The notes under the pieces are model-generated. The model made no database searches, was not told the DNA's origin, and saw only the letters and a program-made list of their open reading frames with translations. A stretch of DNA of 39,472 nt, from positions 1 to 39,472 of the forward strand of contig JACQZV010000087.1 in NCBI GenBank assembly GCA_016213695.1, read 5' to 3'. Position numbers and translations under genes: made by a program. How positions within the stretch are numbered: the stretch's first letter is position 1; the number at the start of each line of letters is the position of its first letter. Origin of the DNA: Acidobacteriota bacterium (GTDB lineage Bacteria > Acidobacteriota > Vicinamibacteria > Vicinamibacterales > UBA2999). This document shows, one piece after another, positions 1-39,472 of this stretch.

Positions 1-162
1 CGCCACAACCGGGTCGTGCAGCGGCGCGGCCAGGGGCACGGCTTCACGACCGACTCCCCGCTGCGGGATCTGAAGCCGGGGACTTACGTGCTGCACGTCG
101 AAGCGACGGCGACCATGGGCGACCTGTCCGCCCGGCGGGACGTGCTGTTCGAGGTGAAGTAG
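1..162 (+). CDS. C-terminal fragment of a secreted protein, possibly VWFA-related
   Basis: Frame 1 is open from the window edge and ends at TAG 160-162, leaving 53 residues. The fragment contains LKPGTYVLHVEA followed by a basic stretch and a final beta strand (VLFEVK). A 'PGxYxLxVEA' tail of this kind is typical of the C-termini of acidobacterial VWFA-related secreted proteins, so that is the best guess. The diagnostic domain lies outside the window, so the family cannot be confirmed. It is followed by an inverted repeat and then the DUF1330 gene. Confidence 0.5.
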   Translation, partial: RHNRVVQRRGQGHGFTTDSPLRDLKPGTYVLHVEATATMGDLSARRDVLFEVK

Positions 163-171
163 CGATCACGG

Positions 172-234
172 GCCACGGAGACACAGAGACACGGAGAAGA
201 TCCTTTCGGCTCCGTGACTCCGTGACTCCGTGGC
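172..234. repeat. Inverted repeat built of 8-nt units
   Basis: The left arm (172-196) repeats CACGGAGA-like octamers and the right arm (210-234) is three octamers of the form CTCCGTGA. The arms are largely complementary around a 13-nt loop, so the transcript could fold into a long hairpin. There is no T-run after it. It fills the gap between the stop at 162 and the DUF1330 start at 250. Confidence 0.8.
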
Positions 235-249
235 GTGTGGGGTGAAACG

Positions 250-552
250 ATGCCAGCGTATTGGGTGGCGCGCTCGAAGATTCTCGACCCCGTCGCCTAC
301 AAGAAGTACACCGACCGCATTCCGGCCATCATGAAGCAGTACGGCGGCAGGGTGCTGGCGCGCGGCGGCAGGTACCGCATCCTCGAGGGCCCGGAAACCT
401 TCCACCGCTTCGTGGTCATCGAATTTCCCACTCTGGAACAGGGTGTCGCCTGTTTCGAGTCGCCCGAATATCAGGCAGCCGCTGCGTTCCGGCGTCCGGA
501 CGGCGGCACCGTGGAGCTCGTGATGGTCGAGAGCGGCGACGCGACCAAGTGA
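250..552 (+). CDS. DUF1330 family protein
   Basis: A 100-residue protein starting MPAYWVARSKI. It has the family's ferredoxin-like layout: an opening beta strand, a helix with DPVAYKKYTDRIP, the YGGRVLARGG strand, then FPTLEQ and SPEYQAAAAFR. DUF1330 proteins are small alpha-beta-barrel dimers related to monooxygenase-like folds and have no firmly assigned reaction. The ATG at 250 is preferred over an in-frame GTG at 235 because it gives the usual family length and has GGGGTGA just upstream. The TGA ends at 552 and a heptamer array starts at the next base. The adjacent gene is convergent. Confidence 0.85.
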   Translation: MPAYWVARSKILDPVAYKKYTDRIPAIMKQYGGRVLARGGRYRILEGPETFHRFVVIEFPTLEQGVACFESPEYQAAAAFRRPDGGTVELVMVESGDATK

Positions 553-601
553 GGTCTTTAGTCTCCGGTCTCTGGTCTTTGGTCTCTGGTCTCTGGTCTC
601 T
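553..601. repeat. Tandem heptamer array, consensus GGTCTCT
   Basis: Seven consecutive 7-nt units run from 553 to 601: GGTCTTT, AGTCTCC, GGTCTCT, GGTCTTT, then three GGTCTCT. The array starts one base after the TGA of the DUF1330 gene and ends five bases before the convergent gene's stop at 607. No complementary arm is present, so it is a direct array and not a hairpin. Confidence 0.95.
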
Positions 602-606
602 CGAAC

Positions 607-1410
607 CTACCGGAGTCGCTCTCCGGGCAGGTTCTCGAGATCCCGGTTGTTCTCGCAGATGAATTCCAGCAGCTCCGCGGTCGGCTGGAGCGTGAAAGGC
701 ACCGTGACGGTCCACGGCCGCGTGTACGCCTTCGTGTCGTCAAGCGTGATCTGGATGTCCATGTGGCCGAAATCGCGGCGGTGGAACCGCTCGGTGACGC
801 GCAGCGCCTCGGTCGTCGGCTTCCCCTGCTGATCGAGCCACGCCTTGCCGTTGAACCCGGTCGTCTCGACCACGAGCGCATCGCCGTCCCACCGGCCAAC
901 CGAATAGCCCAGCCATGATGGGTTCGGATCGCGGACCGGCTCGCGGCCGTCCATGTAGATCTGACGCCAGAGGTTCATAGCCTCGTAGAGGATGGCGACC
1001 TCCCCGTTGCCGTTGATGATCTTCCACGGCGGCGGCGCGTAGTCGATCCGGGGGACGCCAGGCGCGAGACAGTTGGCGTCGGGATCCTCGCGCCCGTGCG
1101 ACCCATCCGCACGCGAGTCGACGAGCGCCTTCGCCCACGGCTGATACGGCACCTCGCCCGGCTTGAGATCCGCGGCGACATTCTGGACGTACCGGCCGCC
1201 CGGGGCCGCCCACACACCCGACAGATCCGGCCGGCCATCCGGCAGGCGCGGCGCCGGCGCCGAGAGATTCGGCTTGCCGTCGGCTGCGCGCGGTACGCCG
1301 GTCTGCGGGATCTTCGTCCACTGGGCCGACGTGTCGGCAGCCGCCGCACAGAACGCGGCCAGCACCAGGAACGACCACAGCCGTCGGAGCGAACGCATGC
1401 GCCTGTCCAT
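607..1410 (-). CDS. Secreted protein with 'PDGRPDLSGVW' motif, unknown function
   Basis: A 267-residue protein with a clear Sec signal (MRSLRRLWSFLVLAAFCAAA, probable cleavage after DTSA). The mature part carries the PDGRPDLSGVW motif near its start, then YEAMNLWRQIYMDGREP, WLGYSVGRWDGDALVVETTGFNGKAWLD, and a RVTERF strand near the end. Secreted proteins of this kind are abundant in Acidobacteria and some Proteobacteria. They have no established function but often lie near TonB receptors and secreted oxidoreductases. The ATG at 1410 has GAGGT four bases upstream; a second ATG at 1398 is possible. The longer open frame starting at 1521 runs through a repeat and was not used. Confidence 0.75.
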   Translation of the reverse strand: MDRRMRSLRRLWSFLVLAAFCAAAADTSAQWTKIPQTGVPRAADGKPNLSAPAPRLPDGRPDLSGVWAAPGGRYVQNVAADLKPGEVPYQPWAKALVDSRADGSHGREDPDANCLAPGVPRIDYAPPPWKIINGNGEVAILYEAMNLWRQIYMDGREPVRDPNPSWLGYSVGRWDGDALVVETTGFNGKAWLDQQGKPTTEALRVTERFHRRDFGHMDIQITLDDTKAYTRPWTVTVPFTLQPTAELLEFICENNRDLENLPGERLR

Positions 1411-1464
1411 GATGACCTCGTGGCTGGCGCACAGTATACGCGCGACGGGTGCCAAAAAAGAGAG

Positions 1465-1511
1465 GCGGGTCTGCCGCGCATGGACGATGCGCGCGGCGAG
1501 ACCCGCCCTAC
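1465..1511 (-). repeat. Palindromic element, GTAGGGCGGGT...GACCCGCC family, copy 1
   Basis: Read on the minus strand it begins GTAGGGCGGGTCTCGCC and ends GCAGACCCGCC. The ends are complementary and there is an inner GC-rich palindrome (GCGCGCATCGTCCATGCGC). The same skeleton recurs at 30906-30949 and 36378-36420 and inside a gene at 37009-37056. Confidence 0.85.
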
Positions 1512-1520
1512 GTACCACCA

Positions 1521-1555
1521 ACTGCCGACTGCCGACTGCCGACTGCCGACTGTCT
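1521..1555. repeat. Tandem heptamer array, consensus ACTGCCG
   Basis: Four exact ACTGCCG units (1521-1548) are followed by a degenerate fifth unit, ACTGTCT (1549-1555). The last unit touches the minus-strand stop codon (1555-1557) of the next gene. Confidence 0.93.
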
Positions 1556-2784
1556 TACACCGCCGCCTTCTGCAGCACGTTCGCGACGATCTCCTTGAAC
1601 TCCTCGGTCGTCAGCAGATCTTTCTTCTCGAACGACTTCGCCTTCACCCCCTGCAGCATGGCCATCCGTTCTTCCTCGGTGGCCTTGATGCCGAGCTTCT
1701 CGCACCACTCCTCGATCGACGGGGGTCCGCTGTTCTTGCCGAGGACGATGTTGACCGGCTTCTGGCCGACGAGATCCGAGGCAAACGGCACGTACTCGAG
1801 CGGGTGCTCCTTGCGGGCCAGCCGGATCCAGCCGGCGATGATGCCCGACTCGACTTCGTACAGCTTGTCGCCCACGATCGGCCGGTTCGGCGGCTGCGTG
1901 ACTCTGGCGAGCTCCATCACGAACTTCGAGACCTCGACGAACTTCTCCGTCCGGATGCCGAGGTTCTTGCCGTAGAGGCAGAGCAGGGCCAGCACGACGT
2001 CTTCCATCGGGACGTTGCCGGCGCGCTCGCCGAGGCCCGTCACCGTGGTGTGCGCGACCGACGCGCCCGCCTGCAGCGCGGCAATCGTGTTGGCGACGCC
2101 GAGCCCGAAGTCCTGGTGGCAGTGGATCTCGACCGGCTTCTTCAGCCGCGCGATCACCGTGCCCACGACATGGCGGATCGCGTCCGGCGTCGTTCCGCCG
2201 ACCGTGTCGGCGATGGTCAGCGAGTCCATGTGCCCTTCGGTGGCGACCTGCTCGACGATGTCGAGGAACCGGCTGAGCTCGGTCCGCGTGGCGTCGATCG
2301 TGAAGAACACCGTGTGCAGCCCGGCTTCCTTCGCCGCGAGCGTCGTGTCGATCGACGCCTTCATCGCGCGCTCGATCGGCCAGCCGTAGCCGTACTTGAT
2401 CATGTGGTCGCTGGCCGGGATCTCGATGACGATGCCCTTGCAGCCGCACTCCTTGACGACCTTCACCTCCGACGGGATGCAGCGCGAGAAGCCGTAGATG
2501 TCGGCCTTGAGGCCGAGCGCGGCGATATCGGAGATCGCGGCCCGGTCCTGCGGCGACACCGCGGGCATGCCCGCCTCGATGCGGTGGACGCCGAGCGAGT
2601 CGAGCTTCCTGGCGATCGCCACCTTCTCTTCACGGCGGAAAACCACCGCGGTCTGCTGCTCGCCGTCACGCAGGGTGACGTCGTGGATCTTGGGGGTGGG
2701 CGCGAACGTGGAGTGCTTCGTGACCTCCGGCAGGTAGTTCCACGGGCTGACGAACCACTTGTCGGTTTTCCAGGGTTCTTGCAT
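1555..2784 (-). CDS. 2-isopropylmalate/homocitrate synthase-like acyltransferase (DRE-TIM family)
   Basis: A 409-residue TIM-barrel enzyme of the family that condenses acetyl-CoA with a 2-oxo acid. The HDVTLRDGEQQ motif (residues 34-44) supplies the metal-binding Asp35 and catalytic Arg39. HCH (220-222) gives the two metal-binding His, and GLGERAGN (about 249-256) the Asn. A GKNSG segment sits in the C-terminal helical part. At 409 residues it lacks the roughly 120-residue LeuA regulatory domain of Leu-inhibited synthases, so it is either a short isopropylmalate synthase or a homocitrate/citramalate-type relative. Substrate cannot be decided from sequence. The ATG at 2784 has GGAGG about four bases upstream. 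No leu or lys genes flank it. Confidence 0.82.
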   Translation of the reverse strand: MQEPWKTDKWFVSPWNYLPEVTKHSTFAPTPKIHDVTLRDGEQQTAVVFRREEKVAIARKLDSLGVHRIEAGMPAVSPQDRAAISDIAALGLKADIYGFSRCIPSEVKVVKECGCKGIVIEIPASDHMIKYGYGWPIERAMKASIDTTLAAKEAGLHTVFFTIDATRTELSRFLDIVEQVATEGHMDSLTIADTVGGTTPDAIRHVVGTVIARLKKPVEIHCHQDFGLGVANTIAALQAGASVAHTTVTGLGERAGNVPMEDVVLALLCLYGKNLGIRTEKFVEVSKFVMELARVTQPPNRPIVGDKLYEVESGIIAGWIRLARKEHPLEYVPFASDLVGQKPVNIVLGKNSGPPSIEEWCEKLGIKATEEERMAMLQGVKAKSFEKKDLLTTEEFKEIVANVLQKAAV

Positions 2785-2875
2785 GTCGCCTCCGACGAAA
2801 GTTTCCGGGGAGAATTGACGAACTTCTGATGTTACCTTCCCGCCGCCGGGCGCATCAAGACGCGCGGCCGTTACC

Positions 2876-2905
2876 TGGACTGCTCCGTGAACGGCGATGT
2901 ATAGT
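2876..2905 (+). promoter_or_regulatory. Candidate sigma-70 promoter for the molybdenum hydroxylase operon
   Basis: TGGACT (2876-2881), an 18-bp spacer and TATAGT (2900-2905) lie about 60 bp before the FAD-subunit ATG, in the gap between divergent genes. This is a pattern match only. Confidence 0.4.
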
Positions 2906-2963
2906 ACCGACTCGGTCGTGTCGCGGAGTGTCGGCGTCTGCCGTCCGGAGGTCCACCAGCTCC

Positions 2964-3872
2964 ATGAAAGCGTTTGAAGTCGTGGCCGCCAGGGATGCGC
3001 GGCATGCTGTGGCGCTGCTCGCCGAGCACACGCCCACGGCGAAAGTGAAGGTCATTGCCGGCGGCACCGACCTGCTGGCGGACCTCAAGTTTGCCTCCGC
3101 CTCCCACGCGCCGGACGTCGTCGTTGACATCTCGCGCGCCGAGGACCTGCGGACGATTGCCGTCACCGGAGGCGGGCTGAGCATCGGCGCGCTGGTCACC
3201 CACACCGAGATCATGGCCTCGCCGGCGATCCGCGAGATGTTTCCGGCGCTGGTCGACGCGGCGCACACGATTGGCGCCGTACAGACGCGGAACCTCGGCA
3301 CGCTCGGCGGCAACCTGGTGACGGCGGTCCCCTCGGTCGACAGCGGCCCGACGCTCGTGGCGCTCGACGCGCAGGTCACCGTGCTCGGCCCCGGCGGCGA
3401 GCGGCGCATGCCGCTGGCCGAGTTCTTCGTCGGGCCGCGCAGGACGGCGCTCAAGCCCGACGAGCTGCTGGTGGAAATCCTCATCCCGACAGAGAATCTC
3501 GGCAAGCCGGCGTGCTTCCTGAAATTCGGCCTCCGCAAGGGCCAGGCGCTCGCGCTCGTCAACGTCGCCGCCTCGTTCTGGGTGGATGCGAAGACGCAGA
3601 CGTTCAGAGCGCCCCGCGTCGCCCTGGGCGCGGTGGCGCCGAAGGTCATTCACGCCACGAGCGCCGAAGCGTATCTCGAGGGTCGCGCGATCGCGCCGGA
3701 GGCGATGGCCGAGGCGGGCCGTCTGGCGGTCGGCGACGCGAAGCCGATCAGCGACTTCCGCGCGTCGGCCGAGTACCGGAAGCATCTGATTGCGGTGCTG
3801 ACGCGGCGCGCCCTCGAAGGCGCGTACGACGTCTGGCAGAAGAAGCAGTCGCCCGCAGGGCGCGCGCGTTAG
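2964..3872 (+). CDS. FAD-binding subunit of a xanthine dehydrogenase/CO dehydrogenase-type molybdenum hydroxylase
   Basis: A 302-residue CoxM/XdhB-type subunit that passes electrons between the iron-sulfur centres and FAD. The FAD pyrophosphate loop IAGGTDLLADLK is near residues 31-42. The second FAD motif, TLGGNLVTAVPSVDSGPTLVALDA, is the family's usual 'TLGGN...D..P.L.AL' segment. The C-terminal CO-dehydrogenase flavoprotein domain ends in ASAEYRKHLIAVLTRRAL. The ATG at 2964 follows GGAGGT (2947-2952). Earlier in-frame starts would add non-homologous sequence. It is the first gene of the order FAD, 2Fe-2S, molybdopterin. The hydroxylated substrate is unknown. Confidence 0.93.
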   Translation: MKAFEVVAARDARHAVALLAEHTPTAKVKVIAGGTDLLADLKFASASHAPDVVVDISRAEDLRTIAVTGGGLSIGALVTHTEIMASPAIREMFPALVDAAHTIGAVQTRNLGTLGGNLVTAVPSVDSGPTLVALDAQVTVLGPGGERRMPLAEFFVGPRRTALKPDELLVEILIPTENLGKPACFLKFGLRKGQALALVNVAASFWVDAKTQTFRAPRVALGAVAPKVIHATSAEAYLEGRAIAPEAMAEAGRLAVGDAKPISDFRASAEYRKHLIAVLTRRALEGAYDVWQKKQSPAGRAR

Positions 3873-3895
3873 CGCGCGAGCGGGGGAGAGGTGAG

Positions 3896-4384
3896 ATGGT
3901 CACAGTAACGGTCAACGTCAACGGCGAGCCGCGGACCGCGTCGGTGCCGCCGGAAACGACGCTGCTCAGGCTGCTGCGGGAGCAGTTCAATCTGACCGGC
4001 GCGAAGCTGGGCTGCGACGTCGGCGACTGCGGCGCGTGCACGGTGATGGTCGACGGCAAGTCGGTCAATTCGTGCCTGATGCTCGCCGGCCAGGCCGACG
4101 GCCGCGACGTGCTGACAATCGAAGGGCTCGCGACGCTGGAGCGGCTGCACCCGCTGCAGGAGGCGTTCGAGCAGCTGGGGTCGCTGCAGTGCGGCTTCTG
4201 CGGACCGGGCATCCTGATGTCGGCCAAGGCGCTGCTCGACGAGAACCCGGACCCGTCCGAACAGGACATTCGCGACGCGCTGGCCGGCAACCTGTGCCGC
4301 TGCACCGGCTACATCAAGATGATCGAAGCCATCCAGGGGGTCGCGCGCGCCGACGGCGCCCGGCCCGCACCCAAGTCCGCATAG
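3896..4384 (+). CDS. 2Fe-2S subunit of the molybdenum hydroxylase
   Basis: A 162-residue CoxS/XdhC-type protein carrying two [2Fe-2S] clusters. The N-terminal ferredoxin-like domain has the plant-type ligand set GCDVGDCGACTVMVDGK...SC. The C-terminal helical domain has QCGFCGPGI and LCRCTGY, which coordinate the cluster nearest the molybdopterin. All eight expected Cys are present. It starts 24 bases after the FAD-subunit stop, with GGGGGAGAGGTGAG as a strong ribosome-binding site. The next gene starts 9 bases after its stop, so the operon is continuous. The protein is cytoplasmic, with no Tat or Sec signal. Confidence 0.96.
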   Translation: MVTVTVNVNGEPRTASVPPETTLLRLLREQFNLTGAKLGCDVGDCGACTVMVDGKSVNSCLMLAGQADGRDVLTIEGLATLERLHPLQEAFEQLGSLQCGFCGPGILMSAKALLDENPDPSEQDIRDALAGNLCRCTGYIKMIEAIQGVARADGARPAPKSA

Positions 4385-4393
4385 GGGCGAACC

Positions 4394-5797
4394 ATGGACA
4401 AGAAATCAGCCGTCATCGAAAAGCAGGCCCGACTCCAGGAGGTCGAGGCGCTGCTGAAGGCGCCAGCCGCCGCGCCGCTGGCGCCGCTGCCGCGCGAGGT
4501 CCTGGTACCCGAGGCGCGCCAGCAGACGCCCGCCGTGCGCCAGCGGGCCACGCGGCCCGATGGCCGTCTCCACGGACTGGGGCAGACCAAATACATAGAC
4601 GACTACTACCTGCCCGGCATGCTCTACGCGAAGATCAAGCGTGCGGGCATCGCCTCGGCGCGGATCCTGCGCATCGACACGAGCGAAGCCCTGAAGATGC
4701 CGGGCGTCATGGCCGTGATCACCGGCAAGGACGTGCCGTGCAACTCCTTCGGCCCCTCGCTCAAGGACCAGCCGGTGCTGGCCGACGAGCGGGTGTTTCA
4801 CGCGGGCGACGGCGTGGCCGCCGTGGCCGCGGTCACCGAACAGATTGCGGCCGAGGCGCTCGAGAAGATCACGGTCGAGTACGAGCCGATCAGGCCGGTG
4901 CTCGATCCGCTCGAATCGCTGCAGCTCGAGACGCCCGGACTCCACGCGCCGAACCCGAACATCTACGGCCACAAGGTCATCAGGAAGGGCGACGTCGAGA
5001 AGGGGTTCGCGCAGTCGTACCGCATCTTCGAGGGGAGCTACCGCACGCAGATGGTCGAGCACGTGCCGCTCGAGCCGCATGCGTCGGTGGCCACCTGGGA
5101 TGCGAACGGGCGGGTGACGATTTATTCGACGCTCGGCCGCATCACGCTCGGCCGCGCCGACATCTCCCGCACGATCGGCGTTCCGATGAGCCGCGTCCGC
5201 GTCATCGCCACCGTGGTGGGCGGCAACTTCGGCGGCAAGAACGAGATCACGACCGAGCCGGTGCTGGCGCTGCTGGCCAAGAAGACGGGCCGCCCGGTCA
5301 AGTGCACGTTCACGCGCCCCGAGGAGTTCCTCGCCTCGACCACGCGGCACCCGCTCGTCATGGACTACAAGACGGGCGTCACGAAGGAAGGGAAGATCCT
5401 GGCGCGTCAGATCCGGCTCGTGCTCGACGGCGGCGCCTACTGCTCCTGGAGCGAGACGACGCTCGGCAAGGCATGCATCCTCTCGGCGGGGCCGTACCAG
5501 ATTGACAATCTGTACGCCGAAGCGTTCGTCGTCTACACGAACAAGACGATGACCGGCGCGATGCGCGGGTTCGGCGCGCCCCAGGTGTGTTTCGCCTACG
5601 AGTCGCAGATGGACGACATGGCCAAGGCGCTCGGGATCGATCCGCTGCAGATACGGCTGACCAACGCGCTGCGCGAGGGCTCGCTCAGTCCCACGAGCCA
5701 GAAGCTCCACAGCGTGGTCGTCCGGGAGACGCTGCTCCAGGCCGCGCAGCGCTTCGGCTGGAACGAGGACGGCGGCGGGAACGGAGCGCAGTCATGA
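4394..5797 (+). CDS. Molybdopterin subunit, N-terminal half (split large subunit)
   Basis: A 467-residue protein holding the 'hammerhead' domain (RATRPDGRLHGLGQTKYIDD, residues 51-70) and the first molybdopterin-binding domain. GGNFGGKNE (276-284) and RGFGAPQ are the usual cofactor-contact motifs. It has an Ala/Pro-rich N-terminal extension of about 45 residues. It stops after QAAQRFGWNEDGG, exactly where intact large subunits (about 750-800 residues) continue into the second molybdopterin domain. The remainder is encoded by the next gene, which starts in an ATGA overlap. The CO-dehydrogenase active-site loop AYxCSFR is absent, so it is not a CO dehydrogenase. A sequencing frameshift is possible, but the split point and overlap favour a real two-gene subunit. 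Confidence 0.9.
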   Translation: MDKKSAVIEKQARLQEVEALLKAPAAAPLAPLPREVLVPEARQQTPAVRQRATRPDGRLHGLGQTKYIDDYYLPGMLYAKIKRAGIASARILRIDTSEALKMPGVMAVITGKDVPCNSFGPSLKDQPVLADERVFHAGDGVAAVAAVTEQIAAEALEKITVEYEPIRPVLDPLESLQLETPGLHAPNPNIYGHKVIRKGDVEKGFAQSYRIFEGSYRTQMVEHVPLEPHASVATWDANGRVTIYSTLGRITLGRADISRTIGVPMSRVRVIATVVGGNFGGKNEITTEPVLALLAKKTGRPVKCTFTRPEEFLASTTRHPLVMDYKTGVTKEGKILARQIRLVLDGGAYCSWSETTLGKACILSAGPYQIDNLYAEAFVVYTNKTMTGAMRGFGAPQVCFAYESQMDDMAKALGIDPLQIRLTNALREGSLSPTSQKLHSVVVRETLLQAAQRFGWNEDGGGNGAQS

Positions 5798-6816
5798 AAC
5801 GGCGCGGCCGCGGCATCGCCTGCATGTGGTATCCGATCGGCTTCACGGTGGCGGCCAACCCGAGTGCCGCCGTCGTGAAGATCAACGAGGACGGCACCGC
5901 GACGCTGCTCACGGGAACCGTGGAGACGGGGCAGGGGTCGCTGACGATCCTCGCGCAGATCGTGGCCGAGGAGCTCGGCGTGGCCACCGAGGACGTGCAC
6001 GTCGTGTCGGCGGACACCGACACCACCCCGATGGACACCGGTGCCATCGCGAGCCGCACGACCTACGTGACGGGCAACGCCGCGCGGCTGGCCGCGGAGA
6101 AGGCGAAAGAGATTCTGTTCGAGGTGGCGGCGCCGGTGCTGGGGGTGAAAGCCGATCAGCTCGAAGTGAGCGACCACAAGATCCAGGTCAAGGGTTTTCC
6201 GCAGCGCAACATCCACATCGGCGACATCGCCGAACGCGCGCGCGGCGTCAACGGGCAGCCGCCGATCGGCAGCGCCAGCTTCAACCCGGCCACCGTGGCG
6301 CTCGACCCCGAAACCGGGCAGGGGAAGCCGTTTGCCACCTACGTCTATGCGACCCAGATCGCCGAAGTGGACGTGGACGACGAAACCGGCGAAGTCGAGG
6401 TGCTCCGCATCGCGGCGTCCCACGACTGCGGCACGCCGATCAACCCCATGCTGGTGGAAGGGCAGGTCGAGGGCGGCATTTCGATGGGCGTCGGGTTCGC
6501 CCTTGAAGAAGAGATGCTGTTCGACGGCGAAGGCCGGCTGCGGAATCCGAACCTCACCAACTACATCATGCCCACTTCGCTCGACATGCCGAAGGTCGAG
6601 GTGGACATCGTCGACAGCTACGACCCCACGGGTCCCTTCGGCGCCAAGGGCGTGGGCGAGCCGACCTGCGTGGCGACGGCCGCGGCCATCTGCAACGCCA
6701 TTCACGACGCGGTGGGCGTGCGCATCACGTCGCTCCCGGCGACCGCCGAGAAAGTCTGGGCGGCCCTGCAGGCCAAGCGCGCGCAGGAGCCGCGGCAGCT
6801 CGCTGCCGGCGCGTAG
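5794..6816 (+). CDS. Molybdopterin subunit, C-terminal half with catalytic Glu
   Basis: A 340-residue protein beginning MKRRGRGIACMW, the segment that opens the second molybdopterin domain of intact enzymes. VETGQGS (about 43-49) is the cofactor-binding loop. GAKGVGEP (about 283-290) places the catalytic base at Glu289, the residue conserved throughout the xanthine oxidase family. HDCGTPINPMLVEGQVEGG is also canonical. Together with the upstream gene the total is 807 residues, the normal length of an undivided subunit. Its ATG overlaps the upstream TGA by four bases (ATGA), so translation is probably coupled. It ends 9 bp before the convergent gene. Confidence 0.9.
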   Translation: MKRRGRGIACMWYPIGFTVAANPSAAVVKINEDGTATLLTGTVETGQGSLTILAQIVAEELGVATEDVHVVSADTDTTPMDTGAIASRTTYVTGNAARLAAEKAKEILFEVAAPVLGVKADQLEVSDHKIQVKGFPQRNIHIGDIAERARGVNGQPPIGSASFNPATVALDPETGQGKPFATYVYATQIAEVDVDDETGEVEVLRIAASHDCGTPINPMLVEGQVEGGISMGVGFALEEEMLFDGEGRLRNPNLTNYIMPTSLDMPKVEVDIVDSYDPTGPFGAKGVGEPTCVATAAAICNAIHDAVGVRITSLPATAEKVWAALQAKRAQEPRQLAAGA

Positions 6817-6825
6817 TTCGCATTC

Positions 6826-7710
6826 TCAGCCCGGCGCGCGGTCTTCCCAACTCGTGCCTCGCTCCCGGGCGTAGAGCCAGGTCGAGATGTCCTTCTCGGT
6901 CTGGTTGAAACCGTTGGGCGCCGACAAGTCGTCGCTGTGCGGGTTCATCAAGCCGTCACTCTGGTTGCTGTGGCCGAAGCCGAGCACATGGCCGAGCTCG
7001 TGCCCGATGATGAGCTTGCCCGCGTGGCTGACGACCCGCACGTAGATGGTCGTGCCGACGGCCTGGCCGTCCACCGGGTTGCCAGCCGAGTCACGGAGAT
7101 CGGGCTTCAGCCGGATCGGCGCGACAAGACAATTCCCGCCGGGGGAAAGCGTCATCTCCACCGAAACCCCGGCCCCGGCCAAACCCGGCAGACTGGCGGC
7201 CCAGCCGACGCCGATGCCCATGCGCTGCATCGTTACGCCGTCGCGGAACTCCGCGTCAGGCACGACGCACAGACGGGTGCTGCTGGGCAGGCGAGTCGTG
7301 GTGCTCCCTCCGCTGAAACCGATCCCGCGGAACACATCGTCCGGGATCAGAAACATGAGGGTTTCACCGCTGCCGCTCCCCCGGAAGGGAGCTTCCCTGG
7401 TTCGGTAGCCCCCCAGCGCGTAGGTCGCCCGCGTTCCGAGGGGGATCGCCTGATTGAACGTCGCTGTTCCTGTCGCGTCGGTCGTCGCCGACATGCCGTT
7501 TGCGCTCACGGCAACGCCGGCGAGCGAGGCGCCGCCGATGAGGGCCGTCACGACAACGGTCGTCGTCTGTCCCCCGCCGGCCTGGTTGGTGGGCGTCAGG
7601 GTGCTCGGCGAAGTCGGACTGCCGCGGCCTCCGCCGCACGCGATGGTCGTGCTCGCGAGCCCGAAGGCGACGACGAGCGGCCTGAGCGTGGGATGGAGTC
7701 GCACGCGCAC
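6826..7710 (-). CDS. Predicted lipoprotein zinc metallopeptidase (matrixin/metzincin-like)
   Basis: A 294-residue protein with a hydrophobic signal ending in a lipobox-like TTIAC, then a Gly/Ser/Thr-rich linker. A small Ig/carboxypeptidase-regulatory-like beta domain follows (residues about 50-100, 'GVAVSANGMSATTDATGTATF'). The C-terminal third carries HELGHVLGFGHS, the HExxHxxGxxH zinc motif of metzincins, followed by GLMNP, which fits the Met-turn. The protein is therefore probably anchored to a membrane and secreted as a protease. The start at 7710 is GTG with only a weak ribosome-binding site, and an in-frame GTG lies two codons later. It is convergent to the molybdenum hydroxylase operon with a 9-bp gap. 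Confidence 0.8.
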   Translation of the reverse strand: MRVRLHPTLRPLVVAFGLASTTIACGGGRGSPTSPSTLTPTNQAGGGQTTTVVVTALIGGASLAGVAVSANGMSATTDATGTATFNQAIPLGTRATYALGGYRTREAPFRGSGSGETLMFLIPDDVFRGIGFSGGSTTTRLPSSTRLCVVPDAEFRDGVTMQRMGIGVGWAASLPGLAGAGVSVEMTLSPGGNCLVAPIRLKPDLRDSAGNPVDGQAVGTTIYVRVVSHAGKLIIGHELGHVLGFGHSNQSDGLMNPHSDDLSAPNGFNQTEKDISTWLYARERGTSWEDRAPG

Positions 7711-7805
7711 TGCGATCTTGGAGACCCTGCCAGGTCACGTCAAGCAGGAATTCGCCGGGGCTGCTCGCATGGCCGGTACGCTCGCGAGCCCCGGCCTCCG
7801 TGCGC

Positions 7806-7858
7806 TTGACACTCGTGATGCCGTCCGCGTAACGTCCGGCTACCTCTCTTTCAAAGGA
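7806..7858 (+). promoter_or_regulatory. Candidate -35 box and ribosome-binding site before the first TonB receptor
   Basis: TTGACA at 7806-7811 is a perfect -35 box. A weak -10 (TAACGT) follows at 7830-7835. AAAGGAGT at 7851-7858 is a strong Shine-Dalgarno sequence and decides the GTG start at 7867. Confidence 0.45.
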
Positions 7859-7866
7859 GTCTGGAC

Positions 7867-10812
7867 GTGTACAAGGCGATGTGCGTGGCGGTGTTGCTGG
7901 TGTGGGCGGCGATGCCCGCCCCGGCGGCGGCGCAGGGTGGCGACGGCAGCCTTCGAGGCACCGTCAGCGATCAGCAGGGCGGCGCCATTCCCGGCGTCAC
8001 GGTCACCGCGACCGGCCCCGCACTCATCAGTCCCGTGACCGCTGTGTCCGAAAGCGACGGCACCTACCGGCTCGTGAATCTGCCGCCGGGCACCTACACC
8101 ATCCAGGCCGAGCTGCAGGGCTTTACCAGCTTCCGCCGCGAAGGGATCCTGCTGCGCGCGGGCGCGAACTTCCAGGTGGACGTCATGATGAACCTGGGCA
8201 CCGTGCTCGAGACCATCACGGTCACCGGCGACTCGCCGATGCTCGAAGTCTCCAGGCCGAGCAACGTCCTCAACATCGACGCCGACTTCCAGAAGCAGGT
8301 GCCGGTCGTCGAGGGCAAGTACTGGAGCGACTTCCTGATGATGGCGCCCGGCGTCATCTCGCGCCCGCACAACGACGGCAGCGGCCGGCAGAATTATTTC
8401 GGCAACGCCGTCGAGCACCGCGACGCGGTCACGCTGATGGAGGGGATGTACGCCGGTAACTACAACGACTTCAACATCAACCGGACCGGCCTGAGCTCGG
8501 AGGCCATCCAGGACACCGAGATCAAGACCGGCGGCGTCGACGCCGCCTCGCCGATGGGGTACGGCCTCGTCATCAACATGATCAGCAAGAGCGGCGGCAA
8601 CCGGTTCCAGGGCTCCGTGGCCAACCAGTACCAGCCCATCGCCTGGAACACGAACAACGTCGGCGACGGCACGCCCGCCACGCGGCAGGTCTACCAGTAC
8701 GACTTTTCGCTCGGCGGTCCGGTCAAGCGCGACCGGACGTGGTTTTTTGCGGCGCTGCGCTTCACCGACAACAAGAGCGGCACCGGCCGCACGCCCGAGC
8801 TCGTCGCGGTCCATCGCGCGCTCGTTCCGAACGGCACGCTCGGCGACAACTCGATCCGCGGCTTCCAGCCGTGGGCCAAGGTGACGACCAAGCTCGGCGT
8901 CAACCACAACCTGTCGGGCGTGTACCAGGCCGACCGGCTGCTGCTCAAGGTCGTGGGCGCGGAGGACTACGAGCCGGTGGAGGTGCTCTCGACCGGCGGG
9001 CCGATGTACGGCGCGAAGCTCACCTCCGTGTGGCACTCCACCGTGACGACGACGATCTCGGCGAGCTACAACCGGAAGGGCGGCAACTCGCTCGACAGCT
9101 ACAAGGGGCGCAGCTTTTCGGGGCCGCTCGCCGAATACCACCGTGAGGCGTTCGTCAACCAGGGCATCGCGCAGGGCTCGGGGCTGCTCGTGCGCGGCGG
9201 CAACTGGTCGTCCACGGCCTGCGACACCTGCTACGACCTCGACACCTCGTCCATCCTGATGCTGCGCGGCGATCTCACGTGGTACGCGCGCGACTTTGCC
9301 GGCACCCACGACGTGCAGACCGGCTTCCTCGCGCTGCCGCAGAACAATTTCGACAAGCGCATCCAGTACCTGAACGACGGCTTCATCTTCGAAGAGCGGC
9401 GCCAGATCAATCCCAACGACCCCGGCGCCGGCACGGTGCCGTTTCACCGCCAGTACGTGATCGGCAGCCTCGACCAGCACACCGCGTCGGGGCGCGACCG
9501 CGACATCGGCGCCTACGCGCAGGACACGTGGAAGCCGACGCCGCGCATGACGGCCACGCTCGGCCTGCGGGTCGATTTCGTGCGCCGCTACGACGCGCTG
9601 CGCGACCTCGTGCGCCAGAACAGCACCGAGATCGCCCCGCGTCTCGGGTTCTCCTACCTGCTGACCGAGGACGCCAAGAACGTGCTGCGCGGCAGCTACG
9701 TGCGCATCCACCAGCAGCTGATGGGCACGCGCCATCCGGTGGCCGCCTTCGGCGGCGACGACGCGGCCGGCCTGCGGGACGAGTACGACGTCAACGGCGA
9801 CGGCCTGTTCGAGACGGTGATCGCGAGCCCGCCGCGTGCGGCGACCATCTCGAACCTGCAGTTCGATCCGGAACTGCACCAGCCGCTCTTCGACGAATTC
9901 ACGCTGGGATTCCGGCGTCAGTTCCCCGGTCAGACGAGCGTCGACGTCGCGGGCATCGTGAAGATCAACAAGGAGCAGTACGCGCAGGTCGACATCAACG
10001 GCATCTATCCGGGCGCGCCGTTCCAGCCCTTCGGCGGCTTCGGCCGCGTGGATCCGAACCGGGGCCTGCTGTACCGGGTGACGAACAACACGTGGAGCCA
10101 GACCGACTACCGCGCGGTCCAGATCACGATTGCCAAGAACCTGACGCGCGGGTTCCAGTTCCTCGGCACGATCCACCGGCAGTGGCAGCACCTGACCGGC
10201 ACGTGGAATCCGACCGATCCGGCGCGGTTCATCCAGCCCGACGCGTTCGCGAACAACCGGCTCGTGTGGCGCACCGACGGCATGCAGGATCAGAACAGCC
10301 TGGCCACGGGCACGACGCTCACGAACAGTCCGATGTGGAACCCGTACTCGATCCGCCTGTCGGCGGCGTGGCACGCGCCGGCGGCGTTCATGCTGTCGGC
10401 CAATTACACGATCATGGCCGGGCCGTACAATGGCCCCGTCATCGATCAGCTGCCCGCGAGCAGCCCGCAGATCGCGCAGTTCGGGCCGGCGACCGTCGTG
10501 TCGCCGACCGGCAACCGGCAGCCGAACCCGCTGGCGACGCGCATCCGTTTCTACTACCCGACGCGCGGCGAGGGGCAGGTGAAGGCGCCCGACGTCCACA
10601 CCGTCAACGTGAAGATCGGGCGGACGTTCAGCACCGGGGCGGGGCGAAATCTCGAAGTGGCGGCCAACGTGTTCAACCTGCTCAACGGCGGCGACTACAC
10701 GGAATACGCCCGCACGGGACCGAATCGCATCTACAACCGGGCGAGCTTCCTGACCTACACCAATCCACAGACGCCGCGCGCGCTGCAGCTCGAGGCGACA
10801 TACCGGTTCTGA
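7867..10812 (+). CDS. Oar-type TonB-dependent receptor with carboxypeptidase-regulatory-like N-terminal domain
   Basis: A 981-residue outer-membrane protein. A Sec signal ends AAAQGG. A beta-sandwich regulatory-like domain (about residues 25-110, GSLRGTVSDQQGGAIPGVTVTATG ... GTYRLVNLPPGTYTIQAELQGF) is followed by a plug region (ETITVTGDSP onward) and a long beta-barrel with many aromatic-rich strands. It ends in ATYRF, a terminal Phe typical of Bam-inserted barrels. In Acidobacteria such Oar-like proteins are numerous and their cargo is mostly unknown. The GTG start is set by AAAGGAGT eight bases upstream. An LVIVD-repeat gene follows after 11 bp, so the two are probably co-transcribed and act in the same envelope process. 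Confidence 0.92.
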   Translation: MYKAMCVAVLLVWAAMPAPAAAQGGDGSLRGTVSDQQGGAIPGVTVTATGPALISPVTAVSESDGTYRLVNLPPGTYTIQAELQGFTSFRREGILLRAGANFQVDVMMNLGTVLETITVTGDSPMLEVSRPSNVLNIDADFQKQVPVVEGKYWSDFLMMAPGVISRPHNDGSGRQNYFGNAVEHRDAVTLMEGMYAGNYNDFNINRTGLSSEAIQDTEIKTGGVDAASPMGYGLVINMISKSGGNRFQGSVANQYQPIAWNTNNVGDGTPATRQVYQYDFSLGGPVKRDRTWFFAALRFTDNKSGTGRTPELVAVHRALVPNGTLGDNSIRGFQPWAKVTTKLGVNHNLSGVYQADRLLLKVVGAEDYEPVEVLSTGGPMYGAKLTSVWHSTVTTTISASYNRKGGNSLDSYKGRSFSGPLAEYHREAFVNQGIAQGSGLLVRGGNWSSTACDTCYDLDTSSILMLRGDLTWYARDFAGTHDVQTGFLALPQNNFDKRIQYLNDGFIFEERRQINPNDPGAGTVPFHRQYVIGSLDQHTASGRDRDIGAYAQDTWKPTPRMTATLGLRVDFVRRYDALRDLVRQNSTEIAPRLGFSYLLTEDAKNVLRGSYVRIHQQLMGTRHPVAAFGGDDAAGLRDEYDVNGDGLFETVIASPPRAATISNLQFDPELHQPLFDEFTLGFRRQFPGQTSVDVAGIVKINKEQYAQVDINGIYPGAPFQPFGGFGRVDPNRGLLYRVTNNTWSQTDYRAVQITIAKNLTRGFQFLGTIHRQWQHLTGTWNPTDPARFIQPDAFANNRLVWRTDGMQDQNSLATGTTLTNSPMWNPYSIRLSAAWHAPAAFMLSANYTIMAGPYNGPVIDQLPASSPQIAQFGPATVVSPTGNRQPNPLATRIRFYYPTRGEGQVKAPDVHTVNVKIGRTFSTGAGRNLEVAANVFNLLNGGDYTEYARTGPNRIYNRASFLTYTNPQTPRALQLEATYRF

Positions 10813-10823
10813 CGAGGAGCGCC

Positions 10824-12323
10824 ATGACCTTGACCATGCATCCGATCACTCGAGCGGTCGCGGCGGGAGCCGCGGTCATCTGTGCCGCCCTGGCCGGCGC
10901 CGCCGGCGGGACCGCGCCGGCGCCGCCCGCCGCGACGCAGGCGTCGGCGGACGAACACGCGGACGGCGCCCAGAACGTGCGGCTCGTCGGCTACAACGAC
11001 CTGCAGGGCCGCGAGTCGCTCGTGGTCACGACGATGTCGGATCCGGCCAACGGCAGCTGGGTCTACGTCGGCCACCACGAGAGCTACTGGGACGACAAGC
11101 CGAAGATGAACCCGATCACGGGAAAGATGGAGTGGAACGGCACCTCCATCCTCAACGTGGACGACCCGGCCAATCCGAAGTACGTCTGGCACATCCCCAA
11201 CGACTCGAACCGCAACTCGCGCGGTGTGTCGGTGGTGTACGACTACAAGCACGACGGCTCGGGTCGCGACTATCTGATTCGGAATTCCGAGGTGCTGACC
11301 GAGGGTGAAACGGGGAAAGACCTGAAGTACCAGATCTTCGACATCACCGACCGGGCGACCGATCCGTCGAAGATCGCGATGGTCTCGGAGATCACCGGGA
11401 CGCCGGCCAATTCATGCGGGCCCGGCTGCGGGGGCACGTTCATCATCCGGGCGCACAAGGGCTGGTGGTCGTCCGAGACCGGCTATTTCTACGCCGCCTC
11501 CGGCGAGCCGGGGTTCCGCAACGTGGTGATTCAGATCTTCGATCTCAAGGATCCGAAGAACCCGAAGTTCGTCGGGCGCGCCTGGCTGCCTGGGTTGAAG
11601 AACGGCGAGCCGGGCTACGAGGGGCAGTACTCGCACCACCCGATCGTGGACGAGCAGAACAAGCGCGTGTATGTCGGCTACCGCAACGCCGGCGGGCAGA
11701 TTGCGTCGTTTGATATCGCGGATCCGGCCCGGCCGAAGCTGGTCTGGTCGCTCGACATGAATCCGCCCTTCCGCGGACCGCACACCGTGTCGCCGATCGT
11801 CTACGACCAGGTGCCGAACTTCGGGCCGAGCGCGCTGCCGCGTACCTACGCCTATGTCGTGGACGAAGCGGGCGGAGCCGCCGACACGGCGCCGTGCGAG
11901 AACGGCGTGCGCTCGGCCTCGTACATGGTGGACGTCACCAACGAGGCGAAGCCGACGACCGTGTCGGTGTGGCAGGTGCCGGTGGGCGACTTCTGCAAGA
12001 AGGGCGGCCGCTTCGGGCCGCATCAGTCGGCCGACACGGTGAACGGCAGGATCAACCGCTTCGAGAACAAGCTGGCGTGGCTCGCCTACTTCAACGCCGG
12101 CGTGCGGGTGGTCGATCTCTCCGATCCGTACAACATGAAAGAGGTGGGCTACTACCTCCCGAAGACGAACGCCAACTCGCACCCGATCGTCAAGGGACAG
12201 CCGGTCGTCATCCAGATGAACGACGTCGACATCGATCACCGCGGCCTGGCGTACGCGTCGGATCGGGTGGGGACGGGCCTCTTTATCCTGGAGTACACCG
12301 GGAGCCGGAACGACACGAAATAG
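10824..12323 (+). CDS. Secreted LVIVD-repeat beta-propeller-like protein
   Basis: A 499-residue protein with a Sec signal and an Ala/Pro-rich mature N-terminus. Repeated blades carry 'FDITDRA', 'IFDLKDPKNPKFVGRAWLPG', 'SFDIADPARPKLVWSL' and 'VVDLSDPYNMKEVGYYLP', the LVIVD repeat pattern (hydrophobic-x-DxxDPxxPxxVG). Such repeats form propeller-like surface proteins of uncertain role. A Cys pair around NSCGPGCGG and HESYWDD could bind metal, but this is only a guess. It begins 11 bases after the TonB-receptor stop with GAGGAGC as ribosome-binding site, which suggests it is the surface or periplasmic partner of that receptor. Confidence 0.82.
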   Translation: MTLTMHPITRAVAAGAAVICAALAGAAGGTAPAPPAATQASADEHADGAQNVRLVGYNDLQGRESLVVTTMSDPANGSWVYVGHHESYWDDKPKMNPITGKMEWNGTSILNVDDPANPKYVWHIPNDSNRNSRGVSVVYDYKHDGSGRDYLIRNSEVLTEGETGKDLKYQIFDITDRATDPSKIAMVSEITGTPANSCGPGCGGTFIIRAHKGWWSSETGYFYAASGEPGFRNVVIQIFDLKDPKNPKFVGRAWLPGLKNGEPGYEGQYSHHPIVDEQNKRVYVGYRNAGGQIASFDIADPARPKLVWSLDMNPPFRGPHTVSPIVYDQVPNFGPSALPRTYAYVVDEAGGAADTAPCENGVRSASYMVDVTNEAKPTTVSVWQVPVGDFCKKGGRFGPHQSADTVNGRINRFENKLAWLAYFNAGVRVVDLSDPYNMKEVGYYLPKTNANSHPIVKGQPVVIQMNDVDIDHRGLAYASDRVGTGLFILEYTGSRNDTK

Positions 12324-12371
12324 GCTGCAGCCTGATATATTGAGTCTTTCTTCCACGATCTGCGCGCGTCA

Positions 12372-12388
12372 GGGCCGCGTGGCGGCCC
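12372..12388 (+). promoter_or_regulatory. Small hairpin in the leader of the 11-gene operon
   Basis: GGGCCGC, loop GTG, GCGGCCC: a perfect 7-bp GC-rich stem about 40 bp before the M24 gene. No T-run follows, so it is not an intrinsic terminator. A TATATT box at 12336-12341 lies upstream and may be the operon's -10, but no good -35 is visible. Confidence 0.35.
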
Positions 12389-12425
12389 GACCAGCCAGTG
12401 TTTCGCCCAATGGAGTAGCAGTTCA

Positions 12426-13736
12426 ATGAGCAGCGTTGTTGACCCGAAGGCAAAGAGCAACGGAATGGATCTCACCTGGCTCGGCAAGCCGCATGAATAC
12501 GACCCCCGGCGTCTGTACAGCCAGACGGGCGCCGACTGGCAGTACCGCGTCGACTTCGACCGGCTGCGCCAGGAGCGGCTGGTCAAGCTGCAGGCCGAGA
12601 TGAAGGCCGAGCAGATCGGCGCGCTGGTGCTGTTCGCGGGCGCGAACATCCGCTACGCCACCGCGTCGTACCAGGGGAACTGGAAGTACAACATCAACAT
12701 CCGCTACGCCGTGGTGCCCGCCGAAGGCAGGCCGACGCTGTTCGAGACGGCCGGCTCCGACCTGCAGTGCGCCAAGATCGACCTGCCGTGGATGGAAGGG
12801 CGCATCCGCCCCGCCATCACGTGGCAGTGGGCCGAGGGCGCGGTGCCGTACATGGCGGGCCGCATGGCCGAGAGCGTCGTCGAGGTTCTGAAGGAACACG
12901 GCGTCCTCAAGGAGAAGATCGGCATCGACAACCTCGACATGCCCGCCTTCGAGGCGTTCCAGAAGGCCGGCCTGACGATCGTCAACGGCTGGCCGGCGGT
13001 GTCGCGGGCGCGCACGGTCAAGACGCGCGACGAGATCGAGCTGCTCAAGCAGGCGTCGAGCATCGGCGACGCGGCGATGTGGAAGATCAAGTACGAGTGG
13101 CTCAAGCCGGGCGTCCGCGAGCGCGAGATCGAGGCCAAGGTGCACGAGTTCATGCTCGAGCGCGGCTGCGAGATCATCTACGACATCATCGTCGCGTCGG
13201 GCGGCAACACCAGCCCGTACCGGCGGTGGGCCACCGATAAGCTCATCCGCCAGGGCGACCTCGTCATCGTCGACATCAACGCGGTCGGCCCCTCCGGCTA
13301 CTTCATCGACTTCGTGCGCTGCTTCAAGTGCGGCGGCCCGTACGGCACGAAGATGACGGGGAAGGAGATCGACCTCTATCGCGAGGTGTACGACTCGATG
13401 TACGCCGGCCTCGCGCAGCTCAAGCCGGGCAACACCACCGCCGACGTGGCCAAGCAGTTCCCGACCTACGACGACGACACCTACGGGACGGTGACGCTGC
13501 AGCAGTTCGCGCACAGCATCGGCATCACGCTCTACGAGGGCATGTGGATCTCGCGCGCCTATTCGATGAAGTATCCCGCCGAGATCAAAGAGAACATGTA
13601 CTTCGCCATCGAAACGTTCGCCGGGCACCAGGGTCTCGAGCAGACCTGCCGCCTCGAGGAGAACGTGCTCGTGAGCGCGGACGGCCCCGTCGTGTTCACG
13701 CGCATGGAGCACATGGAAGAGGCGATGGCACGGTAG
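12426..13736 (+). CDS. M24-family metallopeptidase/hydrolase (Xaa-Pro peptidase-like, 'pita-bread' fold)
   Basis: A 436-residue two-domain protein. The N-terminal creatinase-like domain has LRQERLVKLQAEMKAEQIGALVLFAGANIRYAT. The C-terminal M24 domain keeps all five dimetal ligands in order: Asp283 and Asp295 (VDINAVGPSGYFIDFVRC), His363 (FAHSIGI), Glu396 (FAIETF) and Glu411 (RLEENVLVSADG). M24 members include Xaa-Pro aminopeptidases, creatinase, ectoine hydrolase and the DMSP lyase DddP. The NIRYAT segment recalls DddP-type members, but this is not enough to assign a substrate. It is the first gene of the operon that carries a Liv transporter, and its stop codon abuts the next start, so it likely acts on an imported amino-acid-like compound. 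Confidence 0.85.
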   Translation: MSSVVDPKAKSNGMDLTWLGKPHEYDPRRLYSQTGADWQYRVDFDRLRQERLVKLQAEMKAEQIGALVLFAGANIRYATASYQGNWKYNINIRYAVVPAEGRPTLFETAGSDLQCAKIDLPWMEGRIRPAITWQWAEGAVPYMAGRMAESVVEVLKEHGVLKEKIGIDNLDMPAFEAFQKAGLTIVNGWPAVSRARTVKTRDEIELLKQASSIGDAAMWKIKYEWLKPGVREREIEAKVHEFMLERGCEIIYDIIVASGGNTSPYRRWATDKLIRQGDLVIVDINAVGPSGYFIDFVRCFKCGGPYGTKMTGKEIDLYREVYDSMYAGLAQLKPGNTTADVAKQFPTYDDDTYGTVTLQQFAHSIGITLYEGMWISRAYSMKYPAEIKENMYFAIETFAGHQGLEQTCRLEENVLVSADGPVVFTRMEHMEEAMAR

Positions 13737-14714
13737 ATGGCGTACCAGGTCGCCGTCGCGGATTCCGTATTTCCCAATCTCGATCCGGCCCGCGAGGTCC
13801 TCTCGCGGGTCGGGGCCACCCTCACGCTCGCGCCGGAGCCGACGCCAGAGGCGATCATGCGTCTGGCGAAGGACGCGGACGCCATCCTCGTGACCTACGC
13901 GAAGATCACGGGCGACATGATCCGGCAGCTGACCAGGTGCCGGATCGTCTCGCGTTTCGGCATCGGCGTCGACAACGTCGACATCCCGGAGGCCACGAAG
14001 AAGGGCATCGTGGTCACCAAGGTGCCCGACTACTGCATCGACGAGGTGTCGGACCACACGATGGCGCTGCTGCTGGCGGCGGTCCGCAAGATCCCGTTCG
14101 TCAGCGCGCAGGTGCACGGCGGCACGTGGAAGATGCCGAACGTGGTGCCGATCCACCGGCTGCGCGGCACCGTGCTCGGGCTGGTCGGGTTCGGCCGCAT
14201 TCCCCAGCTCGTGGTCCCGAAGGCGCAGGCGTTCGGGATGACGGTCATGGCCTACGACCCGTACGTGCCGAAGGAGGTCTTCGCCGGCGCCGGCGTCGAG
14301 GGCGTGGACTTCCCGACGCTGCTGGCGTCGTCTGATTACGTGTCGATTCACAGCCCGCTCGTGCCCGAGACGAAGAATCTGTTTGGCGCCGAGGCGTTCC
14401 GGCAGATGAAGCGGACGGCCTACCTGGTGAATACCGCGCGCGGACCGATCATCGACGAAGCGGCGCTCGCCGCCGCGCTCGACGCGAAGCTCATTGCCGG
14501 AGCGGCGCTCGACGTCATGGCGCAGGAGCCGCCGCCGGCCGGACACGCGCTTTTCGGCCGCGACAACGTCATCCTCACGCCGCATACGAGCTTCTACTCC
14601 GAGGAATCGCTGGTGGAGCTGCAGACCAAGGCCGCGCAGGAAGTCGTGGCGGTGCTCGAGGGGAAGGCGCCGCGGAATCCGGTGAATCCGGAAGCACTCC
14701 ACGTCACGCGATGA
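13737..14714 (+). CDS. D-2-hydroxyacid dehydrogenase family protein
   Basis: A 325-residue NAD-dependent enzyme that interconverts 2-oxo acids and D-2-hydroxy acids. The Rossmann region reads GLVGFGRIPQ (about 148-157), in which the usual third Gly of GxGxxG is Pro. The catalytic triad is present: Arg235 (NTARGPIID), Glu264 (DVMAQEPP) and His283 (TPHTSFYS). The SRFGIGVDNVDIPEATKKGI block is typical of the phosphoglycerate dehydrogenase/CtBP-like branch. Its ATG follows the upstream TAG with no gap, and its own TGA overlaps the next ATG, so translation is coupled on both sides. No C-terminal ACT domain, which argues against serine biosynthesis. Confidence 0.9.
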   Translation: MAYQVAVADSVFPNLDPAREVLSRVGATLTLAPEPTPEAIMRLAKDADAILVTYAKITGDMIRQLTRCRIVSRFGIGVDNVDIPEATKKGIVVTKVPDYCIDEVSDHTMALLLAAVRKIPFVSAQVHGGTWKMPNVVPIHRLRGTVLGLVGFGRIPQLVVPKAQAFGMTVMAYDPYVPKEVFAGAGVEGVDFPTLLASSDYVSIHSPLVPETKNLFGAEAFRQMKRTAYLVNTARGPIIDEAALAAALDAKLIAGAALDVMAQEPPPAGHALFGRDNVILTPHTSFYSEESLVELQTKAAQEVVAVLEGKAPRNPVNPEALHVTR

Positions 14715-15730
14715 AGGCCATGGTGCTCACCGCGCCGGGTGAGCTGGTGCTCGACGAGGTGGCGCGGCCGGCTCGCGGCGGCCGCGACGTGCTGGTGCGC
14801 GTCACCCACAGCGGCATCTGCGGCACCGACTACAAGATCTTCAACGGCTCGATTCCGGTGCGGTACCCGCGCATCATGGGGCACGAGATGGCGGGCGAGA
14901 TCGTCGACGCCGGCGATGCCCCGTTCGCAGCCGGCGACAAGGTCATCGTCGACCCCGAGTTGTATTGCGGCGCCTGTTTCCATTGCCGCATCGGCCAGAC
15001 GCATCTCTGTCCGAACGGCCTGCTGCTCGGGCGCGACGCCAACGGCGGCTTCGCGGAGTATCTGGCGGCGCCCGCCACCCACGTGTTCGCGCTGCCAGGC
15101 GCGATCGATCCGCGCGCGGCGCCGATCATCCAGGTGCTCACGACCTGCCTCCACGCGCAGCGTCAGGTGGAGATCTTCCCAGGCGAGTACGTCGTCGTGC
15201 TCGGGCTCGGCGTCACCGGGCAGCTGCACGCGCAGCTCGCGAAGGCGCGCGGCGCCACCGTGATTGGCGTGACGCGCAGCGCCGACAAGCGGGCGCTCGC
15301 CGAGACGCTCGGCGCCGACCTCACGATCGCCGGCGACGGCGACGCGGTCCGGAAGGTGCGCGAGGCGACCGGGGGGCGCGGGCCCGACGTGGTGATCGAG
15401 ACCACCGGCGTCGTGCAGCAGCTGGCGGCCGCGGTCGCCATGGTGCGGTCCGGAGGCCGCATCCTGATGTTCGGCATCATCACCGCGAAAGAAGGCGCCC
15501 TGCCGTTCTACGACCTCTATTACAAGGAGCTCTCGCTCATCAACGCGCGCGTCGCCAAGAGCGAGGATTACCCGGGCGCCATCGGACTCGTCGAGCGGGG
15601 GCTGGTGCGGCTCGACCCGCTCATCAGCGACGTGATGCCGCTCGCCGAACTGAAGACGGCGATCGGCCTGCTCGGGTCCGACAGCAGCGGCCCGCGCATG
15701 AAGATCGTCCTGGAACACGGACTCAATTGA
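14711..15730 (+). CDS. Zn-dependent alcohol/polyol dehydrogenase (MDR family)
   Basis: A 339-residue medium-chain dehydrogenase. Catalytic zinc ligands are Cys37 (SGICGTD), His58 and Glu59 (GHEMAG). The structural zinc lobe has Cys86, Cys89, Cys92 and Cys100. The cofactor-binding motif is VVLGLGVTGQLHAQLAKARGA. It resembles threonine, sorbitol and glucose dehydrogenases and the substrate is not decidable. The ATGA overlap with the preceding 2-hydroxyacid dehydrogenase suggests sequential oxidation of one substrate. The C-terminus (SSGPRMKIVLEHG) is typical of the family. Confidence 0.92.
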   Translation: MKAMVLTAPGELVLDEVARPARGGRDVLVRVTHSGICGTDYKIFNGSIPVRYPRIMGHEMAGEIVDAGDAPFAAGDKVIVDPELYCGACFHCRIGQTHLCPNGLLLGRDANGGFAEYLAAPATHVFALPGAIDPRAAPIIQVLTTCLHAQRQVEIFPGEYVVVLGLGVTGQLHAQLAKARGATVIGVTRSADKRALAETLGADLTIAGDGDAVRKVREATGGRGPDVVIETTGVVQQLAAAVAMVRSGGRILMFGIITAKEGALPFYDLYYKELSLINARVAKSEDYPGAIGLVERGLVRLDPLISDVMPLAELKTAIGLLGSDSSGPRMKIVLEHGLN

Positions 15731-15739
15731 GAGGGATAC

Positions 15740-16450
15740 ATGATGACGAAACTCTTCGGAAATGGAATCGCACTCCTGGCCGCCGTGCTCCTCGCGCCGG
15801 CCTCGGCCTTGGCGCAGGGCTCGACGCCGATGCCGCTCGCCAAGGCGGTCGTGTCCAACGAAGTGGCGAGCCGGACGCTCTTCAAGTACCAGGTCAACGC
15901 GCAGGTCGCGCGTCAGCTCGTGGACGCCTGCGTCGATTTCGCGCGCACCCAGCCGAACGGTCCGGGTACCTATGCCATCTTCGTGCTCGCGCCGAACGGC
16001 GACATCATCGACGCGCACGTGATGGACGGCGTGGTGCCGATTGGCGCCGAAACCGGCCTGATGAAGGCCAAGACCGCGCTCTACGCCCGCTCGCCGTCGA
16101 GAGCCGTGGCCGATCGCTTCCCGACCGTGGAAGGGCGGCTCATTCGCACCGACCTCGGCCGTGACTCGGGCCTCTCGTACTACTTCGTGCCGGGCGGCGT
16201 GCCGATCGTGCTCGAGAGCCAGCTGATTGGCGCGATGGGCGTCGGTGGCGGCAACATGGACGAGCAGTGCGTCTACAGCGCGCTGACCAAAGTCCTCGGC
16301 ATTCAGCCGCCTCCCCCGGCGCCGGCCGCCGAAGGCCGCGGTGCGGGCGCGGGCGGCCGCGGCGGGCAGTCGCTCGTCTGCAGTGGGCGGTGGGCAGTAA
16401 GTATAGGAGTGGGCTGCCCACCGCCCACTGCCCACTGCCGACTGAAATGA
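15740..16450 (+). CDS. Secreted GlcG/HbpS-like (DUF336) protein with repeat-derived tail
   Basis: A 236-residue protein with a Sec signal (cleavage near ALAQ) and a GlcG/HbpS fold: LARQLVDACVDFAR-type helix, 'IFVLAPNGDIIDAHVMDG', 'AKTALYARSP', and GGVPIV...QLIGAMGVGGG. HbpS-like proteins bind haem or modulate redox sensing. GlcG relatives sit in glycolate or diol operons and their reaction is unproven. The last ~22 residues (from SGRWAVS) are encoded by a perfect 18-bp inverted repeat and look non-homologous. The stop overlaps the LivH ATG (ATGA). The natural end may have been near GGRGGQS. The ATG at 15740 has GAGAGGG upstream. Confidence 0.82.
   Translation: MMTKLFGNGIALLAAVLLAPASALAQGSTPMPLAKAVVSNEVASRTLFKYQVNAQVARQLVDACVDFARTQPNGPGTYAIFVLAPNGDIIDAHVMDGVVPIGAETGLMKAKTALYARSPSRAVADRFPTVEGRLIRTDLGRDSGLSYYFVPGGVPIVLESQLIGAMGVGGGNMDEQCVYSALTKVLGIQPPPPAPAAEGRGAGAGGRGGQSLVCSGRWAVSIGVGCPPPTAHCRLK
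16380..16431. repeat. Perfect 18-bp inverted repeat of heptamer units
   Basis: GCAGTGGGCGGTGGGCAG (16380-16397) and its exact complement (16414-16431) flank a 16-nt loop. The arms are built of CAGTGGG/CGGTGGG heptamers and a further unit, CCGACTG, runs to 16444. It is inside the 3' end of the GlcG-like gene and 15 bp before the livH ATG, so the operon mRNA should carry a strong hairpin here. Confidence 0.95.
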
Positions 16451-17301
16451 CCTACCTCCTCACCCAGACCCTCAACGGCCTCTTTTCCGCGGCGCTGCTG
16501 TTCCTCATCGCCAGCGGCCTGACGCTCGCCTTCGGCGTGATGCGGATCGTCAACATCGCGCACGGCTCGTTCTACATGCTGGGCGTCTACGTGGCCTACA
16601 CCGTCATCCTCCGCACCGGGAGCCTGCTGCTCGGCGCGCTGGCGGCGATGGCCGTGGTGGGCGCGATCGGTCTGCTGATGCAGCGCGTGTTCCTGCGGCG
16701 TTTCGGCGCGGACCCGCTGCCGCAGATGATGATGACGATGGGGTTCGCGCTGCTGTTCAGGGACGCGGCGCTGATGATCTGGGGCGGCGACCCGTTCACG
16801 CTCCCGTATCCGGGCTGGCTTCGCGGCTCGATGGAAGCCGGTGAGGTGGTGTTCCCGTCCTACCGCCTGTTCGTCATCCTCGTTGCCGCGCTCGTGGGCG
16901 TGGGCCTCTGGGCGGTGAACGAGAAGACGCTCATCGGCGCGCGGCTGCGCGCCACCGTGGACGACCCGGAGATGGCGGCCGCCACCGGCATCAATGTCGC
17001 CCGGTTGTCGGGGCTGGTCTTTGCCGCCGGCGCGGCGCTCGCCGCGTTCGGCGGCGTGATGGGCGGGCCGATTCTCGGCGGATACGCCGGCATCGACTTC
17101 GACCTCCTCCCGCTCGCGTTCGTCGTCGTCATCGTGGGCGGCATGGGGAGCCTCAAGGGCGCGCTCGTCGGCAGCATCGTCGTCGGCATGATCGACAACT
17201 TCGGCAAGGCCCTCGTGCCGGAGCTGTCGTACTTCACGCTCTTTGCGCCGATGGTCCTCGTGCTCGCGTTCAAACCGACAGGTCTCTATGGCAGAGCGTA
17301 G
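16447..17301 (+). CDS. livH: Branched-chain amino-acid-type ABC transporter permease LivH
   Basis: A 284-residue inner-membrane permease with about eight predicted transmembrane helices. The N-terminal GLTLAFGVMRIVNIAHGSFYMLG is the classic LivH signature, and the EAA-like loop is in GARLRATVDDPEMAAATGIN. FVVVIVGGMGSLKGALVGSIVVGMIDNF is also highly typical. It forms the membrane channel with LivM. The ATG overlaps the upstream TGA, so the older upstream open frame was not used. Together with the next four genes it makes a complete importer. Liv-type systems carry branched-chain amino acids, amides, urea or aromatic acids, and the neighbours here do not settle which. Confidence 0.95.
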   Translation: MTYLLTQTLNGLFSAALLFLIASGLTLAFGVMRIVNIAHGSFYMLGVYVAYTVILRTGSLLLGALAAMAVVGAIGLLMQRVFLRRFGADPLPQMMMTMGFALLFRDAALMIWGGDPFTLPYPGWLRGSMEAGEVVFPSYRLFVILVAALVGVGLWAVNEKTLIGARLRATVDDPEMAAATGINVARLSGLVFAAGAALAAFGGVMGGPILGGYAGIDFDLLPLAFVVVIVGGMGSLKGALVGSIVVGMIDNFGKALVPELSYFTLFAPMVLVLAFKPTGLYGRA

Positions 17302-18229
17302 CTGGAGGCTGCCGGTGGCCTCCGTCCTGGCGCTGCTGCTCGTCGCGGGGCCGCTCGTCCTGGGCTCCTACTGGGTCGGCCTGCTGACGCAGGTCGTGAT
17401 TCTCGCCATTCTGGCGATGAGTCTAGACGTGCTGCTCGGGTACACGGGACTCCCGTCGCTCGGCCACGCGGCGTTTTTCGGCGTGGCCGCCTACGCCGTG
17501 GCCGTGCTGTCCACGACCTACCACGCCGGCGTGTGGACGTGTGTGGCGGCCGCCGTCCTGATCGGCACCGGGCTCGCGGCGGCGTTCGGGCTGATCGTGT
17601 CGCACGTGCGCGACGTCTACTTTCTGATGATCACGCTCGCGCTCGGCATGATCCTGTGGGGTCTGAGTTTTCGCTGGATTCCGGTCACGGGCGGCGACAA
17701 CGGCATCTCGGGCATTCCCACCCTGCTCGGGCACGCGGGGCTCGGCGCCGCCGGACCCGCGGCGTTCTACTACGTGGCGCTGCTCGTGCTGGCCGCGTGC
17801 GGCGCGCTGCTGGCGCGGCTCGTGCGGTCGCCGTTCGGGCTGACGCTCCGCGGCATCCGCGAGAACGAATCCAGGATGAAGAGCCTCGGCGTCAACACCT
17901 GGCTGCACTGCTATCTGAGCTACGTGATTGCCGGGGCGTGTGCCAGCGTGGCGGGCGTGCTGTGGGCCTACTACAACGGCTTCGTCAGCCCCACGTATCT
18001 CGACCTGACGGCGTCCTCGGAGCTCTTTCTGATGGTGACGCTCGGCGGCCCGGCGACGCTGGTGGGCCCGGTGCTCGGCGCCGGCATCATCGTGCTGCTG
18101 AAGAACGTGATGAGCGCGTACACCGCCCGGTGGCTGCTGATCCTCGGGATCGTGTACATCGCGGCCATCTTCGCGGCGCCGCAGGGCATATGGAATCTCG
18201 GACGCCGGTCCGGCCGGGCACGCGCATGA
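17288..18229 (+). CDS. livM: ABC transporter permease LivM
   Basis: A 313-residue permease with multiple hydrophobic helices. LDVLLGYTGLPSLGHAAFFGVAAYAVA is the LivM signature, and the cytoplasmic EAA-like segment SPFGLTLRGIRENESRMKSLGVN contacts the ATPase. The ATG at 17288 (MAERSW) overlaps livH by 14 bp, giving tight coupling. A start at 17243 would add a hydrophilic, non-homologous extension inside livH. The C-terminus IAAIFAAPQGIW is typical. Confidence 0.95.
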   Translation: MAERSWRLPVASVLALLLVAGPLVLGSYWVGLLTQVVILAILAMSLDVLLGYTGLPSLGHAAFFGVAAYAVAVLSTTYHAGVWTCVAAAVLIGTGLAAAFGLIVSHVRDVYFLMITLALGMILWGLSFRWIPVTGGDNGISGIPTLLGHAGLGAAGPAAFYYVALLVLAACGALLARLVRSPFGLTLRGIRENESRMKSLGVNTWLHCYLSYVIAGACASVAGVLWAYYNGFVSPTYLDLTASSELFLMVTLGGPATLVGPVLGAGIIVLLKNVMSAYTARWLLILGIVYIAAIFAAPQGIWNLGRRSGRARA

Positions 18230-19455
18230 ACAGGTCTCGGCGTGCCATCGTCGCCCTTGCGCTCGCCGCCGCCGTGGCTGTGCTGCGCGGCCAGGCGCCG
18301 GAAGGGCCGATCAAGATCGGCTTTATCGTGCCGCTGTCCGGCCCGTACGCGCAGAACGGCCGCGACATCCTGAACGGCTTCCTCCTCTGCCTGGATGAAA
18401 TCGGGTACCGCGCCGGCGGCCGCGAGATTCAACTGACGGTCGAAGACGACCAGGCGATTCCGGCGGAGGGACTGACCAAGGCGCGCAAGCTCGTGGAGGG
18501 CGACCGGGTGCACCTGATGGCCGGGGCGCTCCTGTCGTCCACCGGCTACGCGCTGGCGCCCTACATCGAGTCGCAGCGGATCCCGATGGTCTTTCCGGTG
18601 GTCTCGGCCGACGACCTGACGCAGCGGCGCCGCGGCACCTGGATCGTCCGCACCGGCTACACCGGCAGCCAGCCGAACCACGCGTTCGGCGAGTACGCGT
18701 ACCACACGCTCGGCTACCGGACGGTGGCCACGATCGCGCTCGATTACGCGTTCGGGTGGGAATCGGTGGGCGGGTTTCAGCGGACGTTCGAGGGGGAGGG
18801 CGGCCGCGTCGCCCAGAAGATGTGGACGCCGGTGTCGGTGCACGACTTCGCGCCCTATCTCGCCCAGATCTCCCGTTCGGTCGACGCGGTGTACGCGCTG
18901 TTTCTCGGCCGCTCGGCATTGCAGTTTATGCGGCAGTACGAGGAGTACGGGCTCAAGGGGCGCGTGCCGCTCATCGGTGCCGGCACGACCACGGACGAGC
19001 ACGTGCTGCCGTTCATGGGAGACGAAGCGCTCGGCGTCGTCACCGCGCTCCATTACAGCGCCGCGCTCGACACGCCGGCCAATCGCGCGTTCGCCGCCGC
19101 CTACCGCGCGCGCTACAGGAAGGTACCGAGCTATTACTCCGAGAGCATGTACGCCGGCGGCAAGTGGGTGATTGCGGCGATCGAGGCGCTCGGCGGCCGC
19201 GTCGAGGACCGCGCGAGGCTGCTCGACGCGCTGCGGGCCGCCAGGCCGGCCGGTGTGCCGCGGGGGCCGGTGGAACTCGACGAGTACGGCAATCCGATCG
19301 AGAACGTCTACATCCGCAAAGTGGAGCGCGTCAACGGCGAGCTGCAGAACACCGTGATCGCCACCTTCCCGCGCGTATCGCAGTTCTGGAAATACAACCC
19401 CGCAGAGTACCTGCGCCAGCCGCTCTATTCCCGGCGGCTCGCGCCCGCATCGTGA
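18226..19455 (+). CDS. livK: Periplasmic substrate-binding protein of the Liv-type transporter
   Basis: A 409-residue protein with a Sec signal (cleavage near LRGQA) and a type I periplasmic-binding fold. IKIGFIVPLSGPYAQNGRDILNGFLLCLDE is the Peripla_BP_6 opening, and LMAGALLSSTGYALAPYIESQRIPMV is the first-lobe ligand region. Such proteins recognise the alpha-amino and carboxylate groups of amino acids or the acid groups of related compounds. The ATG overlaps the livM TGA (ATGA). Placing the binding-protein gene after both permease genes is less usual than placing it first. No lipobox is present, so it is expected to be soluble in the periplasm. Confidence 0.93.
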   Translation: MNRSRRAIVALALAAAVAVLRGQAPEGPIKIGFIVPLSGPYAQNGRDILNGFLLCLDEIGYRAGGREIQLTVEDDQAIPAEGLTKARKLVEGDRVHLMAGALLSSTGYALAPYIESQRIPMVFPVVSADDLTQRRRGTWIVRTGYTGSQPNHAFGEYAYHTLGYRTVATIALDYAFGWESVGGFQRTFEGEGGRVAQKMWTPVSVHDFAPYLAQISRSVDAVYALFLGRSALQFMRQYEEYGLKGRVPLIGAGTTTDEHVLPFMGDEALGVVTALHYSAALDTPANRAFAAAYRARYRKVPSYYSESMYAGGKWVIAAIEALGGRVEDRARLLDALRAARPAGVPRGPVELDEYGNPIENVYIRKVERVNGELQNTVIATFPRVSQFWKYNPAEYLRQPLYSRRLAPAS

Positions 19456-20207
19456 GCGCCCCTGCGCTCGTGCTCGAACAGGTCTCCCACCACTTCGGCG
19501 GCCTCAGGGCGGTCGACGGCGTCAGCCTGACGATTGGCGCCGGCGAGCGGCATGCGCTGATCGGGCCGAACGGCGCGGGCAAGACCACGCTCTTCAATCT
19601 GATCAGCGGCGAGATCGCGGCCACCTCCGGCCGCGTCGTCCTCTTCGGGACCGACGCCACGCGCCTGGCGCCGCATCGGCGCGCCGCGCTCGGCATCGCC
19701 CGGACGTTTCAGATCACCCGCCTCTTTCCCGGCCTCACGGTGATGGAGAACCTGCTGCTGGCGTGCGAGGCGCTGGATCGCCGCAGGCTCGTCATGCATC
19801 GGCCGGTTGCCGCCTATCCCGACCTTCATCGCCGGGCGGCCGAGCTGATCGAGCGGTTCGCGCTGACGGCGATCGCGCGGGAACCCGCGAGGCACCTGTC
19901 CTACGGCGACCAGCGCAAGCTCGACGTGGCGCTCTCGCTGGCGGGACGCCCGCGCCTGCTGCTGCTGGACGAGCCGATGGCGGGGCTCTCGGCGGGCGAG
20001 AGCCGGGCGATGCACGCGCTGCTCGACGCGCTCGACCCGGCGATCGCGGTGCTCCTCATCGAGCACGACATGGACGTGGCGTTCGCTTTTGCCCGGCGGA
20101 TCACCGTGCTGCACCAGGGACGCGTGCTGACCGAGGGGTCCAGGGACGAGGTGAGCGCGAATCGCAGCGTGCAGCAGATCTACCTCGGGATGGGGGCGGA
20201 GCCATGA
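19452..20207 (+). CDS. livG: ABC transporter ATP-binding protein LivG
   Basis: A 251-residue ATPase. Walker A is GPNGAGKTT, followed by the LivG-specific GIARTFQITRLFPGLTVMENLL. The signature motif is LSYGDQRKLDVA in place of the commoner LSYGQQRRLEIA, and Walker B is LLLLDEPMAGLSAGE. The switch His is in LLIEHDMDV. It starts with GTG in a GTGA overlap with the preceding stop. The Gln-to-Asp change in the signature is probably tolerated. Confidence 0.94.
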   Translation: MSAPALVLEQVSHHFGGLRAVDGVSLTIGAGERHALIGPNGAGKTTLFNLISGEIAATSGRVVLFGTDATRLAPHRRAALGIARTFQITRLFPGLTVMENLLLACEALDRRRLVMHRPVAAYPDLHRRAAELIERFALTAIAREPARHLSYGDQRKLDVALSLAGRPRLLLLDEPMAGLSAGESRAMHALLDALDPAIAVLLIEHDMDVAFAFARRITVLHQGRVLTEGSRDEVSANRSVQQIYLGMGAEP

Positions 20208-20974
20208 CGCTCCTGGCCGTGGACGGCCTGCACACCTACTACGGCGAGAGCCACGTCCTGCAGGGTGTGACCTTCACTGCCGATGCCGGCACCGTGACCG
20301 CGGTGCTCGGCCGCAACGGCGTCGGCAAGACGACCCTCTGCCGTTCGCTCGCCGGGTTGACGCCCGCGCGCCGGGGCCGCGTGACGCTGGACGGTGCCGA
20401 TATCACGCGCCTGCCGCCGCACCGCATCCATGCGCTCGGCATCAGTCTGGTGCCGCAGGGGCGGCATATCTTTCCGTCGCTTACCGTCCACGAGAATCTC
20501 GCGATTGCAGCGCGTGCGGGACGGGTGTCGCGGCGGGGGGACGGTGGGTCGAGCCGTGGACCCGCCGACGGCTGGGACCTGGATGAGGCCTTCGCCGTCT
20601 TTCCGCGCCTGGCCGAGCGCGCCGGCAATCGCGGCAACGAGCTGAGCGGCGGCGAGCAGCAGATGCTCGCCATCGCGCGCGCGCTGGTGGCGCGGCCGCT
20701 GCTGCTCGTGATGGACGAGCCCACTGAAGGCCTGGCGCCGGCGCTCGTGGCCGAGGTGGCCGCCGTCATCGGCCGGCTCAGGGACCGGGGCACGTCGATT
20801 CTCCTCGCCGAGCAGAACGCCGCGTTTGCCGTCACCGTGGCCGATGCCGTGCATGTCATGAGCCGGGGTACGGTCGTCCTGTCCACCGATCCGGTCACGC
20901 TGTGGAACAATGAAGACGTCAAGACCCAGCTGCTCGGGGTCCCTCCCGCGCGCCAGGCCCGGCACGAAACATGA
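20204..20974 (+). CDS. livF: ABC transporter ATP-binding protein LivF
   Basis: A 256-residue ATPase with Walker A GRNGVGKTT, the typical LivF stretch GISLVPQGRHIFPSLTVHENL, signature LSGGEQQMLAIARAL and Walker B LLLVMDEPTEGLAP. LLAEQN carries a Gln at the switch-His position, as usual for LivF. The ATG overlaps livG by four bases. Between the HENLAIAAR segment and the helical domain there is an insert rich in Gly, Ser and Arg (about residues 105-122) that LivF proteins normally lack. A small palindrome in the DNA lies there (20543-20566). Confidence 0.94.
   Translation: MTLLAVDGLHTYYGESHVLQGVTFTADAGTVTAVLGRNGVGKTTLCRSLAGLTPARRGRVTLDGADITRLPPHRIHALGISLVPQGRHIFPSLTVHENLAIAARAGRVSRRGDGGSSRGPADGWDLDEAFAVFPRLAERAGNRGNELSGGEQQMLAIARALVARPLLLVMDEPTEGLAPALVAEVAAVIGRLRDRGTSILLAEQNAAFAVTVADAVHVMSRGTVVLSTDPVTLWNNEDVKTQLLGVPPARQARHET
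20543..20566. repeat. Short palindrome inside livF
   Basis: GGTGGGTC (20543-20550), an 8-nt loop and GACCCGCC (20559-20566) form an imperfect palindrome in the region coding for the livF insert. Its ends resemble the core of the GCGGGTC...GACCCGCC elements elsewhere in the window, so it may be a decayed copy. Confidence 0.5.
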
Positions 20975-20987
20975 ATCCGGTAGTCGT

Positions 20988-21683
20988 GTGCTGAAAGTCG
21001 ATCTCCATATCCACACCGCGGACGATCCTGTCGATCGGATCCCGTACTCGACCTGCGACCTGATCGATCGGGCCGCGGCGCTTGGGTACGACGCGGTCGC
21101 GATCACGCTGCACAATCGCCAGCTCGACGTCCGGCCGCTGGCGTCCTACGCCGCCGACCGCGGCCTCGTGCTCATTCCCGGGCTGGAAAAGACCATCGAC
21201 GGGCGCCACGTGCTGCTGCTCAACTTTCCGCCCTGCGTGGAGGACGTGCGCTCCTTCGAGGAGGTGGCGCGGCTCAAGCGAAGCCGCGGCGGGTTCGTCA
21301 TCGCCCCGCACCCCTTCTTCCCCGGCCCGAGCCTGCGCGGCCGCCTCACCCGGCACGCGGCGCTCTTTGACGCCGTGGAATACAACGCGATGTACACCGC
21401 GTCGCTCAACTTCAACCGTGCCGCCGAACGCTGGGCGCGGGCCCATGGCAGGCCGGTGGTCGGCAACGGCGACGTGCACCGTCTCGAGCAGCTGGGCACC
21501 ACCTGCTCCCTTGTCGATGCGGAGCGCGACCCGGAGGCGATCTGCGCCGCCATCGCGGCCGGTCGTGTCCGCCTCGTCACGCGTCCGCTCGCCTGGCCGG
21601 CCGCGGCGCGCATTACGGCGGGCATCCTCGCCGCGGGGCTGCTCGGGCCGCACTCGCCGCAGCCCGCCGCCGCGTCCGTGTAA
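20988..21683 (+). CDS. PHP-domain metal-dependent hydrolase
   Basis: A 231-residue protein. DLHIHT (residues 5-10), GLEKT, APHPFFP and GNGDVH supply the four PHP motifs that bind two or three metal ions for phosphoester hydrolysis. The DNA polymerase PHP domain and histidinol phosphatase share this fold. No polymerase domain is present. The C-terminus has an Ala/Leu-rich hydrophobic tail. The start chosen is GTG at 20988, just before the first motif and 13 bp after the livF stop. Upstream in-frame starts lie inside livF. A role in substrate processing or nucleotide signalling is open. Confidence 0.82.
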   Translation: MLKVDLHIHTADDPVDRIPYSTCDLIDRAAALGYDAVAITLHNRQLDVRPLASYAADRGLVLIPGLEKTIDGRHVLLLNFPPCVEDVRSFEEVARLKRSRGGFVIAPHPFFPGPSLRGRLTRHAALFDAVEYNAMYTASLNFNRAAERWARAHGRPVVGNGDVHRLEQLGTTCSLVDAERDPEAICAAIAAGRVRLVTRPLAWPAAARITAGILAAGLLGPHSPQPAAASV

Positions 21684-21685
21684 AC

Positions 21686-23206
21686 TTGGCGGGTCTGCTC
21701 AACAAGCTCCTTCACGACATTCTCACGAGCCGCGTGTACGACGTGGCGCGCGAGACGCCGCTCGACGCAGCGCCGCGCCTGTCGCGGCGCCTGTCGAACG
21801 AGGTCCTGTTCAAGCGCGAGGACCTGCAGCCGGTGTTCAGCTTCAAGCTGCGCGGCGCCTACAACCGGATCGCGCACCTCGGCGAGCAGGACTGGGCGCG
21901 CGGCATCATCACCGCCAGCGCGGGCAACCATTCGCAGGGCGTGGCCTTCTCGGCGAAGAAGCTGGGCCGGCGCGCGACGATCGTCATGCCGCAGACGACG
22001 CCCCTCATCAAGGTGGACGCGGTGCGCGCGATGGGCGCCGACGTGGTCCTGGTGGGCGACAGCTATGCCGACGCGAAGGCTCACTGCGACCTCGTCGTCG
22101 CCGAGACCGGCCAGACGTTCATCCATCCGTTTGACGACCCGCTCGTGATTGCCGGGCAGGGCACCATCGGCGCCGAGATCCTGCAGCACAGCCAGGACCG
22201 CCCCTTCACCGTGTTCGTGCCGGTGGGCGGCGGCGGTCTCATCGCCGGCATCGCCGGCTATCTCAAGGTGCTGCGGCCCGACGTCAGGGTGATCGGCGTC
22301 GAGCCGTTCGAGGCCGACGCCATGTATCAATCGCTGCTGGCCGGCCGCCGCGTGCGGCTCGACCATGTCGGCCTCTTTGCCGACGGCGTCGCCGTCCGCG
22401 AGGTCGGCGAGATCACCTTCCCGATCGTCCAGCAGACGGTCGAGGAGATTGTCCGCGTGAGCAACGACGAAATCTGCGCGGCGATCAAGGACGTCTTCGA
22501 CGACACCCGCGCGATCATGGAGCCGGCCGGCGCGCTGGCGGTGGCCGGTCTCAAGGCGTGGGTGGAACGGGAAGGCGCCCGCGATCGGACGCTGGTGGCG
22601 GTGCTGAGCGGCGCCAACATGAATTTCGATCGGCTGCGGTTCGTGGCCGAGCGCGCCGAGGTGGGCGAGGCGCGCGAGGCGCTGCTGGCCGTGACGATTC
22701 CCGAGCGCCACGGCGCGTTTCGCGAGTTCTGCGCCGCCATCGGCAAGCGCGTCGTCACCGAGTTCAACTACCGGTTGAGCGGGCGGGCGAGGGCCCATAT
22801 CTTCGTCGGCATCGCCACGCAGTCGCGGCAGGACGGCCGGGCGCTTGCAGCGATGCTGAACGCGGGCGGCTACGAGACCGCCGATCTCACCGACAACGAG
22901 ACGGCCAAGCTGCACGTGCGCCACATGGTGGGTGGCCACGCGCCCGACGTGCGCCACGAGCGGCTCTGCCGGTTCGAGTTCCCCGAGCGCCCCGGCGCGC
23001 TGATGGAATTTCTCGACAAGCTGGGCGGGCGGTGGAACATCAGCCTGTTTCACTATCGCAACCACGGCGCCGACTTCGGCCGCGTGCTGGCCGGCTTCGA
23101 GGTGGAGGAGCCGGACCTGCCGGCCTTCCGCGCGTTTCTCGAGGGGCTCGGCTACCCGTACACCGCCGAGCACGACAACCCGGCGTACGCGTTGTTCCTC
23201 GGATAA
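21686..23206 (+). CDS. ilvA: Threonine ammonia-lyase, long (two ACT-like domains) form
   Basis: A 506-residue PLP enzyme converting L-threonine to 2-oxobutanoate and ammonia. The PLP lysine is Lys54 in FSFKLRGAYN, the phosphate loop is PVGGGGLIAG, and ASAGNHSQGVA is the substrate-binding loop. The C-terminal part has two Thr-dehydratase ACT-like modules (about 330-415 and 425-505, 'FEFPERPGALMEFLDKLG...NISLFHYRNHG'), which in the E. coli IlvA confer isoleucine inhibition. The start appears to be TTG at 21686, two bases after the PHP stop; no ATG or GTG fits better. Placement in a Liv importer operon suggests it may deaminate an imported hydroxyamino acid as well as feed isoleucine synthesis. 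Confidence 0.92.
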   Translation: MAGLLNKLLHDILTSRVYDVARETPLDAAPRLSRRLSNEVLFKREDLQPVFSFKLRGAYNRIAHLGEQDWARGIITASAGNHSQGVAFSAKKLGRRATIVMPQTTPLIKVDAVRAMGADVVLVGDSYADAKAHCDLVVAETGQTFIHPFDDPLVIAGQGTIGAEILQHSQDRPFTVFVPVGGGGLIAGIAGYLKVLRPDVRVIGVEPFEADAMYQSLLAGRRVRLDHVGLFADGVAVREVGEITFPIVQQTVEEIVRVSNDEICAAIKDVFDDTRAIMEPAGALAVAGLKAWVEREGARDRTLVAVLSGANMNFDRLRFVAERAEVGEAREALLAVTIPERHGAFREFCAAIGKRVVTEFNYRLSGRARAHIFVGIATQSRQDGRALAAMLNAGGYETADLTDNETAKLHVRHMVGGHAPDVRHERLCRFEFPERPGALMEFLDKLGGRWNISLFHYRNHGADFGRVLAGFEVEEPDLPAFRAFLEGLGYPYTAEHDNPAYALFLG

Positions 23207-23289
23207 CCACGAAGATCGCACAGGTCACGAAGATCACGAATGAGATCAGAGTGTTCGTGTTCTTCGTGACTTTCGTGGCCTTCGTGGTT
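23206..23289. repeat. Imperfect inverted repeat with 8-9-nt periodicity
   Basis: AACCACGAAG (23205-23214) pairs with CTTCGTGGTT (23280-23289), and GTCACGAAG (23224-23232) with CTTCGTGAC (23262-23270). The right arm is a run of TTCGTGxxx units. It fills the gap between ilvA and tadA and could form a long interrupted hairpin. Confidence 0.85.
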
Positions 23290-23303
23290 TAGATCGATTC
23301 TCT

Positions 23304-23753
23304 ATGTCGCACGAGGTGTTCATGCACGCGGCACTCGACGAGGCGCGCCGCGCGCTCGCCGCGGGCGAGGTGCCGGTCGGTGCCGTCGTCGTCAGCGGCG
23401 GAGAGATCGTGGGCCGCGGCTTCAACCAGCCGATTGCGGCCTTCGATCCGACGGCGCACGCCGAGGTGGTGGCGCTGCGCGAGGCGGCGCGGCTCACCGG
23501 CAACTACCGGCTGACCGGCGCGACCATGTACGTGACGGTGGAGCCGTGCCTGATGTGCGTGGGGGCGCTGGTGCACGCGCGCGTGGGCGAGGTCGTGTAT
23601 GGGACGCCGGAGCCGAAGAGCGGGGCGCTCGTGTCGGCGGTCCGCGGCCTCGAGTTGCCGGGGCTGAATCATCGATTCGCGGTCACGGGCGGCGTGCTCG
23701 AGGAGGACTGCCGCGGTCTCATCCAGCAGTTCTTCCGCACCAGGCGAGCGTAA
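23304..23753 (+). CDS. tadA: tRNA-specific adenosine deaminase
   Basis: A 149-residue zinc deaminase. HAEVVALREA supplies the zinc His and proton-shuttle Glu, and PCLMCVGA the two zinc Cys. GEVPVGAVVV is a hallmark of TadA, which makes inosine at position 34 of tRNA-Arg(ACG). The same fold is used by guanine and cytosine deaminases, but the motif set and length match TadA best. It starts at ATG 23304 just after the inverted repeat, and the ribosome-binding site is weak. A tRNA-Ser gene follows 66 bp downstream. Confidence 0.9.
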   Translation: MSHEVFMHAALDEARRALAAGEVPVGAVVVSGGEIVGRGFNQPIAAFDPTAHAEVVALREAARLTGNYRLTGATMYVTVEPCLMCVGALVHARVGEVVYGTPEPKSGALVSAVRGLELPGLNHRFAVTGGVLEEDCRGLIQQFFRTRRA

Positions 23754-23763
23754 GCTCGTTCGT

Positions 23764-23769
23764 TATAAT
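23764..23769 (+). promoter_or_regulatory. Candidate -10 box before tRNA-Ser
   Basis: A perfect TATAAT lies 50 bp before the mature tRNA 5' end. No matching -35 is visible at 16-18 bp upstream. A hairpin (23785-23817) lies between this box and the tRNA. Confidence 0.45.
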
Positions 23770-23784
23770 AGGTTCCGCGCGTAC

Positions 23785-23817
23785 GTCGTGTCCGGCTTCC
23801 GCCGGACCGCACACGAC
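23785..23817 (+). repeat. Strong hairpin immediately 5' of tRNA-Ser
   Basis: GTCGTGTCCGGC, loop TTCC, GCCGGACcgcACACGAC: a 7-bp inner stem and 7-bp outer stem (sharing one base) separated by a 3-nt bulge. It ends two bases before the mature tRNA. It could be a precursor-processing feature or another copy of a genome-wide palindromic repeat. Confidence 0.75.
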
Positions 23818-23819
23818 CC

Positions 23820-23910
23820 GGAGAGGTACCGAAGTGGTCGTAACGGGGGCGCCTCGAAAGCGTCTTGTCCCGTAAGGGGCACGTGGGTTCGAATCCCACC
23901 CTCTCCGCCA
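23820..23910 (+). tRNA. tRNA-Ser(CGA)
   Basis: Acceptor GGAGAGG pairs with CCTCTCC (23900-23906). The D stem is CCG/CGG. The anticodon stem is GGCGC/GCGTC around loop CTCGAAA, giving anticodon CGA, which reads UCG. A long variable arm (GTCCC-GTAA-GGGGC) marks class II, and the T arm is GTGGG-TTCGAAT-CCCAC. The discriminator is G and CCA is encoded (23908-23910). Confidence 0.96.
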
Positions 23911-24094
23911 ACTCCCTCGCCTTCGGCTCGGTCGCTGCCGGCTGAGGTGGTCCTCAGGCATCGGGCGACTCGCTCCCGCTCGTCGCCACTCGGAACGAAT
24001 CCCGATTTCGACCGCCCGGTACTTCACGCAATGTGACGCGGTTCTCAGGTTGCGTCGGTTCGTCGTGCTCAGGTACGTCGACGGTCGCCCGCGT
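23911..24094. other. Gap without recognised features
   Basis: Between the tRNA and the minus-strand aldo/keto reductase no coding frame with family features, hairpin terminator or repeat was found. Confidence 0.6.
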
Positions 24095-25087
24095 CTAGCG
24101 TTCGCTGTCGAGACTCCGCATCTGCTCCTCGCCGTACCGGGTCCCGGCAACAGCGGACGCCGGCACGGTCTGTTCGATCTGCGCCACCTCCGCCGGTGTG
24201 AGCGTCACGTCGAGCGCCCCCAGCGATTCGGCAAGCTGCGCCCGCGTGCGCGCGCCGATGAGCGGCACGAGGCTCCCGCCCTTGGCGAGCACCCACGCGA
24301 TGGCCAGCTGCGCGGCGGTCACGCCCCTGGCGGCGGCGGTCTTCCGCAGCTCATCGACCAGGCGCTGATTCCGCTCGCGGTTGTCGCCGCTGAACCGCGG
24401 GAGATGGGCGCGGAGATCGCGCCGCGGCGCCGGCGTCGAACCGCTCAGCAGGCCGCGCGACAACACGCCGTACGCCGTGACGCCGATGCCGAGCTCCGAC
24501 AGGAGCGGAAGGATCCGTGCCTCGGGACCGCGGCTCACCAGGGAGTATTCGATCTGCAGGTCGGCGATCGGATGCACCGCCTGAGCGCGCCTGACGGTGT
24601 CGGGACCCACCTCCGACAAGCCGATCGCCCGGATGTACCCGGCCTTGACGAGGTCGGCGAGCGCGCCGATCGTCTCCTCGATGGGCACCTTCGGATCGAG
24701 CCGGCCGGGCCGGTAGATGTCGATGTGATTCACGCCGAGCCTGGTGAGGCTGTAAGCGACGAAGTTCCTGACGGCGGCCGGCCGGGCGTCCATTCCCAGC
24801 CACGCGCCATCCGGATCGCGCAACGCGCCGAACTTGACGGAGACGAGCGCCCGGTCACGGCGATCCCTGAGGGCGCGCCCGATCAACAGCTCGTTATGTC
24901 CGGCGCCGTAATAGTCACCGGTGTCGAGCAGGTTGACGCCCGCGTCGAGCGCCGCATGGATGGTGGCAATGCTCTCGCCCTCGTCCGCTGGGCCGTACAC
25001 GCCGGACATTCCCATGCAGCCGAGCGCCAGGGGGAAGACCGGCGGACCAGTGGAGCCAAGCTGCCTGAGGTGCCGTGGGGCCGTCAT
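24095..25087 (-). CDS. Aldo/keto reductase lacking the usual catalytic His
   Basis: A 330-residue NADPH-dependent oxidoreductase of the AKR barrel family. LALGCMGMSGVYGPADE opens the barrel. The catalytic Asp and Tyr are in LLDTGDYYGAGHNE and the Lys in VSVKFGA. The fourth residue of the tetrad, His in 'H.PD', is replaced: here the strand reads HIDIYRPGRLDP. A recognisable AKR subgroup has this 'YRPxRLDP' form, so the change is probably natural. IGLSEVGPDT and LVPLIGARTRAQL complete the cofactor site. The ATG at 25087 (MTAPRH) is preferred. A TTG at 25123 would add 12 non-conserved residues. It is divergent from the second TonB receptor. Confidence 0.88.
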   Translation of the reverse strand: MTAPRHLRQLGSTGPPVFPLALGCMGMSGVYGPADEGESIATIHAALDAGVNLLDTGDYYGAGHNELLIGRALRDRRDRALVSVKFGALRDPDGAWLGMDARPAAVRNFVAYSLTRLGVNHIDIYRPGRLDPKVPIEETIGALADLVKAGYIRAIGLSEVGPDTVRRAQAVHPIADLQIEYSLVSRGPEARILPLLSELGIGVTAYGVLSRGLLSGSTPAPRRDLRAHLPRFSGDNRERNQRLVDELRKTAAARGVTAAQLAIAWVLAKGGSLVPLIGARTRAQLAESLGALDVTLTPAEVAQIEQTVPASAVAGTRYGEEQMRSLDSER

Positions 25088-25330
25088 TCGGCTGACACTA
25101 GATCGGGCAGCGTCGGCTGGCAAGAAGGCGCGGCGCCGCCGAGGGCACGCGTCGCCGGGGCAGGTGGGGGCATTGGAAGCTCCCTGAATATGCGTGGCGC
25201 GACCGTCGATCCAGGCAGTAGTCTATGTACGGCCCGGGTCGGCAAGCCGCCGGTTCGTTCTTTTTTCGTGCCATACGTTCGGCACCGTCCCTTTGTGGGT
25301 TACGCACGTTACTTTGCGGAGGAAGACTTC

Positions 25331-28300
25331 ATGGCGCAGAGCCTCTTGGCGCGTTGGTACAGGCCACGCGTTGTCTTGATCCTGCTCGTTGCGGCCGCCG
25401 CCTGGCTGGCCGCCACACCGGCGTTCGCCCAGGGCGGCACCGCCGACATCAGCGGCACCGTGTTCGACCAGCAGAAGGCCGTTCTGCCAGGCGTCACGGT
25501 CACCGCCACGAACGAGAGCACCGGGCAGCAGCGGACGGTCGTGACCGACACGGATGGACGGTTCACGATGCCGACCGTGCTTCCGGGCGCGTACACGATT
25601 ACCGCAGAGCTGTCGGGCTTCCAGGCCACGAAGCGGCAGGGGCTGGCAATCGCGGTCGGGCAGGAGGTCACCCTCAGCCTGACCATGCAGCTCGCGGGCG
25701 TGCAGGAAAACGTGACGGTCACCGCGGAGGCGCCGCTCATCGAGGCGACGTCGAGCCGCATCGGCGTCAACATCACGAGCTCCGACATCGACAACCTGCC
25801 GTCGTTCAATCGCAGCCAGTTCAGCCTGATGCAGACGATCCCCGGCCTGGTGCCGGCGCTGCAGCCGGGCGCATTCGAAGGCGGGCAGTACAGCGCCAAC
25901 GGGCAGGCGACGACGTCGAATCTGTTCCTTGTGGACGGGCAGTTCAACAACGACTCGCGCCTGGGCGGCGCGCAGGGGACGCAGGCGCGCATCTCGCTCG
26001 ACTCGATGGCCGAGTACCAGGTGCAGACGCACCAGTACGGCGCCGAGTACGGCGGCTCCACCGGCGTCGTCGTGAACACCGTCTCCCGGAGCGGCACCAA
26101 CAACATGTTCGGCCGGGTGTTCGAGTACTACCAGGGCAACAAGCTCCAGGCGACCGACTATTTCCTCAAGAAAGCGGGCGAGGAAAATCCGGACTCGAGC
26201 AGCCATGTGTTCGGCGGCCAGCTTGGCGGCCCGATCGTCAGGGATCGGCTCTTCTATTTCGGCAATCTCGAGTACACCAACCAGAAGCAGGCGGCGAACT
26301 TGAACTTCCCGGCCGATGCCGCGCCGCTGGCCACGCCGTACTCGACCAATACGAAGTTCACCGGTCCGAACACCTACGTCCGGGTCGACTACCAGGCGTC
26401 GCAGAAGCACCGCGTGAAGCTCAGCTGGCTGCGCGAGGCGATCCTGACGCAGCACGACGAGATCGAAAACGATCTGGCGACGATCGATGCCGCGCGGTAT
26501 GAGAACGATGCGGGCGACATCGTCTATAACGGCACGCTCACGTCGGTGCTCAACAACCGCGCCACCAACGAAATCAGGGCGGGGCGCGTGCAGGAGAGCC
26601 TGCTGCAGGGCCCGCGCGTGCTCTTCGACGACAACTGGAAGTTCATCGGCTTCCATGGCGTCGAGCCGTTCGGCCTCGGCCCGCAGAACTCGCACCCCGA
26701 CTACATCGCGGGCAACCGCAATACCTACGCGCAGAACGAGGTGCGCGACTTCACGCTCGACGACACGCTGACGTTCGTCAGGTCGGGCCGGGGCGGCGAG
26801 CACACCTTCAAGACCGGGTTCAGCTATATGCGCAACCCGCTCAAGCCGAGCGGATCGGCCGCGAACTTCATCGGGAACTACGCGTTCCCGACCAACGCGC
26901 CGTTCAACGCGGCCAACCCGCGCACCTATCCGTGGCGCTTCCAGATCGCGATGGGGCAGGTGGATTTCGACCTGGTCGATTACCGGTTTGGCGGCTACGT
27001 CTCGGACAAGTGGGCCGTCAGCAATAATCTGACGCTGACGCTCGGCCTCCGCTACGACTGGCAGGATGCCGTGCCGAAGACGAAGGACGCGTTCGGGCCG
27101 CGGATCGGCTTTGCCTACAACGTCGGCGGCAGCGGCAAGACGGTCGTCCGCGGCGGCGCGGGCAAGGTCTATCAGTTCCAGCAGCTCGCCGCGCTCGCGC
27201 TCCTCGCGCGGGGGACGGTGATCGCGCCGACGATCACGTATGACACGGCGCAGGTTGCCTCGCCGGCGGTGACGGGCCTGTTGCCGACGGGATCGACCCC
27301 CGACCGGACGGCATGCCTCCAGCCGGCCGCGGGGTCGAAGGCGGGCGTGGCGGCCATCAGCCCGGCTTGCCGGGCGTTTCTCGAGGGCCTGCGCGCGCAG
27401 GTGACGGCCGGCGGCTTCGTGAACAACACGACGACCGGTCCGCTCGTGGACGGCGACCGTCGCATGGCCTACACCTGGAACTTCAGCATGGGCGTGGAGC
27501 GGGAGATCCGGGCCAACATGGCCGTGACCGCCGACTTCGTCGGCAATCGGGGCTACAACAACACCGCGCCGGTCGACATCAATGAAGGACCGCTTACGGC
27601 GGCTGGCCGGGTGACGCGGCTCGGCGTCAGCGCCTTCGACCCGAACGCCGCGCTCGTCCCGGCGTCGGCCCGCACGACGACGTTCGCGGGGTTCTACCAG
27701 TTCCAGACGCTCGACGCGCTCAACAGCGATTTCAACTCGCTGGAGCTCGGGTTCAACAAGCGGTATGCCAACCGGTGGGCGGGTCGCGTGAGCTACACGC
27801 TTGCCCGCTGCCGGGACGTGATCAACCTGCCGGTGGCGGCCCCGGCGCCCGCGGCGGCCTTCACCGACGACCGCGACCCCCGGCGCGACTACGGCGCGTG
27901 CCTCCGCGACAATCGGCACGCGTTCGCGACGAGCGCCAACGTCGAAATCTGGCGCGGCCTGGGCGCCGGCATGGTGTTCCGCGCCTACTCGGGGTATCCG
28001 ATCAACGAGACGATCGGGTCGGACGCCAACGGCGACGGCATCAACAACGATCGTCCGTTGCGAGGGCGCGACGATGCGACACGGCCGATTCAATCGAAGG
28101 TGGACGGCAGCGGGATGGCCGTCCGCAACGGCATCGACGGCGAGAACAAGGTCATCCTCGACGGGCGAGCCCAGTACGTCTGGCGGATCCAGCGGTACCA
28201 GGCCGGGCTGTTCCTGGAAGTCTACAACCTGACCAACCACGCGAACTTCGGCAACCCGACGGGCGCGAGGAACTCGAGCAACTTCCTCAGGACGATTGTC

Positions 28301-28348
28301 AGCGACGATCCGACCACCGCGCAGGTTGGATTCCGGCTGACGTTCTGA
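25331..28348 (+). CDS. Second Oar-type TonB-dependent receptor
   Basis: A 1005-residue outer-membrane receptor. Long signal (RVVLILLVAAAAWLAATPAFA). Carboxypeptidase-regulatory-like domain ADISGTVFDQQKAVLPGVTVTATNE...GRFTMPTVLPGAYTITAELSGF (about residues 37-100). Plug begins at VQENVTVTAEAPLIEATSS with DNLPSFNRSQFSLMQTIPGLVP, then a large barrel ending GFRLTF with the terminal Phe. It differs from the receptor at 7867 in plug and loops and is typical of the Acidobacteria Oar expansion. The ATG follows GGAGGAAG. The frame is open for another 1.28 kb upstream, but that part is antisense to the aldo/keto reductase gene. Confidence 0.92.
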   Translation: MAQSLLARWYRPRVVLILLVAAAAWLAATPAFAQGGTADISGTVFDQQKAVLPGVTVTATNESTGQQRTVVTDTDGRFTMPTVLPGAYTITAELSGFQATKRQGLAIAVGQEVTLSLTMQLAGVQENVTVTAEAPLIEATSSRIGVNITSSDIDNLPSFNRSQFSLMQTIPGLVPALQPGAFEGGQYSANGQATTSNLFLVDGQFNNDSRLGGAQGTQARISLDSMAEYQVQTHQYGAEYGGSTGVVVNTVSRSGTNNMFGRVFEYYQGNKLQATDYFLKKAGEENPDSSSHVFGGQLGGPIVRDRLFYFGNLEYTNQKQAANLNFPADAAPLATPYSTNTKFTGPNTYVRVDYQASQKHRVKLSWLREAILTQHDEIENDLATIDAARYENDAGDIVYNGTLTSVLNNRATNEIRAGRVQESLLQGPRVLFDDNWKFIGFHGVEPFGLGPQNSHPDYIAGNRNTYAQNEVRDFTLDDTLTFVRSGRGGEHTFKTGFSYMRNPLKPSGSAANFIGNYAFPTNAPFNAANPRTYPWRFQIAMGQVDFDLVDYRFGGYVSDKWAVSNNLTLTLGLRYDWQDAVPKTKDAFGPRIGFAYNVGGSGKTVVRGGAGKVYQFQQLAALALLARGTVIAPTITYDTAQVASPAVTGLLPTGSTPDRTACLQPAAGSKAGVAAISPACRAFLEGLRAQVTAGGFVNNTTTGPLVDGDRRMAYTWNFSMGVEREIRANMAVTADFVGNRGYNNTAPVDINEGPLTAAGRVTRLGVSAFDPNAALVPASARTTTFAGFYQFQTLDALNSDFNSLELGFNKRYANRWAGRVSYTLARCRDVINLPVAAPAPAAAFTDDRDPRRDYGACLRDNRHAFATSANVEIWRGLGAGMVFRAYSGYPINETIGSDANGDGINNDRPLRGRDDATRPIQSKVDGSGMAVRNGIDGENKVILDGRAQYVWRIQRYQAGLFLEVYNLTNHANFGNPTGARNSSNFLRTIVSDDPTTAQVGFRLTF

Positions 28349-28354
28349 GGCTGA

Positions 28355-28420
28355 CCACCGAGGCGCCGGGACACTGAGGACATCATTCCAAGATGCTCTC
28401 AGTGTCTCGGTGTTCCGTGG
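28355..28420. repeat. Octamer-based inverted repeat between convergent genes
   Basis: CACCGAG (28356-28362) pairs with CTCGGTG (28406-28412), and ACACTGAG (28371-28378) with CTCAGTGT (28398-28405). The right arm has octamer periodicity. Located between the receptor stop and the stop of the minus-strand metallo-hydrolase, it could act as a bidirectional transcript end, although no T-run is present. Confidence 0.85.
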
Positions 28421-28438
28421 AAGTGAAAACGCCGTTGT

Positions 28439-29299
28439 TCAGTTCGTCGGCGGATTCTTCCGCTGCTCGGCCAGCAGCGTGTTGTAGCTCTTCTCCATGT
28501 TGCCGACCCACGCCTTGAAGCCGGCGGGATCGACGTAGGGGTTCATGCCGCCGGCGCCGAGCCGCGCGTACTTGCCTGCCAGATCGAAGAACCAGCTGTG
28601 GGCGGCAAGGAACACATCGGCCGGCAGCGTCTTGTACGTTGCGATGCTGCGTCCGAAGTCGTCGGCAATCTCCGGATAATTCCTGTTGTTGACCAGGCGC
28701 GCGTCGTCCTGCAGACCGCCGCACGCGATCAGCACGTTGTAGTTCCTGCCGGCGTCCATCACCCGCAGCGTCCACGTCGTGCAGCCGCGCGTGTGACCCG
28801 GCGTCAAGTGGGCCGTCAGCGCGGCGCCGCCGAGCATCACCTGCTCGCCGTCCTTGAGGACGCGGTCGATCGGATGGGGTGTGCCGCTCGGCGCCTTCAT
28901 GGCCTTCAGCGCCGGCACGTCCTGCTCCATCGCCATCACCATCGCGCCGCCGGTCAGCTCCTTGACGACCGCGTCGGCCTGCTGGTGATCGCCGTGGGCA
29001 TGGCTGCCGAGGATGATCTTGACGTCGGTCAGCTTGAAGCCGAGCTTCTCGATCGACTCGCGCAGGAGCGGCACCGTGTCCTCGAAGTTCGTGTTGATGA
29101 GGATGAGGCCCTGCGGCGTCGCGATCAGGTACGAGTTCAGCGTCCCGGTACCCACGTAGTACAGGTTCCCCATGATGCGGTGCGCGGGGAAGGCCACCTT
29201 GTCCTGGGTCCGGTCCTCGACGGTCTGCGCCGCGGCGCAGAGCGCGGCTCCGAGCGTGGCAACGAGGGTGAGCGCGCCGACGGTTCTGCAAGCAGGCAT
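28439..29299 (-). CDS. Secreted metallo-beta-lactamase-fold protein, subclass B3-like
   Basis: A 286-residue protein with a Sec signal ending near CAAAQ. The zinc sites are complete: HAHGDH (His100, His102, Asp104, His105), TPGHT (His169) and AAHSWFFDL (His234). The pattern SHAHxDH, the PGHT(x)G(x)T(x)W segment, and RLVNNRNYPEIADDFGRSIATYKTLPADVFLAAHSWFFDL, match subclass B3 enzymes closely. The 'DGG' turn usual in B3 enzymes is replaced by INTNFED. Environmental B3-like enzymes range from true carbapenemases to hydrolases of unknown substrate, so resistance cannot be inferred. The start at 29299 is supported by AGGAG seven bases upstream. Confidence 0.85.
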   Translation of the reverse strand: MPACRTVGALTLVATLGAALCAAAQTVEDRTQDKVAFPAHRIMGNLYYVGTGTLNSYLIATPQGLILINTNFEDTVPLLRESIEKLGFKLTDVKIILGSHAHGDHQQADAVVKELTGGAMVMAMEQDVPALKAMKAPSGTPHPIDRVLKDGEQVMLGGAALTAHLTPGHTRGCTTWTLRVMDAGRNYNVLIACGGLQDDARLVNNRNYPEIADDFGRSIATYKTLPADVFLAAHSWFFDLAGKYARLGAGGMNPYVDPAGFKAWVGNMEKSYNTLLAEQRKNPPTN

Positions 29300-29383
29300 G
29301 CGAAGACTCCTGGAGTGAGAAGGAGCGTTATTGTAACAGTCGCATTGACACGCGGCGGCAGCCTGTGAAAGGATCCGGCCATC

Positions 29384-29476
29384 GTGTTCGCGGCCCTGGC
29401 CTGCGCGTGTTGTTGTTGTTGTCCTGGAGCGACAGCTTCCGACGGCCGCGCTGTGTCACCGGTTTCCCGCGATTGA
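29384..29476 (+). CDS. Polycysteine leader peptide (predicted cysteine attenuator)
   Basis: A 30-codon frame, GTG to TGA, encoding MFAALACACCCCCPG followed by 15 ordinary residues. Six Cys codons are clustered at codons 7-13. The last five are all TGT (29408-29422), which is unusual in this GC-rich DNA, where TGC prevails. AAAGGA (29368-29373) is a good ribosome-binding site about 10 bases before the GTG. An in-frame TGA at 29366 rules out a longer protein. It is followed by a strong terminator (29511-29548) and the YeiH transporter gene. Cys-rich leaders that act as cysteine-sensing attenuators are known from mycobacteria. The role here is inferred from architecture alone. It could be a chance trinucleotide repeat, but the arrangement argues against that. 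Confidence 0.7.
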   Translation: MFAALACACCCCCPGATASDGRAVSPVSRD

Positions 29477-29524
29477 CGCGATAAGACAACCAGTTCCAGC
29501 GATATCAGAAGGCCCGGAAGGCTG
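29432..29524 (+). promoter_or_regulatory. Predicted attenuator switch: competing RNA stems
   Basis: Three pairings compete. (1:2) ACAGC 29432-29436 with GCTGT 29450-29454. (2:3) CTTCCG-ac-GGCC 29436-29447 with GGCC-CGGAAG 29511-29520, extendable by CAGC/GCTG (29433-29436 with 29521-29524 region). (3:4) the terminator. A ribosome stalled on the Cys codons (to 29422) would cover about to 29436, block 1:2 and favour the antiterminator 2:3. The 1:2 stem is short, so this is a model. Confidence 0.5.
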
Positions 29525-29548
29525 ACACCTTCCGGGCCTTTTTCTTTT
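29511..29548 (+). terminator. Intrinsic terminator upstream of yeiH
   Basis: GGCCCGGAAGG (29511-29521), loop CTGACA, CCTTCCGGGCC (29528-29538), then TTTTTCTTTT (29539-29548). A perfect 11-bp stem with a T-run. It ends 18 bp before the yeiH ATG, so transcripts from the leader must read through it to express the gene. Confidence 0.93.
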
Positions 29549-29566
29549 GTGGTCTTGGAGCACGCA

Positions 29567-30901
29567 ATGATTGAAACGATTGACTCCGCCGGCGTCGCCA
29601 CGGTGGGCCGCAGTGCGGCCCCGGCCGTGCAGAAGACGGCGCCCGTCGCCCGAATCCATGAGGACTGGCTCGCCGTCATCCTGGGGGCGGTCTCCCTGCT
29701 CGTCGTGGTGGCCGGCTGGGTCCCCGCGCTGCCCGGCCTTCGGTGGGGCGGCGCCGCTCCGCTCGCGGCGCTCTTCCGGGCCGAGGTGGTGGTGCCCTGG
29801 CTTGGCGCCGGGGTCGGCCTGTGGGTGCTGTCGGCGGCGGCACTGGCGCTGCAGCGGGGCGACGTCGGCCGCTTCAGCCGCGGCTTTGCGTTCGTCTTCG
29901 CGCTCGCGTGGCTGTCGCTCGTGCTGGCCGGCCATGCGACGGCGCTCGCGTGGGGCATCGAGTACGTGATCTTCGCGCTCGCGGTCGGGCTGCTGGTCAG
30001 CCACGTCGGCGGCGCCGGGAGCCTCGTTCGCGCGGCCGCGTCCTCCGAGCTCTTCATCAAGACGGGGCTCGTGCTGATGGGCGCGTCGATCCTCTTTGCC
30101 GATGTCGTCCAGGCCGGCGCGCTCGGCATCCTGCAGGCGCTCGGCGTCGTGATTGTCGTCTGGTACGTGTCGTTCTGGCTCGCGTCGCGCTTCCGGGTGG
30201 ACGAGGAGCTGGCGGTCATGCTCTCGACGGCCGTGTCCATCTGCGGCGTGTCGGCGGCGATTGCGGCGTGCGGCGCCATCCAGGGCGATCGCCGCAAGCT
30301 GAGCTATGTCACCTCGCTCGTGCTGATCGTCGCGGTGCCGATGATCATCCTGATGCCGTGGGTCGTCCGGCTCACCGGCATTCCCGACGTCGTCGCCGGC
30401 GCGTGGATGGGCGGCACGCTGGATACGACCGGGTCGGTGACGGCGGCCGGCGCGCTCGTGAGCGACACGGCGATGAAGGTGGGGACGATCGTCAAGTTCT
30501 CGCAGAACGTGCTGATCGGCGTCGCGGCGCTGGTGCTGTCGGCGTGGTGGAGCGTGCGGACGCGCGAGGCCCGGGGCGGCGCCACGGGCGCCCGCGTCAT
30601 CTGGGACCGCTTCCCGAAGTTCGTCCTCGGGTTCGCCGCGGCGTCGCTCGTGTTCTCGTTCCTGCTCACGCCGGAGCTGGTGGCGCGCACGAAGGATGCG
30701 GTCGGGTCGCTGCGCACGATCTGGTTCGCGCTGGCGTTTGTCTCCATCGGCCTCGAAGCGCGCGTCAGCGATCTGCTGACGCTCGACAACGGCCGCCCGC
30801 TCGCCAGCTTCGTGCTGGCCCAGGCGTTCAACGTCGGCTGGACGCTGCTGCTGGCATGGCTGATCTTCGGCGGCCTGTTCTTCGCCGCGCCCGTCCTCTG
30901 A
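29567..30901 (+). CDS. yeiH: YeiH/UPF0324-family putative sulfate transporter
   Basis: A 444-residue inner-membrane protein with about ten or more hydrophobic helices after a ~30-residue hydrophilic N-terminus. STAVSICGVSAAIAACGAI and AGAWMGGTLDTTGSVTAAGALV are the conserved motifs of the 'conserved hypothetical 698' (YeiH) family, usually labelled putative sulfate exporter; transport has hardly been tested. The ATG at 29567 has GGAG six bases upstream. An in-frame GTG at 29549 overlaps the terminator T-run and is unlikely. It sits alone behind the polycysteine leader and terminator. Those suggest expression rises when Cys-tRNA is short, which fits import or sulfur scavenging better than sulfate export. 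Confidence 0.88.
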   Translation: MIETIDSAGVATVGRSAAPAVQKTAPVARIHEDWLAVILGAVSLLVVVAGWVPALPGLRWGGAAPLAALFRAEVVVPWLGAGVGLWVLSAAALALQRGDVGRFSRGFAFVFALAWLSLVLAGHATALAWGIEYVIFALAVGLLVSHVGGAGSLVRAAASSELFIKTGLVLMGASILFADVVQAGALGILQALGVVIVVWYVSFWLASRFRVDEELAVMLSTAVSICGVSAAIAACGAIQGDRRKLSYVTSLVLIVAVPMIILMPWVVRLTGIPDVVAGAWMGGTLDTTGSVTAAGALVSDTAMKVGTIVKFSQNVLIGVAALVLSAWWSVRTREARGGATGARVIWDRFPKFVLGFAAASLVFSFLLTPELVARTKDAVGSLRTIWFALAFVSIGLEARVSDLLTLDNGRPLASFVLAQAFNVGWTLLLAWLIFGGLFFAAPVL

Positions 30902-30905
30902 GTAC

Positions 30906-30949
30906 GTAGGCCGGGTCTCGCCCCGAGCGGAGTCGAGGGGCAGACCCGG
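30906..30949 (+). repeat. Palindromic element, GTAGGGCGGGT...GACCCGCC family, copy 2
   Basis: Begins GTAGGCCGGGTCTCGCCCC and ends GGGGCAGACCCGG, with an inner GCCCC...GGGGC stem around GAGCGGAGTCGA. It starts five bases after the yeiH stop and precedes the GYD gene. Ends match copy 1 (1465-1511, opposite orientation). Confidence 0.85.
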
Positions 30950-30987
30950 TTTCCGGTATAGTGACCCTCTCACGAAGGGAGGCGCGC

Positions 30988-31308
30988 ATGCCGAAGTATC
31001 TGATCGTGGCGTCGTACACCGCCGACGGAGTCAAGGGCCTGCTGAAGGACGGCGGCTCCAAACGCCGGCAGGCCGCCGAGGCGGCGCTCAAGAGCGTCGG
31101 CGGCAGGATGGAGTCGTTCTACTTCGCCTTCGGCGACCACGACGTCTACGCCGTCATCGAGGCGCCCGACAACGCCACGATTGCGGCGGCGTCGCTGGCC
31201 ATCAACGCCAGCGGCGCGGTCCACACGAAGACCGTCGTGCTGCTCGCGCCAGAGGAGCTCGACCAGGCGGCGAAGAAGACCGCCACCTATCAGCCGCCCG
31301 GCCGGTAA
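30988..31308 (+). CDS. GYD-domain protein
   Basis: A 106-residue protein with the GYD domain: PKYLIVASYTADGVKGLLKDGGSKRRQAAEAALKSVGG, then FYFAFGDHDVYAVIEAPDN, which contains the family's namesake Gly-(Asp/Tyr) region. These proteins have a ferredoxin-like dimeric fold, resemble DUF1330-type proteins, and have no known reaction. ATG 30988 has GAAGGGAGG seven bases upstream. A TATAGT at 30957-30962 may be its -10 box. The repeat before it separates it from yeiH, and a cupin lipoprotein gene follows 39 bp later. Confidence 0.9.
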   Translation: MPKYLIVASYTADGVKGLLKDGGSKRRQAAEAALKSVGGRMESFYFAFGDHDVYAVIEAPDNATIAAASLAINASGAVHTKTVVLLAPEELDQAAKKTATYQPPGR

Positions 31309-31347
31309 GGCGCGATGGTTCCGGTGCCGACCCGAAGGAGTTCCTGG

Positions 31348-31902
31348 ATGAAAGATTCCGCAGTCTCGTTGATGGCAGGGTGTGTGATAGCCGCGTTCGC
31401 GATGGGGTGCTCGCCGCCTGCTCCCTCGGCGGCGCCGGCTGCCGCGCCCGCTGCCGGCGCGAACCGGCAGGCGGAGTTCGGCAGTTATCCGCAGCGGGAT
31501 TTTGTTCGCCTCACACTCGACCAGCTGCAATGGCGCCCGAACGAGAACAATACGCTGGGCGTCGAGACCGCCATCCTGGAGGGCGATCCGTCGAAGCCCG
31601 GGTTCTACCTGACGGTCAATCACTTCCCGCCCGGTGTGATGAGCCGGCCGCACACGCATCCCGATGAGCGCAACATCACGGTGCTCAAGGGAACCTGGTA
31701 CACCGATACGGGCACCGAGTTCAGACCCGACAAGGCGATCCCGATGAAGGCCGGCGAGTACATGCGCCACCCGGCCGGCGGGCCGCACTACGACGGCGCG
31801 CTCGACGAGGATGTCTGGATCGCGATTTCGGGCTACGGGCCGACGTCGGCGTCGGTGCTCGGCGGCGGCGAGCTGTTCGGACGGTCGCGGCCAGCGAGGT
31901 AG
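31348..31902 (+). CDS. Cupin-domain lipoprotein
   Basis: A 184-residue protein. The signal ends in a lipobox (AAFAMGC), followed by an Ala/Pro-rich tether and one cupin barrel. FPPGVMSRPHTHPDERNITVLKGTWYTDTG carries the HxH...E metal set, and a later GPHYDGA supplies the fourth His. It resembles the ChrR-like/DUF4437 cupins found in secreted acidobacterial proteins; the substrate is unknown. ATG 31348 has AAGGAG about eight bases upstream. An upstream in-frame ATG at 31315 would place hydrophilic residues before the signal. It is convergent with the next gene. Confidence 0.85.
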   Translation: MKDSAVSLMAGCVIAAFAMGCSPPAPSAAPAAAPAAGANRQAEFGSYPQRDFVRLTLDQLQWRPNENNTLGVETAILEGDPSKPGFYLTVNHFPPGVMSRPHTHPDERNITVLKGTWYTDTGTEFRPDKAIPMKAGEYMRHPAGGPHYDGALDEDVWIAISGYGPTSASVLGGGELFGRSRPAR

Positions 31903-31924
31903 CAGGTAATAGCGAGAGCTCGTC

Positions 31925-34096
31925 TCACTTCGCCAGCGGGTCCGGCCTCAACTGGAAGTGCATCGCAACCGGCGGCGTCCCCTTGCCCGTTTCCATGTGG
32001 AACGGCACGCGGCTGCTCACCGTTGACCAGAGCCCGCGCCCCTTCCACCCGCCGCTCGGATCGTCGATGCGGCCGTCCATCCATTTCGTGTAGAAGCCCA
32101 TCGGATACGGCACGCGGAGCACCACCCACTGTCCGTCCCTGAGCGCCAGGAACGCGTCGGACTCGTTGCCCGTGGCGATCGGGGTATTCGCGCCGAGTCC
32201 CAGCGTGTCGAACTGGTCCACCCACGCGAAGTAACTGCCCTCGGCGCTGCCGTTGTCCCGCACCCCCGCGAACTGCGGCAGCGGCTGCGGATAGAGCGTC
32301 CATCCCTCCGGGCAGTGCTGGCCCGTGGCTTTCGGGCCGTTCAGCGGACCGTGGCACTTGCGACGATCGAAGCTGCCGAGGTGGCCGCTGCCGAGCGCGA
32401 CCCACGCGACGCCGTTGCGATCGACGTCCATCCCTCGTGGCGAGTACCCCTCGATCGGCGCGTTCGGGTTCTGCCACGGCACCTCGTAGCGCTCCGCCAG
32501 CGCGGTCTCGATCGGGTCGGGCCCGGGGACGATGCGGATGATGGCGCCGGGGAAGCCGAGCACCGACCCCCACACCGATCCGTCCGGGGCAGGGTTCACG
32601 CTGTAGAGGTTGTCGCCGATCCGCTTGTCCTTCGCCGGGTCGATCGGCTGGTCGACCTCGACAAACGCGTCACGCCTGCCGTTGCCGTTCGTGTCGAGCA
32701 CGATGGCCGTCCAGCCCTGCGACCTCGCTTCGTCGCCTGTCTCGTCGAAGACCTTCGTGTCGATCCAGCCGAGGTACGGGCTGCCGTAGCCGTTGAAGTA
32801 CAGCGTGTTGTTCGCGTCCTCGGCGAACATCAGATGGTGCGTGTCGAAGCACGTGCTGATCTGTGTGAGCTTTTTCGTCTTCGGGTCGTACACCGCCGCC
32901 TGCCGGACGGAGGTGTCGATGGGGAAGAGCTTCGCGGAGGGGTGGCTCGAGCCCTTCCGGCAGTAGTCCGGCGTCCCGGGCGGACGCACGCGCGCGGTCA
33001 TCCAGACGCGGCCCTGGCCGTCAATCATCGGATTGTGGACGTCCATCCGGCTCGTCCAGATCGCCTCCGTGCCCCAGTACACCGACGGCTGCAGCACGGG
33101 ATTGGGCGCAACCGGGGTCTTCGGATCCCGCGGCGCCACCGGAATCCGGCTCGGCGTGTGTCGCACGGGATCGAGCACGGGGATGTAGTCGGCGCTCAGC
33201 TCGGGCGATCCGTAGATCGGGCCGTGGGCGTTGACCGTGGGCGTGCGCCGATCGGTCGATACCTGATCGTGCATGTAGACCTTCGGGTCGGCCCAGTACC
33301 ACTGCGTGATCACGACATTGCGCTCGACCCCCTGCGGGCGGGCCGGCGCGGGCGGCACCTCGCCGGCCGCGATCCGGTCGGTCCAGTCGGCGAACATCGC
33401 AAGCGCCCGAGGCGCGCCAAAGAGCGCGATCTCCCGCGCCATGTCCGGACCCGCCTGCCCCGACTGGATGCGGCGCGCCCAGGCGTCCCTGGACGTCGGG
33501 AAGGCGCCAAGCGCTTTCGGGATCTCGCGCGTCGCCTTCGTGCCGACCTGATGGCACGTGTAGCAGCTGCCGTTCTTCAGCCACGCCAGCCACTGGGCCT
33601 GCGTTTTCATGCCGGGTGCGATGCCGTTGCCCCGCGGTCCCGTGCCGGGGAACTCCGTCTTGTCGGGAATGCGCAGCAGCGACGCCCAGTAGCCGGCCGG
33701 GTAGTACTGCGCTGCGGCCCGTGGGTTGGGCGCGACGGTCGCGGTGAGGTTGACGAGCGCGCCGGGCGCCGCCTGCACCTTCGGTGAATCGACGAGGCCG
33801 TAGCCGCGCACCCAGAGCGTGTAGGCCGCTCCGGGCAAATCAGGGACGAGGTAGCGGCCCTGGTCGTCGGTCACGACGATCTTCGCGAACCTCGTCGGCA
33901 GGTTCGTGGTTTCGGCGATCACCCAGTCGCCGGCTTCCGGCCCGTTCGCGCTGGTGACGATGCCGCCGATGTCGTCGTTATCGATCGCGACGGCGGCGGT
34001 GTCCTGCTGCCGGGCGCATGCGACCCACGTGGCCGCCCAGATGCAGGCCAGCGCCAGCGTCGCGCCGCGGGCTGATGAAGAGAATCGGCTCGTCAT
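31925..34096 (-). CDS. Lipoprotein with regulatory-like domain, CxxCH heme motif and beta-propeller
   Basis: A 723-residue predicted lipoprotein (lipobox TWVAC, Cys27). Residues about 43-125 form a carboxypeptidase-regulatory-like beta domain (IGGIVTSANGPEAGDWVIAET...GRYLVPDLPGAAYTLWVRGYG). A single CYTCH heme-binding motif is at 178-182, in a short cytochrome-like stretch. Most of the rest is repetitive: DVHNPMIDGQGRVWMTARV, GWIDTKVFDETGD, SVNPAPDGSVWGSVLGFPG, GMDVDRNGVAWVALGSGHLGSFDRRKC, consistent with a beta-propeller. Proteins of this plan recur in Acidobacteria and are thought to be secreted dehydrogenase-like or binding proteins, without proof. It is divergent from the SMP-30 gene with only 34 bp between. 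Confidence 0.82.
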   Translation of the reverse strand: MTSRFSSSARGATLALACIWAATWVACARQQDTAAVAIDNDDIGGIVTSANGPEAGDWVIAETTNLPTRFAKIVVTDDQGRYLVPDLPGAAYTLWVRGYGLVDSPKVQAAPGALVNLTATVAPNPRAAAQYYPAGYWASLLRIPDKTEFPGTGPRGNGIAPGMKTQAQWLAWLKNGSCYTCHQVGTKATREIPKALGAFPTSRDAWARRIQSGQAGPDMAREIALFGAPRALAMFADWTDRIAAGEVPPAPARPQGVERNVVITQWYWADPKVYMHDQVSTDRRTPTVNAHGPIYGSPELSADYIPVLDPVRHTPSRIPVAPRDPKTPVAPNPVLQPSVYWGTEAIWTSRMDVHNPMIDGQGRVWMTARVRPPGTPDYCRKGSSHPSAKLFPIDTSVRQAAVYDPKTKKLTQISTCFDTHHLMFAEDANNTLYFNGYGSPYLGWIDTKVFDETGDEARSQGWTAIVLDTNGNGRRDAFVEVDQPIDPAKDKRIGDNLYSVNPAPDGSVWGSVLGFPGAIIRIVPGPDPIETALAERYEVPWQNPNAPIEGYSPRGMDVDRNGVAWVALGSGHLGSFDRRKCHGPLNGPKATGQHCPEGWTLYPQPLPQFAGVRDNGSAEGSYFAWVDQFDTLGLGANTPIATGNESDAFLALRDGQWVVLRVPYPMGFYTKWMDGRIDDPSGGWKGRGLWSTVSSRVPFHMETGKGTPPVAMHFQLRPDPLAK

Positions 34097-34130
34097 GGCG
34101 GTCGATCATAGCCTGCATTAACATACGCCG

Positions 34131-35324
34131 ATGCACGACCGGAATCTGATACCGCGCCGCGGTGTCGTCAAGGCGCTGGGCGCGGCGGCCGGCGCGGCGC
34201 TGGCCGGCGACGCGCTGTTTGCGCAGCAGGCGCCCCGCGCCGAGCCCCCCTCGACTGTCACCAATCCGCCGCGCGACTTCACGCAGCCGACGACCTACTT
34301 CACCGATCCCGACATCCTGACGGTCGATCCCGCCTTCGATGCGCTGGTCCAGCCGCAGAATGCGATCCATCGCCTCTGGACCGGCGGGCAGTGGCTCGAA
34401 GGCCCCGCCTGGAGCAGCCAGGGCCGGTACCTCGTCATCAGCGACATTCCGAACAACCTGCAGCTCCGCTGGCTCGAAGACAACGCGCAGGTGACGGTGT
34501 ACCGCAACCCGGCGAACAACAGCAACGGCAACACCTTCGACTTCCAGGGACGCCAGCTCTCCGCCGAACATCTGACCCGCCGGATCGTCCGCTACGAGAA
34601 CGACGGGTCGGTGACGATCATCGCGGATCGCTATGACGGCAAGCGCTTCAGCTCGCCGAACGACGTCGTCGCGCATCCCGACGGCAGCTACTGGTTCACC
34701 GATCCGCCGTACGGCGGGACGATGTTCGAGGGGCAGCCGGACGCGCCGGGCGGCTCCACCAATCCGGGCGGGCGGCTCAATCCGCGGCTCGGCGGGCCGC
34801 CCGAGCTGGGCGCGTTCAGGCGCGAGCTGCCGACCGGGGTCTACCGCGTCGACCCGAGCGGGAAAGTGGATCTGGTGGCCGGTGAGGATCAGGTGCCGGA
34901 TCCCAACGGACTGGCGTTCTCCCCCGATTACAAGCGCCTGTACGTGATCAGTACGGGAAAAGGGCCGGGCGACACCGGCGCCGGCGGCATGGGGAACATG
35001 TATGCCTTCGATGTGATGAATACGCGGCTCTCGAAGGCGACCTTGTTCAGCAGCTTCATGGTGGACGGCGTCAAGTGCGGCCCCGACGGCGTCCGCTGCG
35101 ATGTCTTCGGCAATCTCTGGTGCTCGAGCAACGCGGGGCGGGCGGTCGGCTACAACGGCGTCACGGTCTGGAACCCGCAGGGAAGACTCATCGGCCGCAT
35201 CCGCCTGCCCGAGGTCTGCGCCAACGTCTGCTTCGGCGGGCCGAAGCGCAACCGGCTTTTCATGGCGGGCAGCCAGTCGATCTACGCGGTCTTCGTGAAT
35301 ACACAAGGCGCGGGGCCGGGATAG
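34131..35324 (+). CDS. Tat-exported SMP-30/gluconolactonase-family protein
   Basis: A 397-residue protein with a twin-arginine signal (PRRGVVKALGAAAGAALAG, cleavage near FAQQ). The propeller carries WLEGPAWSSQGRYLVISDIP (Glu ligand), FSSPNDVVAHPDGSYWFTDPPYG (Asn ligand and the DPPYG motif) and DPNGLAFSPDYKRLYV, ending DVFGNLWCSSNAG. These are the calcium-binding and blade motifs of SMP-30/LRE lactonases, which hydrolyse aldonolactones. Many secreted members are uncharacterised. No clear ribosome-binding site precedes ATG 34131. It shares a 34-bp divergent region with the heme-motif lipoprotein, suggesting shared regulation. Confidence 0.87.
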   Translation: MHDRNLIPRRGVVKALGAAAGAALAGDALFAQQAPRAEPPSTVTNPPRDFTQPTTYFTDPDILTVDPAFDALVQPQNAIHRLWTGGQWLEGPAWSSQGRYLVISDIPNNLQLRWLEDNAQVTVYRNPANNSNGNTFDFQGRQLSAEHLTRRIVRYENDGSVTIIADRYDGKRFSSPNDVVAHPDGSYWFTDPPYGGTMFEGQPDAPGGSTNPGGRLNPRLGGPPELGAFRRELPTGVYRVDPSGKVDLVAGEDQVPDPNGLAFSPDYKRLYVISTGKGPGDTGAGGMGNMYAFDVMNTRLSKATLFSSFMVDGVKCGPDGVRCDVFGNLWCSSNAGRAVGYNGVTVWNPQGRLIGRIRLPEVCANVCFGGPKRNRLFMAGSQSIYAVFVNTQGAGPG

Positions 35325-35330
35325 GACTGC

Positions 35331-35506
35331 GGTTCATGGGTTCACGGGTGCTTTGGTGCTCGGGTTCCGGTTCAGCGGTGCTGGGTTCTTGGGTTCTCAG
35401 GATGGTGCACCGGTCCCAATGAACCCACGAACCACCCGTGAACCCCGGAACCGAAGAACCTGAGCACCGGAACCTGAGCACCAAAGCACCCGTGAACCCG
35501 AGAACC
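35331..35506. repeat. Large inverted repeat of GGTTC/GGTGCTC units
   Basis: A 24-bp perfect arm pair (35338-35361 and 35476-35499) lies within near-complementary flanks. The DNA between is made of further GGTTCnnn and GGTGCTC-like units on both strands. It begins six bases after the SMP-30 stop and ends four bases before the next ATG, occupying almost the whole gap. Confidence 0.92.
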
Positions 35507-35509
35507 AGC

Positions 35510-36373
35510 ATGCATATCGGCTTTATCGGCCTTGGCGTCATGGGGCGTCCGATGGCGCGTCACCTCATCGAGGCGGGCCACAGCCTGCGTGTCTACGCCA
35601 GGCGTCCCGAGGCGGCGGCGCCGCTTGTGGCGGCCGGCGCGACGCGCTGCGCCACGCCCGCCGAGCTCGCCTCACACGCCGATGTCGTCATCACGATGGT
35701 CACCGCGACCGCCGACGTCGAAGAGGTGCTCCTCGGGCCGCACGGCGCGATCGACGGTGCCAGACCCGGCACGATCGCCATCGACATGAGCACGATCGCG
35801 CCCCAGGGCGCGCGGCGAATCGCGGCGGCGCTCGCGGAGCGCCAGGTGCGCATGCTCGACGCGCCGGTCACCGGCGGTCCCGCCGGCGCCGAGGCGGCCA
35901 CGCTCACGATCCTGGTCGGCGGTGACGCGGCGGTACTCGACGAGGCCCGGCCGATCCTCGAACGCCTCGGACGGCAGATCGTCCACATGGGCGGCCCCGG
36001 CGCCGGTCAGATCGCCAAGGCGTGCAATCAGCTCGCGCTCCTCGTCAATGCCGAAGGCGTCGCCGAGGCGCTCGCGCTGGGGCAGCGCTGCGGCCTCGAT
36101 CCCCGCACGCTGCGCGAGGCGCTGCTCGGCGGCATCGCCGCCAGCCGCGTGCTCGAGGTGTTCGGCGAGCGCATGGCCGAGCGCCGGTTCACCCCCGGGA
36201 TGGCAGTCCGGCTCTACGACAAGGACCTGACGTTCGTGCTCGACTTGGCGCGCGAAAAGGGTCTGGCGCTGCCGGCGGCGGCTGCCGTGCGCGCGCATCT
36301 CGACACGATGGTGGCGGACGGCAAGGCCGGGCTCGACCTCGCCGCCCTCATCGACACGGTGATGGCCGGCTGA
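35510..36373 (+). CDS. 3-hydroxyisobutyrate dehydrogenase/tartronate semialdehyde reductase-like protein
   Basis: A 287-residue NAD(P)-dependent beta-hydroxyacid dehydrogenase. The Rossmann start IGFIGLGVMGRPMARHLIEAGH is canonical. DMSTIAPQGARRIAAAL and LDAPVTGGPAGAEAATLTILVGG are the family's substrate-loop signatures. The catalytic Lys is in GAGQIAKACNQLA, and KDLTFVLDLAREKGLALP is the C-terminal helical domain. Possible substrates include 3-hydroxyisobutyrate and tartronate semialdehyde. ATG 35510 is the first Met that begins the Rossmann strand. The open frame reaches back to 35438 through the repeat, and no Shine-Dalgarno sequence is visible, so the repeat may have displaced the original leader. 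Confidence 0.9.
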   Translation: MHIGFIGLGVMGRPMARHLIEAGHSLRVYARRPEAAAPLVAAGATRCATPAELASHADVVITMVTATADVEEVLLGPHGAIDGARPGTIAIDMSTIAPQGARRIAAALAERQVRMLDAPVTGGPAGAEAATLTILVGGDAAVLDEARPILERLGRQIVHMGGPGAGQIAKACNQLALLVNAEGVAEALALGQRCGLDPRTLREALLGGIAASRVLEVFGERMAERRFTPGMAVRLYDKDLTFVLDLAREKGLALPAAAAVRAHLDTMVADGKAGLDLAALIDTVMAG

Positions 36374-36377
36374 AAGT

Positions 36378-36420
36378 GCAGGGCGGGTTCCGCGCCATCG
36401 TCAGGCGCAGCGGACCCGCC
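36378..36420 (+). repeat. Palindromic element, GTAGGGCGGGT...GACCCGCC family, copy 3
   Basis: Begins GCAGGGCGGGTTCCGCGCC and ends GGCGCAGCGGACCCGCC. It fills the 50-bp gap between the convergent dehydrogenase and gamma-glutamyltransferase genes. The GGGTTCCGCGC version of the left end is shared with the copy inside the gamma-glutamyltransferase gene. Confidence 0.85.
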
Positions 36421-36423
36421 ACA

Positions 36424-38100
36424 TCACCAGCCCGCGGCCATCCCGTCTTTTCTCGGGTCCGATCCCCCCTGCAGCACGCCCGTCTCGGGGTCGATGCGGA
36501 CCGCCTGATAGCCGCCCATCATGCCGCGGCCGTCGTGCAGCACGTGCCCGCGGGCGCGGAGCGCCGCGCGAACCGGTTCGGCAATCCCGGATTCCACGGC
36601 CAGCCCGTCCTCAAAGTGCCTGACGCGCGGCACCTCGCCCGCCTCCTGCACGTTCATACCGAAATCGACCACGTTGGCGACGATCTGGGCGTGCGCCTGC
36701 GCCTGGTTGTCGGCGCCCATGACGCCGAACGCCATGAACGGCCGGTCCCCCATCATCAGCAGGGCGGGGACGAGCGTATGGAACGGACGCTTGCCGGGCG
36801 CCAGCTCGTTCGGGTGGCCCGGTTGCAGCGTGAACCCGCCGCCACGCGAGTGCAGCGCGATGCCCGTGCCCGGCACGACGACGCCGGCGCCAAAGCTGTC
36901 GAACAGCGAATTGATGAGCGAGATGACATTCCCGAAGCGATCCGCGGCGGCCAGGTACACGGTGTCGCCGCGCTTCTCGCCGGCGGCGCTGCTCGCGCCG
37001 GTCGGTCCGGCGGGTCCGCTCGCGCCGGCGCCACCCGCGCGCGGAACCCGCGCTACGCGCTGCATGTCGATCTGCTTCCGCCGTTCTGCCGCGTACTCCT
37101 TCGACACGAGCGTCGCCAGCAGTTCCGGCGGCACGTGCCGCGGGTCGGCGAGGTACGCCGCGCGATCGGCAAACGCAATCCGCTTCGCCTCGGTGTAAAC
37201 GTGCAGGTAGTCCGCGCTGTTGTGACCCATGGCGCGCACGTCGTACCCCTCGAGCATGTTGAGCATCTCGAGCGCCACGAATCCCTGCGTGTTGGGCGGC
37301 ATCTCGTACAGCGTGTACCCGCGATACGTCGTCCGGATTGGATCGACCCAGTCGGACAGGTGCGCGCGGAAATCCGCGGATGTCAGGAAGCCGCCGCGGG
37401 CGCCCACGTGGCTCGCGATCGCGTCCCCGATTGGCCCGCCGTAAACGGCGGCGGCGCCGCCTCCGGCGATCTGCTCGAGCGTGCCGGCCAGGTCTGGATT
37501 CCGGAAGATCTCGCCCGGCTGCGGCGCCCGGCCGCCCGGCAGGAGCACGCGTGCCGCCTCGGCGTCCTCCGCCAGTCTCGGCGCGGACTCGCTCCACTGG
37601 CCGGCCACAATCTCCGACACTGGAAAGCCCTCGCGCGCGTAGCGGATGGCGGGTGCCAGGGCACGAGAGAGCGGAATCGTGCCGTGCGCCTCGAGGAGCG
37701 CCGACCACCCGGCCACCGACCCGGGCACGGTCACCGAGAGCGGACCGTGGCCCGGCATCTCCGTGCACCCCCGCGCGCGGAGCGCCTGCGCATCGGCGTG
37801 GGCACCCGCCCGGCCGCTCGAGTTGAGCGCCCGCAGCGTGCGCGTCCGGCCGTCGAACACGAGCGCAAAAAGGTCGCCGCCCACGCCGGTCATCGTCGGC
37901 TCGACGACCGCGAGCACGGCCGCGGCGGTGACCGCCGCGTCGATCGCGTTGCCGCCGTCGAGCATCACCTGCAGCCCCGCCGCCGACGCGAGCGGCTGGC
38001 TGGTGGCGATGACGCCGTTGCGGGCGAGCACCGGGGAGCGGGTGCCGTGGATCCGCCCGGTGGGGCGGTCGCCTGAGAGCGAGTGCGATCCGGTGGTCAT
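36424..38100 (-). CDS. ggt: Gamma-glutamyltransferase-family protein
   Basis: A 558-residue Ntn-hydrolase that self-cleaves before a Thr and acts on gamma-glutamyl compounds such as glutathione. GGNAIDAAVTAAAVLAVVEPTMTGVGGDLFALVF is the large-subunit signature. The predicted nucleophile is Thr380 in GDTVYLAAADRFGNVISLINS. PHTLVPALLM-like and FGVMGADNQAQAHAQI segments are also typical. No Sec signal is visible, so it may be cytoplasmic. Residues about 349-375, just before the nucleophile, are a low-complexity Gly/Ala/Ser/Pro stretch partly encoded by a repeat element (37009-37056). Glutathione hydrolase versus a cephalosporin-acylase-like or 'YwrD' role cannot be separated. Confidence 0.87.
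   Translation of the reverse strand: MTTGSHSLSGDRPTGRIHGTRSPVLARNGVIATSQPLASAAGLQVMLDGGNAIDAAVTAAAVLAVVEPTMTGVGGDLFALVFDGRTRTLRALNSSGRAGAHADAQALRARGCTEMPGHGPLSVTVPGSVAGWSALLEAHGTIPLSRALAPAIRYAREGFPVSEIVAGQWSESAPRLAEDAEAARVLLPGGRAPQPGEIFRNPDLAGTLEQIAGGGAAAVYGGPIGDAIASHVGARGGFLTSADFRAHLSDWVDPIRTTYRGYTLYEMPPNTQGFVALEMLNMLEGYDVRAMGHNSADYLHVYTEAKRIAFADRAAYLADPRHVPPELLATLVSKEYAAERRKQIDMQRVARVPRAGGAGASGPAGPTGASSAAGEKRGDTVYLAAADRFGNVISLINSLFDSFGAGVVVPGTGIALHSRGGGFTLQPGHPNELAPGKRPFHTLVPALLMMGDRPFMAFGVMGADNQAQAHAQIVANVVDFGMNVQEAGEVPRVRHFEDGLAVESGIAEPVRAALRARGHVLHDGRGMMGGYQAVRIDPETGVLQGGSDPRKDGMAAGW
37009..37056 (-). repeat. Palindromic element inside gamma-glutamyltransferase, copy 4
   Basis: On the minus strand it runs GTAGCGCGGGTTCCGCGC ... 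GAGCGGACCCGCC, with the same ends as the intergenic copies at 36378-36420 and 1465-1511. It is 48 bp, 16 codons, and in frame (residues about 349-364, VARVPRAGGAGASGPA), 16 residues before the catalytic Thr380. Confidence 0.75.
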
Positions 38101-38167
38101 CGGCAGGGACGCCGGCTATGGTAGCCCGCCGCGCATCCGGATTGACAGCGGCGCAGCACGGCTCCGC

Positions 38168-38195
38168 AACTGACAACTGACAACCGACAACTTCA
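38168..38195. repeat. Tandem heptamer array, consensus AACTGAC
   Basis: Four 7-nt units: AACTGAC, AACTGAC, AACCGAC, AACTTCA. It lies just upstream of the ThDP decarboxylase operon, and a TATCAT box (38197-38202) follows. Confidence 0.85.
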
Positions 38196-38211
38196 GTATC
38201 ATTCCCTGTCC

Positions 38212-38742
38212 ATGTCCGAGGCTTCCGTTCCGCAGTCCGTCTGGTCGCAGGACATCCACCGGGCGCTCGCGGACGCCGGCATTCGTCAGGTGGCCTACGT
38301 GCCCGATGCCGGGCATCAGTCGCTCATCGAGCGCTGTCACGCCGACGCGTCCATGCGCACGGTCCGGCTCACCACCGAGGAAGAGGGGATCGCGCTGGCG
38401 GCGGGGGCCTGGCTGGGCGGCGCGCGCGCCGCGCTGCTCATGCAGTCGAGCGGCGTCGGCAACTGCGTCAACATGCTGTCGCTCATCGAGGAGTGCCGCT
38501 GTCCGCTGCTGATGCTCGTCACGATGCGGGGCGAGTGGGGCGAAACCAATCCGTGGCAGGTGCCGATGGGGCAGCGCACGGCCCCGGTGCTGGAGCGCTG
38601 CGGCGTCATCGTGCAGCACGTCGACCGCGCCGGCGATCTCGGCGCGGAGGTGGCGGCCGCCGCGCAGCTGGCCTTCGTCTCCGCCCGCGCGGTCGCGCTC
38701 CTCATCGGCCAGCGCCTGGTCGGCGCCAAGACGTTCGAGTAG
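38212..38742 (+). CDS. ThDP-dependent decarboxylase alpha subunit (sulfopyruvate/phosphonopyruvate decarboxylase-like)
   Basis: A 176-residue PYR-domain protein. VAYVPDAGHQSLIERC and VRLTTEEEGIALAAGAWLGGARAALLMQSSGVGNCVNML match the N-terminal half of ThDP decarboxylases. Glu57 or Glu58 would be the residue that activates the cofactor. The split arrangement (alpha about 170-180, beta about 190-200 residues) is that of ComDE sulfopyruvate decarboxylase and some phosphonopyruvate decarboxylases. The substrate could be sulfopyruvate, phosphonopyruvate or another 2-oxo acid. ATG 38212 lacks a clear Shine-Dalgarno sequence. The beta-subunit gene starts five bases after the stop. Confidence 0.83.
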   Translation: MSEASVPQSVWSQDIHRALADAGIRQVAYVPDAGHQSLIERCHADASMRTVRLTTEEEGIALAAGAWLGGARAALLMQSSGVGNCVNMLSLIEECRCPLLMLVTMRGEWGETNPWQVPMGQRTAPVLERCGVIVQHVDRAGDLGAEVAAAAQLAFVSARAVALLIGQRLVGAKTFE

Positions 38743-38747
38743 CCACC

Positions 38748-39353
38748 GTGACCCGTCCGTCAATCACCCTGGAGCGGCGCGACGCCGTGGCGACTATCCT
38801 GAAGAGCCGCGGCGATGCGCTCGTGGTGACCGGGCTCGGATCGCCGACGTGGGATGTCGCGGCAACGAGCGAGTCGCCGCTCAATTTCTATCTGTGGGGC
38901 GCGATGGGCGGCGCCGCGATGATCGGGCTCGGGCTGGCGCTCGCCCAGCCGGCCCGCCGCGTCATCGTCATCACGGGCGACGGCGAGCTGCTCATGGGCA
39001 TGGGGAGCCTCGCCACCATCGGCGTCGAGCACCCGGCGAACCTCTCGATCGTCGTGCTCGACAACGAACATTACGGCGAAACCGGAATGCAGGAGTCGCA
39101 TACGGCCCGCGGGGTCGATCTGGCCGCGATCGCGGTGGCGTCGAATTTCGCGTCGGCCTCGACCCTCTATACCCGCCGGGAACTGGACGCGTGGGTGCCG
39201 GCGCTCTATCGCGACGCGGGGCCGCTGCTCGGAGTCGTCAAGGTGCGGCCGACGCAGCCGCCGCTGCAGGTGCCGGCGCGCGACGGCACGTCCATCAGGA
39301 GCCGCTTTCGCGAGGCCCTGCTCGGGCCGGGCGCGAGCCGGGAATCATCGTGA
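38748..39353 (+). CDS. ThDP-dependent decarboxylase beta subunit (sulfopyruvate decarboxylase-like)
   Basis: A 201-residue PP-domain protein. GDGELLMGMGSLATIG (77-92) and Asn106 (VVLDNEHYGETG) make the GDGx(~26)N thiamine-diphosphate/Mg motif. LWGAMGGAAMIGLGLALAQP is the typical preceding helix. With the alpha subunit it forms a complete heteromeric decarboxylase. It begins with GTG at 38748 and its TGA overlaps the next GTG (GTGA), coupling it to a probable acyl-CoA dehydrogenase gene. Decarboxylation with a downstream acyl-CoA enzyme suggests a catabolic pathway, and sulfonate use is one possibility. Confidence 0.86.
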   Translation: MTRPSITLERRDAVATILKSRGDALVVTGLGSPTWDVAATSESPLNFYLWGAMGGAAMIGLGLALAQPARRVIVITGDGELLMGMGSLATIGVEHPANLSIVVLDNEHYGETGMQESHTARGVDLAAIAVASNFASASTLYTRRELDAWVPALYRDAGPLLGVVKVRPTQPPLQVPARDGTSIRSRFREALLGPGASRESS

Positions 39354-39472
39354 CCGGCGCCGGCGAGCCGGGGCCGCGGCCGGCCGCGGAGACGGCGGAG
39401 CTGCAAGCGAGCCTACGCCAGCGCGTGGGCGAGATAAGCCGCCGGTTCCCCGACCCGTACTGGCGGGAGCTC
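39350..39472 (+). CDS. N-terminal fragment, probable acyl-CoA dehydrogenase
   Basis: GTG 39350 overlaps the upstream TGA, and 41 codons run to the window edge. The residues QRVGEISRRFPDPYWREL resemble the N-terminal helix of acyl-CoA dehydrogenases ('I..FPDEYWRELD'). The flavin-binding part is outside the window, so the family is a guess from this one segment. Confidence 0.5.
   Translation, partial: MTGAGEPGPRPAAETAELQASLRQRVGEISRRFPDPYWREL

Follow-up and report, generated by a model that had tools for sequence, protein, structure and literature searches.

What does a short cysteine-rich reading frame followed by a terminator do in front of a yeiH-type gene? The question is raised by a locus in the window, by which we mean the whole 39,472-nucleotide stretch of Acidobacteriota DNA that was analysed. 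On the + strand, a GTG-started frame of 30 codons (29384..29476; MFAALACACCCCCPGATASDGRAVSPVSRD) ends at TGA 29474-29476 and carries six putatively regulatory Cys codons between 29402 and 29422, a TGC at 29402-29404 and five consecutive TGT codons at 29408-29422. Downstream lies an intrinsic terminator (29507..29548, +), whose 5′ arm (region 3, 29511-29521, GGCCCGGAAGG) and 3′ arm (region 4, 29528-29538, CCTTCCGGGCC) form a perfect 11 bp stem, or 15 pairs counting flanking A-U/A-T pairs, ahead of a T-rich tail. The ATG of the yeiH-type gene (29567..30901, +; 444 aa) follows 18 nt after the tail, with GGAG at 29557..29560 (+) as its likely ribosome-binding site by sequence reading. An initial annotation had reported the GTG-started frame with its six cysteines, its five consecutive TGT codons and TGA at 29474, and also a perfect 11-bp GC stem with T-run at 29511-29548 and the distance to yeiH; all were found in the sequence as claimed. 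The predicted fold of 29368-29570 beats 200 of 200 dinucleotide shuffles (z -3.72), and no Rfam 15 family scored above its gathering score at the window leader or at the leaders of 20 loci checked.

The yeiH product passes the PF03601 cut-off of 24.5 bits comfortably (142.8 bits, E 1.5e-41) and scores 56.9 bits against TIGR00698, below the NCBI cut-off of 232.6, which marks it as a divergent member. In Salmonella, sulfite resistance depends on yeiH, which YeiE activates together with sulfite (PMC12880088). The gene itself is tied to cysteine supply only through this family link to sulfur oxyanions. One would not first expect a sulfite-resistance-linked transporter to be induced when cysteine runs low, and this counts against reading the leader as a cysteine attenuator.

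Conservation was examined in a sample of 149 related genomes, 37 of which encode a YeiH relative with an E value no worse than 1e-20. Leader and terminator were present at 4 of the 30 loci read (two of these 30 had under 60 nt of upstream sequence), namely the window's own and those of the three closest homologues, which are about 74% identical. With GTG translated as M, the three additional leader peptides read MFVHPTCACCCCQGASASAGRAASVSHL (G011), MFVNPTCACCCCHGAKASDGRAVSPGSSR (G026) and MSAVVTCACCCRGAQVSMGRAVSAPASF (G016); among the loci read, more distant YeiH homologues lack the leader. The search for Cys-run frames with terminators upstream of yeiH homologues, as proposed in the initial annotation, was thus positive in three related genomes, and on this recurrence we rejected a chance origin of the leader. 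We also rejected the leader as a general feature of YeiH genes: among the best 80 of 200 named relatives, three carry it (another three had under 50 nt upstream), and these are the same sequences as G026, G011 and G016. A fifth YeiH leader was found in another family of the order (G503), before a much less similar YeiH.

The leader extends well beyond yeiH. A covariance model built from the four yeiH leaders (R1) was run on 396 genomes of the phylum and gave some match at E 1 or better in 102, many of them weak or terminator-only. At its 21 strongest other places, on 20 stretches, a Cys-codon frame occupies the expected position in 20; the remaining place (L184) has no Cys frame and was excluded from the collection described below. 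Within the order that we take to be the group carrying the family, Vicinamibacterales, 162 genomes were searched with a wider model built on 24 leaders (R2): 139 of them match at E 0.01, and at E 1e-7 the number falls to 98. Among 30 genomes of other phyla, 16 matched at E 0.01, the best (4.9e-6) covering model positions 95-154, which is the terminator only, and none reached E 1e-7; E 0.01 is therefore too lax and 1e-7 a fair line. At 1e-5, matches occurred in 43 of the 396 genomes of the phylum sample, 31 in the order, 3 in the class outside the order and 9 outside the class; among the last, G278 shows a leader with four Cys ahead of a frame that looks CysH-like by eye, and G215 has no polycysteine leader. 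In all, 104 leaders were collected from 77 genomes, comprising 102 R2 matches with E <=6.2e-11 and two from the R1 search (G349 and G210), a set that contains near-duplicates (G037 twice; G129/G148/G510). The window's genome has two standout places, the window leader (E 4.3e-25) and C20:32976-33118 (E 5.3e-20), and eight additional matches at E 5e-4 or worse.

The covariance models hold no information on frames or genes. In each of the 104 leaders, every frame was tested for a start codon no more than 25 codons upstream of the TGY run together with a stop before the terminator; the Cys frame passed in 103, the Leu frame in 36 and the Val/Ala frame in 10. Runs in the 103 leaders comprise two (11 leaders), three (43), four (27), five (18) or six (4) Cys codons. 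Loss of the run with the terminator kept, which the initial annotation had named as evidence against its reading, was seen at one of the 104 strong matches, L288, which reads MSFTTCRRCACSCTRT and is still Cys-rich, with four cysteines. Among 20 weaker matches, 14 have two or more adjacent Cys codons and six have no run. TGT accounts for 288 of 373 run codons, as against 50 of the 327 Cys codons in the genes behind (TGC 277/327); our guesses are that this preference reflects G-U pairing in the first hairpin of the leader or slow decoding.

The genes behind the leaders point to sulfur metabolism. When the first gene that could be recognised behind each leader was classed by its similarity to Pfam-checked representatives, it was a siroheme synthase at 30 of the 104 leaders, TauE/SafE at 17, CysD at 15, CysH at 12, TlpA-like at 10, a RimK-like ATP-grasp protein at 7, YeiH at 5, CysK at 2, and SUMT and an ABC binding protein at 1 each, with 4 left without a class and with the class weak or differing between two assignments at L298 and L293. 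Siroheme synthase, SUMT, CysD, CysH, CysK, TauE or YeiH genes thus follow 82 of the 104, and cysS was assigned behind none. An independent count of Pfam domains in 101 proteins gives a similar picture (PAPS_reduct 30, NAD_binding_7 26, TauE 13, TP_methylase 13, PF03601 5). The second leader of the window's genome precedes overlapping frames of the precorrin-2 dehydrogenase type (siroheme synthase), C-methyltransferase (SUMT) and sulfite/nitrite reductase families. A search of the same genome with PF01507 (CysD/CysH) gave no match in its 90.6%-complete assembly, and CysD/CysH are missing either from the assembly or from the organism. Because leaders precede so many other sulfur genes, a yeiH-only system was rejected: the initial description of an attenuator before a YeiH gene is thereby amended, the leader being one member of a multi-gene family and not special to yeiH. 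If cysteine shortage turns on YeiH along with siroheme/sulfite reductase, CysD and CysH, its role here may be to supply sulfur or to remove sulfite arising from assimilation.

Several individual loci deserve mention. Behind one polycysteine leader (L269 574-2172, G011:C27), TauE and a CysD-like PAPS_reduct domain are fused in one 533-codon frame; behind another (L297, G026:C91) they are two frames. This arrangement hints that TauE may work together with sulfate activation. At L186 (G005:C1:46019-46412), two divergent polycysteine leaders stand back to back, before CysD and before TauE. The RimK-like ATP-grasp protein behind the leaders of L175, L176, L235, L244, L248, L249 and L283 is a candidate thiol or Cys-ligating enzyme. 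The leaders of L303 and L337 stand before frames judged peroxiredoxin-like by eye, and in G077 a SAM riboswitch (L178 5504-5640) is found ~3.3 kb past a polycysteine leader. The window also has a tRNA gene at 23820-23907 (Rfam match, 52.3 bits).

The promoter geometry of the family bears on how the frame is entered. After three of the 104 leaders were excluded for having no ATG/GTG start, L288 among them, TTGAC was found within 70 nt upstream of the start candidates in 86 of 101. An in-frame ATG/GTG falls 37-40 nt after the first base of TTGAC in 64 of 101, whereas the other two frames score 1 and 2; of the 64 in-frame starts, 6 have a Shine-Dalgarno-like core ahead of them. Other leaders have an xAxAAT box at an offset of 24-29 from TTGAC. 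In the window, a putative -35 box, TTGACA (29345..29350, +), with the geometry common to other leaders, lies 39 nt before the leader start codon, and the corresponding offset is occupied by a -10-like hexamer, AAGGAT (29369..29374, +), which matches TATAAT at 3 of 6 positions; a generic promoter scan of the window returned no site at the leader, where the -10 is this weak. The initial annotation had also pointed to AAAGGA as a ribosome-binding site. Its letters are present at 29368-29373, overlapping the hexamer, and that reading is doubtful; by family promoter geometry they fall in, and more likely belong to, the -10 region. A sigma-70 transcript would begin 0-4 nt before the start codon, which gives the leaders a leaderless appearance, and the window leader, with a predicted transcript start at about 29381-29382 (+), is probably read from the 5′ end of its RNA.

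Between the Cys codons and the terminator lies a strand with two possible partners. The initial annotation had observed that the terminator 5′ arm is complementary to leader bases 29436-29447; the complementarity is real and extends back to 29433. In the predicted fold of the window without a ribosome, region 1 on the Cys-codon side (29403..29423, +) holds 29431-29451 through helices 29403-29407/29447-29451, 29409-29415/29440-29446 and 29418-29423/29431-29436, hiding region 2, the antiterminator strand (29433..29447, +; CAGCUUCCGACGGCC). This 1:2 helix is partly conserved among the four yeiH leaders. When the Cys codons are masked by a ribosome footprint, a check suggested with the original description, 29433-29447 leaves region 1 and pairs with 29511-29524; a ribosome placed at the stop codon leaves the first hairpin intact. 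The predicted probability that the terminator arm pairs with the window leader is 0.08 free, 0.69 stalled and 0.03 with the ribosome at the stop, the mask sizes here and below being our choice. In the other three yeiH leaders it shows little or no rise on stalling (0.62 to 0.84, 0.84 to 0.84 and 0.83 to 0.84). Over 102 leaders, which omit L288 (no run) and L277 (no unbroken stem) from the 104 in both folding and swap tests, the mean is 0.50 free, 0.76 stalled, 0.43 at the stop and 0.61 in a shuffled-middle control; on stalling it climbs by more than 0.05 in 62 leaders, falls in 2 and shifts by less than 0.05 in 38.

Swap tests gave the same picture of a matched arm and leader. Terminator arms bind their own leaders at a mean of -17.1 kcal/mol and swapped leaders at -15.6 (n=102), with z -8.1 overall and z -5.3 for swaps within gene class, and 0 of 5000 swaps reached the real value in each, kinship being incompletely corrected. 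Region 1 likewise fits its own region 2 better than swapped ones (-24.4 against -20.6; z -12.4, within class z -8.9), again with incomplete correction for kinship. The classes used for within-class swaps came from an earlier best-ORF assignment that includes shadow frames at L256, L265, L272 and L182. The best arm-pairing site starts 9-17 nt past the Cys run in 74 of 102 leaders, within a free stretch of median 87 nt. When the whole terminator was included in the masked window fold, it was still the best structure, so the switch must depend on the order in which the strands are synthesised. A ribosome at the stop codon has already passed region 2, and the 'off' state therefore relies on the 1:2 hairpin.

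The observation is real and larger than first noted, and the window element is very probably a ribosome-mediated transcription attenuator, responding to charged tRNA-Cys and belonging to a family that stands before sulfur-assimilation genes in this order. The computations show the frame, its conservation, its association with these genes and the complementarity of arm and leader. The core of the initial proposal, that a Cys-codon leader with a terminator makes a cysteine-responsive attenuator, draws computational support from Cys-frame conservation, the sulfur genes downstream and the leader-arm fit, from which we infer regulation by cysteine. The model supposes a leaderless start, ribosome stalling, cysteine as the signal and a direction of control as follows. 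The transcript would start a few bases before the GTG, and a ribosome would read the leader frame from the RNA 5′ end. When cysteine is plentiful, it would pass the Cys codons, and region 1 would fold onto region 2 (29433-29447); with region 2 occupied, the terminator (29511-29538) would form and transcription would end before yeiH. When cysteine is short, the ribosome would stall on the Cys codons and cover region 1, and the freed region 2 could pair with the emerging terminator 5′ arm, allowing the polymerase to continue into yeiH.

Could the peptide rather than its decoding be the sensor? A Cys-rich nascent chain that binds metal or is oxidised might stall the ribosome, making metal or redox stress the signal, and C-x-C patterns (CAC, CMC) and G/A-S residues past the run recur in many leaders; TlpA-like and peroxiredoxin-like genes (the latter by eye at L303) are among the targets. 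We consider this quite unlikely: run length (2-6) and surroundings vary widely, the conserved residues past the run fall where the RNA of region 2 pairs, and most targets are cysteine-supply genes. Slightly less probable again is translation attenuation, with the leader governing access to the yeiH start and the hairpin incidental. Leaderless polycysteine frames of M. smegmatis do act on downstream translation (PMC9031893, PMC13236596), but here the GGAG and ATG of yeiH lie outside the hairpin, and a T-tailed GC hairpin was found by model in 103 of 103 run-bearing leaders (with a simple unbroken stem in 102), its arm fitting region 2.

That the hairpin is a constitutive terminator of an unrelated short transcript, encoding cysteines by chance and regulating nothing, draws on the fact that regulation is itself deduced from sequence and folding tests; conservation of frame, position, complementarity and gene class makes it highly improbable. 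The chance that the TGT run is read in another frame, as a leucine- or valine-codon leader, is close to negligible. TTG (Leu) runs do occur in frame +2, where a 39-aa frame from 29365 reads LRVLLLLSWS, but the targets are sulfur genes and the start-and-stop test (Cys 103, Leu 36, Val/Ala 10 of 104) led us to reject this reading.

Attenuation by charged tRNA-Cys has familiar relatives. In the classic trp and his leader attenuators, a run of regulatory codons is combined with alternative 1:2, 2:3 and 3:4 pairings; the present leaders share both features and differ by a probable leaderless start, by cysteine and by their occurrence in Acidobacteria. Cys-run leaders are likewise already known. Actinobacterial cys leaders were described in comparative work with Cys runs and no terminators (PMC1262725), and the mycobacterial leaderless polycysteine frames act by translation (PMC9031893, PMC13236596, PMC9094748). 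The mycobacterial short ORFs reported by Canestrari et al. (2020), as described in PMC9031893 and PMC13236596, are alike in their adjacent Cys codons, apparently leaderless start, position before sulfur/cysteine genes and proposed signal of cysteine availability. They differ in acting by translation attenuation, where the present leaders have an intrinsic terminator with a fitting antiterminator strand, lie in another phylum and have YeiH, TauE and siroheme genes as targets. The uORFC-8-2 motif is a predicted ribosome-mediated attenuator of the terminator type before cysS in Rhodobacterales; its first stem holds tandem Cys codons, and it has an intrinsic terminator (PMC8632094). It is set apart by cysS as sole target, by usually two Cys codons at positions 14-15 and by an AUG start (PMC8632094). 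The Salmonella YeiE-YeiH system regulates the same gene family, there through a sulfite-binding LysR regulator (PMC12880088) and here through an RNA leader. A literature search for such leaders and attenuators, with most subscription journals outside its coverage, returned no title on cysteine attenuators in Acidobacteria. What appears to be new is the occurrence in Acidobacteria of terminator-type polycysteine leaders with an unusually wide target set. They would bring together leaderless polycysteine frames and attenuation by an intrinsic terminator, each so far described separately.

A bolder proposal, to which we give somewhat less than an even chance, is that a whole order of Acidobacteria runs sulfur assimilation through many separate leaderless polycysteine attenuators, each gene cluster having its own, rather than through a master sulfur regulator, and that the 'exporters' YeiH and TauE belong to its cysteine-starvation regulon. 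If this is true, YeiH and TauE would help to acquire sulfur or to deal with the sulfite that assimilation produces. A role in trans is also conceivable for the short terminated RNAs and their Cys-rich peptides. The leaders predict, from sequence alone, the sulfur regulon of a poorly studied and abundant bacterial group, and they give the poorly understood YeiH a testable link to cysteine supply.
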